Of a stretch of 64,000 bases of DNA, positions 1 to 64,000 are shown in pieces. A model generated the notes under the pieces. It ran no database searches and was not told the DNA's origin. It worked only from the letters and a program-made list of their open reading frames with translations. Source of the stretch: Vulcanimicrobium alpinum (GTDB lineage Bacteria; Vulcanimicrobiota; Vulcanimicrobiia; Vulcanimicrobiales; Vulcanimicrobiaceae); assembly GCF_027923555.1 (NCBI RefSeq), contig NZ_AP025523.1, forward strand, positions 2,298,484-2,362,483, read 5' to 3'. Every line of letters starts with the position of its first letter. Positions within the stretch are counted from its first letter, which is position 1. Made by a program: the position numbers and the translations under genes.

Positions 1-96
1 ATGCAGCACGATCGAGATCAGGAAGCCGTAGGCAAGGAAATTCTTCGCCCGCTCGGCGGTGACCACCGGAGGCTTGGGGGCATTGTTGCTCGCCAT
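1..96 (-). CDS. TonB-like protein, N-terminal 32 residues only (runs off window)
   Basis: The reverse strand reads an ATG at 96 followed by 32 codons that continue past the window edge. The peptide has a short Pro-rich cytoplasmic start (MASNNAPKPPVV), a charged stretch and then the beginning of a hydrophobic segment ending LISIVLH, the usual layout of a TonB/TolA N-terminal anchor. The start lies one base after the stop of the upstream exbD, with a GAGG ribosome site, so it is the fourth gene of the exbB-exbD-exbD operon. In known systems TonB spans the periplasm and carries ExbB/ExbD-derived energy to the outer membrane. Only the anchor is visible, so the TonB name rests mostly on context. 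Confidence 0.6.
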   Translation of the reverse strand, partial: MASNNAPKPPVVTAERAKNFLAYGFLISIVLH

Positions 97-97
97 C

Positions 98-526
98 TCA
101 GCCTCCCGTCTGTCCTTCGGGCAGCCCTTCGATGTGGTTGGCCAGGCCGAAGGTCGTCAGGTTTGCCGATTTGGCCGCGTCCATCACGCGCAAGATCGTC
201 CCGAAGCTCGCTTTCGGATCGGCTTTGATGATCACGGTCTTCAAGCCGGAGCCCGTCGATTTGACGAGCTGCGCGAACTGCTGTTTCGCTTCCGTCTCGT
301 TGACGACGCTGGAACCGATCTGCACGCGGTTCTTCTCGTCGACGAGCACGACGATCTGCGACGGATGAACTTTTGTCTTGTTCTTCGCGTCGGGCAGCTT
401 CGGCTCTTTGATGACCGAGGCGAGGATGATGAAGATGATCAGGAGGACCAACAGCACGTCCGTGAACGGCGTGATGTTGATCGTCGACATCACTTCTTCT
501 TCGCCTTGTCCGGTGGTGACGGCCAC
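98..526 (-). CDS. exbD: ExbD/TolR family biopolymer transport protein (first paralogue)
   Basis: A 142-residue protein with one N-terminal membrane segment (about residues 22-40) preceded by the ITPFTDVLLVL signature. Asp23 in that helix is the conserved proton-channel residue of ExbD/TolR. The rest is the periplasmic domain. A GTG at 526 is preferred because GAAGGA lies 10 bases upstream; an internal ATG at 490 (MSTINITPF) is an alternative. It works with ExbB (MotA/TolQ/ExbB family) as a proton-driven motor at the inner membrane. It follows a second exbD with a 29-base gap and is followed by a TonB-like gene. Confidence 0.93.
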   Translation of the reverse strand: MAVTTGQGEEEVMSTINITPFTDVLLVLLIIFIILASVIKEPKLPDAKNKTKVHPSQIVVLVDEKNRVQIGSSVVNETEAKQQFAQLVKSTGSGLKTVIIKADPKASFGTILRVMDAAKSANLTTFGLANHIEGLPEGQTGG

Positions 527-555
527 GTGGGGGATTTCCTTCTCTCTCTGCGTCG

Positions 556-969
556 TTACGAGGTGACGAAACCGACGTCTTCGAGCCCGGCGATCTTCGC
601 CGCATCAAGGATGCGAATGATCGTCCCGTAGGGTGCTTTGACATCGGCCGTGAGCGAGACGTGCTTGTTGCCCTTGCGATGCTGCACGTCCGACATGTCG
701 GCGTAGATGTGCTGCACGTCGGTACGCTTGCCGTCGATGTAAATGACGCCCGTCTCGTTGACGAGGACCTCGATGTCGTCGGTCTTCTTCTGCTGCTGCT
801 GCGGGGTGTTGTCGTTCTTGTCGGGCAGCTGCTTCTCGAAGCCGGGCGGCGCGGAGAGCGCCGCGAGGATCATGAAGATGATGAGGAGCACCAGCAGCAC
901 GTCGGTGAAGGGCGTGATGTTGATCTCGGCCATGACTTCGTCGTCTTGCGACGCAGAGACCATGCTCAT
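556..969 (-). CDS. exbD: ExbD/TolR family biopolymer transport protein (second paralogue)
   Basis: A 137-residue ExbD/TolR protein with the same NITPFTDVLLVL helix and conserved Asp23, then an Asn/Gln/Lys-rich linker (NDNTPQQQQK) and a periplasmic domain ending in DVGFVTS. It shares architecture with the next gene but has a different linker, so the two are probably non-identical subunits of one ExbB-ExbD complex or serve two complexes. Starts at 969 and 963 (both ATG, in frame) are possible. It lies 33 bases downstream of exbB on the same strand. Confidence 0.93.
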   Translation of the reverse strand: MSMVSASQDDEVMAEINITPFTDVLLVLLIIFMILAALSAPPGFEKQLPDKNDNTPQQQQKKTDDIEVLVNETGVIYIDGKRTDVQHIYADMSDVQHRKGNKHVSLTADVKAPYGTIIRILDAAKIAGLEDVGFVTS

Positions 970-1002
970 GAGTCGAGTCCTCGGACCGGGAGGTTCAACG
1001 GC

Positions 1003-1668
1003 CTACTTGGCCGGCTGATAGAGATCCGTGGGGATCGCCGCACCGGTGTTGTGGAAGTGGAGCATCTCGGCGAGCTGGTTGCTCGCGACGATCATCTCCT
1101 GGTTGTACGCCTTGATGCGCGTCTTGAAGTAGTTGAAGAAGATCACGGAGACGACGGCGACGAACAGGCCGGCCGCGGTCGTGATCAGCGCTTCCGAGAC
1201 GCCCGCCGCAACGACCGCCGGGGTCGAGTTGCCTTTGAGCGCGATGTCCTGGAAGGCGCGGATGATGCCGAGCACCGTCCCGAACAGACCGACGAACGGC
1301 GCGATGACGGCGATGGTGCCGATGACGCCGAGGTTGCGCTCGAGCGAGTTCAGGTTCTCCATCAGCGCGATCGAGAGCGCATCGGTGATGTCGGCGCGAT
1401 TTTTTTCACCGCGCTGGAGTCCAAACTCCAGGATCTTCGGGAGCATGCCCTTGTTCTGGCGGCAGATCGTGATGGCGCCGGGGAGATCGTCGGCGGCGAT
1501 ACGATCGCCGATCGCCTTGAGCAGGCCCTTCGAGTCGGAGTGCTGGCTCGAGAAGAACAGCAGCCGCTCGATCACGATGGCGACCGCGACGATCGAGAGC
1601 ACGAGCAGCGCGTACATCGCGAAGCCGCCCTGGTTGATCGTGGTGAGAAATCCGCTGAAAATATCCAC
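1003..1668 (-). CDS. exbB: MotA/TolQ/ExbB proton channel family protein
   Basis: 221 residues with three membrane segments: one near residues 14-39 and a pair near 113-139 and 152-181. The family signatures PFVGLFGTVLGI and SEALITTAAGL in the last two helices line the proton path in ExbB/TolQ. The start is a GTG at 1668. It heads exbB-exbD-exbD-tonB and lies about 200 bases downstream of a TPR/TonB-C protein that may be the partner of the motor. An ExbB role is preferred over MotA because two ExbD genes follow immediately. Confidence 0.93.
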   Translation of the reverse strand: MDIFSGFLTTINQGGFAMYALLVLSIVAVAIVIERLLFFSSQHSDSKGLLKAIGDRIAADDLPGAITICRQNKGMLPKILEFGLQRGEKNRADITDALSIALMENLNSLERNLGVIGTIAVIAPFVGLFGTVLGIIRAFQDIALKGNSTPAVVAAGVSEALITTAAGLFVAVVSVIFFNYFKTRIKAYNQEMIVASNQLAEMLHFHNTGAAIPTDLYQPAK

Positions 1669-1762
1669 GAGGTCGAGTGAAGCCTCCGAGTCGAGGGTGA
1701 AGCTCCGGAGCCGTTCCGGGTGAGGAAACGCGCTCCGGGCAAGCGGCGCCCGGGCCGCGGCT

Positions 1763-1782
1763 GCCCGGCAGAGGCGCCGGGC
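1763..1782. repeat. GC-rich hairpin between the TPR gene and exbB
   Basis: A perfect 7-bp inverted repeat (GCCCGGC / GCCGGGC) encloses a 6-base loop in the 202-base gap between the TPR/TonB-C gene and exbB. Neither strand has a run of T directly after the stem, so it is not a standard intrinsic terminator. It could attenuate or process a shared transcript. Nothing else recognisable is in this gap. Confidence 0.45.
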
Positions 1783-1870
1783 AAAACGAAAGACGGCGGG
1801 ATGGCGCTCCCGGCGCGGCCCTACCTGTTGGCGGTCTCGGCGAGCATTCCTACTCCCGCGGCGAGAGCCG

Positions 1871-3172
1871 TCACTTGGCGGCGCCCAGCTTCTTCAGCGC
1901 GGTGTCGATGTCGGCGTTGAACTGCGTGTCGGACGCCGGGGCGTTCGCCTTCGCCTTCTGCAGGTACGCGATCGCGTTCTTCGTGTCGCTCTGATTCGCC
2001 AGCGCGATCCCCGCCACGTAGTTGGCGTGCGGGTCGGACGCGTTGATCGCGAGCGCCTTGTCGGCCTCGGCTTTCACCGCTTTCCAGTCCGGCTTGTCGC
2101 CTTGCGCGAGCAGATTCGCGGCCTGAACGTAGAGGACCGGCGCCTGCGAAGGCGTCGACTGCGCCGCTTTTTCGAGCATCGCGACGGCATCGGCTTTGCG
2201 TCCGGCCTTCACCGCCGCGACGGCCTGCTGGTTATAGTACGATGCGATCGCGTCGTCGACGCGCGTGTTCGAGGGGTCGCGGCGCTTGAGCTCCTGCGCC
2301 AGCGCAAGCCCCTTGTCGGGCTGACCGCCGAAGAGGTACGCCGTCACCAGCGACGAGTCGATTGCGTTGAGCGTCGCGGCGTCGGCGTGCCCGCCCGTCG
2401 CCTGCGCCTTGGCCTTCTCGAGATCGCCGATCGCCTGCGTGTACTTCTGCGCGTTCGCGTACGCCGTGCCTCGGATGAACAGCGTGTTGACGTTGACCTG
2501 GAGCGCCAGCGCCTTGTCGGAGAGCGCGATCGCCTGATCGTTGTTCTTTGCCTTGAGCGCGTCGACCGCGGCGTCGGCGTACGCCTTCGCCGCGACGACC
2601 TTGAAGCGATCGGGGATCGTGCCGGCGGCATCGAACGCGGCGGCCGCGCCGGCGGAGTCGTTCAGGTACGAGTCGGCGACGCCGAGCAGCGCCTGCCCGT
2701 CCTTATCGGAGGGATGACTCGCGAGATACGACTGCAGGATCGTCTTCGCGTCGGAGAACTTGTTGGCGCGGATCAGCGCGTTGGCTTGAATGAGCTGGTT
2801 CGACGACGTCCCCGTGTCGTTCACGACGCTGTTGCCGCTGAAACGCAGCTTCATCGTGTAGAAGTAGTCGCCGGCTTTGCCGTCCTTGAGCCCCGGCTTG
2901 TAGGTCGACGACCGCGCGATCTCGAGTGCGGGGGCGTCGTCGCCGTGATTCGTCGATTTCACGACGCGCGTCGTGCCGATCGTGCCGTTCTTCTTCACGA
3001 AGACCTGGATCGTCACCGCACCGCTCCCCGTCACCGGTGACGTCGCCGAACCCTGTTTGACGAGCTTGGGCGGAGTGTAGAACTGCGAGGTCTGCGCGTG
3101 CGCCGCAAACGGCGTTGCGGCGAGGGCGGCGAGCGACGATGCAGCGAGCAGGCGAGACGTCCGAACGGCCAT
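1871..3172 (-). CDS. Secreted TPR protein with a TonB C-terminal-like domain
   Basis: About 433 residues: a signal peptide (MAVRTSRLLAAS to AAHAQ), a TonB-C-like module of about 80 residues (GAVTIQVFVKKNGTIG ... YKPGLKDGK), then tetratricopeptide repeats to the C-terminus. The ATG at 3172 is chosen over the longer in-frame GTG at 3187 because AGAGG precedes it at the right distance and the signal peptide then begins at residue 1. TonB-C modules contact outer-membrane partners and TPRs bind proteins, so a periplasmic adaptor for the downstream ExbB/ExbD motor is a reasonable inference. The precise partner is unknown. Confidence 0.85.
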   Translation of the reverse strand: MAVRTSRLLAASSLAALAATPFAAHAQTSQFYTPPKLVKQGSATSPVTGSGAVTIQVFVKKNGTIGTTRVVKSTNHGDDAPALEIARSSTYKPGLKDGKAGDYFYTMKLRFSGNSVVNDTGTSSNQLIQANALIRANKFSDAKTILQSYLASHPSDKDGQALLGVADSYLNDSAGAAAAFDAAGTIPDRFKVVAAKAYADAAVDALKAKNNDQAIALSDKALALQVNVNTLFIRGTAYANAQKYTQAIGDLEKAKAQATGGHADAATLNAIDSSLVTAYLFGGQPDKGLALAQELKRRDPSNTRVDDAIASYYNQQAVAAVKAGRKADAVAMLEKAAQSTPSQAPVLYVQAANLLAQGDKPDWKAVKAEADKALAINASDPHANYVAGIALANQSDTKNAIAYLQKAKANAPASDTQFNADIDTALKKLGAAK

Positions 3173-3262
3173 GGTACCTCTAGTCACGTGGTGATACGGG
3201 GTGCAACGAGCAACGGAGGCCGGCGAGTTCCGCCTGCCCGCCGGCGGATCGACCGGGCGCGA

Positions 3263-3296
3263 TTGACCGGCACCCGCGGGTTCACCTTCCGGTCAA
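3263..3296 (-). terminator. Inverted repeat over the aroH stop codon, possible terminator
   Basis: An 8-bp perfect inverted repeat (TTGACCGG / CCGGTCAA) spans the aroH stop codon; its 18-base interior contains a second small palindrome (ACCCGCGGGT). There is no T-run afterwards, so termination here would be weak or factor-dependent. It lies between aroH and the TPR gene, both on the minus strand. Confidence 0.4.
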
Positions 3297-3650
3297 ATCG
3301 GGGCGGAGCACGACCGCACCCTCGAGGTACACGTGCTCGATCGCGTCCTGCGTCATCTCGGTGTTGATGTGCACGAGGACGCGAATGCACCGCTCCAAAC
3401 GACCGGGTACCCCGATCTCGGTAAAGTTCAACAGCGGGACGAGCGTCCAGCCCATCCGGCGCGCCGCAGCCGCCGGAAACTCGGAGACGAGATCGGGCGT
3501 GACGGTGAACAGCGCCGAGCCCACGTCGGCGGGCGCGAAGCCGTTTCGTTCGACGATCGCACGCAACAATCGCTCGGTCGCATCCAAGATGAGCGCCGGC
3601 TCGTCGCGCGCGACGGTGATCGCGCCGCGGATCCCGCGCATGACGATCAC
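3282..3650 (-). CDS. aroH: Monofunctional chorismate mutase, AroH class
   Basis: 122 residues, the normal size of AroH chorismate mutases, which convert chorismate to prephenate for Phe and Tyr synthesis as cytoplasmic trimers. Features of Bacillus-type AroH are present: RGIRGAITV at the start with the active-site Arg, TPDL, CIRVLVH with the second Arg, and HVYLEGAVVLRPDL with the catalytic Tyr. The GTG start at 3650 overlaps the stop of the upstream pseudouridine synthase by 4 bases (GTGA), which fixes the start and implies coupling. Confidence 0.95.
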   Translation of the reverse strand: MIVMRGIRGAITVARDEPALILDATERLLRAIVERNGFAPADVGSALFTVTPDLVSEFPAAAARRMGWTLVPLLNFTEIGVPGRLERCIRVLVHINTEMTQDAIEHVYLEGAVVLRPDLTGR

Positions 3651-4390
3651 GCCGGCTCCTCCTCGTCGTCGGATGCGCCCGCGATGCGGTGCAGGGCCGC
3701 GAGCTCGCGCTCGGAGACGGCGCGCGTCGCGCCCGGCGCGAGCTCGCCCAGCGAGATCGGCCCGAACCGCAGCCGCGCGAGCGCGACGACGGGATGGTCG
3801 AGCGCCTCGAACATCCGGCGGACTTGGCGGTTGCGGCCTTCGTGCAGCGTGAGGTCGACCAGCGAGACGTCGCGGCGGACCGCGACGACCCGCAACTGCG
3901 CCGGCGCGGCGCGGCCTTCTTCGAGACGCACCCCGCGCAGGATCCGCTCGACCGCGTCGGACTCGAGCCGTCCGCGCAGGGTCGCACGGTACGTCTTCTC
4001 GACGCCGTAGCGCGGATGGGTGAGGATGTTGGCGAGTTCGCCGTCGTCGGTGAGCAGCAGAACGCCGCTGGTGTCGTAATCGAGCCGTCCGACGGGGACG
4101 ACGCGCGCCGCGATCCCCGCGCGCCGGATCAAATCGGCGACGGTGCGGCGACCCTCGGGATCCCGCATCGTCGTCATCACGCCGACGGGTTTGTGCAGCA
4201 CGACGTACGTGTGGGCGGCGACGGGCCGGACGACGCGTCCGTCGACTTCGACGAGTGCGTCGTCGCCGACGCTCGTGCCGAGCTCGCGCACGACGCGGCC
4301 GCCGACGCGCACGCGGCCGGCGACGATCAGATCTTCCGCGCGGCGCCGCGACGCGATGCCGGCCGCCGCGAGATACTTCTGCAGTCGCAG
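3647..4390 (-). CDS. rluB: RsuA/RluB-family 23S/16S rRNA pseudouridine synthase, probable CTG start
   Basis: An S4 RNA-binding domain (LQKYLAAAGIASRRRAE) is followed by the catalytic domain with the signature VGRLDYDTSG, whose Asp is the nucleophile of RsuA/RluB enzymes, and EGRNRQVRRMFEA. The reading frame is open upstream, but the only ATG/GTG/TTG is a TTG at 4570, 60 codons earlier and deep inside the 3' end of the Rho-like gene. The homologous part begins at a CTG at 4390, with AAGAAGG 14 bases upstream, inside the last codons of that gene. CTG initiation is therefore the best-supported start. RluB versus RsuA specificity is not resolved. Confidence 0.88.
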   Translation of the reverse strand: MRLQKYLAAAGIASRRRAEDLIVAGRVRVGGRVVRELGTSVGDDALVEVDGRVVRPVAAHTYVVLHKPVGVMTTMRDPEGRRTVADLIRRAGIAARVVPVGRLDYDTSGVLLLTDDGELANILTHPRYGVEKTYRATLRGRLESDAVERILRGVRLEEGRAAPAQLRVVAVRRDVSLVDLTLHEGRNRQVRRMFEALDHPVVALARLRFGPISLGELAPGATRAVSERELAALHRIAGASDDEEEPA

Positions 4391-4398
4391 CGCGGCCG

Positions 4399-5802
4399 CT
4401 ACACCTTCTTGAGATCGAGCGAGGTCAGAAACTCCTCGTTCGTTTTCGTCCGGCCCAGCGCGGCATAGATGCGCTCCGAGGCTTCGAACGTTGAGACGCC
4501 GGCGAGTGCGCGGCGCAGATCGGCGACCTTGTGCGCCGCGATCTCGCTGAGCAGCTGCTCTTCGTACCAATTGGAGCTGCGGAGCAGATCGACCGGCGGA
4601 TACGCGCGCACGTCGACCAGTTCGCGGGAGAGCACGATCTCCGCGTTCGCTGCGGGCGCGAGCTCTTCGAGCACCAGCGCGTCGAAAGCCGACGATCCGG
4701 CACCGATCGTCGCAACGACCGTCAGCGAACCGCCGCCTTCGACCGCGCGTGCGGTTCCGAACAGCCGCTTCGCGCGTTGGATGACGGCGGGATCGAGCTG
4801 GGCGAAGCTTCCTTTGTGATGCGCGAGGGTCGCGTACGCGCGGACGAGCCGGCTGAACGACGAGACGAGGACGACCGCGTCGCCTCCGAGTTCGGCGACG
4901 CGTTTCGCGCGCTCAAAGACGAGTTCGGCGGTTGCGACGTGGTTGTCGGCGTGCTCTTCGAAGGTCGTCGCGACCACTTCGACGTCGAGCGTGCGCTGCA
5001 AATGCGTGACCGCCTCGGGGCGCTCGTCGATCAGCAGCACGATGACCTGAGCGTCGGGGTGATGCGCTTCGATCCCCTTCGCGATGCGCAGCAGCAGCGC
5101 CGCCTCGTTGCTGCGCGGCGGTGCGATCGCGAGCGCGCGCTGGCCCTTTCCGAGCGGCGCGAACAGATCGAGCGCGCGGGTCGCGAGATCGCCGCGTCCA
5201 TCAAGGGTGAAGCGCTGCGACGGCGGCTCGGCGCCGAGGTCGTCGAAGACGCGCCGGCCGGCGATCTGCTCCGGCGAGAGGCCGTTGACCGTCTCCACCT
5301 TCACGATGCCGTAGTACTTCTCGTTCTCCTTGGGACGGCGGACTTGACCCGCCACCAGATCGCCGCGGCGCAGTTCGAAGCGCCGGATCTGCGACTGCGA
5401 GATGTAGATGTCTTCGGCGCCGACCAGATAGCCGTCGCGCCGCAAGAAGCCGTACCCCTCGGGAAGGACGTCGAGGACGCCGTTGGCCTTCTCCAAGCCG
5501 CTGCGCTGCGCTTGGATCTCGACGATCTGCTTGACCAGATCGTCTTTTTTGATCTTCGTCGGATTCTCGATCTCGAAGGTCTTCGCGAGCTCGTTGAGCT
5601 CGGCTTTGCTCATCTCCGTCAACTGCTCGGCGGAAAGCAGCGGCGGTCCCACCGGCTGCGGAAACTCGGGCTGGGTGAAGACGTCCTGCTGCTGCGACGG
5701 AGCCGCGCCGTCGTTGAAGCGGTTGCGGTTCCGCCGCGAGCGGCGGCGACGGCCTCCGCCCTCGGGGCGACCGTTGTTCTGGGGACGATTGTCGAACTGC
5801 AG
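4399..5802 (-). CDS. rho: Rho-like protein with degenerate Walker A and Walker B motifs
   Basis: From a CTG at 5802 (GAGGGAG 7 bases upstream) the protein has 467 residues: a basic Gly/Arg/Asn-rich tail, a Rho N domain (LSAEQLTEMSKAELNELA), a cold-shock-type RNA-binding domain (GVLDVLPEGYGFLRR ... QSQIRRFELRRGD), then the RecA-like domain. The RNA-binding half is well conserved. The ATPase half is not: the P-loop, normally APPKAGKT, reads APPRSNEA (5101-5124), replacing the invariant Lys and Thr, and LLDSITR reads LVSSFSR, losing the Walker B Asp (4861-4863). The Q- and R-loop signatures are also missing. LIDERPE and a possible arginine finger remain. Domain order proves Rho ancestry, but ATP-driven termination is doubtful. 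A GTG at 5946 would add 48 residues but overlaps the promoter. Confidence 0.9.
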   Translation of the reverse strand: MQFDNRPQNNGRPEGGGRRRRSRRNRNRFNDGAAPSQQQDVFTQPEFPQPVGPPLLSAEQLTEMSKAELNELAKTFEIENPTKIKKDDLVKQIVEIQAQRSGLEKANGVLDVLPEGYGFLRRDGYLVGAEDIYISQSQIRRFELRRGDLVAGQVRRPKENEKYYGIVKVETVNGLSPEQIAGRRVFDDLGAEPPSQRFTLDGRGDLATRALDLFAPLGKGQRALAIAPPRSNEAALLLRIAKGIEAHHPDAQVIVLLIDERPEAVTHLQRTLDVEVVATTFEEHADNHVATAELVFERAKRVAELGGDAVVLVSSFSRLVRAYATLAHHKGSFAQLDPAVIQRAKRLFGTARAVEGGGSLTVVATIGAGSSAFDALVLEELAPAANAEIVLSRELVDVRAYPPVDLLRSSNWYEEQLLSEIAAHKVADLRRALAGVSTFEASERIYAALGRTKTNEEFLTSLDLKKV

Positions 5803-5936
5803 CGAAGTGCTCCCTCGGGGAGACGGGGCGATCCGCGCGACGGGGCCCGTCCGGCGAGGCTGCCGGGGCCGCACGTCAGCGCGCAGCGCCGAGGAACGCG
5901 AAGGTCGACGCGATACGGGACCGCGCGACGCCCCGG

Positions 5937-5965
5937 AGTTTAGCACACCCGCGTCACGGCGACAA
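5937..5965 (-). promoter_or_regulatory. Extended -10 promoter for the Rho-like gene
   Basis: On the minus strand TTGTCG (5965-5960) is followed after exactly 17 bases by TAAACT (5942-5937), preceded by TGC, which makes an extended -10 element. The -35 lies in the last codons of the DNA glycosylase gene. Transcription would begin near 5930 and leave a leader of roughly 130 GC-rich bases before the CTG at 5802. Leaders of this kind serve autoregulation of rho in other bacteria; that function here is inference. Confidence 0.55.
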
Positions 5966-6634
5966 GGCGCGAGGCCCGCTCACGCTGCGGCTGCCGCGCG
6001 CATAGAACCGCAGCGGCATCTCCGCCGCCTTGGTCAGTCCGATCCGCACGCTCGTTCCGATCTCGACCGGACGATCGCCGCGCGCGAGCCAGAGCGCGGG
6101 ATCGCATTCGAGATCGGCGCCGTCGAACGCCGGGCCGATCGCGAACGCGCGGCACACGTTGCCCGGACCGCGAGCGAGCTCGCGATCGGGGAGCGTCCGT
6201 CCGCGCAGCGCGTGCATGGTCGTCAGCCCCGCGACCGGTTCGCACGCGCGGACCAGCGCGGCCGCGCCGATCCCGTGCGCTTCGCTGGTGATGTTGAGAC
6301 ACCAGTTCGCACCATAGACGAAGTAGACGTACGCGTGCAGCGGGTGACCGAACATCGCACGATTCCGCGACGTCTCGCCGCGAAAGGCGTGAGACGCCGG
6401 ATCGTGCGGCAGATACGCCTCGGTTTCGACGATCCGGCCCACGAGCAGCTCGCCTTCACGCTCCCGGACGAGCAGCGTGCCGATCAGGGCGCGGGCCAAG
6501 GCGACGGTCTCGTGCGGAAGATCGGCGCGGACGAGCCGCGGCTCGAACGCCGCTCCGCCGCGCGCGCTAGGCGGCGGCGGGCTTGCGGAGGGCGATCTCG
6601 GTGCTTGCGCGCGAGGTGAGTTCGTGCGTTTCAA
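5954..6634 (-). CDS. mpg: 3-methyladenine DNA glycosylase, MPG/AAG family
   Basis: 226 residues with the AAG-type fold rather than the AlkA type: LARALIGTLLVRE, the catalytic GRIVETEAYLPHDPASHAFRG with its Glu, NRAMFGHPLHAYVYFVYG and the RACEP / ARGPGNVCRAF region. The enzyme removes alkylated purines in base excision repair. The homologous part begins near residue 30; no ATG/GTG/TTG exists between there and a TTG at 6634, so the gene either overlaps the upstream RNase H-like gene by 68 bases with a Pro/Ser-rich tail or starts at an unusual codon. Confidence 0.92.
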   Translation of the reverse strand: MKRTNSPRAQAPRSPSASPPPPSARGGAAFEPRLVRADLPHETVALARALIGTLLVREREGELLVGRIVETEAYLPHDPASHAFRGETSRNRAMFGHPLHAYVYFVYGANWCLNITSEAHGIGAAALVRACEPVAGLTTMHALRGRTLPDRELARGPGNVCRAFAIGPAFDGADLECDPALWLARGDRPVEIGTSVRIGLTKAAEMPLRFYARGSRSVSGPRALSP

Positions 6635-7004
6635 TCGGCTCGGCGCGTTCGACGCGGACGAGCGCGAAGCCGTGCAGGACGCAGCGGGTCTTCACGTAGG
6701 CCATCGCCAGTGCCGGCGGAACCGGACGGCGGGCGTTGAGATCGTCGACGACGAGTTCGTCGGCGACGCGGATCCGGACGCGCGTGAAGCCCGCTCCGCG
6801 CAGGTGCGCGGCGACCGCGGCGACCGCCGCGTAGCCGAACTCGCGCCCCTCGAGCGCGGGGAGCGGCGCGGCGGAGAACGGGACTTTCACGACGCCGCGT
6901 CCGGTTCCGGTCGCGATCGCGGCGAAGGCGATCCCGAGGCCCGAACGATCGGCGGCGTATCCGACGGCGACGTCGGCGGAGCGGTGGCGGATGGTCTGTC
7001 GCAT
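6567..7004 (-). CDS. RNase H-like fold protein, function unknown
   Basis: 145 residues from an ATG at 7004. The middle resembles RNase H-like (RVT_3-type) proteins: REFGYAAVAAVAAHLR with a possible catalytic Glu, then the strand VRIRVADELVVDDLN, where the usual motif is an Asp followed by xxLVVxxLN, then a C-terminal segment with a late Glu. The first catalytic Asp is not obvious near the N-terminus (ADVAVGYAADRSG), so activity is uncertain. It lies between the glycosyltransferase and mpg on the same strand and overlaps mpg. The family is inferred from motif order only. Confidence 0.7.
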   Translation of the reverse strand: MRQTIRHRSADVAVGYAADRSGLGIAFAAIATGTGRGVVKVPFSAAPLPALEGREFGYAAVAAVAAHLRGAGFTRVRIRVADELVVDDLNARRPVPPALAMAYVKTRCVLHGFALVRVERAEPIETHELTSRASTEIALRKPAAA

Positions 7005-7042
7005 GGCTCGTGCTTCTATCCTATATCGAACGTATGTGCGAG

Positions 7043-8161
7043 TCAAGCTGCCCGCGCGGCCAGCACGCCCCGATACAGCTCGAGGATCCGGCCCGCTTGC
7101 ATCCCCACCGTAAAGCGTGAGTATGCCAAATGTACGGCACTCTGATCGCGTCCCGCATCGAATGCGGCGCTCAGGGCGGCCGCGACCGCTGCCGGGTCGG
7201 CGGCGACGATGCGCCCCGCCCCGGCCAGCACGTCGCGCGACGCCGCGCTCTCCGCCGCGACGATCGGGAGACCCGCCGCCAGTGCCTCGGCGAGGACCAG
7301 TCCCTGGGTATCGGTCGTCGACGGAAAGACGAAGGCGTCGGCTGAGGCGTAGACGTCGGCCAGGCTCGCCCGCGGCAGCGCGCCGGTGAACCGCACGCGC
7401 GCGGACAGGCCCAGGGCCGCCGCCCGCGCCTCGAGCTCGGCACGCTGCGGGCCCTCGCCGACGACGGCGAGCCGCGCCTCCGGCAGCCGTACCAGCGCGT
7501 CGAGCGCGAGCTCGACGTTCTTCTCCGCGCCGAGGCGCGCGACGACGAGCGCCAGCGGACGCGCGTCGTCCGCACCGAGCCGCGCGCGCACGTCGGAGCG
7601 CCGCACGCCGGCGGCAAACGCCGCGACGTCGATCGCGCTGGGCACCACCGCGATCGCCGCGCGCACGCCCAGCTCGCGCAATCGCATCTCCATCGCGCGC
7701 GTCGGGACGATGACGGCGTCGGCGGCGTTCGCGTAGCGTCGGGTGAGCGTCACCATCGCGCGCTCCGTCGCGACGCGGTCGAACGGCGCGTAATGCGCGT
7801 ACGCGTCGAGCCGCGTGTGATACGTGAAGACGAGCGGGATGCGATGCCGGCGCGCGTACGCCGCGGCCATCCAGCCGGTGACGAACGGCGAGTGCGCGTG
7901 AACGACGTCGATCCCGCGCACGCGGCGGCGGTCGCCGGCGTTCAGATACGGGACGCACAGACGATACGCCGTCCGGGTCGGGAGCGGCAGCGACGGGATG
8001 CGCACCACGTCGCGCGCGTCGTCGACGAAATCGGGAAAGTGCGGGGCGATCGTCGTGACGTCGACGCCGTGCGCGCGCAAGCCCTCGCGCAGCGCGTCGA
8101 TGCTCGACACGATGCCGTTGACGATCGGCTTGTAGCATTCGGTGAAGAACCCGATTCGCAC
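7043..8161 (-). CDS. GT4-family glycosyltransferase (GDP-mannose-dependent type)
   Basis: 372 residues from a GTG at 8161, where the protein begins VRIGFFTECYKPIVNGIVSS, typical of GT4 enzymes such as PimB-like mannosyltransferases. The N-terminal Rossmann domain carries DVVHAHSPFVTGW and VFTYHTRLDAYAHY; the C-terminal domain has VVARLGAEKN, VVGEGPQRAEL and the donor-binding FPSTTDTQGLVLAEALAAG. The frame is open 106 codons upstream, but that part is low-complexity and overlaps the divergent leader region. It probably transfers a sugar to a lipid or polysaccharide acceptor at the inner membrane; the substrate cannot be told. Confidence 0.9.
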   Translation of the reverse strand: MRIGFFTECYKPIVNGIVSSIDALREGLRAHGVDVTTIAPHFPDFVDDARDVVRIPSLPLPTRTAYRLCVPYLNAGDRRRVRGIDVVHAHSPFVTGWMAAAYARRHRIPLVFTYHTRLDAYAHYAPFDRVATERAMVTLTRRYANAADAVIVPTRAMEMRLRELGVRAAIAVVPSAIDVAAFAAGVRRSDVRARLGADDARPLALVVARLGAEKNVELALDALVRLPEARLAVVGEGPQRAELEARAAALGLSARVRFTGALPRASLADVYASADAFVFPSTTDTQGLVLAEALAAGLPIVAAESAASRDVLAGAGRIVAADPAAVAAALSAAFDAGRDQSAVHLAYSRFTVGMQAGRILELYRGVLAARAA

Positions 8162-8286
8162 GACGTTGACGCTGTTTCTCGGTGCGGCCGCAGCACCATG
8201 GCGCTCGCTTGTATCGGTGCTCGCGCGTAGCCCAACCGCATACCGCTTCGCTACGACTTTGTCAACTTGACCCCGGGGGAGCCCCG

Positions 8287-8354
8287 TGCTAATCTCGGCG
8301 GGTTCGCCGGACCCGTCTGGTCCGAGAGCATTCGACCGAGCCGTTGCTGGCTCG
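8287..8354 (+). promoter_or_regulatory. Structured RNA leader candidate upstream of the YabE-like gene
   Basis: In the roughly 290-base gap between the divergent glycosyltransferase and the YabE-like gene, two nested stems are visible: TGC-(bulge TAA)-TCTCGG pairs with CCGAGA-GCA (8287-8330) and encloses CGGGT/ACCCG; next comes a perfect CGAGCC/GGCTCG hairpin (8337-8354). A C-rich/G-rich stretch at 8271-8286 could extend it. The combination upstream of a cell-wall hydrolase-like gene suggests a cis-acting RNA. I do not recognise a known riboswitch consensus. Confidence 0.4.
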
Positions 8355-8454
8355 CCGACCACCGCTACGACGTCGGGTGCGACATCAGATCGGTACGGAG
8401 CAGCGCTCCGCACGCTCAGAAAATGCACCCACCGCACGAGAAAGGAGTCGGACG

Positions 8455-9501
8455 ATCCGAAGCGATCTTCCATCACCACTCGCGGCGACGGGCGTGCTTT
8501 CCCTGGGGCTTCTCCTTCCGCTCGGCAGCGGTTCGTTCGCGGACCGGATCGCCAATACCGTCGCAGCGGTCGCGGATCCCGGCCCCGCCAAGCACGTCAC
8601 GCTCATCCGCGACGGCGTCTCCGAGACGCTGGCAACCCATGCCCCCACGCCCGACGCTCTTCTCGCGGAGCGCGGCGTCCTGCGGGCCGCCGATGACGCC
8701 CTGAGCGTCGCACCGCAAAGCCCCCTCACCGACGGCGAGACCGTCTCCTATCGCGCAGCCGTCCCCGTCACGATCATCGTCGACGGTCAGACCCGTCAAC
8801 TGCGCAGCGCCGCGCCCACCGTCGGCGCCCTGCTCGCTTCTCAAGGCGTCGCCTACGACCGTCACGACGAACTCGCACCCGCTCCGGCGGCTCCGCTCGA
8901 GAACGACGTCGTCGTCAACGTGCGCCATGTCGACGCGTGGACCGAGACGGTCCGCAACGCGATCCGCGTCCCGGTCGTGAAGCGCTTTGCGTACACCCTG
9001 CCGGCCGGCAAGTCGCAGGTGATCAGCGCCGGACACGCCGGGATCCGCGAGGTGCGCTACAGCGTCGCGCGCACGCCGGACCGCCGTGCCACCCGCCGCA
9101 CCCTGCTGCTCGCGCGCGTCCTGCGGGCGCCGCAAGCCCGGATCGTCGCGGAAGGGGTCGGCGAGTATGCCGCGCTCGCGCACTTTGCCGAACGCGGGAT
9201 CGCCGGGACGCTCCGGCTCGCCAGCAGCGCCCTCTCGATGGTCGCCACGGCCTATACCGCGAGCTGCGGCGGCTGCACCGGCACGACGGCCAGCGGACGA
9301 CCCGCCGGGCACGGCGTCGTCGCGGTCGATCCGGCCGTGATCCCGCTGGGGACGCACATGTACATCCCGGGTTACGGGCACGCGGTCGCCGGCGACACCG
9401 GCGGCGCGATTCGCGGAAACCGGATCGACCTCGGCTTCAACTCCAACGCGGCGGCCAACGAGTTCGGCCGCCGGCCGATCACGGTCTACCTGATCAAATA
9501 A
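8455..9501 (+). CDS. YabE-like secreted protein: DUF348 repeats, G5 domain, 3D domain
   Basis: Order of parts: hydrophobic export signal (LAATGVLSLGLLLPLG), two DUF348 modules (VTLIRDGVSETLATHAPT; VTIIVDGQTRQLRSAAPT), a G5 domain (about 80 residues), and a C-terminal 3D domain with MVATAYTASCGGC, ASGRPAGHGVVAVDP, IPLGTHMYIPGYG, DTGG and RIDLGF, carrying the three Asp that name the domain. Such proteins act on peptidoglycan in the envelope. The start is unclear: the best ribosome site (AAAGGAG, 8441-8447) lies 7 bases before an ATC at 8455, giving a clean signal peptide; a GTG at 8494 and a TTG at 8344 (inside the leader hairpin) are alternatives. rsmA follows, as in Bacillus. Confidence 0.88.
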   Translation: MRSDLPSPLAATGVLSLGLLLPLGSGSFADRIANTVAAVADPGPAKHVTLIRDGVSETLATHAPTPDALLAERGVLRAADDALSVAPQSPLTDGETVSYRAAVPVTIIVDGQTRQLRSAAPTVGALLASQGVAYDRHDELAPAPAAPLENDVVVNVRHVDAWTETVRNAIRVPVVKRFAYTLPAGKSQVISAGHAGIREVRYSVARTPDRRATRRTLLLARVLRAPQARIVAEGVGEYAALAHFAERGIAGTLRLASSALSMVATAYTASCGGCTGTTASGRPAGHGVVAVDPAVIPLGTHMYIPGYGHAVAGDTGGAIRGNRIDLGFNSNAAANEFGRRPITVYLIK

Positions 9502-9554
9502 CGCCTCCCGAACCCCCGGCCGCCGGCGACGAGCGCACGCATCCGCGTGCGCTT

Positions 9555-10355
9555 TTGGCATCGCGCGGCCTGCGCCCGAAAAAGCGGCTCGGTCAGCATT
9601 TCCTCATGGACGGCGGGACGGCGAACCGTATCGCGCGACTCGCCGTGCACGCGCCCGGCGACCGCGTCCTTGAGATCGGGGCCGGGACCGGCGCCTTGAC
9701 CGCGGCGCTGCTGCGGCTCGAAGCCGACGTTACCGCCTTCGACCTCGACGAAGACATGGTCGCGATCCTGCGTTCGCGTCCCGATCTGGCCGGCGCCGAG
9801 ATCCGCTCGGGCGACGCGCTGACCTTCGATTACGCGGGCTGGACGGGCGAACGCGACTGGTGCGCGGCCGGCAACCTTCCCTATAACGTCGGCACGCCGA
9901 CCCTGGTGCGGCTGGCGTCGCTCCCGCGTCCGCCGCAGCGCATCGTCGCGATGATTCAGAAGGACGTCGCGGACCGGCTCCTGGCCAAGCCCGGGACGCC
10001 GTCCTACGGCAGCCTGACGATCGCGATCGAGCTGACGATGACGACGCAGCGCGCGTTCAGCGTCCCGCCGAGCGCGTTCTTTCCGCGGCCCGGCGTGGTG
10101 TCGTCGGTCGTCGTGCTGCGGCGCCGCGCGACGCCGGCGGCGCCGGTCCGCGATCGCGCGCGCTTCGAACAGGTCGTGCGCGGCGCGTTCGCGTACCGGC
10201 GCAAGACGCTCGCGAACTCGCTCTCACTCGCGCTGGAATGTCCGCGCGACCGGATCGCCGACGCGATCGCCTCCCTCTCGCTCGATCCCGACGTGCGTGG
10301 TGAACATCTCGACCTCACGACCTTTGCCCGGCTCACCGACGCGCTCTTCGGCTGA
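9555..10355 (+). CDS. rsmA: 16S rRNA dimethyladenosine transferase RsmA (KsgA)
   Basis: About 266 residues, normal length. PKKRLGQHFLMD, the SAM-binding EIGAGTGALTAALL, the FDLDEDM acidic loop, the catalytic motif GNLPYNVGTP and SAFFPRPGVVSSVV are all typical of KsgA/RsmA, which dimethylates two adenines of the 16S 3' helix late in 30S maturation. No ATG/GTG exists near the expected N-terminus; the TTG at 9555 gives a standard-length protein but has no clear ribosome site. It follows the YabE-like gene by 53 bases. Confidence 0.94.
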   Translation: MASRGLRPKKRLGQHFLMDGGTANRIARLAVHAPGDRVLEIGAGTGALTAALLRLEADVTAFDLDEDMVAILRSRPDLAGAEIRSGDALTFDYAGWTGERDWCAAGNLPYNVGTPTLVRLASLPRPPQRIVAMIQKDVADRLLAKPGTPSYGSLTIAIELTMTTQRAFSVPPSAFFPRPGVVSSVVVLRRRATPAAPVRDRARFEQVVRGAFAYRRKTLANSLSLALECPRDRIADAIASLSLDPDVRGEHLDLTTFARLTDALFG

Positions 10356-11049
10356 CGCATTCCTGTGGTGGCGATCCCTGCTCTTCGCGCTCGCGCTGAT
10401 CGCGGCGGGCGTCGTCCTTCCGATCTTCGTCGCGGCGTTTCTGCTCGTCGGACACGCGATGACGAAGAGCGACCTCACCTCGCCGGCGACGGCGCTGGGG
10501 CTCCAGTTCGTCTCGTACGCGTTCGTGCTCGTCGTGTGCCTCGCGTATCTGCCGCGGCTGGCCCGCAGTTCGCTCGCCGACCTCGGACTGCGCCTGCCGA
10601 ACGCGGCCGAGGTGGGCTGGGGGCTCGCCGGCGCCGTCGCGATGCTGGTCGCCGTCGATCTCGTCGGCAGCCTCGAAGAGCGGCTCTTTCACACCAAGAT
10701 CACCGAGACCGCGATCGATCTGCTCAAGGCGACGCGCGGGACGCTGCTCACGACGCTGTTCGTGACGTTCGCGTGCGTCATCGCCCCGTTCTTCGAGGAG
10801 CTGCAGTTCCGCGGCTTCCTCTATAACGCGCTTCGCCGCTATCTGCCCACCGCCTGGGCCGCGATTCTCTCCGGACTCGTCTTCGGCGCCGCGCATTTTT
10901 CGGCGCTTGCGATCGTCCCGCTCGCCTGCGGCGGCGTCGTCCTCGCGCTCGTCTACGAGCGCACGCGTTCGCTCGCCGCGACCACGATCGCGCACGGGCT
11001 CTTCAACGCGGCCGGCGTCACCGCGCTGCTGGTGTTCCACCAGGCATAG
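10297..11049 (+). CDS. CPBP-family intramembrane metalloprotease (CAAX protease-like)
   Basis: 250 residues with about seven hydrophobic segments. The CPBP/Abi motifs are complete: FFEELQFRGFLYNALRR (EExxxR), FGAAHF and TTIAHGLFNA, which form the metal site within the membrane. Substrates of bacterial CPBP proteins vary (prenyl-type processing, immunity, envelope homeostasis) and nothing here fixes one. The GTG start at 10297 lies inside the last 20 codons of rsmA, so the two are probably coupled. The 3' end overlaps the convergent DUF2079 gene by 32 bases. Confidence 0.88.
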   Translation: MVNISTSRPLPGSPTRSSADAFLWWRSLLFALALIAAGVVLPIFVAAFLLVGHAMTKSDLTSPATALGLQFVSYAFVLVVCLAYLPRLARSSLADLGLRLPNAAEVGWGLAGAVAMLVAVDLVGSLEERLFHTKITETAIDLLKATRGTLLTTLFVTFACVIAPFFEELQFRGFLYNALRRYLPTAWAAILSGLVFGAAHFSALAIVPLACGGVVLALVYERTRSLAATTIAHGLFNAAGVTALLVFHQA

Positions 11050-12298
11050 CGGAGACCGGGACGCCGCCGCACAGCGCCGTTGCGGCCGGCCACGCGCCGA
11101 CGCCCAGCGAGGCGAAGAACGCGCGCGCGTCGCGGTCGTACGCGGGGCAGTAACCGCCCTCGCGCGGATCGTAGCGCGCGAGATGCACGTGCGGATTCGC
11201 CGCCGCGACGGCGTAGACGCCCTCTTGCGGACGGCGCACGACGACGTCGCGCTGCGACGCCCGCAGCGCCGCCGCGCGCGCGTACGCCGCGCGGTCGACG
11301 ACGTACGGCCAGCGCCCGGCTTTGAGCACGGTGTCGTTGATCGTCAGGGCGCAGAGGATCGCGCACGCCAGCATCGGCGTCGCGATCCGCGGACGCTTTG
11401 CGACGGCGTACGCGGCGGCGAGCGCGGCCGCCGCGACGAGCGGCGCGGTCCAATGCGTCCCGATGCGCGCGATCGGGTACGCCCACGGCCGGTTGAAGGT
11501 CAGCTCGGCGACCAGCGGTGCGGCGAGCAGGATGCGCCCGCCCAGCAGGAGCGGTGCGAACGCGAACGGCGCGAGCAGTGCGGCGAAGAACGCGAGCTTC
11601 GCGAGCGGATCGTCGACCTGCAGCGCATACGCAGGCTGCGAGGGCTGCGCGCCGGCGAGCCGTTCCGCGAGCAGGAAGGCGGCGCCGTTGACGAGCGCCA
11701 GCCCGGCGAGCGCGATCCCGATACGGCGATCCCACCACAGCGCGCACGCAACGCCGAACCACAGCACGAACAGCGCCTGATCTTCTTTGAGTCCGAGCAG
11801 CACTTGCGCGACGAGCAGCGCTGGGACGAGGCTGCGCCGCCGCACCGCGAGCGCACCGAGCGCCGCGAACAGCGGGACGAACACGTTTTCCAGGAAGTTT
11901 CCGTAGGCGAGTCCCTGCGCGCTTGGCGAGAGCAGGTACGCGATCCCGACGACGCTCGCGCCGCGCGGCGTCGACCCGCACGCGCGCGCGAACGCGCACA
12001 GCGCGAGCGAAGCGCCGGCGATCGCGAGCACCTGCACGATCAGCAGCGTCTGCGCGTACGGCGCGAGCGCGATCAGCGGAACGAGCGCGAGCAGGATCCA
12101 CGAGTCGTGGACCTGGAGATGCGGGCGATACTCGGCGGCGTTCCACGAACCGCGGCCGTGCGCTTCGCCGGCGAGCCACTGCACGAACGTCCCCGTGTCG
12201 GCGCCGTAGCGCAGGGCATAAAGTTTGTTCAGATCGAGCGCGATGTAGAGCGCGGCGAAGGCGAGCGCGGCGATCGTCACCGCGCGCGTCGGCTTCAT
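11018..12298 (-). CDS. DUF2079 polytopic membrane protein (glycosyltransferase-like)
   Basis: 426 residues from an ATG at 12298 that overlaps the stop of the upstream glycosyltransferase (ATGA). At least eight hydrophobic segments and an early loop with ALRYGADTGTFVQWLAGEAHGRGSW and HLQVHDSWI resemble DUF2079 proteins, relatives of GT-C glycosyltransferases with luminal Asp residues. The C-terminus is a soluble domain with DVVVRRPQEGVYAV. Coupling to the GT4 gene suggests a joint role in surface glycan or glycolipid synthesis. The substrate is unknown. Confidence 0.82.
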   Translation of the reverse strand: MKPTRAVTIAALAFAALYIALDLNKLYALRYGADTGTFVQWLAGEAHGRGSWNAAEYRPHLQVHDSWILLALVPLIALAPYAQTLLIVQVLAIAGASLALCAFARACGSTPRGASVVGIAYLLSPSAQGLAYGNFLENVFVPLFAALGALAVRRRSLVPALLVAQVLLGLKEDQALFVLWFGVACALWWDRRIGIALAGLALVNGAAFLLAERLAGAQPSQPAYALQVDDPLAKLAFFAALLAPFAFAPLLLGGRILLAAPLVAELTFNRPWAYPIARIGTHWTAPLVAAAALAAAYAVAKRPRIATPMLACAILCALTINDTVLKAGRWPYVVDRAAYARAAALRASQRDVVVRRPQEGVYAVAAANPHVHLARYDPREGGYCPAYDRDARAFFASLGVGAWPAATALCGGVPVSAMPGGTPAAR

Positions 12299-13395
12299 CC
12301 GCGCGCCGCCGTCTCGTCGACGATCGCGCGCAGCCGAGCGAGGAAACGCGGCGGCGCGAAGCGCTCGGCGTGGGCGCGCAGGCACTGCGGATCGTATGCC
12401 GCCGGATCGAACCGCCGCAGCGCCTCCGCCAGCGACGCGGGCTCGGGGACGTCGAAAAACGCGCCGGTCTCGTGCTCGACGATCGTCTCCAGCGCACCGC
12501 CGGCGCGCAGCGCGATCGTCGGCCGGCCGGCCGCGGCCGCCTCGAGCGGGACCAGACCGAAATCTTCCTCACCCGGCAGGATCGCGGCGCGCGCATCGCC
12601 GACGATCGCGTTGCGCGCCGCGTCGTCGACGAGCCCGTGAAACGTCGTGCGCGTGCCTGCGGCGAGGCGCTTGAGACGGCGTTCGTCGGGCCCGGTGCCG
12701 AGGACGTGCAGCGGGATGCCGACGAGCGCGCAAGCGGCGATCGCGAGATCGATCCGCTTGTACGGCAGCAGCCGCGAGACGACGACGACGTAGTCGCCGT
12801 TGCCGGCGCCGGCGGTGAACCGGTCGACGTCGACCGGACACGGGAGCACGTCGGCGTCGCGTCCATACCATCGGCGAACCCGCTCGGCGACGTTGCGCGA
12901 GTTCGCGACGAACCGCGTCGGCCGCTGCGCCGCGCGCACGTCCCACGCCGCGAGCCGCGCGACCAGCGGGCGCGCGAGCATCCCCGCGCCGAACCCGCCG
13001 ACGTAGCGCGCGGCGTCGAAGACGAACCGCGAGACCGTGTTGATGTAACAGACGTGAACCGCGTCCGGGCGAAAGCGCACGCCCTTCGCCCACGACGTCG
13101 TCGACGAGACGATCACGTCGTACGCCGAGAGGTCGAAGCTCTCGAACGCGCGCGGATAGAGCGGCGCGTACAGCCGGAACGCGCGCGACCGCAGCGGCGC
13201 GTGCTGAAGAAACGACGTGCGCACCCGCGCAGCGGGAACGAGATCGCCGACGGCACGCGCGTCGTAGAGCGCGGTGTACACCGGCGCGTCGGGCCAGCCC
13301 GACGCGAAGTGCGCGAAGACGCGTTCCGCGCCGCCGCGCTGATTCAGATAATCGTGAACGAGCGCGGTGCGCGGAACCGAAGCGCCGGCCGTCAG
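12295..13395 (-). CDS. GT4-family glycosyltransferase, probable CTG start
   Basis: 366 residues if translation begins at the CTG at 13395. The N-terminus TALVHDYLNQRGGAERVF is typical of GT4 enzymes; later motifs are VVVVSRLLPYKRIDLAI, VLGTGPDERRLKRLA and LPGEEDFGLVPLEAAAAGRP. No ATG/GTG/TTG exists between the end of the upstream M16-like gene and the conserved start. The CTG overlaps that gene's TGA as CTGA, matching the GTGA/ATGA overlaps elsewhere in the window, and GGAG lies 7 bases upstream. It couples at its other end to the DUF2079 gene. Confidence 0.88.
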   Translation of the reverse strand: MTAGASVPRTALVHDYLNQRGGAERVFAHFASGWPDAPVYTALYDARAVGDLVPAARVRTSFLQHAPLRSRAFRLYAPLYPRAFESFDLSAYDVIVSSTTSWAKGVRFRPDAVHVCYINTVSRFVFDAARYVGGFGAGMLARPLVARLAAWDVRAAQRPTRFVANSRNVAERVRRWYGRDADVLPCPVDVDRFTAGAGNGDYVVVVSRLLPYKRIDLAIAACALVGIPLHVLGTGPDERRLKRLAAGTRTTFHGLVDDAARNAIVGDARAAILPGEEDFGLVPLEAAAAGRPTIALRAGGALETIVEHETGAFFDVPEPASLAEALRRFDPAAYDPQCLRAHAERFAPPRFLARLRAIVDETAARG

Positions 13396-14708
13396 TTCCC
13401 CGCTCCGCCGTCGCCGGATTGCCGCGGCAGGACCAGCGCGACGTCGAAACGCCGGAACCAGCGTTTCGCGACGCGCTCGACGTCGGCTGCGGTGACGGCG
13501 GAGATGGCGGCGCCGACCCCATCGGCGGCCCCGGCGTCGAGACCCTGCGCGGCCGCGTTGCCGATCGCGAACGCGCGCTCGTCGAGCGAGACGCTTTCGA
13601 GCGCCCACGCGCCGCGCGCCGTCTCCCGATAACGCGCCAGCAGCGCCGGCGCGAGCGGCTTCGCGGCCGCGTCTTTGAGGACGGCGTCGACGCCCGCGAG
13701 CGCGGTCGTCGGATCGATGCGCGAGCCGTTGAGCCACACGGCGAGCTGCGCGGGCGCGGTGTCGTAGCCGTAGATCGTACCGGCCGGGCGGAACAGCGGC
13801 GATGCCGTCGCCGACGTCGATGCTTCGAACACGTCGGTGATGAGCGCGCGTACCACCAGCGCCGCGGCGAAGTCGCCGTCGCCGAGCGGCGGCGCCGCGA
13901 ACCCGAGGACGACGTACGGCGCGAAAACGTCGCGGCGAGTCACCATCCGCTTGGGCTGCGCGCCGAAGGGGCGCACCGCCACCGGCGCGATCGCCGGTGC
14001 TGCGCCGGCGGGGAGCGCGGCGACGATCGTGCGCGCCGCTGCCGCGGTGGCGGCGCCGGTCTGGCCGACTGACGCGATCAGTGCCGCCCCGCGCGCATAC
14101 CACGCGGCGTAGAACGCGCGCGCCGCGGCACCGTCGAGCGCTGCCAGCGAGGCGGGCGTCCCCAGCGCGGGCGTCCCGGCCGCGTCGCGATAGTACGAGC
14201 GGCGCAGCATCTCGAGCCCGACCCAGCGCGGATCGCGCTCGTTGTCGGCGATCCGCCGGCCGAGCGCGTCGCGCGCGGCCGCGAGGGCCGCCGGCTCGAA
14301 GGCCGGCTTCGCGAACGCCCGCGCGACGAGCGGCGCGAGCGCGGCGAGCGCCTGCGGCTGTGCTTCGAGATAGAAGCGGACGTACTGCGCCGAGGCGACG
14401 TACGCGATCGACCCGCCGCGTGCCGCTACCGCGTCTTCGAGCGCGACGCCGTCGACCGGCTCGTGCAGCAGCGCCTCGGCGACGAGCGCGGCGAGACCGT
14501 CCTGGCCGGCGCTCTGGCGGCTCAGTCCGGCAGGGACGAACAGTGCGATCCCCGCCAGCGGAAGGGCGGGATCGGCGCGGACGAACGCGCGCCCGCCGCC
14601 GCCGTCGACGCCGGCGACGGGCGGAGCGGCGGGCGCCGCGGCGACCAGGAACGGGAGCGCGAGCGCGGCGGCGCAGGCGCGGAGGCTCGGACGCATGCGG
14701 GATCCCAT
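13392..14708 (-). CDS. M16-family (insulinase-like) protein without the zinc motif
   Basis: 438 residues with a signal peptide (RPSLRACAAALALPFLVAAAP) and the two-domain M16 fold: a GLSRQSAGQDGLAALVAEAL segment where active enzymes have GxxHxxEH, and a later PYVVLGFAAPPLGDGD segment typical of the M16 C-terminal domain. His and Glu of the HxxEH motif are absent, so it cannot bind zinc in the usual way. M16B proteases commonly pair one active and one inactive subunit. The gene follows a second M16-like gene by 4 bases, and its TGA overlaps the next gene. A start at 14696 is equally possible. Confidence 0.85.
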   Translation of the reverse strand: MGSRMRPSLRACAAALALPFLVAAAPAAPPVAGVDGGGGRAFVRADPALPLAGIALFVPAGLSRQSAGQDGLAALVAEALLHEPVDGVALEDAVAARGGSIAYVASAQYVRFYLEAQPQALAALAPLVARAFAKPAFEPAALAAARDALGRRIADNERDPRWVGLEMLRRSYYRDAAGTPALGTPASLAALDGAAARAFYAAWYARGAALIASVGQTGAATAAAARTIVAALPAGAAPAIAPVAVRPFGAQPKRMVTRRDVFAPYVVLGFAAPPLGDGDFAAALVVRALITDVFEASTSATASPLFRPAGTIYGYDTAPAQLAVWLNGSRIDPTTALAGVDAVLKDAAAKPLAPALLARYRETARGAWALESVSLDERAFAIGNAAAQGLDAGAADGVGAAISAVTAADVERVAKRWFRRFDVALVLPRQSGDGGAGN

Positions 14709-14712
14709 CGAT

Positions 14713-16025
14713 TCAGGCGCGCTTGGCGGCCGGCGCGGCTTTCGTCAGCGTGACGACCGCCGGCGGCACGGCAAGGTAGCGCGCCGCGACGCGGGCGACG
14801 GCCTGCGGCGTCAGCGCGGCGGCGGCGGTGAAGTAACGGCCTTGCATCCCGGCTTCGGCAGGGGCGTACGGCGCGTTTCCCTCGACGGCGTACCAGCCGA
14901 AGGTGTCGGCGAGCTCGGCCGGGGTCTGCAGTTCGCTCAGCAGTTGATAGACGAAGGCGGTGCGGGCGGCGTTGAACGCCGCCGGCGGCAACGGGGTCGC
15001 GGCGGCGGCGATTGCGCGCTCGACGATCGGCAGGGCGGCAGCAGCGTCGTCGCCGGCGATCGTCACCAGAAACGTTCCGGGATCGTGGTAGGTAACGAAT
15101 TTGCCGGTGACCGTCGCACGCAGCGGCCCGAGTGCTCGCCGGACGCTCCCCGTTTTCGGCGCGAACAGCGATTCGGCGAGAAAGTCCATCGCGGTTGCGG
15201 ACGCCTCGTCGCCGATCGGCGGGCCGGCCCAGCCCAGGCCCTGCCCGTCGACCGATGCGCTGCGCAGGACGACGGGCCCGGCGGCCCGGCTCGCCGGCGC
15301 GGGGATCGGTTCAGGATCCGGCGCCGCGCCGTCGCGCGTCACGGCGCTCTGCGCCGCGGCAGGGTCGACGTTTCCGGTCAGCACGAGGACCGCGTTCGCC
15401 GGCCGGAAGGCACGCTCGGCGAACGCCTTCACGTCGGCAAGCGGGACGCTCGCGAGCGTCGCCGGCGTCCCGATCGTCCCGTCGTGAAACGGTCCGTCGG
15501 CGAAGAGCGCGGTGCCGAGCGCGTTCTCGATCGCCTCGGACGGCTCGAATGAGCGCAGCAGCGCGTCCTCGGCGGCGTCGCGGCGGCCCGACTGCAGGCC
15601 GCCCTGATCGACGACCGGCGCGAAGAAGTCTGCGGTCATCGCTCGCACGATCGCCGGGGCGCTCTCGGGACCGACGAGGGCGGTGATCGAGACGGCGCTG
15701 GGATAGGCGGCGACGGTCAGCCGGCCGCCGTACCGCGTCACGAGGCGGCCAAGCGAGGTCCCGGTGATCGGGGTGGAGGCCGTGACGGTCATCGCGGCGA
15801 GCCGCGAGAGCCCCGGGACGGGCTTCGGACCGAAGCCGCCCGTCGGCGCACGATACCAGAGCGCGACGGCCGCCGCGTTCTGGGCGGGATCGGGGCGCAC
15901 GATCGTGGTCAGCCCGGCGGGTGCTGCGGTCGCCGCAGGTGCCGGCCCGGCGGCCCGCGCCGCCGGCGGCCCGGAGACGAGAAGGGCCGCGACGAGCGCG
16001 GCCCCAGTTCGTGTGCCCGCAGCGG

Positions 16026-16029
<4 letters not shown>
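14713..16029 (-). CDS. M16-family (insulinase-like) protein without the zinc motif, second copy
   Basis: 438 residues. A signal segment (GAALVAALLVSGPPAARA) precedes an M16 N-terminal domain (AVALWYRAPTGGFGPKPVPG) in which the position of HxxEH reads SRLAAM. The inter-subunit segment AENALG/FRPANAVLVLTGNVD and the C-terminal domain are present. With its neighbour it would form a heterodimer lacking a catalytic site in both halves. The GTG start overlaps the ftsH stop (GTGA). Coupling to ftsH suggests a role in envelope protein quality control, which is inference. Confidence 0.85.
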
Positions 16030-17945
<1,916 letters not shown>

Positions 17946-17965
17946 GCGTTGCGAGACCCTTTTAC

Positions 17966-17983
17966 CGTTCTTTCATTAGAACG
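17966..17983. promoter_or_regulatory. Inverted repeat between hpt and ftsH
   Basis: A perfect 6-bp inverted repeat (CGTTCT / AGAACG) with a 6-base AT-rich centre lies 21 bases before the ftsH ATG, in the most AT-rich patch of this GC-rich region. It could be an operator for separate ftsH control or a small mRNA hairpin. No convincing -35/-10 pair was found around it. Confidence 0.35.
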
Positions 17984-18026
17984 TTTCTCGTGAAGACTCG
18001 TCTCGTGAGGGATTGGTGCCGGGATT

Positions 18027-18599
18027 TCACGCGGGAAGCACCTCCGGCCTCAGTTTCGCGAGATAGGGGAGAGTCCGGTAACGTTCCTGATAGTCCAGAC
18101 CGTACCCTACGACGAACTCGTCCGGGCACGTCAAACCCGTGTAATCCACGGTCACGTCGATCGCTCGGTGGTAGGGCTTGTCGAGCAGGACCGCCGCCCG
18201 CAGGGACGCCGGCTGGCGATTCCCCAGCATCGCCCGAAGGTAGTGCAGAGTGTGACCGTTGTCGATGATGTCCTCGACGATCACGACGTACTTCCCCTCG
18301 ATCGCGTAGGTGGTGTCCTGGACCAGCCGCACCTCGCCGCTCGAGCGGTGCGCGTTGCCGTACGAGGAGACGGCGATGAAATCGAGCTGCACGTCGGTCG
18401 GGCCGCCGGGGACCTCGGCGAGGGCTCGCGCGAGGTCGGCGGTCACGAAGACCGCGCCTTTGAGGACGCCGACGAGCACCAGCGGCCGGTCCGCGTAATC
18501 GCGCGCGATCTCTCCGGCCATGCGCCGGATCGCGCCGGCGATCGTCTCCGCGTCGAGCAGAATCGTCTCGATCCCCGGCGGGAGGGTCTGGTGCTGCAC
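18027..18599 (-). CDS. hpt: Hypoxanthine(-guanine) phosphoribosyltransferase
   Basis: 190 residues, usual size. The PRPP-binding loop VVIVEDIIDNGHTL, the pyrophosphate loop LVGVLKGAVFVTADL, SSYG and the C-terminal DEFVVGYGLDY base-binding segment are all present. The enzyme salvages hypoxanthine and guanine to IMP and GMP. The GTG start at 18599 lacks a strong ribosome site, but the conserved region begins directly after it. It lies between tilS and ftsH. Confidence 0.96.
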   Translation of the reverse strand: MQHQTLPPGIETILLDAETIAGAIRRMAGEIARDYADRPLVLVGVLKGAVFVTADLARALAEVPGGPTDVQLDFIAVSSYGNAHRSSGEVRLVQDTTYAIEGKYVVIVEDIIDNGHTLHYLRAMLGNRQPASLRAAVLLDKPYHRAIDVTVDYTGLTCPDEFVVGYGLDYQERYRTLPYLAKLRPEVLPA

Positions 18600-18664
18600 G
18601 CGAGCGCGTTCGCGCGGCGGGCCGGAAACTCCGTGGTGCCGCGGCGGATGCGCGAGCTCGAACC

Positions 18665-19480
18665 TCAGGGCGGGCCCGGATCCCCCTCGCGTTCGAGCAC
18701 GGCGTCGATCAGCGCGAGCGAGACGTCGCGCGCGTCGGCGGCGGCGAGCCGCGCGCGCAGGGCTCGCCGGCGTTCGCCCGTCGGCGTCGCCGCGATCTCG
18801 GCCCGCGCGATCGCCGCGTACCGCGCGACGGCGCGGTCGAGCCGCGGGAAGTCGCGGCGCAGCGCCGCCAGGTGCGCGCGCAACGCGTTGCGGCGATAGC
18901 GCAGGTCGTCGTTGGTGGGATCGAGCGCGTACGGCAGACCACTGTGCCGCAATTCAACCTGGAGTTCGTCGCGCGCGACGCGCAGGAGCGGACGCACCAG
19001 CGCGATCCCGTCGCCGAACGCGCGCCGCTCGGCGATCCCCGCGAGCCCCGCGAACCCGGCGCCGCGAAAGAGCGCGAGCAGCACAGTCTCCGTCTGATCT
19101 TCGGCGGTGTGCGCCGTCACGACCGCGGCGCAGCCCTCGGCGGCGGCGATCCGGCCGAGCGCGTCGTAGCGCAGCGCGCGCAGCGTCGCTTCATCGTCGC
19201 GCGAAGCCTGCAGACGTGCGACGCGCACCCGCCGTCCGAGCCGCGTCCCGATCGACTGCACGACGCACTCGTCCTGCAGCGCGCCGGCGCGCGTCCCGTG
19301 ATCGACGAAGGCGAACACCGCGTCGCCGCCGGCTTCGCGGACGAGCCGGTCGACGAGCGACGCCAGCGCGACCGAGTCGGGGCCGCCGGAGATCGCGACG
19401 CAGACGCCGCGCCGGGCGTCCGTGCCGAGCACGCGGCGCACGATCGCGTCGAGCGCGCGCTCGGGCCGCGCTCCGCGCAC
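18665..19480 (-). CDS. tilS: tRNA(Ile)-lysidine synthetase, short form
   Basis: 271 residues with the PP-loop ATP-binding motif SGGPDSVAL, the FVDHGTRAG strand, VVTAHTAEDQTETVLL and RPLLRVARDEL. TilS converts the CAU-anticodon tRNA-Ile wobble C to lysidine so it reads AUA. The protein ends soon after the N-terminal domain and linker, without the C-terminal substrate-recognition domains of longer TilS proteins; short forms are known. It heads the tilS-hpt-ftsH group and follows smpB by 35 bases. Confidence 0.93.
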   Translation of the reverse strand: MRGARPERALDAIVRRVLGTDARRGVCVAISGGPDSVALASLVDRLVREAGGDAVFAFVDHGTRAGALQDECVVQSIGTRLGRRVRVARLQASRDDEATLRALRYDALGRIAAAEGCAAVVTAHTAEDQTETVLLALFRGAGFAGLAGIAERRAFGDGIALVRPLLRVARDELQVELRHSGLPYALDPTNDDLRYRRNALRAHLAALRRDFPRLDRAVARYAAIARAEIAATPTGERRRALRARLAAADARDVSLALIDAVLEREGDPGPP

Positions 19481-19515
19481 CGTTCAGGCCCGCCCGCTCG
19501 GCTCGCGCACGTCCG

Positions 19516-20016
19516 CTACCGCGAGACCGAGCGCGCGATCTCGCGTTCGACGTCGCGCGCTTGAATGTCGCGCCGGCGATCCCAGAGTTTCTTGCCCTTC
19601 ACCAGCGCCAGTTCGATCTTCACGCGCCCGTTCTTGAAGTACATCCGCCACGGCACGAGCGTCAGCCCTTTCTCGGCGGCGCGGCCGGCAAGGCGCGCGA
19701 TCTGCTCGCGGTGCAGCAGCAGCTTGCGCGGCCGATTCGGCTCGTGGTTGAAGTACGAGCCCTCCTTGTAGACGGGAATCGTCAGGTTCATCAGCCAGAG
19801 TTCGCCGTCGCGCAGGCGCGCGAACGCTTCGTTGATCGAGATCGTCCCTTGGCGGATCGTCTTGATCTCGGTGCCGGTGAGCGCGATCCCGGTTTCGAGC
19901 GATTCGAGTTTCTCGTACTCGTGGCGCGCACGGCGGTTGTCGAACGATGGTTCCGGTGCTTTCTTCACGGCGCGCTCGGCCTTGGCGGCTTCGCGCACCT
20001 GCTTCATCCGCGCCAT
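19516..20016 (-). CDS. smpB: SsrA-binding protein SmpB
   Basis: 166 residues. The SmpB core is clear: RRARHEYEKLESLETGIALTGTEIK, INEAFARLRDGELWLMNL, YFNHEPNRPRKLLLHR, and the basic tail KLWDRRRDIQARDVERE that enters the mRNA channel. SmpB delivers tmRNA to stalled ribosomes. An N-terminal Lys-rich extension of about 20 residues is present. The ATG overlaps the stop of the upstream thioesterase gene (ATGA). No ssrA gene is visible nearby. Confidence 0.97.
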   Translation of the reverse strand: MARMKQVREAAKAERAVKKAPEPSFDNRRARHEYEKLESLETGIALTGTEIKTIRQGTISINEAFARLRDGELWLMNLTIPVYKEGSYFNHEPNRPRKLLLHREQIARLAGRAAEKGLTLVPWRMYFKNGRVKIELALVKGKKLWDRRRDIQARDVEREIARSVSR

Positions 20017-20459
20017 CAGACCGCGTCCGGGATGCCGTACCGCTCCTTGCCGAGCGGGCCGCGCGAGACGAACGAACCTTCGGCGCTCGCGAGCAGCGTG
20101 CCGTCGGCGAGCTCGATCGACGCATCGAGGCCGAGCACGTTGCGGCGTTTCCAGCGCACGGTCGCGCTGACGACGAGCGGTTCACCGAGCGGCACCGGCG
20201 CGCGAAAGCGCAGATCCATCGACGCGGTGACGCCGCGCTCGCCGACGCGGCCGCACGCGTGCGCCATCGCTTCGTCGATCAGCGTCATCACGATCCCGCC
20301 GTGCGCCGTCCCGCGCCAGCCCTGAAACTTCTCCGGCAGCGCGATCTTTGCGCGCACGCCGTCGTCGCCGTCAGGTGCGAACTCCAAGTGCAGTCCGTCG
20401 GGGTTGAGCGGACCGCACGCGAAACAGTGTCCGTCGTCGACGTAGGCCCGATCGGTCAC
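20016..20459 (-). CDS. Hotdog-fold thioesterase (PaaI/4HBT-like)
   Basis: 147 residues with an N-terminal CFACGPLNPDGLHL motif and the hotdog core WRGTAHGGIVMTLIDEAMAHAC followed by TASMDLRFRAPVPLGEPL. These motifs define small acyl-CoA thioesterases, which hydrolyse acyl- or aryl-CoA. The GTG start at 20459 overlaps the TPR gene stop (GTGA) and its own stop overlaps smpB, so three genes are coupled. The substrate is not predictable. Confidence 0.88.
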   Translation of the reverse strand: MTDRAYVDDGHCFACGPLNPDGLHLEFAPDGDDGVRAKIALPEKFQGWRGTAHGGIVMTLIDEAMAHACGRVGERGVTASMDLRFRAPVPLGEPLVVSATVRWKRRNVLGLDASIELADGTLLASAEGSFVSRGPLGKERYGIPDAV

Positions 20460-21436
20460 TTCTTCTTCTTCGACGCCGGCGTCGCCGACGCGAGCGGCGA
20501 CGGAGCCGGCGTCACCTTGCCGTAGTCGCCGTTGTCGATCTTGCGCAGCAGCGTGCTGGCGTAGGCGACGTCGGAGCCGGCGGTGATCGACGCTTTCAGC
20601 ACGCGCCGCGCGTCGTCGGGCTTCTTCTCGTCGAGGTAGATGCGCGCGAGCAGCGTGTAGCCGTGCTGTCCCGACTCGCCGACGTGACCGACGTCGGCCT
20701 GCAGGCCGCGCGTGATGTATGAGACGGCGGCGTCGTACTGCTGCAGATCGTGCATCACCGACGCGATATGAAAGTAGATGTCGGCGTAGTCGGGAACGTG
20801 GTTGGGGACATCGATGATCGTGGTGAGCGCGCGCTGCGGATCCTTCAGATCGATCTGATAGATCTCGGCGAGGTACTCGCGCGCCAATACGTTGTGCGGA
20901 TCGCTCGCGAGCGCGGCGAGAAACTCCGTCTTCGCGCGGTTGGCGCTGCGCTCGGCTTCGCGCATGATCCCCAGGCCCGTGTGCGCGGCCTGCGACGCCG
21001 GGTCGAGCTGCACCGCGGCGTTAAATTCCTCGCGCGCGTCGACCGTGCGGTCGCGTCCCGCCAGCGACGCGAAGAGATACGAGAATCCGAGCCGGATGTG
21101 GACCAGCGCGCTCTTGGGATTCTTCGCCAGTGCGTCCTCTTCGTCGTTCACCAGCGAGTCGAGCGCGCCCGGCGTCTGCGCGACCGTGGCGTTCATGAAC
21201 GACAGCGCGAGCGTGTTGTCGGGGATGACCGCGAGCGCGGCGTCGAAGCCTTTGCGCGCCGCGTCGAAATCGCGCGTGTAGAAGCCGCGGAAACCCTGAC
21301 CGAGCGGACCGGTGAACGCGGCGTTGCGGTAATCGTCGCGCGCGGCGGCGGGCGCCGGAGCGGGCGCGGGCGACGCGGCCAGGAGCGGGACGCCGCACGA
21401 CACGGCGAGCGACAGCGCGAAGAGACGTCGGATCAC
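20456..21436 (-). CDS. Secreted TPR-repeat protein
   Basis: 326 residues from a GTG at 21436. A signal peptide (MIRRLFALSLAVSCGVPLLAAS) and an Ala/Pro linker precede several tetratricopeptide repeats (for example GFRGFYTRDFDAARKGFDAA and AHTGLGIMREAERSANRAK). The C-terminus is a Pro/Ala tail ending in four lysines. It likely scaffolds periplasmic protein complexes; nothing points to a specific partner. It overlaps the thioesterase start. Confidence 0.82.
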   Translation of the reverse strand: MIRRLFALSLAVSCGVPLLAASPAPAPAPAAARDDYRNAAFTGPLGQGFRGFYTRDFDAARKGFDAALAVIPDNTLALSFMNATVAQTPGALDSLVNDEEDALAKNPKSALVHIRLGFSYLFASLAGRDRTVDAREEFNAAVQLDPASQAAHTGLGIMREAERSANRAKTEFLAALASDPHNVLAREYLAEIYQIDLKDPQRALTTIIDVPNHVPDYADIYFHIASVMHDLQQYDAAVSYITRGLQADVGHVGESGQHGYTLLARIYLDEKKPDDARRVLKASITAGSDVAYASTLLRKIDNGDYGKVTPAPSPLASATPASKKKK

Positions 21437-21486
21437 AGCGATGGTGCAGGTTCGGCCGCCGGCGGCGACTTCCGCTTGCCTCGCGC

Positions 21487-22212
21487 TCAGCGGCCGACGA
21501 GCAGCCGGCGGGCGAGCGCGTCCGGCAGGCCCGCGGTCGCGATCTTCTCCTGCACCTGCGCGATCGGATACTCGATCCGTTCGATGCGCACGGTACGCTC
21601 GACGGTATCGAAAAAGCCGAACGACGCGCGCGGGTTGAGGTCGCGCGGCTGGCCGAGGCTGCCGACGTTGATCAGATAGCGCACGCCGTCGAGCAGCCGG
21701 ACTTCGCCGCCCTGCTGGAGATGCTGATGTTCGATCCTGCCGTCGGGCTGGAGCGCGTACACTTCGGCGATGTGCGTGTGTCCGATGAAGATGATCGGCG
21801 CGTCGGTCGATGCGAACGCGCGCGCGGCGCCCGGCTTGTCGAGGATGTACTCGAAGTAGTTGACCGGCGCGCCGTGGACGAGCAGAAACTCCGGCATGCG
21901 GAACTCGTAACCGAGCTGATCGAGCCACGCGCGGTTTTCCGGCAGCAGGACGCCTTGCGTCCACTTCATCGCCTCGCGCGCGGCCGGATTGAAGTACGTG
22001 AGTCCGAAGTCGTCGATCGCGGCGACGTCGTGGTTCCCCAGCACCGTCGCGGTGGCACGCGTCCGCATCCGCTCGACGCACTCGTTGGGATTGGGGCCGT
22101 AGCCCACGATATCGCCCAAGCACAGCACGGCGTCGTCGTCGCGAATCTGCGCGAACGCGGCGTCCAGCGCCTCGAGGTTCGAGTGGACGTCCGAGAGGAC
22201 GGCGTACCTCAC
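21487..22212 (-). CDS. Calcineurin-like metallophosphoesterase (YfcE/DR1281 type)
   Basis: 241 residues with all metal-site motifs in order: SDVHSN, GDIVGYGPNP, GNHD, VHGAP and GHTH. This architecture fits small cytoplasmic phosphodiesterases. The C-terminal half holds a GSLGQPRD motif common to the family. The GTG start at 22212 overlaps the hisC stop by 4 bases. The physiological substrate is unknown. Confidence 0.92.
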   Translation of the reverse strand: MRYAVLSDVHSNLEALDAAFAQIRDDDAVLCLGDIVGYGPNPNECVERMRTRATATVLGNHDVAAIDDFGLTYFNPAAREAMKWTQGVLLPENRAWLDQLGYEFRMPEFLLVHGAPVNYFEYILDKPGAARAFASTDAPIIFIGHTHIAEVYALQPDGRIEHQHLQQGGEVRLLDGVRYLINVGSLGQPRDLNPRASFGFFDTVERTVRIERIEYPIAQVQEKIATAGLPDALARRLLVGR

Positions 22213-23336
22213 CGGGCCGCCTTCTCCCGCACCCCGTCGAGCGCCTCGGCGAAGCGTTCGGCGAAGGCGGCGCGCTCCGTCGCGGTCCCCACGGTGACGC
22301 GGATGTAGCCGTCGATCGGCGGCGCCCACGGCTTGCGCACGAACACGCCCAGCTCCAGCAGCGCCGTCACCATCGCGTCCGCCTGCGCGCGCGTCCCGAT
22401 CCCGATGCAGACGAAATTTGTCCGCGACGGGAGCGACGGCGCGCCGTGCGCGGCGGCGAGCGCGTGATACTCGGCGCGTCCGCGTTCGACTTCGGCGACG
22501 ACGCCGCGCAGAAACGCGTCGTCGTCGAGCGCCGCCAGCGCGCCGATCTGCGCCGTGCGGTTGACGCCGAAGTGCAGCCGGAGCTTCTGAAACGCCGCGA
22601 TGACGTCGCTCGAGGCGATCGCGTAGCCGATCCGCGCGCCGGCCATCCCGAACGCCTTCGAGAACGTGCGCGTGCGGATCGTGCGCGGGTCGACCACGTC
22701 GGACGGCAGTTCGTCGCGCGAGACGAAGTCGGCGTAGGCTTCGTCGAGGAACAGCAGCACGTCGGAGGGGAGCGCCTCGCGCAGCGACGCCAGCGTCGCA
22801 CGATCGACGAAGCCGCCCGACGGGTTGTCGGGATTCGCGACGTACACGAGTTTTGCGCCGCTGCGCCGCACCGCGTCCACGATCGCATCGGGGACGATCC
22901 CGCCTCGTTCGTCGGGCTCCGCGAACTCCGCGCGCGCACCGAACGCGTTGAGATGGTAGAACAGCGTCGGGTACGTCCCGAGCGTCGCGACGCAGGCATC
23001 GCCCGGGCCGCAGAACGCGCGCACGATCAGCCCCATGAGGTCGTCGATCCCGCTCGCGATCACGAGCTCGTCGACGGTGCAGCCGTGGCGCGCGGCGAGC
23101 GCCGTGCGCAGCGCGATGGACTCCGGGTCGCCGTACCACGATGTCAGCGCGACCGCGTCACGCATTGCCGCGATCGCCCGCGGCGACGGTCCGAACGCGC
23201 TCTCGTTGGCGCCGAGGCGGAGCAGTTCGGTGCGGCCGACCCGGCGCGCCAGCTCTTCGGGCGCGACGAACGGCGTCATCGGCGGGATCGCCGCGACGAG
23301 CGGCGTCGGGTGCGGCAGGCGGGACTCCGGGCTCAC
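22209..23336 (-). CDS. hisC: Histidinol-phosphate aminotransferase
   Basis: 375 residues, fold type I PLP aminotransferase. LRLGANESAFGPSP at the N-terminus, NPDNPSGG, LDEAYADF and the PLP-lysine region TFSKAFGMAGARIGYAI identify the HisC family. It makes histidinol phosphate from imidazole acetol phosphate. No other his genes are adjacent, so an aromatic aminotransferase role is also possible. The GTG start overlaps the BON lipoprotein gene stop. Confidence 0.9.
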   Translation of the reverse strand: MSPESRLPHPTPLVAAIPPMTPFVAPEELARRVGRTELLRLGANESAFGPSPRAIAAMRDAVALTSWYGDPESIALRTALAARHGCTVDELVIASGIDDLMGLIVRAFCGPGDACVATLGTYPTLFYHLNAFGARAEFAEPDERGGIVPDAIVDAVRRSGAKLVYVANPDNPSGGFVDRATLASLREALPSDVLLFLDEAYADFVSRDELPSDVVDPRTIRTRTFSKAFGMAGARIGYAIASSDVIAAFQKLRLHFGVNRTAQIGALAALDDDAFLRGVVAEVERGRAEYHALAAAHGAPSLPSRTNFVCIGIGTRAQADAMVTALLELGVFVRKPWAPPIDGYIRVTVGTATERAAFAERFAEALDGVREKAAR

Positions 23337-23887
23337 GGCTGTTCGACCCTGATGCGGTCGACGACGTTGCGGATCCCCGACGTTCCACGCGCCGCCGCGA
23401 CGACGGCGTCGCGCGTCTTCGCATCGGCGACGGTCCCCTCGAGGGTCGCTGTCCCGCCGTCGACGCGCACCGACACCTTCTGAAAGCCGAGTTCGGCGGT
23501 GTATGCGGCGACGATGCGCGTCGCGAGCGCCGCGTCGCCGAGTTGGCGTTTGGGACGCGGGCCGTTGGGGTCGACGCGGACCTGATCGACGACGACGCGC
23601 ACGCCGGCGACCCCGCGCGCCGAGCGCACGACGCGCTTCTTCGCGTCCATGCTGCGGACGCTGCCCCGCAGGGTGACGACGCCGTCGCGCGCTACGACGC
23701 CGAGCGTCGTCGCGGAGTCGGGATCCTCGGCGGTCAGCTTCGCTTTCACAGCGGCGAGGGTGACGCCGTCGCGCAGGACATCGGTCGCGGCGCGCGTTCC
23801 GAACGGTTCGGGCGCTTTCGTCTGCTGGTCGCCGCCGCAGCCTGCGACGAGCAGGCCGGCGGCGAACGCGAGCGCGCGCCGCATCAT
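23333..23887 (-). CDS. BON-domain lipoprotein
   Basis: 184 residues. The signal peptide ends in a lipobox with Cys17 (LLVAGC). Two BON modules follow, each with a T(V/L)xGxV core: VVTLRGSVRSMDAKK and TATLEGTVADAKT. BON domains bind phospholipid or peptidoglycan, as in OsmY and DolP, so an outer-membrane or periplasmic role is expected. The ATG at 23887 overlaps the moeA stop, so it is coupled to moeA despite having no evident link to cofactor synthesis. Confidence 0.88.
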   Translation of the reverse strand: MMRRALAFAAGLLVAGCGGDQQTKAPEPFGTRAATDVLRDGVTLAAVKAKLTAEDPDSATTLGVVARDGVVTLRGSVRSMDAKKRVVRSARGVAGVRVVVDQVRVDPNGPRPKRQLGDAALATRIVAAYTAELGFQKVSVRVDGGTATLEGTVADAKTRDAVVAAARGTSGIRNVVDRIRVEQP

Positions 23888-25131
23888 CGACCTCCGAAAC
23901 CGAGCACGGTCACCGCGGCGCCCGATTCGATCCGGGACGACTCCGGTCCGACGACGACGTACCCGCCGGCGCGCGCGAGCAGGCTCGTATGGGACGACCG
24001 CAGCACCAGCGGCCGCGCGCCGTCGGCGCCGACCGCCGCCGGGACGTACCACGTCCAGCCCGGCCGCCCGCCGAACGGCGCCGCGGCGACGGTCGCGATC
24101 CGGCGGACTGCGGCGTGCCGCTCGCCGGTGAGCGCGCGGACGATCGGCGCCGCGACCGCTTCGAGGATCATCAACGCCGAGGTGGGATTCCCCGGCAGCC
24201 CCAGGACCGGACGCGCGCCGATCGCCGCCAGCACCGTCGGTTTCCCAGGCTTGACCTTGAGCCCGTGCACGACGATCCCCGGCGCCCCGAGCCGTGCGAT
24301 CGCCGCCGGGACGTGGTCGCGGGCGCCGACCGACGAGCCGCCGGTGAGGACGACCGCGTCGGCGCCGGCGAGCCCGTCGGCGATCCGCGCTGCGATCGCG
24401 TCTTCCTCGTCGACTGCGCGCGGGAGGTGCACGACGGTGCAGCCCATCGCCAGGAGGCTGCCGGCGATCGCCCAGCGGTTGGAGTCGCGGACCTGGCCGG
24501 TCCCGGGATGCTCGGCCGCATCGACGAGTTCGTCGCCCGTCGAGACGACCGCGATCCGGGGGCGGACGAAGACCGGAACGTCGACGATCCCCAGCGTCGC
24601 CAGCACCGAGAGTTCCGGGGCGGCGATCCGGCAGCCCGCGCCGACAATGCGGTCGCCGGGCCGCATGTCGTCACCGCGCGGCGTGAACGAGTCGCCGGCG
24701 GCCGGCGCGGCGTCGACCGCGATCGACTCGCCGTCGTCGCGCACGTTCTCGAGCGGGACGACGGCGTCGGCGCCGGGCGGCAGCACGCCGCCGGTCGGGA
24801 TCCGCATCGCCTCGCCGACGTGCACCGGTCCGGGCGGCGCCGCGCCCATCCGGATCGTGCCGGCGATCCGCCGCAGTGCCGTGCCGTCCGTGGAGCGCAC
24901 GGCGAAGCCGTCCATCGTCGAGCGCGCATCGGCGGGGTAGAACGCTTCCGCGACCGCGTCTTGCGCAAGGACGCGGCCGAAGGCGTCGGCGAGCGCGACC
25001 CGCTCGATCCCCGGCGGCATCGGCCGCACCGCGGCGAGGTAGGCCGCGACGGCCTCCGCAGGCTCCCGCAGCCGTTCGACGTCGAAGCCCTCGCCCGGGC
25101 GCATCGCTCGCATCCTCGCGCGCTTCGACAC
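23884..25131 (-). CDS. moeA: Molybdopterin molybdenumtransferase MoeA
   Basis: 415 residues with the MoeA domain order. STMDGFAVRS, IPTGGVLPPGADAVV, VVSTGDELVD, VLTGGSSVGARDHV, VKPGKPT and LGLPGNPTSALM are all present; the last contains the molybdate/MPT-binding loop. MoeA inserts molybdate into adenylated molybdopterin. The window has no other Moco genes and no clear molybdoenzyme. It is first in the minus-strand run and its start region is divergent from serS. Confidence 0.96.
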   Translation of the reverse strand: MSKRARMRAMRPGEGFDVERLREPAEAVAAYLAAVRPMPPGIERVALADAFGRVLAQDAVAEAFYPADARSTMDGFAVRSTDGTALRRIAGTIRMGAAPPGPVHVGEAMRIPTGGVLPPGADAVVPLENVRDDGESIAVDAAPAAGDSFTPRGDDMRPGDRIVGAGCRIAAPELSVLATLGIVDVPVFVRPRIAVVSTGDELVDAAEHPGTGQVRDSNRWAIAGSLLAMGCTVVHLPRAVDEEDAIAARIADGLAGADAVVLTGGSSVGARDHVPAAIARLGAPGIVVHGLKVKPGKPTVLAAIGARPVLGLPGNPTSALMILEAVAAPIVRALTGERHAAVRRIATVAAAPFGGRPGWTWYVPAAVGADGARPLVLRSSHTSLLARAGGYVVVGPESSRIESGAAVTVLGFGGR

Positions 25132-25177
25132 GGCTACGGTAGGACACCGCCCGCGCGCTGCGTAACGGCGCGCGGTC

Positions 25178-26488
25178 GTGCTGAATCTCGAGCTGCTGCG
25201 CCGCGAACCCGATCACGTCCGCGTCGCCGCACGGCGGCGCGGCGGCACGGCGGAGTTCGTCGACCGCGTGCTCGCACTCGACGCGCAGCGCCGCGCGGCG
25301 ACCACCGCGGTCGAGTCGCGCAAGGCCGAGAAGAACGCGCTCACCGCCCAGATTGCGAACGCCGCCGACAAAAAAGCCGCCGCCGGCGAACTGCGTCCGC
25401 GCATCGCCGAACTCGACGCGCAGATCGCCGCGACCGGCGAAGAGATTCCGCGCCTCGACGAGACGATCGAACGCGAACTCGCGGAGATCCCGAACCTGCT
25501 CGATCCGAGCGTCCCCGACGGTTCCGACGAAGCGGCGAACGTGGAGATCCGCCGCTGGGGGACGCCGCCGGCGTTCGGCTTCACGCCGAAACCGCATTGG
25601 GAGATCGGCGAGGCGCTGGAGATCTTCGACTTCGAACGCGCCGCGAAGCTCAGCGGCGCGCGCTTCGCGGTCCTGCGCGGCGCGGGCGCGCGGCTCTCGC
25701 GCGCGCTGGTGCAGTTCTTCCTCGACCGCGCGGCCCGCAACGCCTACGTCGAGATCAACCCGCCGCTGCTGGTGACGCGATCGACGATGTGGTCGACCGG
25801 CCAGCTCTCGAAGTTCGCCGATCAGATGTACGTCTTCGAGGGCGACGACGCCGGCGAGCCGATGTATCTCATCCCGACCGCGGAGGTGCCGCTGACCGCG
25901 ATGCACCGCGACGAGATCCTCGCCGGCGAAGCGCTCCCGCTGCAGTATGCGGCGTATACGCCGTGCTTCCGCAAAGAGGCCGGCGCCGCGGGACGCGACA
26001 CGCGCGGCCTGGTGCGCCAGCATCAGTTCGAAAAGGTCGAGCTGATGTGGGTTTCCACGCCGGAGCGCTCGTTCGACGATCTCGAAACGCTCACGCGCAA
26101 CGCGGCAGGCCTGCTCGAGGAACTGGGGCTCGCGCATCGCGTGATGCTGCTGTGCGCGGGCGACGTCGGCTTCAACGCGGCGAAGACCTACGACGTCGAA
26201 GTGTGGCTGCCGGGCGCGCAGGCGTACCGCGAGATCTCGTCGTGCTCGAACTGCACCGACTTCCAGGCTCGTCGCTCCGCGATCCGCTACCGGCCCGAGC
26301 CGGGCGCGAAACCGCAATTCGCGCACACGCTCAACGGCTCGGGGCTCGCCGTCGGGCGCACCCTGCTGGCGCTGATCGAAAATTATCAGCGCGCCGACGG
26401 CGGCGTCGACGTTCCCACGGTGCTGCGTCCGTTCGCCGGGTTCGCGTCGATCGAGCCCGACGGCAGCGTCCTCCCGCACGTGTCGTGA
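25178..26488 (+). CDS. serS: Seryl-tRNA synthetase
   Basis: 436 residues: an N-terminal coiled-coil arm (about residues 25-110, rich in Ala/Glu/Lys/Arg) that grips the long variable arm of tRNA-Ser, then the class II core with motif 1 (VEINPPLL), motif 2 (PCFRKEAGAAGRDTRG) and motif 3 (NGSGLAVGRTLLALIE). A GTG at 25178 starts the protein with the standard MLNLELLRREPD. It is divergent from moeA and coupled to the Sua5/TsaC gene. Confidence 0.97.
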   Translation: MLNLELLRREPDHVRVAARRRGGTAEFVDRVLALDAQRRAATTAVESRKAEKNALTAQIANAADKKAAAGELRPRIAELDAQIAATGEEIPRLDETIERELAEIPNLLDPSVPDGSDEAANVEIRRWGTPPAFGFTPKPHWEIGEALEIFDFERAAKLSGARFAVLRGAGARLSRALVQFFLDRAARNAYVEINPPLLVTRSTMWSTGQLSKFADQMYVFEGDDAGEPMYLIPTAEVPLTAMHRDEILAGEALPLQYAAYTPCFRKEAGAAGRDTRGLVRQHQFEKVELMWVSTPERSFDDLETLTRNAAGLLEELGLAHRVMLLCAGDVGFNAAKTYDVEVWLPGAQAYREISSCSNCTDFQARRSAIRYRPEPGAKPQFAHTLNGSGLAVGRTLLALIENYQRADGGVDVPTVLRPFAGFASIEPDGSVLPHVS

Positions 26489-27399
26489 ACCGCGACGCGA
26501 TCGCGCGCGCCGTCGACGTGCTGCGCGGCGGCGGCGTCGTCGCGATCCCGACCGAGACCGTCTACGGGCTCGCCGCCGACGTCGCCAACCCCGATGCGAT
26601 CGCTCGCGTGTACGCGATCAAAGGCCGTCCCGCGGATCATCCGCTGATCGTGCACGTCGCCGGTCTCGATGCAGCGACCGGCTACGCGGCCGAACTCACG
26701 CCCGCGCTGCGAGCGCTCGCGCAGCGGTTCTGGCCGGGCCCGCTCACGGCGATCGTCGCGCGCGGACCGCGCACGCCGCACGCCGTCACCGGCGGTCAGG
26801 AGACTGTCGCGCTCCGCGTCCCCGCGCATCCCGTCGCACGCGCGATTCTCTCGGCGTTCGGCAGCGCGCTCGCCGCGCCGTCGGCGAACCGCTTCGGCGG
26901 CGTCTCTCCGACGACGGCGGAACACGTGCGCGCCGACCTCGGCGACGCCGTCGACGTCGTGGTCGACGGCGGCCCGTGCGAAGTCGGCGTCGAGTCGACG
27001 ATCGTCGACCTCACCGGCGCGGTGCCGGCGGTGCTGCGCGCGGGCGCAATCACGGCATCGGAGTTGAGCGACGCGCTCGGAACCGCCGTCGTCACGCGCG
27101 TCGGCGGCGACGTGCGCGCGCCGGGGACACTGCCGTCGCACTATGCGCCGCGCGCGCGCGTGGTGCTCGTCGAGCCGTCCGCGCGCGATGCCGAAGCTGC
27201 GCGGCGCGCCGCCGCGGGCGAACGGGTCGCGCTGCTCGACCTCCCCGACGACGCCGCGGCGGCGGCGCGCTCGCTCTACGCGACGCTGCGCGCGCTCGAC
27301 GCCGAAGGCTGCGAGACGATCGTCGCGACGCTGCCGCCGGCGACGGAAGCGAATGCCGCGGTGCGCGACCGGCTCACCCGCGCCGCCGCGCCGCGCTAG
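26485..27399 (+). CDS. tsaC: L-threonylcarbamoyladenylate synthase, Sua5 type
   Basis: 304 residues: the YrdC-like catalytic domain (IPTETVYGLAAD, KGRPADHPLIVH, APSANRFGGVSPTTAEHV, STIVDLTG) plus a C-terminal Sua5 domain joined by the TLPSHYAPRA linker. The enzyme makes threonylcarbamoyl-AMP for the t6A37 tRNA modification. The GTG start overlaps the serS stop (GTGA). The TAG stop lies inside the 6-bp duplication generated by the adjacent IS insertion, so the protein end is intact by one codon. Confidence 0.95.
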   Translation: MNRDAIARAVDVLRGGGVVAIPTETVYGLAADVANPDAIARVYAIKGRPADHPLIVHVAGLDAATGYAAELTPALRALAQRFWPGPLTAIVARGPRTPHAVTGGQETVALRVPAHPVARAILSAFGSALAAPSANRFGGVSPTTAEHVRADLGDAVDVVVDGGPCEVGVESTIVDLTGAVPAVLRAGAITASELSDALGTAVVTRVGGDVRAPGTLPSHYAPRARVVLVEPSARDAEAARRAAAGERVALLDLPDDAAAAARSLYATLRALDAEGCETIVATLPPATEANAAVRDRLTRAAAPR

Positions 27400-27400
27400 G
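27395..27400. repeat. 6-bp target site duplication (left copy) of the IS481-type element
   Basis: GCTAGG is found directly before the left end (27395-27400) and directly after the right end (28426-28431) of the element. The left copy includes the tsaC stop codon. Confidence 0.85.
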
Positions 27401-28425
27401 TGTCGAGACTACGCGCCTCGTTTACGGGCCGCGGCCCAACGTGAGGCGGGGGTAGTTGATGGCCGTGTGCCGGCGGTCCTCGTTGTAGTAGCGGAGCCAC
27501 GCCGGGAGGGCGTCTCGGCGCTCGTCGCTGGTGCGATAAGCGACCGCGTACGCCCACTCGCGCAGCATGGTCTGGATGAAGCGCTCCGCTTTGCCGTTCC
27601 AACGCGGCGTGTAGGGCGGCGTGAAAATGTGTCGCGCACCGATCGACCTCATCATTGACTCGAACGCGTTCGAGCTGAACACTTTGCCGTTGTCAGTCAT
27701 GACTCGTTCGATTCGCACGCCGCGACGAGCGTAAAGAATCGCGAGCCGCCGCAAGAAGTCTGCGGCCGAGGTCGCGTCTTCCCGCGTGTATACGCGTGTT
27801 TCAGTCCGGCGGCTGGCATCGTCGACCGCGACAAAGATGACGTCGTAGCCGACGTGCCTGGAGCACTTCGTGCGATCGCCGTGGATGCGGTGCCCCACGC
27901 GCTCAAATCGTGCGATCTTCTTGATGTCAATGTGAACGAGCTCGCCGGGTCGGCGATACTCATAACGCTGCGTAAAGCGGGCCGGCTCGAAGGTCGCGCA
28001 GACGCGCGATGTTGAGCCGCTTGAGTACCTTGATGACCGTCGAGCGCGCCATCGACAGTGCTTCGGCGATTTGCCAACCGAGTAGCCGGCGAGTGCGGCG
28101 AAGCCGGTCGATCTGCCGTTCAACCGCCTTTCGGACGCGCGTCGGAAAGCGAATTGCAACGGGTCGCCGATCACGCAGACCAGACTCTCCGGCCTGCGCA
28201 AAGCGGGCAAGCCACTTGTACACCGTCGGCCGGCTGATCTTGAAGCGCCGAGCCACCGCGGCAACGGCCTCACCGGCCTGAACCAAAGCGACAATTTCCC
28301 GCCGGATAAGAGGCGTCGTGCGGGCCTGAGGGTGCATAATCACAGGGCTGACCTCCGGAGAAGTAGGCCTCGAACACCCACCTCTTCGGGGTCAGTCCCT
28401 GTCAACGATGCGCGTGGTCTCTACA
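27401..28425 (-). mobile_element. IS481-family insertion sequence, 1025 bp
   Basis: The ends begin TGTCGAGACTACGCGC (left) and, read inward, TGTAGAGACCACGCGC (right), giving imperfect terminal inverted repeats of about 26 bp that start with TGT as in IS481 members. A 6-bp duplication GCTAGG flanks the element. The single transposase gene on the minus strand is frameshifted, so this copy is probably not autonomous. It landed exactly at the tsaC stop codon and at the 3' end of the convergent DUF3175 gene. Confidence 0.9.
27422..28343 (-). pseudogene. IS481-family transposase, frameshifted
   Basis: The N-terminal frame carries two helix-turn-helix modules (EAVAAVARRFKISRPTVYKW; LLGWQIAEALSMARSTV) and ends at 27960. 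The second frame continues the homologous protein from about EPARFTQRYEYRRPGE through the integrase core with HIDIKK (first Asp), VMTDNGK (second Asp) and NGKAERF (Glu), ending at 27422. One extra A (plus strand) near 27990 moves the frame; removing it restores one protein of about 305 residues. No A-rich slippery site is present, so programmed frameshifting is unlikely. Confidence 0.88.
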
Positions 28426-28784
28426 GCTAGGTGAGGTCCGTTTCTTCTGCGACGACGCGGACTTCTTGCGCGTCGCGATCTCTTGCGCGGCGTCTTCGGC
28501 GGCGCCGCGGCTTGCGGGCCGAACTCCTCGCGGAGTACTTCCTTCGCTTGTTCGAGGACGCGTTTTCGGCGGGCCGGCAGATTCTTTCCGGCGCGATTGA
28601 TGAGGAACGTCGGCATCGACATCGCGGAGCGGTACGGCGAGGATTTCCGGCGCTTCGAACCCTCCGCGTCGTGCATGAGCTCGCGCGCGACCTTCGCGGG
28701 ATCGTCCTGCGCGAACGTCCCCTGCGGGACGTCGAGCGCATCGCTCGTTTCGGTGACGTGCTGCGACCAGCGTCGAGGTGCCAT
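28392..28784 (-). CDS. DUF3175 family protein with IS-derived C-terminus
   Basis: 130 residues. The conserved block RRWSQHVTETSDALDVPQGTF ... KSSPYRSAMSMPTFLINRAGKNLPARRKRVLEQAKEVLREEFG matches my recollection of the DUF3175 family, small basic proteins of unknown role. A basic Arg/Lys/Pro tail follows. The IS481 insertion cut the native 3' end: the last ten or so codons and the TGA stop (28392) lie inside the IS. The ATG at 28784 is three bases from a possible start of the divergent S41 protease gene. Confidence 0.78.
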   Translation of the reverse strand: MAPRRWSQHVTETSDALDVPQGTFAQDDPAKVARELMHDAEGSKRRKSSPYRSAMSMPTFLINRAGKNLPARRKRVLEQAKEVLREEFGPQAAAPPKTPRKRSRRARSPRRRRRNGPHLAVETTRIVDRD

Positions 28785-28820
28785 GGGATGAGCGTACCCA
28801 TCGCGGGAACACGGTCACCG

Positions 28821-30143
28821 ATGCGCCGCACGCTCGCCCTCTTGGCCGCCGTCCTGCTCCTGATCCCCGTACCGGCACGCGGCGCGGCGCCGCGCGCGTC
28901 GCTCTCGGCGCTCGATCTGATCGCGCTGGAAATCGGCTATACGACGGTGATGGCGCGATACTACCGGCCGGTCGATCCGCTCGTTCTCGTCGACGGCGCA
29001 CGCCGCGGGATCGTCGCCTATCTCCGCAAGCAGGGCGTCGCCAACCCGGCGCTCCCGGCGCTGCCGCCGCACACCGACCGGTACGCCGCCGAGAACGCGA
29101 TCGCGCGCGACGTCGCGCTCGCCGTCGCCCGCTATCCGTCGCGCGTGCAGACCGCGGCGCTCGTCAACGCTACGCTCGACGGCGAGCTCGCTGCGCTGCA
29201 CGATCCGTACACGGTGCTGTTCCGGGCCGCCGCGTACAAGAAGTTCGTCGCGTTTCTCGACGGAACGGCGAACGCCGGGATCGGCGCCGAACTCGACGTC
29301 GACCCGCAGACGCACGCGGTGCGCGTCGTCGACGTCTTTCCGGGGAGTCCGGCCGAAGCGGCGGGCGTCCGGCGCGGCGACACGATCGCATCGATCGACG
29401 GCGGCGCACCGGCCGGATCGCCGTCCGACGTGCTCGCGGCGCTGCGCGGCAAAGCCGGCACGGCGGTGCGCCTCGTCCTCGTGCGCGACGGCGTGCAGCG
29501 CGATCCGCTTTCGATCGTGCGGCAAACGATCGTCGCACCCGACGTCACCGGCTACGCGCTGCCGGGCGGGATCGGGTACGTGCGGCTGCGGTCGTTCGGC
29601 GCGCGGTCGGCGCAGCAGCTCGACGGAGTCCTCGCGACGCTGCACGCGCCGGACGTGCACGCCTACGTGCTCGATCTGCGCGCGAACGGCGGCGGGTACC
29701 GCGACGACGCCGTCGCGATCGCGTCGCATTTCGTCCGCGGGACCGTCGTGACGACGCAAGAGCGCACCGGCGCGCCGTCGGTCTTCACCGCGAAGTCCGC
29801 GACGCCGCTGCTGCACGCGCCTCTCGCCGTGCTCATCGACGCCGACACCGCCTCGGCGTCGGAGATCGTCGCCGGCGCGATCCAAGACAACCGCGCGGGG
29901 ACGCTCGTCGGAGCGAAGACGTTCGGCAAGGGTCTGGTGCAGGAGACGTTCGCGCTCCCCGACGGCGGCGCGATCAAGATGACGACGGCGCGCTACCGCA
30001 CGCCCGCCGGCCGCGACATCGAGGGCGTGGGGATCACTCCCGACGTGGTCGTTCCCGAACCTGCGGGCGCGCATCCGGGCGAACCCGGCCACGATCCCCA
30101 ACTCGACCGCGCGCTCGCCCTGCTCGCCGCTTCATCGTCGTAG
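28821..30143 (+). CDS. S41-family C-terminal processing peptidase (Ctp-like)
   Basis: About 440 residues with signal peptide MRRTLALLAAVLLLIPVPARG. Order: N-terminal helical domain, PDZ domain (VRVVDVFPGSPAEAAGVRRGDTIASIDG), then the protease core with the catalytic Ser in DTASASEIVAGA and the Lys in GAKTFGKGLVQ. These periplasmic proteases trim cell-wall enzymes or lipoproteins. The ATG at 28821 gives a compact signal peptide; an in-frame ATG at 28788 would add 11 residues and has GAGGTG upstream. It faces the DUF3175 gene divergently. Confidence 0.93.
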   Translation: MRRTLALLAAVLLLIPVPARGAAPRASLSALDLIALEIGYTTVMARYYRPVDPLVLVDGARRGIVAYLRKQGVANPALPALPPHTDRYAAENAIARDVALAVARYPSRVQTAALVNATLDGELAALHDPYTVLFRAAAYKKFVAFLDGTANAGIGAELDVDPQTHAVRVVDVFPGSPAEAAGVRRGDTIASIDGGAPAGSPSDVLAALRGKAGTAVRLVLVRDGVQRDPLSIVRQTIVAPDVTGYALPGGIGYVRLRSFGARSAQQLDGVLATLHAPDVHAYVLDLRANGGGYRDDAVAIASHFVRGTVVTTQERTGAPSVFTAKSATPLLHAPLAVLIDADTASASEIVAGAIQDNRAGTLVGAKTFGKGLVQETFALPDGGAIKMTTARYRTPAGRDIEGVGITPDVVVPEPAGAHPGEPGHDPQLDRALALLAASSS

Positions 30144-30161
30144 GGCCGCGGCGGCGGCCCA

Positions 30162-30398
30162 TCACGGCGGTCCGAGCGGGTCGGCGAGCGCCGCCGAGAT
30201 CGCCGGTGCGTCGGGAAGCGGCATTTCCTCGTCGCGCGGACGCTGCAGCGCGACGAGGACGGTGCCGTCGCGAAGCGGCGCCAGGGCGCGGATCTCCCAG
30301 CCTTGCGCGCCGAGCAGATCGAGCGTCGCGTCCCCTTCCGCACGCGCCGCGGCGTCGGGCGTAAGCGTGTGAAAGGTGAAGTCGAAGCGGGCGCGCAT
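30162..30398 (-). CDS. Small hypothetical protein (78 residues)
   Basis: Begins MRARFDFTFHTLTPD with AGGAG 7 bases before the ATG. The central AQGWEIRALAPLRDGTVLVALQRPR resembles small DUF4177-like proteins, where a GWEl(v/r)... strand pair is usual, but the match is weak. It lies downstream of the Nudix gene on the same strand (35-base gap) and convergent with the S41 gene. No function can be assigned. Confidence 0.65.
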   Translation of the reverse strand: MRARFDFTFHTLTPDAAARAEGDATLDLLGAQGWEIRALAPLRDGTVLVALQRPRDEEMPLPDAPAISAALADPLGPP

Positions 30399-30433
30399 GG
30401 AGCGCTCCTACCCCGTTGCGCGCGCCGTCTCTC

Positions 30434-30979
30434 TCACAGGTGCGCCGTTTTGCGCGCCAGGCGCAGGACTGATTCGTCCGCACCGTAGTCCGCGAGCGAC
30501 GCGAGCGCGACCCACGCGAGATCGTGCGACTCGTCGCTGACCACGAACGGCTCGGCGCCATCGGCTTCGAATGCGAAGCGCACGTCGAAATGCTCGTGCG
30601 CCGGTTCGCTCCCGCGCGCCGGGATCGCGTGGATGTCGACGTCGTAGATCGCTTCGCTCGCGAACCGCAGCGAACGCAGTCCCGACTCCTCGCGCGCCTC
30701 GCGCAGCGCGGACGCGCGGACGTCGGGATCGCCGTCGACGTGGCCGCCGAGCTGCAGCCATTTCCCCAGCTTGCGGTGATGCGTCAGCAGCGCGTGCGTG
30801 CGCGCCGCGTTCACGATCCAGGCCGACGCGGTGACGTGACCGATCGTGAGCGCGCGCTCGAACGCGCGCGGCTGCGACGCGATGAAGGCTGCCAGCCGGT
30901 CGCGCATCGCGCGCTCGCGCGCATCGGCCGGTACATACGCGCGGAGCTCCGCCAGGAGCGCGGTGCGGAGGGAACTCAC
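30434..30979 (-). CDS. Nudix hydrolase
   Basis: 181 residues from a GTG at 30979. The Nudix box is [24 protein letters not shown]; the REAREESG end is intact but the upstream acidic position is Asp/Pro rather than Glu. An N-terminal helical extension of about 45 residues ([22 protein letters not shown]) precedes the domain, as in a subgroup of nucleotide-sugar or NTP pyrophosphohydrolases. It is coupled to the RraA-like gene through a GTGA overlap. Confidence 0.88.
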
Positions 30980-31473
30980 GAACGCTCTGCAAGCGGCGCG
31001 TCGCTGACGAGGATCCCATCGTCGTCCGCATAAAGCATCGCGCCCGGCGTGAACGTGACGCCGCCGAACCGCAGCGGCACGTCGACTTCGCCGATGCCCC
31101 GTTTCGCGCTCTTCATCGGGTTCGTTCCGAGCGCTTTGAGTCCGATGTCGAGCGCGGCGAGCGCTGCCGAATCGCGGAACGCTCCGTTGATGACGAGGCC
31201 GCTCCAACCGTTGGCGAGCGCGAGCCCGGCGATGACGTCGCCGACGAGCGCGACGCGCAGCGATCCGCCGCCGTCGACGACGAGCACCGCACCCTCCCCG
31301 GGCATCTCGAGGACGCTGCGCAGCAGCGCGTTGTCTTCGAAGGTCTGCACGGTGCGGATCCGTCCCGCGAACGCGCGCCGTCCGCCGAACCGGCGGAACT
31401 GCACCTCGCAGGACTCGACGGCGTCTTGATGCGCATCGACGAGATCGGCCGTGACGATCGCGGGTGGTTCCAT
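30976..31473 (-). CDS. rraA: RraA-family protein (HMG/CHA aldolase or RNase E regulator-like)
   Basis: 165 residues, length typical of RraA/MenG-like proteins. Motifs: TADLVDAH near the start, [45 protein letters not shown], and [20 protein letters not shown], which contains the metal-ligand Asp region. Members are either 4-hydroxy-4-methyl-2-oxoglutarate aldolases or inhibitors of RNase E; the sequence alone does not decide. Confidence 0.88.
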
Positions 31474-31488
31474 CGCGCGCCGTTTCGC

Positions 31489-32658
31489 TCAGTGACGCAG
31501 CGCCACCCCGATCGCGGCCCCGGCGACGACGTACGCTTGATCCGGGACGCGCTTGACGAGCAACGGCGCGGCCAGCGCCCCGACGAGGAGCAGCGCCGAG
31601 ACCGCATCGACGATCACCGGGCGGCCGACCAGATACGTCGTGCCGGCGAGGACGCCGACGACGGCGACGGTGACGCCGCGAACGAATCCCGCGACGCGCG
31701 GGCGTCCGCCGTACCGGAGCAGCAGCGGCGTCGCCGCCACCGTCAGCACGATCGACGGGAGAAAGATCCCGGCCGTCGCCGCGAGGGCGCCGGTGAATCC
31801 CGCGATTACGTAGCCGACGAACGTCGCCGTGATGACGACCGGTCCCGGCGAGATGAGCCCGATCGCGACCGCGTCGACGAACGTGCGATCGTCGAGCCAG
31901 TGATATTGATCGACGACGTACGACTTCACGAACGAGACGATCACCAGACCGCTTCCGAAGACGAGAAACCCGGTCTTCAGGAAGAACCAGAACAGCGCCG
32001 GTGCGAGTCCCGACGGCACGAGCGCGATAAGCGGAGGAAGCGCCAGCGACCGCAGCGACGACGGCGGCGGAAGGACGGGGGGCGGGAGCGGCACCGGCTT
32101 CGCGCGCGGCGCGAACGCGACGATCCCGAGGACACCCGCGGCGAGAAACAGCACGATGAGTTCGCGCTGCAGTGCGACCGTTACGCCGCAGGCGACGACC
32201 GCGACGCACCACGCCGCGACGTCGCGGCGAAGCGTCTTGCGGCCGAGGGTCCAGCTCGCGCGCAGGATCAGCGCGACGACGATGGGGCCGATCCCGTAGA
32301 ACAGGCCCTGCAGCACGCGCGCGCCCGCGAAGCGCTGGTAGAGCGCCGCCGCGGCAACGACGATCGCGAACGGTGCGATCGCGAATGCCAGAGCCGCCGC
32401 GAGCGCGCCGCCGATTCCATGCGTGACGTAGCCGCAGTAAACGCCGAGCTGATACGCCATCGGCCCCGGACACGTCGTCGCGACCGCGAGGCCGCGCTCG
32501 AACGCCGCTTCGTCGATCCACCCGCGTTCGTCGACCAAATCGCGGCGCATGATGTTGGCAAGCGCGACCGGTCCGCCGAACCCTGTCGCACCGAGCACGA
32601 AAAAATAGCGCGTGAGTTCGGCCACGCTCGGCGTGCGAGCGCGCCGCACCGTAGCCAT
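31489..32658 (-). CDS. chrA: Chromate transporter ChrA
   Basis: 389 residues with two homologous CHR halves: GATGFGGPVALANIM and CPGPMAYQLGVYCGY in the first; GFLVFGSGLVIVSF and SPGPVVITATFVGY in the second. A Pro-rich cytoplasmic linker (VPLPPPVLPPPSS) separates them. About ten membrane helices are expected. ChrA exports chromate. Its ATG overlaps the stop of the broken hydrolase gene (TGATG), so expression may depend on that interrupted transcript or on IS-borne transcription. Confidence 0.9.
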   Translation of the reverse strand: MATVRRARTPSVAELTRYFFVLGATGFGGPVALANIMRRDLVDERGWIDEAAFERGLAVATTCPGPMAYQLGVYCGYVTHGIGGALAAALAFAIAPFAIVVAAAALYQRFAGARVLQGLFYGIGPIVVALILRASWTLGRKTLRRDVAAWCVAVVACGVTVALQRELIVLFLAAGVLGIVAFAPRAKPVPLPPPVLPPPSSLRSLALPPLIALVPSGLAPALFWFFLKTGFLVFGSGLVIVSFVKSYVVDQYHWLDDRTFVDAVAIGLISPGPVVITATFVGYVIAGFTGALAATAGIFLPSIVLTVAATPLLLRYGGRPRVAGFVRGVTVAVVGVLAGTTYLVGRPVIVDAVSALLLVGALAAPLLVKRVPDQAYVVAGAAIGVALRH

Positions 32659-33142
32659 CACGGCGATCCGCGCAGCGGCCAACGGCCGCTTTCGACCTGC
32701 GCGAGAAAGTCGGCGACCAGACGGTTGAACTCGGCGGGATCTTCCTCGTTGATGCCGTGGCCGCAGTTCGGCATCACCGCCAGCGCCGCCGCCGGGATCG
32801 TTCGCTTCATCAGGATGGCCGGCGCAAAACACGACTCGTCTTCGTCGCCGGTGAGGATGAGGGTGGGGACCGTCAGCGCGCGCATCTCAGTGGTGAGATC
32901 GTAGAGCGACGGGCGCTCGCGCTGACACCCGCGCTGGGTGTTGGCGGAGCCGAGCGCGGAGTCCTCGGCCAGGCGCGCTTTGAAGACCGCAAATCCGAGC
33001 GGATCCTTGCGTGCGTACTGCACGCGCGCGGGGCCGTAGGCGTACGTTTCCGCAAACGCCGCCATTCCATCGCGAAGGATCGTGACGGCGATCTGCTCGG
33101 CCTCGGCGCGGAACCGCTCGCGGTCGTGGGGCTCGGCGCCGT

Positions 33143-34438
33143 GGCGCTTCAGGACTTCGGGTGGGCGGGCAAGAGGTCGAGCCCACCACAGTGGAATAGA
33201 ATCGCCGCTGCAAATCGGCCCTCATTGCGATAGCCGCGCGCGCGGAATTTGATCATTTGGATCTTGCTGTTGAGGCTCTCGGCTGCCGCATTGGTGATCG
33301 GCTTGCGAATGTACGTGATGATGTTCGCAAAGTGACGTTTGAGCGTGCGCGCGACGCTGATCATTTCGGGCAATTGAGAGTGCGTCGCCCACCGGTACCA
33401 ATCGGCAAAGAAACGACGCGCTGCGGACTCACGCCGATATCGCCAGAACTCCGTAAAGTGCTCCTTCATCGACCACGCGCGGCCAAGGCGTTTGTACTGG
33501 CTCCGCAAGGCGCTCAGATCACGTCGTTCGTCGCGGTCGAGATTCGCAAACGAGCGCAACCAGGAATACTTAGTCCCTTTCAATGCCGTTCGGTCGAGCG
33601 TCTTGTCACGCATCATCGCTCGACGAGTGAGATCGACGGCTTTGGTGAGATATGCCGTGATGTGGTACTTATCGAAGACGATCTTCCGTGCCGCATCGGG
33701 CACGTGTGCTACGGTCGACTCGAAGTACGGCTGCCACATATCCATCGCGATGCCCTCAATGGCATGAAGTTGTTCGTGCGAAAGGCCGTCGTAGAAAGCG
33801 TCAATCGATTCGCGCTTGCGACCGCGACCGACCCACAGGACCTCGCCGCGGTCCAAGTCGGACACGATCGTGAAGTACCGATGCCGCTTTTTGACGGCCT
33901 TCTCGTCGATGCCGAGATGCCGCACAAGACGTGGCAGTCGCCGCTGCTTACCGCGCTCGACCGCCCGGAGCATAATGGAATCGACTTGCTCCCAGCTGAT
34001 GCCCAAGCGACGCGCGACCGCCGCGACGGACATCTCGAGTAGGAGGGCGATCGCCAAACGCTCGAAGCGCGACGTAAACTCGGTGCGACCGCTTGACCAG
34101 GGAATCGCAACGGTCGTGACGCCGTGCTCGGGACAATCGATCCGGGGTACGGAGGCGTGCAAGAAAAGTTGGTCGCCGGCCAGATCGAGGTCACGCCAGA
34201 CGCGCTCGCGATGATCGTGCTTGGGGCACTCCCGATCGCATTTTGGACAGCGACCCGCGCCTTGCCATTCAAGCCGAACATCGACCCGATTTCGCTCGAG
34301 ATCGAGCTTTGATTCGGTCACGTCCCAAGGATCTTCGACGCGCAGCAACCCGCGGATGAATTCGGTGTCTCGCATGGCGTAGCATTACGACGGCCGACCG
34401 ATTTCCTCTCGCCCGCCCACTACAAAACCGGAAGACCC
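33143..34438 (-). mobile_element. ISL3-family insertion sequence, 1296 bp, with 8-bp duplication
   Basis: Terminal inverted repeats of about 34 bp: the left end begins GGCGCTTCAGGACTTC and the right end, read inward, GGGTCTTCCGGTTTTG; both continue into a shared GTGGGCGGGC. Both flanks are GGCGCCGT (33135-33142 and 34439-34446), a perfect 8-bp target duplication, the size expected for ISL3. Intact transposase and identical duplications suggest a recent, possibly still active insertion. Confidence 0.93.
33149..34375 (-). CDS. ISL3-family transposase
   Basis: 408 residues, full length and uninterrupted. An N-terminal zinc-ribbon-like motif has Cys43, Cys46, Cys50 and Cys81 (RCPKCDREC ... DCPEHG). 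A helix-turn-helix (SVAAVARRLGISWEQVD) precedes the DDE catalytic domain with probable residues Asp157 (LGIDEKAVKK), Asp212 (IAMDMWQPY) and Glu366 (NAAAESLNSKIQ). These are the hallmarks of ISL3 transposases. The ATG at 34375 lies 63 bases from the right IS end. Confidence 0.95.
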   Translation of the reverse strand: MRDTEFIRGLLRVEDPWDVTESKLDLERNRVDVRLEWQGAGRCPKCDRECPKHDHRERVWRDLDLAGDQLFLHASVPRIDCPEHGVTTVAIPWSSGRTEFTSRFERLAIALLLEMSVAAVARRLGISWEQVDSIMLRAVERGKQRRLPRLVRHLGIDEKAVKKRHRYFTIVSDLDRGEVLWVGRGRKRESIDAFYDGLSHEQLHAIEGIAMDMWQPYFESTVAHVPDAARKIVFDKYHITAYLTKAVDLTRRAMMRDKTLDRTALKGTKYSWLRSFANLDRDERRDLSALRSQYKRLGRAWSMKEHFTEFWRYRRESAARRFFADWYRWATHSQLPEMISVARTLKRHFANIITYIRKPITNAAAESLNSKIQMIKFRARGYRNEGRFAAAILFHCGGLDLLPAHPKS

Positions 34439-34826
34439 GGCGCCGTAACCACAGCCCGCGACGACCAGCGAGCGCGCGCGCTGCGGGTGGCGGAAGCCGA
34501 AATGCAGCGTCGCGAAGCCGCCCATCGACAAGCCGACGACGTGCGCCGTCGCAATGCCGAGATGGTCGAGCACCGCGGCGATGTCGTCGGCGGCACGCGA
34601 CTGCGAATAGGACGCGACGGTTTCCGGCACGTCCGAGGGAGGATACCCTCGCGCGTTGTACGCGATCGTGCGAGACCGCCGCGCAAAGTACCGCACCTGC
34701 GGTTCCCAGTTACGGTAGTCGCCGGCAAACTCGTGCACGAAGACCACGGCGTACCGGACTCCTCGCAGTAGCGACGCACCCCGTCCTCAGCTGCGGCGTA
34801 CGGCATCGCGGATTTCCTCATCTGTT

Positions 34827-34848
34827 CACGATGCCACGGGGCATCGTG
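34827..34848 (-). terminator. Perfect hairpin directly after tRNA-Ser
   Basis: A 9-bp perfect stem (CACGATGCC / GGCATCGTG) with a 4-base loop begins inside the tRNA CCA end on the minus strand. No T-run follows, so it may act as a weak or factor-dependent terminator or as a 3'-processing signal. Confidence 0.5.
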
Positions 34849-34936
34849 GAGGAGAGAGTGGGATTCGAACCCACGAGCCCCGCGAAGGGCCTGCGGTTTT
34901 CAAGACCGCTGCGTTCAACCGCTCCGCCATCTCTCC
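34847..34936 (-). tRNA. tRNA-Ser (anticodon UGA)
   Basis: On the minus strand the molecule starts GGAGAGATGGCGGAGCGGTT, has an anticodon stem-loop GCGGTCTTGAAAACCGC with anticodon TGA, a long serine-type variable arm (GGCCCTTCGCGGGGCT), the T arm GTGGGTTCGAATCCCAC and a 7-bp acceptor (GGAGAGA / TCTCTCC). CCA is encoded. The base before CCA is T, whereas bacterial tRNA-Ser normally has G73. A perfect hairpin follows immediately. Confidence 0.95.
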
Positions 34937-34968
34937 GCGCACCCGAACCGTTGTGCGGCCGGGCTTTT

Positions 34969-35397
34969 TCACCCTCTCAGGTATTCGACGTCCGGACCGG
35001 CAACAACCACCACGTAACCGTCGGAATCGCGAACCCACATCTCTCGGTGGCCCGGCTTGTCGTTGACGTGAGGTTCTTCGATGATCTCGGCACCCAAGCC
35101 GCGCGCTCGCTCCACGATGGAGTCGAAATCGTCCACCTGAAACCACAGCAGCACACCGTGTCCGTGCGGCGCAGCGTCGGCGCCGACGAGGTTCGGGTGG
35201 TCTTCCTCGTCCCATGCGTGGAGTTGCAGCAGCAGCTGACCGGAGCACGAGATGCGATCATACACGTCGCGGTGGCTGTGTTCCGGAAGCGAGTCTGCTC
35301 CGAGCAGTTCGGCGTACCAGCGGCTACTCGCGCGAACGTCGCGCACCGCTATGAGGGGCTGTGCCACGACGGCGGACTCCTGCGTGGGAAAGGTCAT
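34969..35397 (-). CDS. VOC-family (glyoxalase/bleomycin resistance-like) protein
   Basis: 142 residues with the paired beta-alpha-beta-beta-beta layout of VOC proteins: LIAVRDVRASSRWYAELLG in the first half and HGVLLWFQVDDFDSIVERARGLGAEIIEEP followed by MWVRDSDGYVVVVAGP in the second. The second-half Glu/Asp residues could coordinate a metal. Dioxygenase, isomerase or resistance roles are all possible; no neighbour narrows it. An ATG at 35397 starts it. Confidence 0.87.
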   Translation of the reverse strand: MTFPTQESAVVAQPLIAVRDVRASSRWYAELLGADSLPEHSHRDVYDRISCSGQLLLQLHAWDEEDHPNLVGADAAPHGHGVLLWFQVDDFDSIVERARGLGAEIIEEPHVNDKPGHREMWVRDSDGYVVVVAGPDVEYLRG

Positions 35398-35463
35398 GGG
35401 GCTCCATTGCCGGCGACGCAGCGGGCGATTCGTATAGCGGCCGTTCGGACGCCGTACCGAATC

Positions 35464-36380
35464 CTACGGGTAAGACGCGGCGCAGCCGTTCGCGGCGTTG
35501 CTCCAGAGCGGCTGGATTGCGAACGTGCCGGTCGAGAGCTTGATGTTCTGCAGGTTGATGAAGGAGCAATAGTCGCCGATCTCGTTGCCGTACTGGTCGA
35601 ACCAGCCGGTTCGCGTGTCCGGATCGGTCTGCGTCTCCGCGACTTCGTGCACGGCGGTCTCGCTGGTGATGTCGAGGAGTCCTTGTGCGCCGGTGTTGAC
35701 CGTGTTGGTGCCGCAGCCCGGGAAGTCGGGCTGGTACGGCAGGTCGGTGTAGTGCACGTCGCCGGATGGCGACGACGTCACCGAATGATACGCGCAGTAT
35801 CCCAGATGATTGAACGCGCCATGGGGCAGCTGCACGATGTACGACGCATCGAAGTTGTATCCGAAATGCGCCGCCGCGCGCACGGCCTCGGCGGCGATCG
35901 CCGAGCCGGAAGGCTGTTTGGGGACCGCACTGTTGTCGAACCATTCGCCGCCGAACTGCTGCTTTGGGTTGGTGATCGCGCCCGCCGCCGTCGAGTAATA
36001 CTGCGTCACGACTCGAGGATCGACGATCCGCCGACCCCTTGCAGAAAGGCGGTGAGATAGGGGGCCACGCCGTCGGGATCGGCCGCCGAACCGGTGAAGC
36101 CCCAGTACACGACGTAGACCACGGGGTTCTTCTGGATCGGGCCGCCGTGGTAGACGAGGTTTCCGACGCTGCTGCCCTTCGCGCCGTTTCTCGGAAGCAG
36201 CACGTGCATCGGGTGGCCGTCGACGACGCCGTTCAGCGACGGTGCCTCCGCGTGCGCCGGCGCCGGCCTGCTCAAGGCATCGCGCTGCGCTCCCGGGAGC
36301 GATCCGCTCGTCGAACCGCTGCATGCGGCCAGCGCGGTGGAGATGCCCAAAGCGGCGAGCAATCGAAATCCGGCGTGCAT
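35464..36380 (-). pseudogene. Secreted lipoprotein-like protein with HEVAE motif, frameshifted
   Basis: First frame (36380-36006): GGGAGG ribosome site, signal peptide with a lipobox at Cys20 (TALAAC), then NPVVYVVYWGFTGSAADPDGVAPYL and a premature TGA. Second frame, from about VVTQYYSTAAGAITNP, continues with FGYNFDASYIVQLPHG, SETAVHEVAETQTDP and DYCSFINLQ to 35464. Adding one base near 36013-36025 joins them into about 305 residues. HEVAE resembles a metal-binding HExxE motif, but a protease role is not established. I recognise no named family. Confidence 0.72.
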
Positions 36381-36494
36381 GGACGCCTCCCTTCACGTGC
36401 CGAGGAGGCCGAGCACTTCACGCCCGGCGCGTTCGGCGCCTTTGCGGGTGTCCGGTAGGGCTTTCGCACCGCTCGGTCGAGAGTACGCCATCCG

Positions 36495-38120
36495 ATGAAG
36501 CCCCAGGTGTTTGCGCTGTGGGCCGCGCTGTGCGCGGCGATGCTCGCGGCGTCGTGCGCTCCGGCACCTGGCGGCGATGGGCCGCTGCGCATGGGCGAAG
36601 TCGCCGAGCCGCCGGGGCTCAACCCGCTGGTCTTCGACAACGCGACCGTCTTCTATCTCGGTCCGCTCGTGCACGGCTATCTGCTCGACGCCGATGGTGA
36701 GGGCAGGCTGATCCCGGCGCTCGCAACGGCGGTGCCGTCGATCGCCAACGGCGGCGTCTCGCGCGACGGCCGCACCGTCACGTATCACCTGCGCCGCGGC
36801 GTGCACTGGCACGACGGCGCGCCGTTCGACGCGCGCGACGTGCTCTTCTCGTTCGCGGCGGTGCGCAACCCGAACAATGCCGTCCCCGACCGCACCGGCT
36901 TCGATCACGTCGCGTCGGTGAGCGCAATCGATCCCTACACCGTGCAGGTGCGGCTGACGCAGCCGTTCTCGCCGTTCGTCCCGTCGGTCTTCACGATGGG
37001 CGCGAACGACCCGTATCCGATTCTCCCCGCCCATCTGCTCGCGCGCAAAGCAAGCCTCAACAACGATCCCTACAACGCGGCGCCGGTCGGCCTGGGGCCG
37101 TATAAGCTCGTGTCGTGGCAGCACGGCGCGAAGCTCACCTTCGAGGCCGATGCGCACTTCTGGCGCGGCCCGCCGGCGATCAAACGGATCGATCTGGAAT
37201 CCGTGCCGAGCGCGAACACGCTGCAGACGCTTTTCCAAGGTCATCAGATCGACGTGCTCGTCGCGCGCACGACCGGCGGCCGCGTCTTCTATGACGCGAT
37301 TCGCTCGGTAGCGCAGACGCACACGGTCCTAAAGCCGCACTACGAATTCGACTTCGTGATCCTCAACCAGGCGCATCCGCCGCTCGACGACGTCCGCGTT
37401 CGCCGCGCGCTCGCGTACGGGATCGATCACGTCCGGATCATGCGCGAGCTCAACGGCGAACTGTTCGTCCCCGGCGACAGCGACCGGCTCGCCGGACAGT
37501 TCGCCTACGATCCGGCGATCCGCCAGCCGCCGTACGACCCGGGGCGTGCGGCCGCGCTGCTCGACGCGGCGGGCTGGCATCTCGACGGCGGCGTCCGCAA
37601 GAAGAACGGGCGCCCGCTCACGCTCGATCTGGTCTCGACGACCGAATCGCCGACGACGGGCCGATTCGACTTGCTCGCACAGCAGCAGCTCGCGAAGCTC
37701 GGGATCCGCGCGTCGGAAAAATCGTACGGCTACAACGTCGTGTGGGCGTCGGCGGCACAGCACGGGATCAATCAGACCGGGCGGTTCGACGTTGAATACA
37801 GCGGCTGGCAGCCCAACGCCGTCGCCGATCACTCGTACCTCTTCCGCTGCGACACGCGGCCGCCGGCCGGCGACAACCTGGCGCGCATCTGCGATCCCGT
37901 CATCGAGGCGGCTGCGCGGCGCGAGTTGCAGGCGATCGATCCCGCGGAGGAAGCGAGCGGCGATCGCGCGATCTCGCGCCGCCTGGTCGAGCAGTCGGAT
38001 CTGATCTTCCTGGGCTTCAACCGCGAGGCGGTCGCCTACCGCGACGGGATCACCGGGATCGTCCCGTCGGTGCTCGGCGAGCACCTGTGGAACGTCTACG
38101 CGTGGAAACGGACGCCGTAG
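36495..38120 (+). CDS. ABC transporter substrate-binding lipoprotein, family 5 (peptide/nickel type)
   Basis: 541 residues. The signal peptide ends in a lipobox at Cys21 (LAASC). Family 5 (DppA/OppA) features follow: MGEVAEPPGLNPLVFDN, the signature YHLRRGVHWHDGAPFDARDVLFSF, and IDHVRIMRELNGELFVPGD with the late RLVEQSDLIFLGFN. These lipoproteins capture oligopeptides or other solutes for a Dpp-type permease; no permease or ATPase gene is nearby. kynA follows by 15 bases, so the pair may be co-transcribed. Confidence 0.93.
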   Translation: MKPQVFALWAALCAAMLAASCAPAPGGDGPLRMGEVAEPPGLNPLVFDNATVFYLGPLVHGYLLDADGEGRLIPALATAVPSIANGGVSRDGRTVTYHLRRGVHWHDGAPFDARDVLFSFAAVRNPNNAVPDRTGFDHVASVSAIDPYTVQVRLTQPFSPFVPSVFTMGANDPYPILPAHLLARKASLNNDPYNAAPVGLGPYKLVSWQHGAKLTFEADAHFWRGPPAIKRIDLESVPSANTLQTLFQGHQIDVLVARTTGGRVFYDAIRSVAQTHTVLKPHYEFDFVILNQAHPPLDDVRVRRALAYGIDHVRIMRELNGELFVPGDSDRLAGQFAYDPAIRQPPYDPGRAAALLDAAGWHLDGGVRKKNGRPLTLDLVSTTESPTTGRFDLLAQQQLAKLGIRASEKSYGYNVVWASAAQHGINQTGRFDVEYSGWQPNAVADHSYLFRCDTRPPAGDNLARICDPVIEAAARRELQAIDPAEEASGDRAISRRLVEQSDLIFLGFNREAVAYRDGITGIVPSVLGEHLWNVYAWKRTP

Positions 38121-38135
38121 CGCGAAGGCAGCCCG

Positions 38136-38918
38136 GTGGCTACCGCGACCCTAACCTACGGCTCGTACCTGCGCATCCCCGAACTGCTCGATCTGCAGCA
38201 TCCGCTGAGCGCCCCCCCGCATCACGACGAGCTGCTCTTCATCATCATCCACCAGGTCTACGAACTCTGGTTCAAGCAGACGCTGCACGAACTCGACGCG
38301 GCGGTGCGGTTCCTCGATTGTGACGATCTGCTGAAGGTCGGCAAGGCGTTCCGGCGGATTCACGCGATCCAGCGGACTCTCGAGACGCAGGTCGACGTGC
38401 TCGAAACGATGACGCCGCAGGACTTCAACGCTTTTCGCGACGGGCTCAATCCGGCGAGCGGCTTTCAGTCCGCGCAATTCCGCGAGATCGAGTTCCGCTG
38501 CGGCCTGCGCGGCAACGAGAACTATCTCAAGCACCTCGACATCACGCCGCAGGAACGCGCGCATCTCGAACGCCGCCTGCGCGAACCGACGCTCTACGAC
38601 GCGCTCAAAGGCTACCTCGCGCGCGCCGGCTTCGATGTCGCCTCGCACGACGCGCTAATCGAGACGTTCCGCACGGTCTACGAGCACGACGAAGCGCATT
38701 ACGCGCTCTATCTGGTGCTCGAGGATCTGATCGAATTCGACGAACGCGTGCTGCTCTGGCGTGGGCGTCACGTGCGCATGGTCGAGCGGATGATCGGGAT
38801 GAAGCCGGGGACCGGCGGTTCGCTCGGTGCCGCCTACCTTCAGACGACGCTGACGCGCCGCTTCTTCCCCGAGTTGTGGGAGGTTCGCACCGTGCTCGGC
38901 GGAACGAGCGCGACGTGA
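38136..38918 (+). CDS. kynA: Tryptophan 2,3-dioxygenase
   Basis: 260 residues, normal bacterial length. LTYGSYLRIPELLDLQHPLS, HDELLFIIIHQVYELWFKQ with the distal-pocket His, QFREIEFRCGLRGN and the late block MVERMIGMKPGTGGSLGAAYL are diagnostic. The haem enzyme opens the indole ring of tryptophan to N-formylkynurenine. It starts at a GTG and its TGA overlaps the kynureninase GTG. Confidence 0.97.
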   Translation: MATATLTYGSYLRIPELLDLQHPLSAPPHHDELLFIIIHQVYELWFKQTLHELDAAVRFLDCDDLLKVGKAFRRIHAIQRTLETQVDVLETMTPQDFNAFRDGLNPASGFQSAQFREIEFRCGLRGNENYLKHLDITPQERAHLERRLREPTLYDALKGYLARAGFDVASHDALIETFRTVYEHDEAHYALYLVLEDLIEFDERVLLWRGRHVRMVERMIGMKPGTGGSLGAAYLQTTLTRRFFPELWEVRTVLGGTSAT

Positions 38919-40072
38919 TCGCTTCGCAGCATCAGCCCGCCGCGCTGCGGCCGCGCTTCGCCGGACTCGACGGCGCCACGTGGCTGGTCTCGCATTCGAT
39001 GGGCGCCCCGCCGCATGCCGCGCGCGAGGCGCTGGCGCGGTACTGGGAGCAATGGGCGCAAGGAGGGCCCGAGGGCGCGTGGCCGGGCTGGCTCGACGAC
39101 GCGCGCGCGATCGGCGACGGGATCGGCGCGATCGTCGGTGCGGCACCCGGCACGGTCTCGCTCGCGCCCAACGTCAGCCTGCTACAATCGGCGCTGGCGT
39201 CGTCGCTCGATCTGCGCGGCGAACGCAACGAGATCGTGTACGAAGCGCTGCAGTTCCCGTCGCTCGCGTACGTCTGGCAGGCCTGGGAACGCGCCGGCGC
39301 GCGCACGCTGCGCGTGCCGACCGACGACGGCCGCACGATCCCGACCGATCGCATCTGCTCGGCGATCACCGAACGCACCGCATTGGTCGTGCTGTCGCAC
39401 GCGTACTATCAGAGCGCCGTGCTGATCGATCTCCCGCCGATCGTCGCCCGCGCGCACGAAGCCGGTGCGCTCGTCGTCCTCGACGCGTATCAAACCGCGG
39501 GGATCGTCCCGTTCGACGTCACCGCACTCGATCTGGATATCGTCGTCGGCGGATCGCACAAGTGGCTGTGCGGCGGCCCCGGCTGCGGCTGGATGTACGT
39601 CAAGCCGCAGCTCGCACAGCGCTTTCGGCCGATGGTCACCGGCTGGTTCGGCCATCGCGAGCCGTTCGCGTTCGAGCCGCCGCCGATCGACTACGCCCCC
39701 GATCAATTGCGCTGGGCTACCGGCACACCGACGATCCCCGGCTACGTCGCCGCGCGCGCCGGACACGAGATCATCCGCGAGGTCGGCGTCGCGACGATCC
39801 GCGAGCACAACGCGCGGCTCACGCGCCGCTTGAGCGACGCCGCGCTCGAACGCGGCTGGACGGTGAACACGCCGCTCGATCCGGCGAAACGCACGGGCTG
39901 GGTCGGCATCGACGTGCCGCACGCCGAGCAGGTGCAGCACGAGCTGCACGAACGCCGCATCTATGTCGATCACCGCCCCGGCTGCGGTCTGCGCGTCAGC
40001 GCGCACCTCTACACGACCGACGACGAGATCGACGTCTTCCTCGCCGCGATGGACGACGTCGTTTCGCGTTAA
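38915..40072 (+). CDS. kynU: Kynureninase-like class V PLP enzyme
   Basis: 385 residues from a GTG coupled to kynA (GTGA). Class V aminotransferase fold: SLAPNVSLLQSAL, VVLDAYQTAGIVPFDV and the PLP lysine in VVGGSHKWLCGGPGCGWMYV. Kynureninase splits kynurenine to anthranilate and alanine. Linkage with kynA makes this the best reading; a cysteine-desulfurase relative is less likely. The TAA stop shares the tetramer TTAA with the stop of the convergent phosphatase gene. Confidence 0.9.
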   Translation: MIASQHQPAALRPRFAGLDGATWLVSHSMGAPPHAAREALARYWEQWAQGGPEGAWPGWLDDARAIGDGIGAIVGAAPGTVSLAPNVSLLQSALASSLDLRGERNEIVYEALQFPSLAYVWQAWERAGARTLRVPTDDGRTIPTDRICSAITERTALVVLSHAYYQSAVLIDLPPIVARAHEAGALVVLDAYQTAGIVPFDVTALDLDIVVGGSHKWLCGGPGCGWMYVKPQLAQRFRPMVTGWFGHREPFAFEPPPIDYAPDQLRWATGTPTIPGYVAARAGHEIIREVGVATIREHNARLTRRLSDAALERGWTVNTPLDPAKRTGWVGIDVPHAEQVQHELHERRIYVDHRPGCGLRVSAHLYTTDDEIDVFLAAMDDVVSR

Positions 40073-40839
40073 CCTGCGTCTGCGCGCGCGAGCGCGCTCT
40101 GGATCTCATCGTGAATTGCGCCGTTCGATGCGAGGATGGAACCTTCGTCGAGGTCGAGCGGCCCGCCGGCGATTGCGCCGACGCGACCGCCGGCTTCTTC
40201 GATCAGCACCCAGCCCGCCGCGATGTCCCACGGTTTGAGATCGAACTCCCAGAACGCGTCGTAGATCCCGGTCGCGACGAACGCGAGGTCGAGCGCGGCG
40301 CTGCCGTCGCGCCGCACCGCCTGCGCGAGGTTCGAGAGCGCGCCGAAGTGCCGGCCGTTGCGCGCGTAGCGGGCCGGGTTGAAGCCCGTGCACACCATCG
40401 CGTTCGCGACCGCGCCGATCGTCGAGACGCAGATCGGCTCGCCGTTGCGCGTCGCGCCGCCGCCTTTGCGCGCCGCATAGAGTTCGTCGAGCAGGGGCGC
40501 ATAGATCGCGCCGGCTTCGAGAACCCCCGCGCGCTCGTACGCGATCGAGACGCAGAAGAGCGGATAGCGGTGCGCGTAGTTCGTCGTCCCGTCGAGCGGG
40601 TCGACGATGAAGCGCTCGTCGCCGTCCCCCCGATATGCGCCGCCCTCCTCGCCGAGGATCGCGGCGCGCGGAAACGCGTCACGGATGCGCTCGACGATCA
40701 GTGCTTCGCTCGCGCGGTCCGCGTCGGTCACCAAGTCCTGCGGCTGCTTCTGCTCGATCCGTCGCGGGTCGTTCAGCCGGTCGCGCAGCAGCGCGCCGGC
40801 GTCGCGCGCGAGCGCGGTGATGAACGCGAGCGGGTCCAA
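40069..40839 (-). CDS. Inositol monophosphatase family protein (SuhB-like)
   Basis: 256 residues. The metal-dependent phosphatase motifs are DLVTDADRASEALI, AILGEEGG, FIVDPLDGTTNYAHRYP and the late PWDIAAGWVLIEEAGG. Members dephosphorylate inositol phosphates, fructose bisphosphate or PAP. A TTG at 40839 preceded by a perfect AGGAGG 6 bases upstream is a clear start; no ATG is near. The gene is divergent from the DUF4149-like gene and convergent with kynU. Confidence 0.93.
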   Translation of the reverse strand: MDPLAFITALARDAGALLRDRLNDPRRIEQKQPQDLVTDADRASEALIVERIRDAFPRAAILGEEGGAYRGDGDERFIVDPLDGTTNYAHRYPLFCVSIAYERAGVLEAGAIYAPLLDELYAARKGGGATRNGEPICVSTIGAVANAMVCTGFNPARYARNGRHFGALSNLAQAVRRDGSAALDLAFVATGIYDAFWEFDLKPWDIAAGWVLIEEAGGRVGAIAGGPLDLDEGSILASNGAIHDEIQSALARADAG

Positions 40840-40866
40840 GGGAAGCCTCCTGGGAATGGCGGGGAG

Positions 40867-41343
40867 ATGATGCGCAGAGAGGCTTCCGGACGCATCGACC
40901 GCGTCCTCGCGGCGGTTGAGACCGTCGCGCTGGGCACGTGGCTCGGCGCACTGGTCGGGTTTGCGTTCGTCTTCGCGCCGCTCGCATTCCGGATCGTCGC
41001 ACCGCTCGACGTCGGCCGCTTCGCAACGCTCACCGCGACGTCGCTCGCCGTGCTCTCGACGTGGGGCTACGTTCTCGGCGGCGTCGCCGTCGTGGTCACG
41101 CTCGCGCGCGCCGCCGGCGCCGGCGATCGCGTGTGGGACGCGGTGCGAGCGGCGGCGGTCGTGCTCGCTCTGTGCCTGGTCGCGTTCGAACAGCGGGCGA
41201 TCGTGCCGCCGATGCTGGCCGCGACCGACGTCCGCAGCGAGGCTTACCACGCCCTGCACCAGCGCTCGACGGCGATCTACGGCGGAGCAGTCCTGCTCGT
41301 CGCGGCCGCGCTCGTGCTCGCCGCGGTCCGGCGGGATACGTAA
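40867..41343 (+). CDS. DUF4149-like integral membrane protein
   Basis: 158 residues with four hydrophobic segments: ETVALGTWLGALVGFAFVF, LAVLSTWGYVLGGVAVVV, AAAVVLALCLVAFEQ and YGGAVLLVAAALVLAAV. The pattern with APLAFRIVAP and a mid-protein HALHQRSTAIYG resembles the DUF4149 (TMEM205-like) family. The double ATG leaves the start at 40867 or 40870. The role is unknown. Confidence 0.78.
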   Translation: MMRREASGRIDRVLAAVETVALGTWLGALVGFAFVFAPLAFRIVAPLDVGRFATLTATSLAVLSTWGYVLGGVAVVVTLARAAGAGDRVWDAVRAAAVVLALCLVAFEQRAIVPPMLAATDVRSEAYHALHQRSTAIYGGAVLLVAAALVLAAVRRDT

Positions 41344-41405
41344 CAAGAGGGTTGACGTCGTGCGGGCGGGGATGACCGGCCTCGTGCAGGGAGAGGCCTA
41401 GGCCG

Positions 41406-42701
41406 GTGCCGTTCCACGAGGGGTTCGTCTCCGAACTCGTCGGGCGCTCGGCGATCGTGGAACGCGGAGGATCGCGTGACGTGGTCGGCCGGGTCGCCGA
41501 CTTCGTCGTGGAACATCCCGAGGATACATTTCCGCGCATCGACGCCGTGATCGTTAAGACGCGCCACGGCGAGCTCGCCGCGCCGATCGCCGACGTCGCG
41601 TCGTTCGACGACGGCGGAATCGTGCTGACCAAAGCGCCGACCGTCGTGCGGCCTCCCGACGACGAAGCGCTCTATCTCATCGAAGACCTCTTCGACAAGC
41701 AGATCGTCGACGTCGACGGCCGTAAGGTCGTGCGCATCAACGACATCGAGATCGCGCGGACGGCCGGCGCGCTGCGGGTCGTCGCCGCCGACATCGGCGT
41801 CGGCGGACTGCTCCGGCGGCTTGGCATCGCGAAGATCATGCCGCGCGTGGTCGATCGCGTCCCGCGCTCGCTCATCGCCTGGGACAACGTCGCGCCGCTG
41901 CGCGACCTGAGCCCCACGCAGATTCGGCTCTCCGTCAGCGAGAAGCGCCTCTCGCGCCTGCACCCGACCGAACTCGCCGAGATCCTCGGCGACCTCTCCG
42001 CGCAGGATGCGGCGCGCGTCGTCGGCTCGCTCGACGACGAGAGGGCGGCCGACGCGCTCGAACACCTCGAACCCGACGTGCAGCGCTCGATCATCGACGA
42101 CCTCGGGACCGCGCGCGCTGCGGACATCATCGAGGAGATGGACTCCGACGACGCCGCCGATCTGCTCGGCGAACTCCCGGAGGACCGGCAGAACGAGCTG
42201 CTCGCCGAAATGGACGCGCAGACCGCCGACGATCTGCGCGAGCTCGTCGCCTACGCCGACGACACCGCCGGCGGCCTGATGACGACCGACTACTTCTGGA
42301 TCTATCCGCATCGTACGGTCACCGCGACGATTGCGAAGATCCGCGAGATCGCGCCGGAGACCGAATTCATCTACTATCTCTACGTGCTCGACCAGTCGGA
42401 GAAGCTGCTGGGCGTGCTCTCCCTGCGCACGCTCCTGCTGGCCGAACCCAACGCGACGATCCACAGCATCATGGACGAAGAGGTCGTCAGCGTGCGGCCC
42501 GACGTCTCGGCCGAGGACGTCGCGAGTACGATCGCGCGCTACGATTTGCTCGCGTGTCCGGTCACGGACGATCGCGGTACGATGCTCGGCATCGTCACGG
42601 TCGACGACGCGATCGACGCGATCATCCCCGAGCGCCTCACCCGCAAACTCCCGCGCCTCACCAAGCGCGGACAGCAGCGGCGAGCGGAAACGGTCGGCTG
42701 A
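41406..42701 (+). CDS. PRC-barrel / MgtE N-domain / CBS-pair protein without a channel domain
   Basis: 431 residues, no membrane segment. Residues about 1-150 hold two PRC-barrel-like units (SELVGRSAIVERGG; LFDKQIVDVDGRKVVRIND). The MgtE N domain follows with its superhelical repeats (LHPTELAEILGDLS; MDSDDAADLLGELPED), then two CBS motifs (VLDQSEKLLGVLSLRTLL; VTDDRGTMLGIVTVDDAID). In MgtE this part senses Mg2+ and gates the channel, but the channel is missing. The Nramp gene begins 3 bases later, so it likely regulates that transporter. The GTG at 41406 is the start. Confidence 0.92.
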   Translation: MPFHEGFVSELVGRSAIVERGGSRDVVGRVADFVVEHPEDTFPRIDAVIVKTRHGELAAPIADVASFDDGGIVLTKAPTVVRPPDDEALYLIEDLFDKQIVDVDGRKVVRINDIEIARTAGALRVVAADIGVGGLLRRLGIAKIMPRVVDRVPRSLIAWDNVAPLRDLSPTQIRLSVSEKRLSRLHPTELAEILGDLSAQDAARVVGSLDDERAADALEHLEPDVQRSIIDDLGTARAADIIEEMDSDDAADLLGELPEDRQNELLAEMDAQTADDLRELVAYADDTAGGLMTTDYFWIYPHRTVTATIAKIREIAPETEFIYYLYVLDQSEKLLGVLSLRTLLLAEPNATIHSIMDEEVVSVRPDVSAEDVASTIARYDLLACPVTDDRGTMLGIVTVDDAIDAIIPERLTRKLPRLTKRGQQRRAETVG

Positions 42702-42704
42702 CCC

Positions 42705-43973
42705 GTGCGGCTGCGGCTCTCCCGGCGATCGCTCTTCGCCTTCTTCGCCGTGCTCGGTCCGGGCTTCGTCACCGCGTCGGCGGGAAACGACGTCGGCGGG
42801 ATCGCGACCTACTCCGCCGCCGGCGCGCAGTTCGGCTACGCGACGCTGTGGTCGCTGCTCGCGCTCACACTCTCGCTGATCGTCGTCCAGGAGATGGCCG
42901 GCCGCATGGGCGCCGTCACGGGCCAAGGGTTAGCCGGACTGATCCGCGAGAACTTCGGCCTGCGCATCACGTTCGTCACGATGCTCGCACTCTTCTTCGT
43001 CAACACCGGGATCGCGGCGACCGAGTTCGCCGGGATCGCGGCCGCCTCGGAGCTGTTCGGCATCTCGCGATTCATCGCGATCCCGGCGTCGATGGCGATC
43101 GTGTTCCTGCTCGTCCTGCGCCTGCCCAACAAGATCGTCGAGCGCGTCTTCGTCGTCTTCTCGCTGATCTACCTGACGTACGTCGTCTCCGGCGTGCTGG
43201 CGCATCCGAACTGGAGCGAGGTCGCACGCGATGCGGTCGTGCCGCGCATCGTCAAGAATCCGGCATTTCTGGTGACGATCGTCGGGCTGATCGGGACGAC
43301 GATCTCGCCGTACATGCAGTTCTTTCTGCAGTCGCAGGTGGTCGACAAGGGTTCGCGCGCGCGCGATCTGCCGGCGATCCGGGCCGATATCATCGTCGGC
43401 TCGGTGCTCGCGATCGCGCTCGCCGGCTTCATGATCGTCGCCAACGGCGCGACGATCTTCCAAGCGACGCTGCACGGCGGTCACCCGATCGACATCAACG
43501 CCAACCCGCAGGCCGTCGACTTCGCGCGCGCGCTCGAACCGCTCGCCGGCCATTTTGCCGAGGTGATCTTCGCGCTCGGCATCCTCAACGCCGGGCTGTT
43601 CACCGCGGCCGTGCTCCCGCTCTCGACGGCGTACATCGTCTGCGAAGCGTTCGGGCTCGAAGCGTCGCTCGACCGCCGCTTCCGCGAAGCGCCGGTGTTC
43701 TACTCGCTCTTCGCGGGCGCGATCCTTCTCGCCGCGGGGCTCGTTCTGCTGGTTCCCAAGGAATCGCTCTTCAAGCTGATCATCTACGCGCAGGTCGTGC
43801 AGGGCGTGCTGCTTCCGCTCGAACTCGTGCTGATGCTGGTGATCGTCAACCGCCCGCGCGTGATGGGCAGCCACGTGAACACGCGCACGCTCAACGCGAT
43901 CGCCTGGGCGACCGCGATCGTGATCGGATCGCTCGCGCTCGTCTACGTCTGGCAGTCGTTGACCGGCGCCTGA
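42705..43973 (+). CDS. mntH: Nramp-family divalent metal transporter
   Basis: 422 residues and about eleven helices. The helix 1 motif is VTASAGNDVGGIATYSAAGAQFGY, where classical Nramps have DPGN; here Asp and Asn are present as GND, so metal-site geometry may differ. The helix 6 region is TTISPYMQFFLQSQ, without the usual MPH. These departures put it in the Nramp-related group, some of which transport Mg2+. The adjacent MgtE-N/CBS protein fits a magnesium role. mntH is used loosely. Confidence 0.85.
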   Translation: MRLRLSRRSLFAFFAVLGPGFVTASAGNDVGGIATYSAAGAQFGYATLWSLLALTLSLIVVQEMAGRMGAVTGQGLAGLIRENFGLRITFVTMLALFFVNTGIAATEFAGIAAASELFGISRFIAIPASMAIVFLLVLRLPNKIVERVFVVFSLIYLTYVVSGVLAHPNWSEVARDAVVPRIVKNPAFLVTIVGLIGTTISPYMQFFLQSQVVDKGSRARDLPAIRADIIVGSVLAIALAGFMIVANGATIFQATLHGGHPIDINANPQAVDFARALEPLAGHFAEVIFALGILNAGLFTAAVLPLSTAYIVCEAFGLEASLDRRFREAPVFYSLFAGAILLAAGLVLLVPKESLFKLIIYAQVVQGVLLPLELVLMLVIVNRPRVMGSHVNTRTLNAIAWATAIVIGSLALVYVWQSLTGA

Positions 43974-43980
43974 CTCTCGG

Positions 43981-44313
43981 TCAGCCTCCTCCTGTCTTCA
44001 CCGCGTGCATCCCGATGTAGTAGCCGATCAGGATCAGCAGCGAGGAGATGCCAGCGATCGCCAGCACGGCGTTCTTGCGTCCCGGGCGCTTTGCGAGCGC
44101 GTTCGCGGCCATGTAGCCCGCCCAGCCCAGCACCCCGAGGGCGTAGTGCAGCGAGGGCGCGCGCAGTCCTTGCACCACCAGGATCACGCCGAGCGCGATC
44201 TGCAGCGTGACGACGTACAGCGTGATCCTTCGCTCCGGCCGGCGCCAGACCGCGAAGACGGCGAGCGCCGCGACGACGAACGCGACGTACAAGTGGACGG
44301 TGAGCAGCGACAT
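43981..44313 (-). CDS. Small integral membrane protein
   Basis: 110 residues from an ATG at 44313. Four hydrophobic segments are visible: LYVAFVVAALAVFAVW, LYVVTLQIALGVILVVQGL, YALGVLGWAGYMAANAL and AVLAIAGISSLLILIGYYIG. The frame is open upstream but that part is Arg-rich and non-homologous. The size and helix number resemble small cytochrome-associated or DUF-type membrane proteins; I cannot name the family. It is convergent with the Nramp gene and divergent from the PucR-type regulator. Confidence 0.72.
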   Translation of the reverse strand: MSLLTVHLYVAFVVAALAVFAVWRRPERRITLYVVTLQIALGVILVVQGLRAPSLHYALGVLGWAGYMAANALAKRPGRKNAVLAIAGISSLLILIGYYIGMHAVKTGGG

Positions 44314-44375
44314 GGCGGCGCCCTTCGCCGGAGGGAGAGGCCGCTCCGTCGCGGAGGCGGAAGCACGGTGAGGAC

Positions 44376-45611
44376 GTGCACGACGAAAAAGTAGTCGCCG
44401 CCCGGCGCCTCCGGCGCGACAGCTCCGAAACGCTGCTCGGTTATGCCGAAGCGCTCGCTCGCGTCGCCGCGGGCGGCGGCGGTGCGCAAGCGCTGGCCGC
44501 ACACCTTGCCGCGACGATCGACGCTGCCGTGCTGATCGAAGACACCCAGTGGCGCCATCTCGCGGTAGCGGGGACGTCGGAACGCGCGATTCCGCCCTCA
44601 GTGCGCGATCTGTTGCCGAAGGACACCGACGTCGACGACGGCGTCCGCCTCGCGCCGCCGGCCGACGCGCGCGCTCGCGCGTTCCCGGTGCGCGCCGGCG
44701 AGACGCGGCTGGGCTGGATCTCCGTGTTTCCGGCGGGGACGCGCGCGCTCGACGAACACGCGGGGCTCGTGCGGCTCACCGCGGCGCAGATCGCGGTCGA
44801 GCTCTCGCGCGATTCCGGCGGCGGACGCGGGCGGCGGCGCGGCTTCTGGGACCGGCTTCTCGCGCGCGCGTACGAAGATCCGCTCGAAGCACGGGAAGAC
44901 GCGCAGGCGCGCGGGATCGCGCTGGCGCCCGGCTACGTCGCCGTCGCGGTCGAAGGCGAAGGGCTCGATGAAGCGGTCGCCTCGCAGAAGAATGCGGAGA
45001 TCCGCCGCGTCTGTCTCGACACGCTCGGCTCGCGCACCGGCGAGGTGATCGTGATCGAGCGCGGCGGCGGCTTCTTCTTCCTCGTCCCGGCACCGCTCGA
45101 GGTCGACGCCGCGAACGCGCGCACGGCCGCGACGCTGATCCCGCGCGGGATCGTGCGCGCCGGCCTCGACGTGAAGGTCGTCGGCGGCGTCGGCCGCCAC
45201 GCCGAGATGATCTCGGTCGCGCAGAGCGTCGACGAATCGCGCGAGGCGATGATCATCGCACGCCGCATGTTCGGCGGCGGCCGCGTGATGCCGTACGACG
45301 ACTTGGGCGTCTACCCGCTGCTGCATCGCACCGGCGCGACGCGCGAGGATTGGCGCGCCTTCGCGACGCGGGTTCTCGAGCCGCTGCGCGCGTACGACGA
45401 GAAGCACCAAACCGAACTGGTCCGCACGCTGAAGCTCTTCTTCGACGTCGGGCAAAACATCAAGGAGGCCGCGGCGCGGTTGAACGTGCACCGACACACC
45501 GTCTTCTATCGACTGCGCCAGATCGGCGAGATCGGCCGGCTCGATCTCGACTCGCCGCACGACCAACTGACCGTTCGCGCCGCCCTCGCGGTCGACGCTC
45601 TGGACGCGTAG
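44376..45611 (+). CDS. PucR/CdaR-type transcriptional regulator
   Basis: 411 residues. An N-terminal GAF-like sensor region (residues about 20-145) precedes a GGDEF-like CdaR domain (GGVGRHAEMISVAQSVDESREAMIIARR) and a C-terminal PucR helix-turn-helix: TLKLFFDVGQNIKEAAARLNVHRHTVFYRLRQIGEI. Such regulators control purine, sugar-acid, proline or amine catabolism according to an effector. Its TAG overlaps the GTG of the downstream glutamine synthetase gene, so that enzyme is the likely target. Start GTG at 44376. Confidence 0.9.
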   Translation: MHDEKVVAARRLRRDSSETLLGYAEALARVAAGGGGAQALAAHLAATIDAAVLIEDTQWRHLAVAGTSERAIPPSVRDLLPKDTDVDDGVRLAPPADARARAFPVRAGETRLGWISVFPAGTRALDEHAGLVRLTAAQIAVELSRDSGGGRGRRRGFWDRLLARAYEDPLEAREDAQARGIALAPGYVAVAVEGEGLDEAVASQKNAEIRRVCLDTLGSRTGEVIVIERGGGFFFLVPAPLEVDAANARTAATLIPRGIVRAGLDVKVVGGVGRHAEMISVAQSVDESREAMIIARRMFGGGRVMPYDDLGVYPLLHRTGATREDWRAFATRVLEPLRAYDEKHQTELVRTLKLFFDVGQNIKEAAARLNVHRHTVFYRLRQIGEIGRLDLDSPHDQLTVRAALAVDALDA

Positions 45612-46924
45612 TGCTCACGAGCGTGAAAGATGCGGCGGCGGCCCGGCGAGCGGTGCTCGCGACGGCGAAGGAACGCGGCGTGCGCTGGGTGCGGCTCGCG
45701 TTCGTCGACGTGCTCGGGATTCAGAAGAGCGTCTCGATCCCGGTTGGCGAACTCGAGGACGCGTTCAACGGCAAGGTGACCTTCGACGGCGGCTCGATCG
45801 ACGGGTTCGTCCGCGGCGAAGAAGTCGACATGGTGCTGCGTCCCGATCCGGCGACGTTCACCGTGCTCCCCTGGAACGACGACGGTCAGACCGAGGCGCG
45901 GATCCTGTGCGACATCCAGATGCCCGACGGCACGCCGTTCGAAGGGTGCGCGCGCACCACGCTCAAGCGCGTCCTCGAAGACGCCGGCGACGTCGTGCAG
46001 CGCGTGCAGGCGGCACTCGAGGTCGAATACTATCTCTTCGAACTCGACGCCGAGGGTGCGCCGACGACGCGCACGACCGACGCGGGCAGCTACTTCGATT
46101 TCTCCGCCGGCGATCGCGGTCAGGAAGCGCGCCTCGCGACCAGCATCGCGCTCGAGGCGATGGGGATTCCGATCACCAGCGCCCATCACGAACACGGCGC
46201 CGGCCAGCACGAACTGGATCTTTCCGCGGGCGGCGTGCTGACGATGGCGGACCGGCTCGTCACGGTGCGCGGTGTCGTTCGCCGGATCGCCCAGCGCCAC
46301 GGGCTGCACGCGACGTTCATGCCGAAGCCGCTCGAAGACTCGGCCGGCAGCGGGCTGCACATCTACTTCGCGCTCGGCGAGGTCGACGAAGTGGTCCGCC
46401 TGCATGCGATCTCGGGGCTGCTCGACCACGCGCCGGCCTACACCGCCGTCTGCAATCCGACGGTGAACTCGTACAAGCGGCTCGTCGCGGCGTGGGACGC
46501 GCCGGTGTATACGGTGTGGTCGCATCGCAGCGCCAACGCGCTGGTGCGCGTCCCGCCGTCGTTCGGCGGCGAACCGCCGCTGCTCGAAGTCCGCAGTCCC
46601 GACGCGTCGTGCAATCCGTATCTCGCGATGGCGGTGCTGGTCGAAGCGCTCGCCGAAGGGATCCGCGCGCGCTCGCTTCCCGGCGATCCGTTCACCGGCT
46701 CGACGTACGAACTCTCCGAGCGCTACCGCAGCGATCACGGGATCAAGCTGCTGCCGAAATCGCTGCGTCAGGCGATCGCCGCGCTCGACGCGGATCTGGT
46801 GATCCGCGGTGCGCTCGGCGACCACATCTATCACGCCTTCCGCGACGCGAAGCTCGCCGAGTACGAACGCTACCGCCGCGCCGTCCATCCCTGGGAGCGC
46901 GACGCGTACCTGCGCGTGTTCTAG
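45611..46924 (+). CDS. glnA: Type I glutamine synthetase family enzyme
   Basis: 437 residues. The N-terminal beta-grasp has VTFDGGSIDGFV; the catalytic domain has EVEYYLFELD, HHEHGAGQHELD, DSAGSGLHIYFAL and NPTVNSYKRL. The C-terminus (YELSERYRSDHGIKLLPKSL ... PWERDAYL) is like the GSI-alpha class of Bacillus and lacks the adenylylation Tyr motif. The enzyme joins glutamate and ammonia; a gamma-glutamyl-amine ligase role is possible because a PucR-type regulator precedes it and an amine-forming decarboxylase is convergent. Confidence 0.93.
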   Translation: MLTSVKDAAAARRAVLATAKERGVRWVRLAFVDVLGIQKSVSIPVGELEDAFNGKVTFDGGSIDGFVRGEEVDMVLRPDPATFTVLPWNDDGQTEARILCDIQMPDGTPFEGCARTTLKRVLEDAGDVVQRVQAALEVEYYLFELDAEGAPTTRTTDAGSYFDFSAGDRGQEARLATSIALEAMGIPITSAHHEHGAGQHELDLSAGGVLTMADRLVTVRGVVRRIAQRHGLHATFMPKPLEDSAGSGLHIYFALGEVDEVVRLHAISGLLDHAPAYTAVCNPTVNSYKRLVAAWDAPVYTVWSHRSANALVRVPPSFGGEPPLLEVRSPDASCNPYLAMAVLVEALAEGIRARSLPGDPFTGSTYELSERYRSDHGIKLLPKSLRQAIAALDADLVIRGALGDHIYHAFRDAKLAEYERYRRAVHPWERDAYLRVF

Positions 46925-46934
46925 CGGGCGAGTT

Positions 46935-48374
46935 TCAGCGCGCGGTCAGCGGGAGGCGCGCGAACGCTTCGCGCTGCAGCAATTCCCAGGCGAGCGCAAC
47001 GTCGTCGCGGGTCGTGCGTTCGTTGCCGATCGCGATGCGCAGCACGACGCGGCCGTAGAGTCGCGTCGATGAAAGATACACTTCGCCGGTCGCGTTGACT
47101 GCGTCCATGATCGCGGTGTTGAGCGCGTCGGCTTTGGCGTCTTCGATCCCGCCGGGCACGTACCGGAAGCACACGACCGAGAGCGGATGCGGCGCGACGA
47201 CCTGCCAGTCCGGCGCGGCCTCGATCCACGACGCGAGTTCCTGAGCGAGCGCGATGTGCGCGCGCAGACGTTCCTGCATCCCGCGCACCCCGAACGCACG
47301 CAGCACGAACCAGAACTTCAGCGCGCGGAACCGGCGCCCGAGCTGCAGCCCGTAGTCCATGTAGTTGTGCACGCCGGTCTCCGGCGTCTCGAGGAAATCT
47401 GCGACGAGGCTGAACGTGCGCCGCAGCTGCTCGGGATCGCGCACGAAGAGCACGCTCAGGTCGACCGGGACGAACATCCACTTGTGGGGGTTCACGACGA
47501 TCGAGTCCGCGTCGTGCGCGCCGTCGAGCAGCCAGCGGAACTCCGGCAGGATCGCGGCCGGTCCGCCGTAGGCGGCGTCGACGTGCAGCCACACGCTGCG
47601 CTCGCGGGTCACGGCGCGGATCGCCGCGACCGGATCGGTCGACGTCGTCGAGGTGGTGCCCACCGTCGCGACCGCGCACATCGGCCGGCGGCCCGCGGCG
47701 ACGTCGTCGTCGATCGCTCGCGCGAGCGCCTCCGGCCGCATCGCGAACGCGTCGTCGACGGGGACGCGCACGACGTTCTCGCGCCCGAGCCCGAGCGCAA
47801 TCGCGCCCTTCTCGACGTGCGAATGCGTATGCTCGGTGATGTAGACGCGCAGCGCGGGCAGATCGCCGCGGCCCGCCATCCCGCGCGCGCGGATGTCGAG
47901 GTCGAGGGACTCACGCGCCGCGGCGAGCGCCGTGAACCCGCCGATCGACGCGGTATCGTAGATGATCCCGTGCAGGGTCGACGGGAGGCCGAGCATCGCG
48001 CGCAGCCAGCCCAGCGTGACGTCTTCGAGCTCGGTCGCCGCAGGCGACGTGCGCCACAGCATCGCGTTGACGTCGAGCGCCGCCGCCAGCGCCTCGGCGA
48101 GGACCGCGATCGGCGCCGCGCTGATCGCGAAGTACGCGAAGAAGCGCGGATGGTTCCAGTGGGTGATCCCGGGGATCACCAGCCGCTGGAAGTCCTCGAA
48201 GATCCGCTCGAACGCCTGGCCTTCGACCGGCGCTTCGCTCGGCAGGGCGCGGACCAAGTCGCCGGGCTTCGTCTGCGAGAGGACCGGATACGAGCGCGTC
48301 TCGCGGTAGTAGCGGCCGATCCACGCGGCCACCTGGGCGAAGGCGCCCTCGAGGTCGGGATCGGCCGGGGTCAT
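46935..48374 (-). CDS. Pyridoxal-dependent aromatic-L-amino-acid decarboxylase
   Basis: 479 residues of the group II decarboxylase family (AADC/TyrDC). THWNHPRFFAYFAISAAP, a TSPAATELE motif, LHVDAAYGGPA and the PLP lysine in VVNPHKWMFVPVDLSVLF are characteristic. It would convert Trp, Tyr or Phe to tryptamine, tyramine or phenethylamine. The ATG overlaps the stop of a small upstream gene (ATGA). The convergent glutamine synthetase-like gene could handle amines or nitrogen from this pathway. Confidence 0.94.
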   Translation of the reverse strand: MTPADPDLEGAFAQVAAWIGRYYRETRSYPVLSQTKPGDLVRALPSEAPVEGQAFERIFEDFQRLVIPGITHWNHPRFFAYFAISAAPIAVLAEALAAALDVNAMLWRTSPAATELEDVTLGWLRAMLGLPSTLHGIIYDTASIGGFTALAAARESLDLDIRARGMAGRGDLPALRVYITEHTHSHVEKGAIALGLGRENVVRVPVDDAFAMRPEALARAIDDDVAAGRRPMCAVATVGTTSTTSTDPVAAIRAVTRERSVWLHVDAAYGGPAAILPEFRWLLDGAHDADSIVVNPHKWMFVPVDLSVLFVRDPEQLRRTFSLVADFLETPETGVHNYMDYGLQLGRRFRALKFWFVLRAFGVRGMQERLRAHIALAQELASWIEAAPDWQVVAPHPLSVVCFRYVPGGIEDAKADALNTAIMDAVNATGEVYLSSTRLYGRVVLRIAIGNERTTRDDVALAWELLQREAFARLPLTAR

Positions 48375-48628
48375 CCGGCGGAGATTGCGGTCGGCACGAT
48401 CTCTGCGATTTGATCGATGTAGAGGGTCACGCCCTCCCCGCCGTGACTCCAGACGTAGACACTGAGGCTCCGGTCGGTCAATAAATCAGTACGGAGCCAT
48501 CCGGTCCAGGCAGAACCGTCATGCAGCCGAACGCGAACCTCGACACCGGCAAGATGCCGGAGACGGGCGACGTCGTACGGCGGCGGAACGGGATCCACCG
48601 GCGGCTCCGCAGGTCGCTCGGTCGGCAC
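48371..48628 (-). CDS. Small hypothetical protein coupled to the decarboxylase
   Basis: 85 residues from a GTG at 48628. A Pro-rich N-terminus is followed by a compact beta-rich domain: VARLRHLAGVEVRVRLHDGSAWTGWLRTDLLTDRSLSVYVW, with a Sm/SH3-like look (GxxVxVxLxDGSxxxGxL). The TGA overlaps the decarboxylase ATG, which supports both starts. Function unknown. The open frame extends upstream antisense to the aldo/keto reductase gene, which is judged not coding. Confidence 0.62.
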   Translation of the reverse strand: MPTERPAEPPVDPVPPPYDVARLRHLAGVEVRVRLHDGSAWTGWLRTDLLTDRSLSVYVWSHGGEGVTLYIDQIAEIVPTAISAG

Positions 48629-48703
48629 GTCTGAGAGACGCCCCGGGCGGGGCGGCCGTTCCCAACCCGCGAAAAATCCGTCCGCGCCGCTACAGGAGTT
48701 CAC

Positions 48704-49753
48704 ATGAAATACCGCACGCTTCCGAACACCGAGATCACCGTCAGCGAAGTCGGCTTCGGTCTCTGGACGACCTCGACCGGCTGGTGGGGCGAGAAGACCG
48801 ACGACGATGCGGTCGCGATGCTGCACGAGGCGCTCGACCTCGGCATCACGACGTTCGACGCGGCCGATACCTACGGCGACGGGCGCAGCGAAGTGCAGCT
48901 CGCGAAAGCGTTCGCGCACCGCCGCGGCGACGTGGTGTACGCGACGAAGTTCGGCTACGACTGGGAGCACCACTCGGGCGAGCGGCGCGGACAAAATGAG
49001 ATCGAACAGGACTGGTCGGCGAAGCACGTGCGCCATGCGCTGGAAGGCTCGCTGCGGCGGCTGCAGACCGACTACATCGACGTGTGGCAGATGCACAACG
49101 CGCGCATGGAGCAGGTGCAGGACGGCGAATTGCAGGCGCTGCTCGAGCAGTTCCGCGTCGAAGGGAAGATCCGCACGTGGGGGATCGCGCTCGGCCCGGC
49201 GATCGGCTGGCTCTGGGAAGGCATCGAGGGCGCGCGCCGCAACATCCCGATGGTCCAGATGATCTGGAACATGCTCGAGCAGTTCCCGGGCAACGAGATG
49301 GCCGCCGCGGCGAACCAGTACAACGCCGACACGACGTACTTCATCCGCGTCCCGCATTCGTCGGGGATGCTCGAAGGGAAGTACACCAAGGAGACGGTCT
49401 TCCCGCCGACCGATCACCGCTCGCACCGCCCGCGTCAGTGGTTGCTCAACGGGATCAAGAAGATCGAGACGCTGCGCTTCCTCGAACGCGAAGACCGGAC
49501 GCTCGGGCAGGCCGCGATCCAGTGGCTCCTCGCCGAGCCGCGCGTGATGACGGTGCTCCCGAATATCTACGACCGCGAGCAACTGCACGAGTTCGCCGCC
49601 GCGCCCGACACGCCGCGCCTGACCGCCGACGAACTCGCGCGCGTCAAGGAGCTGACGGCGACGAACTTCGGCGTCGGGCCCGAAGAGCACCGCTACAAAG
49701 GGACGATGCAGGCGCCGCCGGAGATCGAAGCCGCCGTCGCCGCGCACGCGTGA
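48704..49753 (+). CDS. Aldo/keto reductase
   Basis: 349 residues, (beta/alpha)8 barrel. Catalytic tetrad members appear in FDAADTYGDGRSE (Asp, Tyr), VVYATKFGYD (Lys) and YIDVWQMHN (His). The C-terminal NADPH-binding region has VMTVLPNIYDREQL. AGGAG 5 bases before the ATG gives an unambiguous start. RidA follows with a 4-base overlap. Substrate unknown; many relatives reduce reactive aldehydes. Confidence 0.94.
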   Translation: MKYRTLPNTEITVSEVGFGLWTTSTGWWGEKTDDDAVAMLHEALDLGITTFDAADTYGDGRSEVQLAKAFAHRRGDVVYATKFGYDWEHHSGERRGQNEIEQDWSAKHVRHALEGSLRRLQTDYIDVWQMHNARMEQVQDGELQALLEQFRVEGKIRTWGIALGPAIGWLWEGIEGARRNIPMVQMIWNMLEQFPGNEMAAAANQYNADTTYFIRVPHSSGMLEGKYTKETVFPPTDHRSHRPRQWLLNGIKKIETLRFLEREDRTLGQAAIQWLLAEPRVMTVLPNIYDREQLHEFAAAPDTPRLTADELARVKELTATNFGVGPEEHRYKGTMQAPPEIEAAVAAHA

Positions 49754-50139
49754 GCGCGCGCGAAGCGATTCACACCGCGACCGCACCCGCAGCGATCGGC
49801 CCCTACTCGCAGGCGATCGCGGCGGGCGGGTTCGTTTTCACCTCGGGACAGATCGCGCTCGATCCGGTCAGCGGGGCGCTGGTCGACGCCGAGGTCGGCG
49901 GGCAGACGCGCCAGGTGATGGCGAACCTCGCCGCGGTGCTCGCCGCGGCCGGGCTCACCTTCGGCGACGTCGTGAAGACGACGATCTTTCTTGTCGACAT
50001 GAACGACTTCGCCGAGGTGAACGCGGTCTACGGCGAATCGTTCGCCGGCGAGATCGCACCGGCGCGTTCGACCGTCGCCGTCGCCGCGCTTCCGCGCGGC
50101 GCGCGCGTCGAAATCGAGGCGATCGCCCAGTCACGCTGA
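49750..50139 (+). CDS. ridA: RidA-family enamine/imine deaminase
   Basis: 129 residues. APAAIGPYSQAI, FVFTSGQIALDP, the VKTTIFLVDMNDFAEVNAVY segment and PARSTVAVAALPRGARVEIEAIA with the active-site Arg are typical. RidA hydrolyses reactive 2-aminoacrylate-type enamines formed by PLP enzymes. The GTG overlaps the aldo/keto reductase stop. Nearby PLP enzymes (decarboxylase, kynureninase) are possible sources of its substrates. Confidence 0.96.
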   Translation: MSAREAIHTATAPAAIGPYSQAIAAGGFVFTSGQIALDPVSGALVDAEVGGQTRQVMANLAAVLAAAGLTFGDVVKTTIFLVDMNDFAEVNAVYGESFAGEIAPARSTVAVAALPRGARVEIEAIAQSR

Positions 50140-50167
50140 GCGCGCGCGGCGCGCAGAGCGTGACGCG

Positions 50168-51361
50168 TTAGGACGGCGGGAGCAGGGCCAACTCGGCGCG
50201 TGCGGCGCGCACGACGTCGGGTTCTTCCGAGGAGAGCGCGTGGCGGTACTCGTCGCGCGCGAGCGCGATCTTGCCCTGGACGTTGTACGTCACCGCGAGC
50301 AGATAGTGGAGGCGGCCGTCGTCCGCCGCAACGCTCAGACCCTTGATGAACGCTGCTTCGGCGAGCGGGAAGAAGCGGTGTTCGTTGTAGTCGTAGCCGA
50401 GGTTGATGTACGCTTCGGGCCGCATCGGATCGGAACGGATCGCGCGGTTGTAGTAGCCCGTCGCCGTCTTCCAGTCGCCCGTCATGTCGTAGATGTAGCC
50501 GATGTCGACGAGCGCCTCGGACCCTTCGGCCCGCACCTTGAGCGCGCGGTCGAAATACGGCCGCGCCGTCGCAGCGTCGTTCTTCTCCAGGTACGCTTCG
50601 CCGAGATTGACGAGGGCGGGATAATACTCGTGGTCGTTCTGCAGACACGTTTTGAGGTTCGCGATCGCGGGATCGATGCGGCGCATATCGACAAGCAGGT
50701 ACGCGAGTTCGAGACGCCCGGAGCACGCCGACGGGCGCAGGCCCACGGCGCGGTTGAGCGCTTCGAGCGCGCTGTCGAACTGGTGCAGCTGGAGGCGCGC
50801 CTGTCCGAGTTCGGTCCACGCGGCGGCGTCGAAGGGATGATCGCGGGTCTGCGCCTCGAGCCGCGAGAGATAGACCGGCAGATCGCCGGCGCGCCGGTGC
50901 ATGGTCACCAAGCCCACGTAGCCGCTGCGGTTGGGCAGGCTCTTCTGGAACTCGGCGATCGCATCGGCGATGCGATCCTGCACCGCGTAGAGCGAGCCCA
51001 GCCGGCTGTGCGTCTCGCGGTCGTCGGGGTCGAGCGCCAGCACGCCGCGCCAGATCTTCTCGGCCCGCGCGTAGTCCGGGACGCGGAAGTACAGGTCGCC
51101 CAGCAGCCGGCCCGCAGCGGCGTCGCTCGGATGCTTCGCGACGTAGGGAGCGAGCTCGTCGATCGCGCCCTTGGTGTCGCCGGCGGCGACCCGCGCACGT
51201 GCGGCGTCGAGGATCGCCGAGGGTGCCGCGTCGCCGGCCGTCCCGGAAGCGGCGGCCGCCGGAGGCGCTACCGCAGTCGCCTCGCCCCAAGCCGGCGCCG
51301 TCACGGCAACCGTGAACACCGCGGTGGCGACGATAACACCGAAGACACGCATAGCGCGCAC
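50168..51361 (-). CDS. Secreted TPR-repeat protein
   Basis: 397 residues. The signal peptide MRAMRVFGVIVATAVFTVAVTAPAWG is followed by about eight TPR units, for example YARAEKIWRGVLALDPDDRETH, FDSALEALNRAVGLRP and YYPALVNLGEAYLEKNDAATA. No catalytic domain. Starts at 51361 and 51352 (ATG) are both possible. A TATACT -10-like element lies 24 bases upstream. Probably a periplasmic scaffold. Confidence 0.86.
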   Translation of the reverse strand: MRAMRVFGVIVATAVFTVAVTAPAWGEATAVAPPAAAASGTAGDAAPSAILDAARARVAAGDTKGAIDELAPYVAKHPSDAAAGRLLGDLYFRVPDYARAEKIWRGVLALDPDDRETHSRLGSLYAVQDRIADAIAEFQKSLPNRSGYVGLVTMHRRAGDLPVYLSRLEAQTRDHPFDAAAWTELGQARLQLHQFDSALEALNRAVGLRPSACSGRLELAYLLVDMRRIDPAIANLKTCLQNDHEYYPALVNLGEAYLEKNDAATARPYFDRALKVRAEGSEALVDIGYIYDMTGDWKTATGYYNRAIRSDPMRPEAYINLGYDYNEHRFFPLAEAAFIKGLSVAADDGRLHYLLAVTYNVQGKIALARDEYRHALSSEEPDVVRAARAELALLPPS

Positions 51362-51384
51362 TCCCTGGGGCGGACGTAGTATTC

Positions 51385-51390
51385 AGTATA
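51385..51390 (-). promoter_or_regulatory. Possible -10 element for the TPR gene
   Basis: TATACT on the minus strand, in the 125-base divergent gap between the TPR gene and fumC. The surrounding TAGTATTCAGTATAGC is the only AT-rich patch. No good -35 sits 17 bases away, so the call rests on the -10 alone. Confidence 0.35.
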
Positions 51391-51486
51391 GCGCCTGATG
51401 GCCGCGGGGCCTAGGGCCGATTGCGGCGGCCATGCGACGTTTCTCGCGGAGTGCCCCGCCGGGGCGGCGCCGAAGCCAGCCCGGCT

Positions 51487-52917
51487 ATGGCGACCACGCA
51501 GACGAACGGTTCGGTCGGACGCTCCCGCGTCGAGACCGACTCGATGGGGAAGATCGACGTCCCCGCCGACAAGTACTACGGCGCGCAATCGGCGCGCTCG
51601 CTCATCCACTTCGACATCGGCGACGACACGACGCCGCGCGACGTGATGCCGCGCGAGATCATTCGCGCGATGGCCGTGCTCAAGAAGGCGGCGGCGCTGG
51701 TCAATCGCGACCTCGGCAAACTCGACGAAGAGAAGACGGCGCTGATCACGCAGGCGGCCGACGAGGTGATCGACGGAAACCTCGGCGCGCACTTCCCGCT
51801 GCGCGTGTGGCAGACCGGATCCGGCACGCAGACGAACATGAACGTCAACGAGGTGATCTCGAACCGCGCGATCGAGATCGCCGGCGGCGAGATGGGTTCG
51901 AAGAAACCGATCCATCCCAACGATCACGTCAACATGTCGCAGTCGTCCAACGACACGTTCCCGACCGCGATGCACATGGCGGCCGCGGAAGCGATGGTGG
52001 CGATGCTGCCGGCGGTCGAAAAACTGCGCGACGCGCTCGACGCGAAAGCGACGCAATGGGCGAACATCGTCAAGGTCGGACGCACGCATCTCCAGGACGC
52101 GACGCCGCTGACGCTGGGTCAGGAGTTCTCGGGCTACGTCAGCCAGCTCGACCGCGACCTCGTGCGCTGCCGCGAAGCGCTCGACGGGCTCTACGATCTC
52201 GCGATCGGCGGGACAGCGGTCGGCACCGGTCTCAACGCGCATCCCGAGTTCGCGGAGCGCGCGGCGAAGCGGATCGCCGAACTCACCGGCCTGCCGTTCC
52301 GCTCGCATCCCAATAAGTTCGCAGCGCTCGCGTCGCACGACGAAGTCGTGTTCGCGTCGGGCGCGCTCAAGACGCTCGCGGCATCGCTGATGAAGATCGC
52401 GAACGACATCCGCTGGCTCGCGTCGGGTCCGCGCGCCGGGATCGGCGAGCTGATCCTCCCCGAGAACGAGCCCGGCTCGTCGATCATGCCCGGCAAGGTG
52501 AACCCCACGCAGTCGGAAGCGATGACGATGGTCTGCGTGCAGGTCTTCGGGAACGACGTCGCGATCGGGTTCGGCGGCTCGCAGGGCAACTTCGAGCTCA
52601 ACGTCTTCAACCCGGTGATGATCTACAATTTCCTGCACTCGTGCCGGCTTCTGCAGGACGCGTGCACGATGTTCCGAGAGCATGCCGTCGAGGGACTCGA
52701 AGCGAACGAACCCGTGATCGCCAAGTATCTGAGCGAATCGCTGATGACGGTTACCGCGCTCACCCCGAAGATCGGTTATGACAAGGCCGCCGAGATCGCG
52801 AAGAAAGCGCACCACGACGGCAGCACGCTCAGAGAGGCGGCGCTCGCTCTGAACTACATCAGCGGCGAAGAGTTCGACGCGTCGGTCGTCCCCAAGGAGA
52901 TGACCCGCCCGAAGTAG
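51487..52917 (+). CDS. fumC: Class II fumarate hydratase
   Basis: 476 residues. [54 protein letters not shown] and the signature [13 protein letters not shown] identify FumC. It interconverts fumarate and malate in the TCA cycle. The ATG at 51487 gives the usual N-terminus; an in-frame ATG/GTG upstream would add about 22 unsupported residues. Divergent from the TPR gene. Confidence 0.97.
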
Positions 52918-52955
52918 CGCCCGGCCGGTTCCTGCGGCGTGGTACCATCGTCGCA

Positions 52956-54584
52956 GTGTCCGGTACCTCACGCGCCGGCGAGCACGGCGAGCGTCCGCTC
53001 TCCGTGCTCTCTGCGTCGCTCATCGCACTCGCGGTCGGAATCGCGCTGCTCACTCGGCTGGGCGGTGCGCTGGGCTACGCCGATTTCTACGGTGACCAGG
53101 CCCGAGACGCGTTTCGCCTGGTCGATATCGGGCACGGTGCCTGGCCGACGCTGGGTCCCGAGACGTCCCTCGCATCGTACCGCCTGCCGCCGCTGTACTA
53201 CGATCTCATCGCTCCGGCGGCGCTCGTCCCGGCGATGCCCGCGCTCCAGGCGCTTCCGAACGCCATCTTCTCGATCGCGTCGGTTGCGCTCGTCTACCTC
53301 GTCGTGCTGCGCCTGCTTTCCGGCGCCCCCGCCCCGCGCCGCAGGCTGATCGCCGCGCTCTCCGCGCTGTGGTGGAGCGTCACGTTCGTCGACGTCTTCA
53401 TCGCGAACCGCGAGTGGAATCCGGGGCCGATTCCATGTCTGCTCCTCGCGCTGGTCCTGTTGTGGAGCCGTCAAGCCGATCCGGAGCGTACGCCGGCGGA
53501 CCGCGTCGCGACTGCGGCCGGCATCGGCATCGCGCTCGCCCTCGTCGTCAGCGCGCACAGCAGCACGCTCTTCGTCGTCCCGGTCGCCTTCGTGGTGATG
53601 AGCATCGTCCACGCGGCGTCCGGGCGCGGGCGCTGGGTCGAACCGGCGCTCTCGCTCGCGGTCGCCGCTCTGGCGCTCGCTCCGTACTGGATCGGCGATT
53701 CCGCGCGCGGCTGGGCGAATACGCACGCGATGATCGGCACGATTCTCGAAGGGGGCGGGAAAGCGGCGATGGGGAGCGCGAACGCCGGACCGGCTGCCCA
53801 GTTGCGCAACGCATTCTTCGGCTACACGGGAGCCGTCGGCCAGTTCGTCGCGCCGCAGGTGCCGGCGCTGCTGAGGAAGGCGCTCGTCGCCGCCTGGATC
53901 GTCCTTCCGTTTGCCGCGCTGCGTGGCTACCGCGGCGACCGGCGCGCGCTGCTCGCGCTCGCCGTCATCTGGGCCGCATACCTGTTCGCGGCCGCGCACG
54001 TGGCGGCGATTTACCCGCACTTTCGCCTGCCGCTGGCGTTCGCGGCGATCCTGATGACGGCCGTCGTGCTCGGCACGGCGAGCGCGACGCGCACCCATCG
54101 CGCGATGGTCGCGGCGTGCGCCGTCTTTGCCGCCGTTTCATTCGCGGCGAACATACGGGTCGACTCCGCGTTCCTCACCTCGAAATTCGGGCCGCACCGT
54201 CTGCCGACGCCGCACGATGTCGCGCTCGCCTTGCAGCGCGTCCCCGCGACGCAGCGCGTGTGCGAAGTTCACGATCTCTACGACGACTGGCTGGCGCAGC
54301 GGTATCTCGACGCCTACGTGGCGCATGCGCCACACGCGTTTACGACGCAGTGCCGTGCGAACGACTATCTCGTGCTGCCGCGGTATCGCTACGCGAACGA
54401 GACGCGCGAGGAGTACGAGACGACGGACTATCGAGTCGTCGACCTCGACGCTCGGACGATCCCCGCGCGTGCGGGTTACTCCGCAACGCTCAAGCCGGCT
54501 GCGGTCGCAGTCACGCCGCAGATGCAGGTCGTCCGCCTTCGCGCGGCGCTCGCGCCGAAGGCGCAGATCGGTACCGCGCAGTGA
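52956..54584 (+). CDS. Integral-membrane GT-C-type glycosyltransferase (PMT/ArnT-like)
   Basis: 542 residues with about ten membrane helices and a soluble C-terminal part. The first loop has YADFYGDQARDAFR, the position where GT-C enzymes carry the catalytic Asp motif, followed by YRLPPLYYDL. Such enzymes move sugars from polyprenyl phosphate to lipid or protein acceptors on the periplasmic side. GTG start at 52956. Its TGA overlaps the next glycosyltransferase. Confidence 0.82.
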   Translation: MSGTSRAGEHGERPLSVLSASLIALAVGIALLTRLGGALGYADFYGDQARDAFRLVDIGHGAWPTLGPETSLASYRLPPLYYDLIAPAALVPAMPALQALPNAIFSIASVALVYLVVLRLLSGAPAPRRRLIAALSALWWSVTFVDVFIANREWNPGPIPCLLLALVLLWSRQADPERTPADRVATAAGIGIALALVVSAHSSTLFVVPVAFVVMSIVHAASGRGRWVEPALSLAVAALALAPYWIGDSARGWANTHAMIGTILEGGGKAAMGSANAGPAAQLRNAFFGYTGAVGQFVAPQVPALLRKALVAAWIVLPFAALRGYRGDRRALLALAVIWAAYLFAAAHVAAIYPHFRLPLAFAAILMTAVVLGTASATRTHRAMVAACAVFAAVSFAANIRVDSAFLTSKFGPHRLPTPHDVALALQRVPATQRVCEVHDLYDDWLAQRYLDAYVAHAPHAFTTQCRANDYLVLPRYRYANETREEYETTDYRVVDLDARTIPARAGYSATLKPAAVAVTPQMQVVRLRAALAPKAQIGTAQ

Positions 54585-56005
54585 CCGGCGCCTCACGTGT
54601 CGTCGCCGTCAGTTGCGGCGTCAGCGTCCTGCTCGGACTCGTCGGCATCGGCTCGCAGAGTCTGTGGTTCGACGAGGGCGCGAGCGTCGCATACGCGCAT
54701 CTGGATCCTGCGTCCCTCGCCGCGGCGCTGCAGAAGAGCGATGTGTTCTTCGGACTCTACTACACGCTGCTGCACGGGTGGATCGCACTCTTCGGCGAGA
54801 GCGAGTCCTCCGTGCGGCTGCTCTCCGTGCTGTGCGGCGCCGCGTCGGTCGGAACGATCGCGTGGGCGGCGTCGCTGCTCGGCGGCCGCACCGCGGCCGC
54901 GTACGCCGCAATCCTCGCGGTGGCCGATGCGTTCGTGTTCGCGGTCTCGCGCGAGGCGCGCCCGTATTCGATGTTGATCCTCGTAAGCTCGCTCGAAGCC
55001 GTCGCGTTCCTGCGCGCGGCGCGGCGCCCGACAAGGCGGCGCTGGATCGTCTTCGCCGCGGCGGGCATCATCGGCGCGTACGTGCACCTCTTCGCGCTCT
55101 TGTCGATCGTTGCGTTCGGATTCTGGAGCGCGCTGAGACGGCGCGACCTGTGGAACTCCGGACTCCCGCTCGCGCTGGCGGTGATCGCCGCGGCCGCGAG
55201 TCCGATCGTCCTGATCGCCGCCCGGTACGGGGAAATCAACGGCTGGATCCAGCGCCCCGGACCCGGCGTAGCCGTGCGTCTGATGGCGGAGTTCGCCGGC
55301 TCGTGGCCGTCGTTCGTTCTCGCGGCGGTGGTCGTCATGGCTGCATTCTTCACCGCAAGCCGGAAGAAGCCGGTACTCCGTCACGGCGCCGTCGGCTTTC
55401 TGGCAGCGTGGCTGTGCGTTCCCCTCGCGATCGCGTATCTCGCCTCGCTGGCGAAACCGGTCTTCGTCGACAAGTACCTGGTCGAGGCGCTCCCCGCGTT
55501 GATTATCGCGGTCGCGCTGGCGCTGAAGGCGCTTTCGCGTCCGACCGTCGCCGCGGCGCTCGGAGCGTGGGTGCTCCTTTCGATCCCGGCGCTTCGTTCC
55601 GAGTACGGAACGGGGATCGAAGACTGGCGCGACGCGGCCTCGTACGTGTTCGCAAACGCGTCGCCGGGCGACGCCGTCTCGATCTATCCGCAGAACGGCT
55701 CGATCGTGTACGCCTATTACCGGCGCCGGCTCGGTGAGGCCGGACCGCCGATGATCTTTCCCCGCCGGACGCCGTTCCCGTTCGATACCCATGCCGATGC
55801 CGGCGCCGGGACGGTACCGGCGACCGCGTCGGACTATCGCCGACTGTGGCTGATCCTCGACCCGCTCGCCGAGAACCCCGAAGGGACGCCCGGGGCGGCG
55901 CGTTTTCTCGCGACGATCCCGCACCGCTTCCATCGCGCCGGACGCAAATGCTACCGGCGCATCACCGTGCTGCGCTTCGACGCGGCCCGTTCGCCGAAGA
56001 CGTAG
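54581..56005 (+). CDS. Integral-membrane GT-C-type glycosyltransferase (GT39/83-like)
   Basis: 474 residues from a GTG that overlaps the previous stop (GTGA). The N-terminal loop SLWFDEGASVAYAH carries the DE motif of PMT/GT83 enzymes; FAVSREARPYSML resembles the second periplasmic motif. About nine helices follow, then a soluble tail with GIEDWRDAASYVF and VSIYPQNGSIVYAYY. The two neighbouring GT-C genes probably act in one glycan or glycolipid pathway. The acceptor is unknown. Confidence 0.86.
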   Translation: MTGASRVVAVSCGVSVLLGLVGIGSQSLWFDEGASVAYAHLDPASLAAALQKSDVFFGLYYTLLHGWIALFGESESSVRLLSVLCGAASVGTIAWAASLLGGRTAAAYAAILAVADAFVFAVSREARPYSMLILVSSLEAVAFLRAARRPTRRRWIVFAAAGIIGAYVHLFALLSIVAFGFWSALRRRDLWNSGLPLALAVIAAAASPIVLIAARYGEINGWIQRPGPGVAVRLMAEFAGSWPSFVLAAVVVMAAFFTASRKKPVLRHGAVGFLAAWLCVPLAIAYLASLAKPVFVDKYLVEALPALIIAVALALKALSRPTVAAALGAWVLLSIPALRSEYGTGIEDWRDAASYVFANASPGDAVSIYPQNGSIVYAYYRRRLGEAGPPMIFPRRTPFPFDTHADAGAGTVPATASDYRRLWLILDPLAENPEGTPGAARFLATIPHRFHRAGRKCYRRITVLRFDAARSPKT

Positions 56006-56051
56006 GGATCTGCGGCGGGGGTCGCCTTTTTCGGAGTGGAACGCGAATCTG

Positions 56052-56561
56052 ATGATCGCCACCCTGGCAACGGGACCTAGTACTCCGGCACCGCCGGGGA
56101 TGGGGACGCGGGTCTTCGCCCGCTCCGACGGGTCGCAATCCGCACAGCCCGGTCCCGTCGCGTCGCCGTCCGGTTCGCCGGCGTCGCCGTCGCCCGGCGC
56201 GTTCGCCGCCTCGTCGCCGTCGCCCGAGCTCGCGGCACGAGCGCGCGCGGAGTTTCTCGCCTGGCAGAGCGGTACGATCGATCTGTCGCGTTACAGCAGC
56301 GACGCGCACGCGCAGTTCATCCCCGACGCGGCCGCCGGCCGCGCCCAGTTCTCTGCGGCGTTCGTCGCGTCGCGGCGCGCGCGGCTGCAGTCGCTGGGCA
56401 CGCTCGTCTCGTTCACGCAATTGCGCAAGACGACCACGCAGGGCGCGCAGATCTACGTCTACCGTGCGATCGGCGACAAGGGTCTCGAAGACATGGCGAT
56501 CTCGTGGAACGAGGACGGCCTCGTGCAGTACATCGCGTTCCTCCCGCCCAAGACGAACTAA
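56052..56561 (+). CDS. Hypothetical protein with Pro/Ser-rich N-terminus
   Basis: 169 residues from an ATG at 56052. A Gly/Pro/Ser/Ala-rich stretch (residues about 30-60) precedes a compact domain: AEFLAWQSGTIDLSRYSSDAHAQFIPD and ISWNEDGLVQYIAFLPPK, which has the helix-then-sheet pattern of a SnoaL/NTF2-like protein. There is no clear signal peptide, so the true start may differ. It lies 6 bases upstream of the esterase gene and may be co-transcribed. Confidence 0.68.
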   Translation: MIATLATGPSTPAPPGMGTRVFARSDGSQSAQPGPVASPSGSPASPSPGAFAASSPSPELAARARAEFLAWQSGTIDLSRYSSDAHAQFIPDAAAGRAQFSAAFVASRRARLQSLGTLVSFTQLRKTTTQGAQIYVYRAIGDKGLEDMAISWNEDGLVQYIAFLPPKTN

Positions 56562-56567
56562 CCCGCG

Positions 56568-57362
56568 GTGGCGATCGACCCCTACGACGCAGCTGCCGCG
56601 GCCCGGGACCTGCCCGCAACGTTCGCGCGCTGGCGTGCCTGGAGCGACGAGACGCGCGCGGAGCTGGCGCACGAGCGTGACGTGCGCTACGGATCCTCGG
56701 CGGATGAGACACTCGACGTGTTCGTGCCGCGACGTGGCGCGCCGCTGGTCGTCTATTTTCACGGCGGGTACTGGCGAAGGCTGCACAAGGACGACGTGAC
56801 GTTCATCGCGCGGGGATTGGCGCCCCACGGCGTCGCGACGGCCCTCGTCAATTACGGACTCGCCCCGGCGGTTCCGCTCGAAGAGATCACGGCGCAGGCA
56901 CAGCGTGCGGCGGCATTCCTGCGTGAACGCGCGAGCGACTACGGGTTTGCGGCCGAGTCGATCGTCGTCGCCGGGCACTCCGCGGGTGGCCACCTCGCGG
57001 CGATGTGCGCGGTCGACGCTCCGGTACGAGCCCTCGCGACCATCAGCGGGCTCCACGAGCTGCGCGCGGTCGCGCGCTCCCACGTCAACGAGTGGCTGCA
57101 GTTGGACGACGAGCGCGCGCGCCGGCTCAGCCCCGTCGCCTTCCCGCCCGCGGCCCCTTGCACGATCGCGGCGATCGTCGGCCAGCGTGAGAGCGATGCC
57201 TTCAAGGGCCAAGCCCGCGCGATCGTCGACGCGTGGACCCCGTACGGTTGCGACGGCGCCTACGTCGAGAGCGCCGGAGACGATCATTACGAGGTGTGCG
57301 ACCGTCTGAACGATCCGTACGACCCGCTGACGATCCGCATCGCGAACCTGGCCCTGGGCTGA
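56568..57362 (+). CDS. Alpha/beta hydrolase, arylformamidase/esterase-like
   Basis: 264 residues. The oxyanion-hole motif HGGYWRR and nucleophile elbow GHSAGGH are those of HSL-type esterases and of KynB-like kynurenine formamidases; a late GDDHYEV supplies the His. The protein begins with a YGSSADETLDVFVP strand typical of this group. As kynA and kynU are present 18 kb away, N-formylkynurenine is one candidate substrate, but other small esters are equally possible. GTG start at 56568. Confidence 0.87.
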   Translation: MAIDPYDAAAAARDLPATFARWRAWSDETRAELAHERDVRYGSSADETLDVFVPRRGAPLVVYFHGGYWRRLHKDDVTFIARGLAPHGVATALVNYGLAPAVPLEEITAQAQRAAAFLRERASDYGFAAESIVVAGHSAGGHLAAMCAVDAPVRALATISGLHELRAVARSHVNEWLQLDDERARRLSPVAFPPAAPCTIAAIVGQRESDAFKGQARAIVDAWTPYGCDGAYVESAGDDHYEVCDRLNDPYDPLTIRIANLALG

Positions 57363-57368
57363 GGCGGG

Positions 57369-58631
57369 CTAGACCGTCTTCGCGGTGTAGCCCTGACGTG
57401 CGACAACTTTCTGCGTCGCAAAGGCGGCCGTCGCAGCCTTGGCCCAAGGCGAATCGCACGTGCCGTCGGATTCGTTCGCCGGGACCTCGGAGACGATGTC
57501 GTACATGAACTGCGTCTTCTCGAACTGCTTCGTCGAGACGCTCGCGCCCGCATAGACGTCCTGCGCGCACTGGTGATCGCAGCCGTGATACTGCGAGCGC
57601 GTCGCCTTCGCCGCTTCGAACGTGTAGTTCTCGAACGACGCCGCGAGTTTCTCCGCGTCGGTCGTCCCCGCGGCGCGGATGCGGTCGAACAGCGTCATCG
57701 CCGCCATGTACCCGAGATAGTGACGTCCGGAGATCGGGCCGCTGATTCCCTTGCGCATCCGCGCCCCGAGCTTCGCCGCCGACGGCGAAACGCTCGGCGC
57801 CCACAGCACCGGGAACGTCGCGCCCACCACTGCGTCGAGCGGCAAGGCCTTGTAGTAGATATCTTCGAGCGAGACGCCGGCCAGGCGCATCTTCTTGTTC
57901 AGCCCGAACTGCACCCATTGCTTCGCGGTATTCGCCGCGTCGAGCCCGCTGTTGCACAGCATCAGCACGTCGGCGCCGCTGGTGGCGACCTTGGTGAGCT
58001 GCGAAGAGAAGTCGGTGGTGCCGAGCGGGACGATATCGTGCGCCACCTCGGTCCCGCCGGCGCGCTTGAGCGCGTCGGAACATTGCGCGTACGCGTCTTT
58101 GCCCAGCGCGTAATCGGCTTGGATGAAGTACCACTTTTTGCCCAGCGCCAGCGCGCGACGCAGCACCGGCGCGAGGATCATGCGCGCGTTGGGTCCGAAG
58201 CGATACATCAGTTTCGAGGCGCGGGCGCCGGTGAGCGCGGAGTCCTGCGCGCCGATCGCGAGGTAGAACACGCCGTTCTGCAGTGCGAGCGCCCCGAGCG
58301 CCGCCCCGTTCGCCGACGACGTGCCTCCGAAGAGAACGTCGACGTTCTCCTGCGAGACGAGCCGCTGGCCTTCGGTCGTCGCGACCGCCGGCTTCGACGC
58401 GTCGTCACCGTACGCGAACTCGTACTTCACGCGGCCGCTCTTGTTCGCGTCTTCGAGCGCGAGCAGCGCACCGGCTTTGTGATACGCGCCCAGATCGGAG
58501 AACACGCCGCTGAACGACTCGATGAAGCCGACCTTCACCGTCGCCGCCGGTCCGGCGGCCAGCGTGAAGCGTGGGGCTGCGATCGCGGCGCCGGCGGCGG
58601 CACCGGAGGCCAGAAACGTCGAACGGTTCAT
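57369..58631 (-). CDS. ABC transporter substrate-binding protein, branched-chain amino acid type
   Basis: 420 residues. The N-terminus MNRSTFLASGAAAGAAIAAPRFTLA looks like an export signal. VKVGFIESFSGVFSDLGAYHKAGALLALEDAN and GGTSSANGAALGALA mark the LivJ/Peripla_BP_6 fold. The ATG overlaps the stop of the upstream flavin monooxygenase (ATGA), so its ligand may be an aromatic compound metabolised by that enzyme. No permease genes are adjacent. Confidence 0.9.
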   Translation of the reverse strand: MNRSTFLASGAAAGAAIAAPRFTLAAGPAATVKVGFIESFSGVFSDLGAYHKAGALLALEDANKSGRVKYEFAYGDDASKPAVATTEGQRLVSQENVDVLFGGTSSANGAALGALALQNGVFYLAIGAQDSALTGARASKLMYRFGPNARMILAPVLRRALALGKKWYFIQADYALGKDAYAQCSDALKRAGGTEVAHDIVPLGTTDFSSQLTKVATSGADVLMLCNSGLDAANTAKQWVQFGLNKKMRLAGVSLEDIYYKALPLDAVVGATFPVLWAPSVSPSAAKLGARMRKGISGPISGRHYLGYMAAMTLFDRIRAAGTTDAEKLAASFENYTFEAAKATRSQYHGCDHQCAQDVYAGASVSTKQFEKTQFMYDIVSEVPANESDGTCDSPWAKAATAAFATQKVVARQGYTAKTV

Positions 58632-59851
58632 CGATCCTCGATTCTTTCGGCGGAACGGTAAGCGGCCGCGTGCGGAAGGGCTCCGTACGCGTAGAGCCAA
58701 TCGGTTTCGCGATAATCGCGCGAGTCCCGCGCGGCGAGCGAGGCGTTGCGCGCGCGCGCCCGCTCGACGGGAAGGTGCCAGTAGTCGCCCCAGGCGCGCG
58801 CGGTCGTCTGGACGCGTGCGGTGCGCGGGATCCGCTCGGCTTCATAGGCTGCGAACGCGGCGGCGACGTCGCGCGGGTGCGCCGCGACCGCCTCGCCTAG
58901 CGCGACCGCGTCTTCGAGCGCCTGCGCCGCCCCCTGCGCGAGATACTGCAGCATCGGATGGGCGGCGTCGCCGAGGAGCGTCACCCGGTTGAACGACCAG
59001 CGCGCCAGCGGGAGGCGGTCGTACATCGGCCAGCGCCGGTTGCGCCGGAACTTCGTCAGCGCGGCGCGCACGGCGTCGGTCCCGGCGCCGAAGTGCGCGT
59101 CGAGCTCGTCGGGCGTCCCCCAGTCGTCGGAGTGCGGATCGTAGCGATCGCTGCGGAAGACCGCGACTTGGTTGTAGAGCTCGCCGCGGCGTACCGGATA
59201 CTGGACCAGGTGCATGTTCGGCCCGGTCCACAGCATCACGTTGTCGAGCCCGGCGTGCAGCGACATCTCGCCCATCGGGATCGCGCCCCGGTACGCGACG
59301 TATTCGGAGCACAGCGGTTCGCCGTCGCCGACGAGTTGGGCGCGCACTGGGGACCACAGGCCGTCGGCGGCGATCACCATCTCGGCATCGTAAACGCTGC
59401 CGTCCCCGCAGCGCACGCGTGCGAACGCACCGCGATCCTCGATCCCCGTCACGTCCTTGCTCGTCTCGAGCGCGATCTTGTCGTCGGCGCGGCACGCGGC
59501 GAGCAGGACGTTGAGCAGGTCGCTGCGGTGCATCACGATGTACCGGTAATCGTAACGCTCGACGAACGGCGACCCGAGATCGAGCGCCGTCACCTGCTCG
59601 CCCGTCAGCGCGTCCATCCACAGCATCCGCTGCGGAAACACGGCGTAGCCTTCGATCTGGCGCAGGACGCCGAGCGCGTCGAGCGCCCGCGACGCGTTCG
59701 GCGCAAGCTGCAGGCCGGCGCCGAGTTCGCCGAACTCCGGCGACTTTTCGATGAGGTGGACGCCCACGCCGCGATTCGCCAGCGCCAGGGCGGCCGCGAG
59801 GCCGCCGATGCCGCCGCCGACGATGAGGACCGGAACCGATCTCTCGCTCAC
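58628..59851 (-). CDS. FAD-dependent aromatic hydroxylase (salicylate/3-hydroxybenzoate type)
   Basis: 407 residues, group A flavoprotein monooxygenase. The FAD-binding GGGIGGLAAALALANRG, the AADGLWSPVR (DG) motif and the GDAAHPMLQYLAQGAAQALEDA motif are all present. NAD(P)H-linked hydroxylation of salicylate, 3-hydroxybenzoate or a related aromatic is expected. Coupling to an exported binding protein suggests uptake and oxidation of an aromatic acid. Confidence 0.93.
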   Translation of the reverse strand: MSERSVPVLIVGGGIGGLAAALALANRGVGVHLIEKSPEFGELGAGLQLAPNASRALDALGVLRQIEGYAVFPQRMLWMDALTGEQVTALDLGSPFVERYDYRYIVMHRSDLLNVLLAACRADDKIALETSKDVTGIEDRGAFARVRCGDGSVYDAEMVIAADGLWSPVRAQLVGDGEPLCSEYVAYRGAIPMGEMSLHAGLDNVMLWTGPNMHLVQYPVRRGELYNQVAVFRSDRYDPHSDDWGTPDELDAHFGAGTDAVRAALTKFRRNRRWPMYDRLPLARWSFNRVTLLGDAAHPMLQYLAQGAAQALEDAVALGEAVAAHPRDVAAAFAAYEAERIPRTARVQTTARAWGDYWHLPVERARARNASLAARDSRDYRETDWLYAYGALPHAAAYRSAERIEDR

Positions 59852-59891
59852 CGGAAGACGCTACGCGATGCGAAGCGTGGGTCCCCGCCTG

Positions 59892-60347
59892 TCAGTCCAC
59901 GCGCTTGACGAAGTGACGGTGGCCCGGCCCGTAGCCGCGCCGTTCGTAAAAACGCATCGCAGCGCGGTTCTCTTCCACGACGTTGAGGGTGATGAAGCGG
60001 AAGCCGCGCTCGCGTGCCGACGCTTCGGCCGCGGCCATCAGCCGGTCTCCGGCGCCGTCGCCGCTGCGTTCGACGGCGATCTCCGAGACGTGGAGGTACG
60101 GTTCGCCGGTGAAGAAATCGCGTTCGATCACCGCGTAGAGGAAACCGGCCCGGATGCCGCGTTCGTCTTCGGCGATCAGGAATACGTCGCCGGCGCGCGG
60201 CTCTGCGAGCGCGCCGTGCAGAACGCGGGTCGTCCCCGCGATCACCTCGCCCGGGGTGTGGCCGTCGGCGGCGCCGTGTTCGACGAAGCGCGGTACCAGC
60301 GACGCCACGAATGCCGCGTCGTCGATGCGCGCTTCGCGGATCGTCAC
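59892..60347 (-). CDS. GNAT-family N-acetyltransferase
   Basis: 151 residues from a GTG at 60347 coupled to nuoN (GTGA). GNAT motif A is VSEIAVERSGDGAGDRLMAAAEASARERG with the acetyl-CoA loop RSGDGAG; motif B is NVVEENRAAMRFYERRGYG. The acceptor substrate is unknown. Its place at the end of the nuo operon is probably incidental. Confidence 0.92.
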   Translation of the reverse strand: MTIREARIDDAAFVASLVPRFVEHGAADGHTPGEVIAGTTRVLHGALAEPRAGDVFLIAEDERGIRAGFLYAVIERDFFTGEPYLHVSEIAVERSGDGAGDRLMAAAEASARERGFRFITLNVVEENRAAMRFYERRGYGPGHRHFVKRVD

Positions 60348-61792
60348 TTGACCAGCGGAAGAATGTCGGACGGCGTGAGCGGCACCAGGCCGAGCGCGAA
60401 CGTCGCCGCCGCACCGAACGCGACGACGATCCACGGCAGCGCGTTCGGCGAACGCTCGTCGCGCACGTGCACCGGATCGACGCGCGCGAACATCGCGCGC
60501 ACGATCTTGAAGTAGACGTACGCCGAGATCGCCGTGCCGAGGATCAGCACCCCCGCCAGCCACGCGAAGCCGGCACCGGTCGCCGCCGCGAGGATCAGGA
60601 TCTTGCCGGTGAAGCCGATCGTCGGCGGCAGTCCCGCCAGCGCGATCAGAAAGAACGTCATCGCGGCGGCGAGCCACGGACGGCGGTAGGCCAGCCCGGC
60701 GAACCGCCCCAGCCCGACGACCGCGTCGCCGTCGCGCGACATCAGCGCGACCACCGCGAACGCGCCCAAGTTCATGCACGTGTAGCCGGCGAGGTAGAGC
60801 ACCGCGTAGCGCAGTCCGAGCGCCGTCTGCCCCGCAAACGCGGTAACGATGTAGCCCACCTGCGCGATTCCGGAATATGCCAGCAGGCGCTTCATGTCGG
60901 TCTGCGCCAGCGCGGCGAGATTGCCGACGAGCATCGAGAGCGCCGCGACCGCCCACACCGGCACGAGGATCGCGGCGGCGCGCTCGGGCGGGAGCGCGGC
61001 GTACGCGAAGCGCGCGAAGACCGCGAGCGTCCCGGCTTTGGTGACGATCGACATGAACGCGGTGACGGGGAGCGGTGCGCCCTCGTACACGTCCGGCGTC
61101 CAGACGTGAAACGGCACCAGGCTCAGTTTGAACGCGATCCCCACCAGGAAGAGCCCCGCGCCCAGCACGTACAGCGGCGTCGGCGTCGCCGTCGCAAGCG
61201 TCGCGAACGCGACGGACCCTGCGACCCCGAAGAGCAGCGCGGAACCGTAGAGCAGAAAGCCCGACGCCATCGAACTGAGGATCAGATACTTCAGCGCCGA
61301 CTCGCGCGCGGTCGCTCGCAATGACATCGCGCACAGCGCGTAGAGCGCAAGCGAGAGCAGTTCGAGCCCAAGGAAGACCATCATCAGGTTCGCGGCGCCG
61401 GCCATCAGCATCGCGCCGCCGGCGCTCCACAGCAGCAGCGCCGTTGTCCCGGCGACCTGATCTGTCCGGCCGATCCCGACGGTGAGCAGCAAGGTCGCGA
61501 TCGTCGCGACGATCACGACCTCGCTGAAGACGATCGAGAACCCGCCCTGCACGAACGCGCCGCCGAACGCGGCGTAGTCGTGCGGATACTGACGCACCTC
61601 GACGAGGCTCGCCGCGACGAGCCCGAGCACCGCGAGCATCACCGCGATGCCGCGCCGTCCTTGCCCTTCGCCCTTGAGGAACAAATCGACGAACAGCACC
61701 GCGAGCGGCGTGACCACCACGATCAGGAACGGCAAGAGCGCCGCGTAGTCGGCGGCGCTCGGATACGTGAAGTTAGCGAGCGACGGCGACAC
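60344..61792 (-). CDS. nuoN: NADH-quinone oxidoreductase subunit N
   Basis: 482 residues with about fourteen helices of the Mrp-antiporter fold. LKYLILSSMASGFLLYGSALL, LSLVPFHVWTPDVYEGAP and KRLLAYSGIAQVGYI are NuoN motifs; the Lys residues in these helices belong to the proton path. The GTG at 61792 lies inside the last seven codons of nuoM. Complex I couples NADH oxidation to proton export. Confidence 0.96.
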   Translation of the reverse strand: MSPSLANFTYPSAADYAALLPFLIVVVTPLAVLFVDLFLKGEGQGRRGIAVMLAVLGLVAASLVEVRQYPHDYAAFGGAFVQGGFSIVFSEVVIVATIATLLLTVGIGRTDQVAGTTALLLWSAGGAMLMAGAANLMMVFLGLELLSLALYALCAMSLRATARESALKYLILSSMASGFLLYGSALLFGVAGSVAFATLATATPTPLYVLGAGLFLVGIAFKLSLVPFHVWTPDVYEGAPLPVTAFMSIVTKAGTLAVFARFAYAALPPERAAAILVPVWAVAALSMLVGNLAALAQTDMKRLLAYSGIAQVGYIVTAFAGQTALGLRYAVLYLAGYTCMNLGAFAVVALMSRDGDAVVGLGRFAGLAYRRPWLAAAMTFFLIALAGLPPTIGFTGKILILAAATGAGFAWLAGVLILGTAISAYVYFKIVRAMFARVDPVHVRDERSPNALPWIVVAFGAAATFALGLVPLTPSDILPLVK

Positions 61793-63248
61793 GCGAAGCC
61801 TCCGAGTGAGTGCGCACCGATTCGGCCGAGAGGATCGCCGCCGGCGGCGTCGCCGCGGCGCCGCTCGCCGAGAGCGCGACGACCGCGCTCGGGTTGATGC
61901 CGAGCCAGACGAACGCGGCGATCAGCGGCGCGAGCGCGAGCCCCTCGAGCCACGTGAGGTCGCGGCGTTCGGGGAGATCCGGGACTTCGGGCCCGTTCAT
62001 GATCCCCTGGAAGAGCCGCAGCATGTATGCCGACGCGAGCACGACCGGCAGCAGCGCGACGACGGCGGCGACGGTCCAGCCCGCCTTGAAGAGCCCGGTG
62101 AGGATCAGAATCTCACCGGCGAAGCCGGCAAGTCCCGGGAGCCCGAGCGCTGCGAGCGCGCCGAGCATCAGCGCGCCGGCGAGCCGTGGGTTGCGCGCGC
62201 CCAGCCCGCCGAGCCGGCGAAGATCGCGCGTCTCCTCGCGCATCTCGACCGCACCGAGCGTGAGAAAGAGCGCCGCGCTGAACAGCCCGTGCGCGACCAT
62301 GTACACGACCGCACCGCTGTAGGCGAGCACCGACCCGCTGAAGCACGCCAGCAGGATCAAGCCGAGATGCGAGAGCGAGCTGTACGCGACGACGCGCTTC
62401 GCGTCGCGCTGCGCGAGCGCGGCGAGCGCACCGTACACCAGCGCGATCGAACCGAGCACGAACATCAGCGTCTTCGCCTGCGCCATCTCCGGCGCGAGCA
62501 GCGGCAGCGTGATCACGAGAAAGCCGTACAGACCGGCCTTCGACTGCACCGCCGAGACGACGGCGACCGCCGCCGGCGGCAGCTCGGCGTACGTGTCGGG
62601 CATCCAGGTGTGGAACAGGAAGACCGGCGTCTTCACCAAGAACGCGAAGGCGAAGCCGGCAAAGATCCAGGTCCCCCATACCATCCCGATCGCCGGGTGC
62701 GCGGCGGTGTTGCCGATCACGTCGGTCGACCCCGCGACGACGCCGAACGCCGCGGTCGCCAGCAGCAGCGCGAGCCCGCCGACGAGGTTGTAGATCAAAT
62801 ATTTCCACGCGGCACGGGCGTGCGTGCTCGACCCGATCAGCACCAGGAAGACCGGGAGCAGCATCAAGTCCCAGAACAGCGCGAAGAGCAGCAGGTCCTT
62901 AGCGAGGAACACGCCGTTCATCGCGCCCTGCAGGACGAGCAGTTGTGCGGCGAGTTCGCGTCCGCGGTCGCCGCGGATCGTCAGCACCGCGCTGAACGTC
63001 ACCACGGCGAGCAAGAGCACGAGCCAGTACGAGACGGGCCCGTAGCCGAGGTGGAACGACGCGTCGAACGGGCGCGCGAGCCAATGCAGCGAGGCGTCGG
63101 CGGCGTGCGGATCGGCGATGACCGCGACGACGCTCAGCCCGGCGATCACCGCCGCGGCGGCACGCGCCGCGTCGACGGCGCCGCGAGGCAACGCGTAGAG
63201 CCCCAGGCCGATCAGGATCGGAACGAGGACCAGCGCGACCGCGATCAT
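61773..63248 (-). CDS. nuoM: NADH-quinone oxidoreductase subunit M
   Basis: 491 residues. Antiporter-like subunit with DLMLLPVFLVLIG, WKYLIYNLVGGLALLLA, FLFHTWMPDTYAELP and KRVVAYSSLSHLGLI; the Glu and Lys residues in these helices form the channel. ATG at 63248 overlaps the nuoL stop (ATGA). The gene order nuoL-nuoM-nuoN is standard. Confidence 0.96.
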   Translation of the reverse strand: MIAVALVLVPILIGLGLYALPRGAVDAARAAAAVIAGLSVVAVIADPHAADASLHWLARPFDASFHLGYGPVSYWLVLLLAVVTFSAVLTIRGDRGRELAAQLLVLQGAMNGVFLAKDLLLFALFWDLMLLPVFLVLIGSSTHARAAWKYLIYNLVGGLALLLATAAFGVVAGSTDVIGNTAAHPAIGMVWGTWIFAGFAFAFLVKTPVFLFHTWMPDTYAELPPAAVAVVSAVQSKAGLYGFLVITLPLLAPEMAQAKTLMFVLGSIALVYGALAALAQRDAKRVVAYSSLSHLGLILLACFSGSVLAYSGAVVYMVAHGLFSAALFLTLGAVEMREETRDLRRLGGLGARNPRLAGALMLGALAALGLPGLAGFAGEILILTGLFKAGWTVAAVVALLPVVLASAYMLRLFQGIMNGPEVPDLPERRDLTWLEGLALAPLIAAFVWLGINPSAVVALSASGAAATPPAAILSAESVRTHSEASRVAVAR

Positions 63249-64000
63249 CGGCCTGCTCCCGCATAGGCGAACCAGGTGTAGTACGCGACGAAGCACAGCA
63301 CGCCGAACACCAGCGAGAGCGCGTACGTGCGGACCAGCCCGGTCTGGAAACTGCGGAACAGATGGCCCAGCCACTGCGCGGAGATCGCGGTCTCGCGCAC
63401 CGCGCCGTCGAGGATCTGCGGATCGAGGACGCGGTCGATCAGCGCGCCGAGCGCGCGCGCCGGCCGCACCAGCAGCGCATCGTATGCCGCGTCGAAGTAG
63501 TATGCGTTCACGAGGATCGCCGGCACGCGGATCGTCTCGGTGCGCAGGCGGGCGACCGCATCGCGGAGCGCTGCCGGCGCGGCGAAGCGCAGGTAGGCGA
63601 TTGCGAAGCCGATCAGCACGACGAGGAACACGACGATCGTCGACGCCGTCTCGGACAGGGCCGGAGCGGCGGCCGCCGCGGGATGCGGAAAGAAATCGCC
63701 CCAGTAGCGCAGCCACGGACTGCGTTCGCCGCCGGCGTCAAGCCAGCCGATCAGCACCGTCGGCACCATCAGCACCGCGACCGGTGCGGCCATCAGCCAC
63801 GACGGCGCGTGCTGGTGCGGTTCTTCTTCCTCTGCGTGACGACCCGACGAGGCCGCGGTGCCGGCGAACTCCGGATGCCGGATCCCCAGATCGGAAGGAT
63901 CGACGCCGCCGCGATACGCGCCGAAGAACGTGACGAACAGCAGCCGGAACATGTAATACGCGGTGATGCCGGCGGTGAGCACGCCGATCGCATACAGCCA
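63245..64000 (-). CDS. nuoL: NADH-quinone oxidoreductase subunit L, C-terminal part (runs off window)
   Basis: About 250 C-terminal residues, open to the window edge (first codons read WLYAIGVL). LTAGITAYYMFRLLFVTFFG is the usual NuoL segment before the discontinuous helices; a soluble loop, a long amphipathic stretch and the final membrane anchor LSLVFGVLCFVAYYTWF follow. The upstream two-thirds lie outside. Together with nuoM and nuoN it marks the proton-pumping arm of complex I. Confidence 0.94.
   Translation of the reverse strand, partial: WLYAIGVLTAGITAYYMFRLLFVTFFGAYRGGVDPSDLGIRHPEFAGTAASSGRHAEEEEPHQHAPSWLMAAPVAVLMVPTVLIGWLDAGGERSPWLRYWGDFFPHPAAAAAPALSETASTIVVFLVVLIGFAIAYLRFAAPAALRDAVARLRTETIRVPAILVNAYYFDAAYDALLVRPARALGALIDRVLDPQILDGAVRETAISAQWLGHLFRSFQTGLVRTYALSLVFGVLCFVAYYTWFAYAGAGR

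Follow-up and report, generated by a model that had tools for sequence, protein, structure and literature searches.

A Vulcanimicrobium Rho that keeps its RNA-binding half and has lost the catalytic motifs of its motor

The closest known relatives of the gene considered here are the canonical Rho proteins (TIGR00767, PRK09376; E. coli b3783), ATP-driven motors that halt transcription and whose activity depends on a competent ATPase site. In E. coli Rho the substitution E211A abolishes ATP hydrolysis and K326A lowers ATPase activity by about 75%. Mtb Rho needs a competent site to unwind RNA and to disrupt transcription complexes, and its ATPase-dead form unwinds poorly (PMC4499133). Rho has also been lost in other lineages, for example several Bacilli (PMC13323073, citing gkae582 and D'Heygere 2013), and it can adopt inactive states, as hyper-oligomers formed with nucleotide or with Psu (PMC11829017, PMC11718236).

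The window analyzed here, a stretch of 64,000 nucleotides from the genome of Vulcanimicrobium alpinum (NZ_AP025523.1, positions 2,298,484 to 2,362,483), encodes a Rho that resembles the canonical protein in domain order, fold, RNA-binding primary site, the E211/R212 pair and its family locus, but is without Walker A, the Walker B Asp, R366, the GG of the Q-loop and the Lys of the R-loop, and scores below the TIGR00767 cut-off. We refer to it as pseudo-Rho. Rho2 (NF041509) and certain second Rho copies of another phylum (in genomes G149, G152 and G166) reach 428–467 bits against TIGR00767, close to the scores seen in the window's genus; unlike pseudo-Rho, however, they accompany a canonical Rho in the same genome, and their AGKT, Walker B Asp and arginine finger are all in place. 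The Bacilli are comparable in that Rho-dependent termination is dispensable, as in the rho-deleting relatives described below, but they deleted rho, whereas Vulcanimicrobium kept the gene and turned it into a non-motor protein. The hyper-oligomers are likewise non-motor forms of Rho, though as reversible states of an active enzyme, whereas the loss in pseudo-Rho lies in the sequence itself. Our literature search found no work that connects Rho and transcription termination with Eremiobacterota; gkae582, the principal survey of how Rho varies, lay outside that search and may mention the clade.

The sole Rho of the genome and its locus

Translation of the minus strand from 5802 to 4399 gives a frame of 467 residues that is Rho-like over its full length. 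The gene and the neighbors used as locus markers are as follows:

4399..5802, minus strand: pseudo-rho coding sequence, with a CTG start at 5800-5802 and the stop at 4399-4401 (translation and Rho profiles)
5954..6634, minus strand: MPG (methylpurine-DNA glycosylase), upstream neighbor (Pfam PF02245; synteny)
3647..4570, minus strand: ORF of an rluB-type pseudouridine synthase, downstream neighbor (Pfam PF00849 and PF01479; synteny), whose true start is probably near 4400

In profile comparisons pseudo-Rho passes the PRK09376 cut-off (415 bits against 315), falls under the TIGR00767 equivalog cut-off (409.7 against 509.45 bits) and stays below that of NF041509, the short-form Rho2 (307.8 bits against 628); its best relatives among solved structures are all Rho. 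The host genome is a single contig of 3,508,363 bases, 99.65% complete, with 68.1% G+C in the sample of it that was counted, and the published genome of Vulcanimicrobium alpinus WC8-2 is 3.50 Mbp, 68.4% G+C and gap-free (PMC9758169). The Rho profile drew in pseudo-rho and three weaker matches from this genome. Judged from sequence, one of these three looks like a FliI/SctN-type export ATPase and the other two like the beta and alpha subunits of the F1 ATPase, which leaves pseudo-rho as the sole Rho of the genome. The original prediction had taken the gene for a paralogue and pointed to a possible second, canonical rho. The profile search of this complete one-contig genome found no second Rho, and the gene stands at the ancestral rho locus, so that the label of paralogue has to be dropped. 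The roles of Rho decoy and hexamer modulator proposed with it are excluded as well, because there is no other Rho on which to act.

The gene order CPBP-rpf-glycosyltransferase-conserved ORF-MPG-rho-rluB-...-TPR-exbB-exbD-exbD is common to the window's genus, to two related genera (g27 and g37) and to the genera of the family with canonical Rho. As pseudo-rho and canonical rho thus share their surroundings, the former is an orthologue in place. Pseudo-rho is the ancestral, single-copy rho of its lineage, turned into a pseudo-enzyme.

A conserved RNA-binding half and an altered motor half

The RNA-binding half is made up of the following segments:

5644..5802, minus strand: N-terminal Arg/Gly-rich extension, residues 1-53, predicted to be disordered (pLDDT < 50) and also present in canonical relatives
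5497..5625, minus strand: Rho_N domain, residues 60-102 (Pfam PF07498, E=7.9e-8)
5269..5484, minus strand: cold-shock-type RNA-binding domain, residues 107-178 (Pfam PF07497, E=4.7e-32)

In the alignment all seven of the primary-site residues checked are kept (Y117, F119, R121, D131, Y133, E161 and Y163); Y117 corresponds to F62 of E. coli Rho, and is a tyrosine in all relatives too. We also followed 184 positions that are near-invariant in canonical Rho. Of these, the window's genus keeps all 4 that lie in the N-terminal helix bundle and 31 of the 33 in the RNA-binding domain, whereas it keeps 66 of the 139 motor-domain positions. Together with the Pfam matches and the primary site, this bears out the earlier view that the Rho_N and cold-shock domains are in good condition.

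Motifs of the motor half were called from an alignment with E. coli Rho (b3783, from MG1655) and relatives; numbers given for lost residues are those of E. coli:

4576..5181, minus strand: RecA-like motor core, residues 208-409 (Pfam PF00006, E=1.3e-16), with the fold kept and catalysis lost
5101..5124, minus strand: former Walker A, APPRSNEA for APPKAGKT, with K181, G183, K184 and T185 lost
5014..5034, minus strand: LIDERPE, kept (E211 is E260 and R212 is R261 here)
4858..4869, minus strand: former Walker B, LVSS for LLDS (within LVSSFSR), with D265 lost
4792..4815, minus strand: former Q-loop, shorter and with GG changed to AQ
4681..4707, minus strand: former R-loop, K326 replaced by A372
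4645..4659, minus strand: APAAN for KGTGN (E. coli 336-340)
4555..4578, minus strand: former arginine-finger segment, SSNWYEEQ for SGTRHEEL, R366 replaced by W412

The alignment thus upholds the four losses, the frame and the coordinates originally reported for the P-loop, Walker B, the Q-loop and the R-loop/KGTGN segment; the Q- and R-loops belong to the secondary RNA site of Rho. The accompanying statement that LIDERPE and an arginine finger survive is right for LIDERPE but not for the finger itself, although R353 is kept. Besides R353, pseudo-Rho retains E211 (the catalytic Glu), R212 (the Arg valve) and R347. The eight complete orthologues of the genus, which come from separate genomes and are about 80% identical, all carry the same losses relative to E. 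coli Rho, and hence these are far above chance and fixed in the lineage; this also disposes of an assembly or sequencing error. Across the complete orthologues the P-loop Thr is Ala or Ser and the Walker B Asp is Ser or Gly, and the position of R366 varies in the genus between W, S, F, M and V. Position 184 (window 5101-5109) is acidic (Asp or Glu) in 8 of 8 complete orthologues and Ala in the sister genus g27, so that the acidic residue must have arisen within the lineage and been conserved since. Residues newly fixed in the genus include this acid, H218, N365 and Q370.

The AlphaFold model places the motor-core block mostly at pLDDT 82–97, with the lowest value, 69, at residues 331-340, so the predicted fold is confident outside the disordered 53-residue tail. 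A Foldseek search with this model recovered Rho structures as its best matches (E=2.2e-39; TM-score up to 0.76 on the query and 0.93 on the target).

As a control we surveyed 151 genomes of another phylum, reached via an Armatimonadetes record. Of these, 144 exceeded the Rho cut-off, three scored lower and four gave no match above background. Six Rhos of the control phylum that score low or are second copies were read; each shows AGKT or SGKT in its P-loop and retains both the Walker B Asp and the arginine finger, from which we conclude that a low score alone does not equal lost catalysis. Against this sample, the loss of the catalytic motifs is peculiar to the lineage of the window. In several genomes of the control phylum the canonical Rho is accompanied by a diverged second one whose catalytic motifs are intact.

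These comparisons bear on the idea that pseudo-Rho might still be a working ATPase whose nucleotide site has been rebuilt in a non-canonical form. The retention of E211, R212 and R353 would fit such a site, but in all complete orthologues the P-loop Lys has become Asp or Glu and the Thr, the Walker B Asp and the arginine finger are gone, while even the low-scoring Rhos sampled in the other phylum keep AGKT/SGKT and D265. We therefore give this idea almost no weight.

Distribution, phylogeny and selection

In a survey of 149 genomes of the phylum, 103 passed the Rho cut-off. The window's genus is represented by 11 genomes: eight have the complete diverged Rho, two have parts of it at contig ends and one (G126) has none; canonical Rho was found in none of the 11. 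G126 was rejected as a rho-less genome, as its contig stops inside rluB just before rho, which makes the absence an assembly gap. In genus g27 (two genomes) the P-loop is lost and E211 has become Gly, while D265 and R366 are kept; in g37 (one genome), a more distant sister, every motif is kept, but the protein is unusually diverged, with 543 bits against about 620–650 in canonical relatives. Ten genomes from eight genera (g4, g9, g16, g18, g26, g29, g30 and g38) have a clean deletion of rho, in which MPG and rluB abut, overlap or lie at most 77 bases apart with no rho sequence between them. Rho is also missing from the locus in three further genera (g3, g31 and g34), where the region is rearranged or contains gaps. 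In genome G107 we noted a Rho-like ORF with an intact P-loop (contig C39, L127/L190, 363-1010) at a contig end, off the rho locus and 36% identical, which is possibly a contaminant or a transferred copy.

The RpoB tree unites the rho-less genera, g37, g27 and the window's genus in one clade (support 98/95, and 95/92 when the tree was run again); the clade next to it has canonical Rho and no other kind. A single rho-less clade is rejected on this tree (p-AU 0.033), which implies at least two deletions of rho. The tree of four locus genes also places the rho-less genomes in two groups and recovers a clade of the window's genus, g27 and g37, but unlike RpoB it makes the larger rho-less group the neighbor of the canonical one, and it pairs g27 with g37. 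In the Rho tree g27 is joined to the window's genus with 100/100 support, a grouping that could be misled by shared decay. The simplest reading is one P-loop loss in the common ancestor of g27 and the window's genus, followed by different further losses; two independent P-loop losses are possible. The coordinated loss first proposed is thus real, but the orthologues, the Rho tree and the motif pattern of g27 show that it was stepwise. Viral relatives of pseudo-Rho were sought, and none were found.

Given that relatives have cleanly deleted rho, pseudo-rho might itself be a gene on its way out, still present as an ORF after selection was relaxed once Rho became dispensable. In the codon model the omega of the motor half is indeed up about six-fold, from 0.015 in canonical relatives (nine sequences) to 0.086 in the window's genus, and pairwise dN/dS there rises from 0.043 to 0.233. 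The RNA-binding half, however, is not relaxed, with an omega of 0.032 against 0.045 and a pairwise dN/dS of 0.106 against 0.136. Moreover, setting omega to 1 worsens the fit by 237 and 375 log units, the eight complete ORFs have stayed intact across species separated by a dS of about 0.5, and new residues have been fixed in the genus. The way-out reading is largely refuted by these observations, and we regard it as improbable. With the frame intact in eight species and omega = 1 rejected, pseudo-rho is not a decaying pseudogene but a pseudo-enzyme under purifying selection, in which constraint is now strongest in the RNA-binding half. The motifs, the orthologues, the codon rates and the predicted fold together support the core of the original prediction, a non-motor protein of the Rho family that would be able to bind RNA.

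We also searched for genome-wide footprints of lost Rho termination. A loss of purine bias was not seen, coding purine content being about 0.49–0.51 in all groups, but the test may be blind since the canonical relatives are without a purine bias too. Nor was there a rise in U-tract intrinsic terminators, which stand at 19 of the 251 gene ends called for the window's genus and at 25 of 231 in canonical relatives, the gene ends being calls from a simple GC-periodicity script and the counts in both groups barely exceeding shuffles. Strong hairpins without a U-tract stand at 25% versus 13% in shuffled sequence in the window's genus and at 12% versus 6% in canonical relatives, groups that differ in GC. 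Side by side with these searches, we observed that rpoC (G000:C1:2060789-2064268) and rpoB (2094621-2096444) lie about 30 kb apart in the host genome, with two transposase-like ORFs, by eye of IS110 and mutator type, near rpoB. The two genes are also apart in G128, G119, G125, G077, G042, G051 and G106 and adjacent in sister families (G029, G017), indicating that in this family the rpoBC operon has come apart.

A role in transcription that is free of ATP is conceivable, in which pseudo-Rho would sit on RNA polymerase with NusG/NusA, bind the emerging RNA and pause, trap or shield the complex as a roadblock or antiterminator. NusG is present in pseudo-Rho genomes with its KOW region nearly unchanged, the CTD fold is kept with parts of it constrained (residues 192-260, pairwise dN/dS 0.129), and Mtb Rho was at one time proposed to terminate without its motor. 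Yet NusG is just as conserved in the rho-less relatives, so its conservation is uninformative on Rho, and no NusG change across the groups was informative on Rho status. The Mtb proposal, for its part, was contradicted by later work in which hydrolysis was required (PMC4499133). On balance we consider such a role doubtful, if worth keeping in view.

Translational leader and proposed function

Upstream of the coding sequence two elements stand out:

5810..5822, minus strand: segment with the Shine-Dalgarno sequence GAGGGAG (5810-5816), which could pair with CTCCC just upstream
5851..5866, minus strand: leader hairpin CCGGC-AGCCUC-GCCGG, 48 nt 5' of the start codon

The CTG start at 5802 was accepted because the Shine-Dalgarno sequence is conserved (GAGAGAG-type) and the equivalent place in the family holds CTG, ATT or ATC (ATT in G106, ATC in G093). 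The hairpin with its AGCCUC loop occurs in every rho leader of family f1 that was checked, 44–54 nt 5' of the start; g27 has a compensatory change (CCGGU-AGCCUC-ACCGG), and the hairpin is kept in the motor-dead lineage. Rfam gave no match for the rho leader, and RNAalifold on the whole leader returned no structure. A regulon sharing the leader motif was considered and rejected, its core being at chance frequency elsewhere in the genome. The hairpin, the rare start codon and the pairable Shine-Dalgarno sequence suggest translational control of rho. The conservation of the hairpin, the rare start and the adjacency of rluB could further be taken to mean that the gene owes its retention chiefly to autoregulation or to being translationally coupled with rluB. 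Against this, rluB persists where rho has been excised with nothing left between the genes, and coupling leaves the protein-level constraint on primary-site residues unexplained; we hold it to be very unlikely.

The reading we favor, at roughly even odds (about 0.5), is that Rho has here been turned into an ATP-independent RNA-binding protein. Pseudo-Rho would no longer translocate on RNA or terminate transcription by means of its motor. It would instead be a probably oligomeric binder of pyrimidine-rich single-stranded RNA, acting as a coat or, as the original prediction had it, possibly as an RNA chaperone, with the arginine-rich tail adding affinity for RNA. Loss of the motor would have been tolerated because Rho-dependent termination was no longer needed in this part of the family, a dispensability suggested by the outright deletion of rho in related genera. 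Given that the motor half is still under selection, a description as RNA-binding domain plus scaffold may miss a function of the CTD. Judging from the residues, the loss of the Q- and R-loops and of pocket residues could have weakened the ring, and the kept E211, R212 and R353, for which a pure scaffold has no obvious need, would count against such a scaffold. A more speculative variant, which we think rather unlikely, is that the acid at the position of the P-loop Lys mimics the phosphates of ATP and pairs with R212/R353 of the neighboring subunit, giving a constitutive, ATP-free ring that would package pyrimidine-rich RNA or hold it on RNA polymerase. If true, such a nucleotide-free locked ring would add a third state to Rho biology, besides 'motor' and 'absent'.

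Rho has usually been treated as either a motor or absent, and here a genus of soil bacteria keeps Rho and discards the motor. A single family displays the whole series, from canonical Rho through a fast-evolving intact form (g37) and two differently broken ones (g27 and Vulcanimicrobium) to clean deletions. ATP-independent functions of Rho, which have been debated for Mtb Rho, thereby become testable in a cultivated species with a complete genome and without a confounding active Rho.
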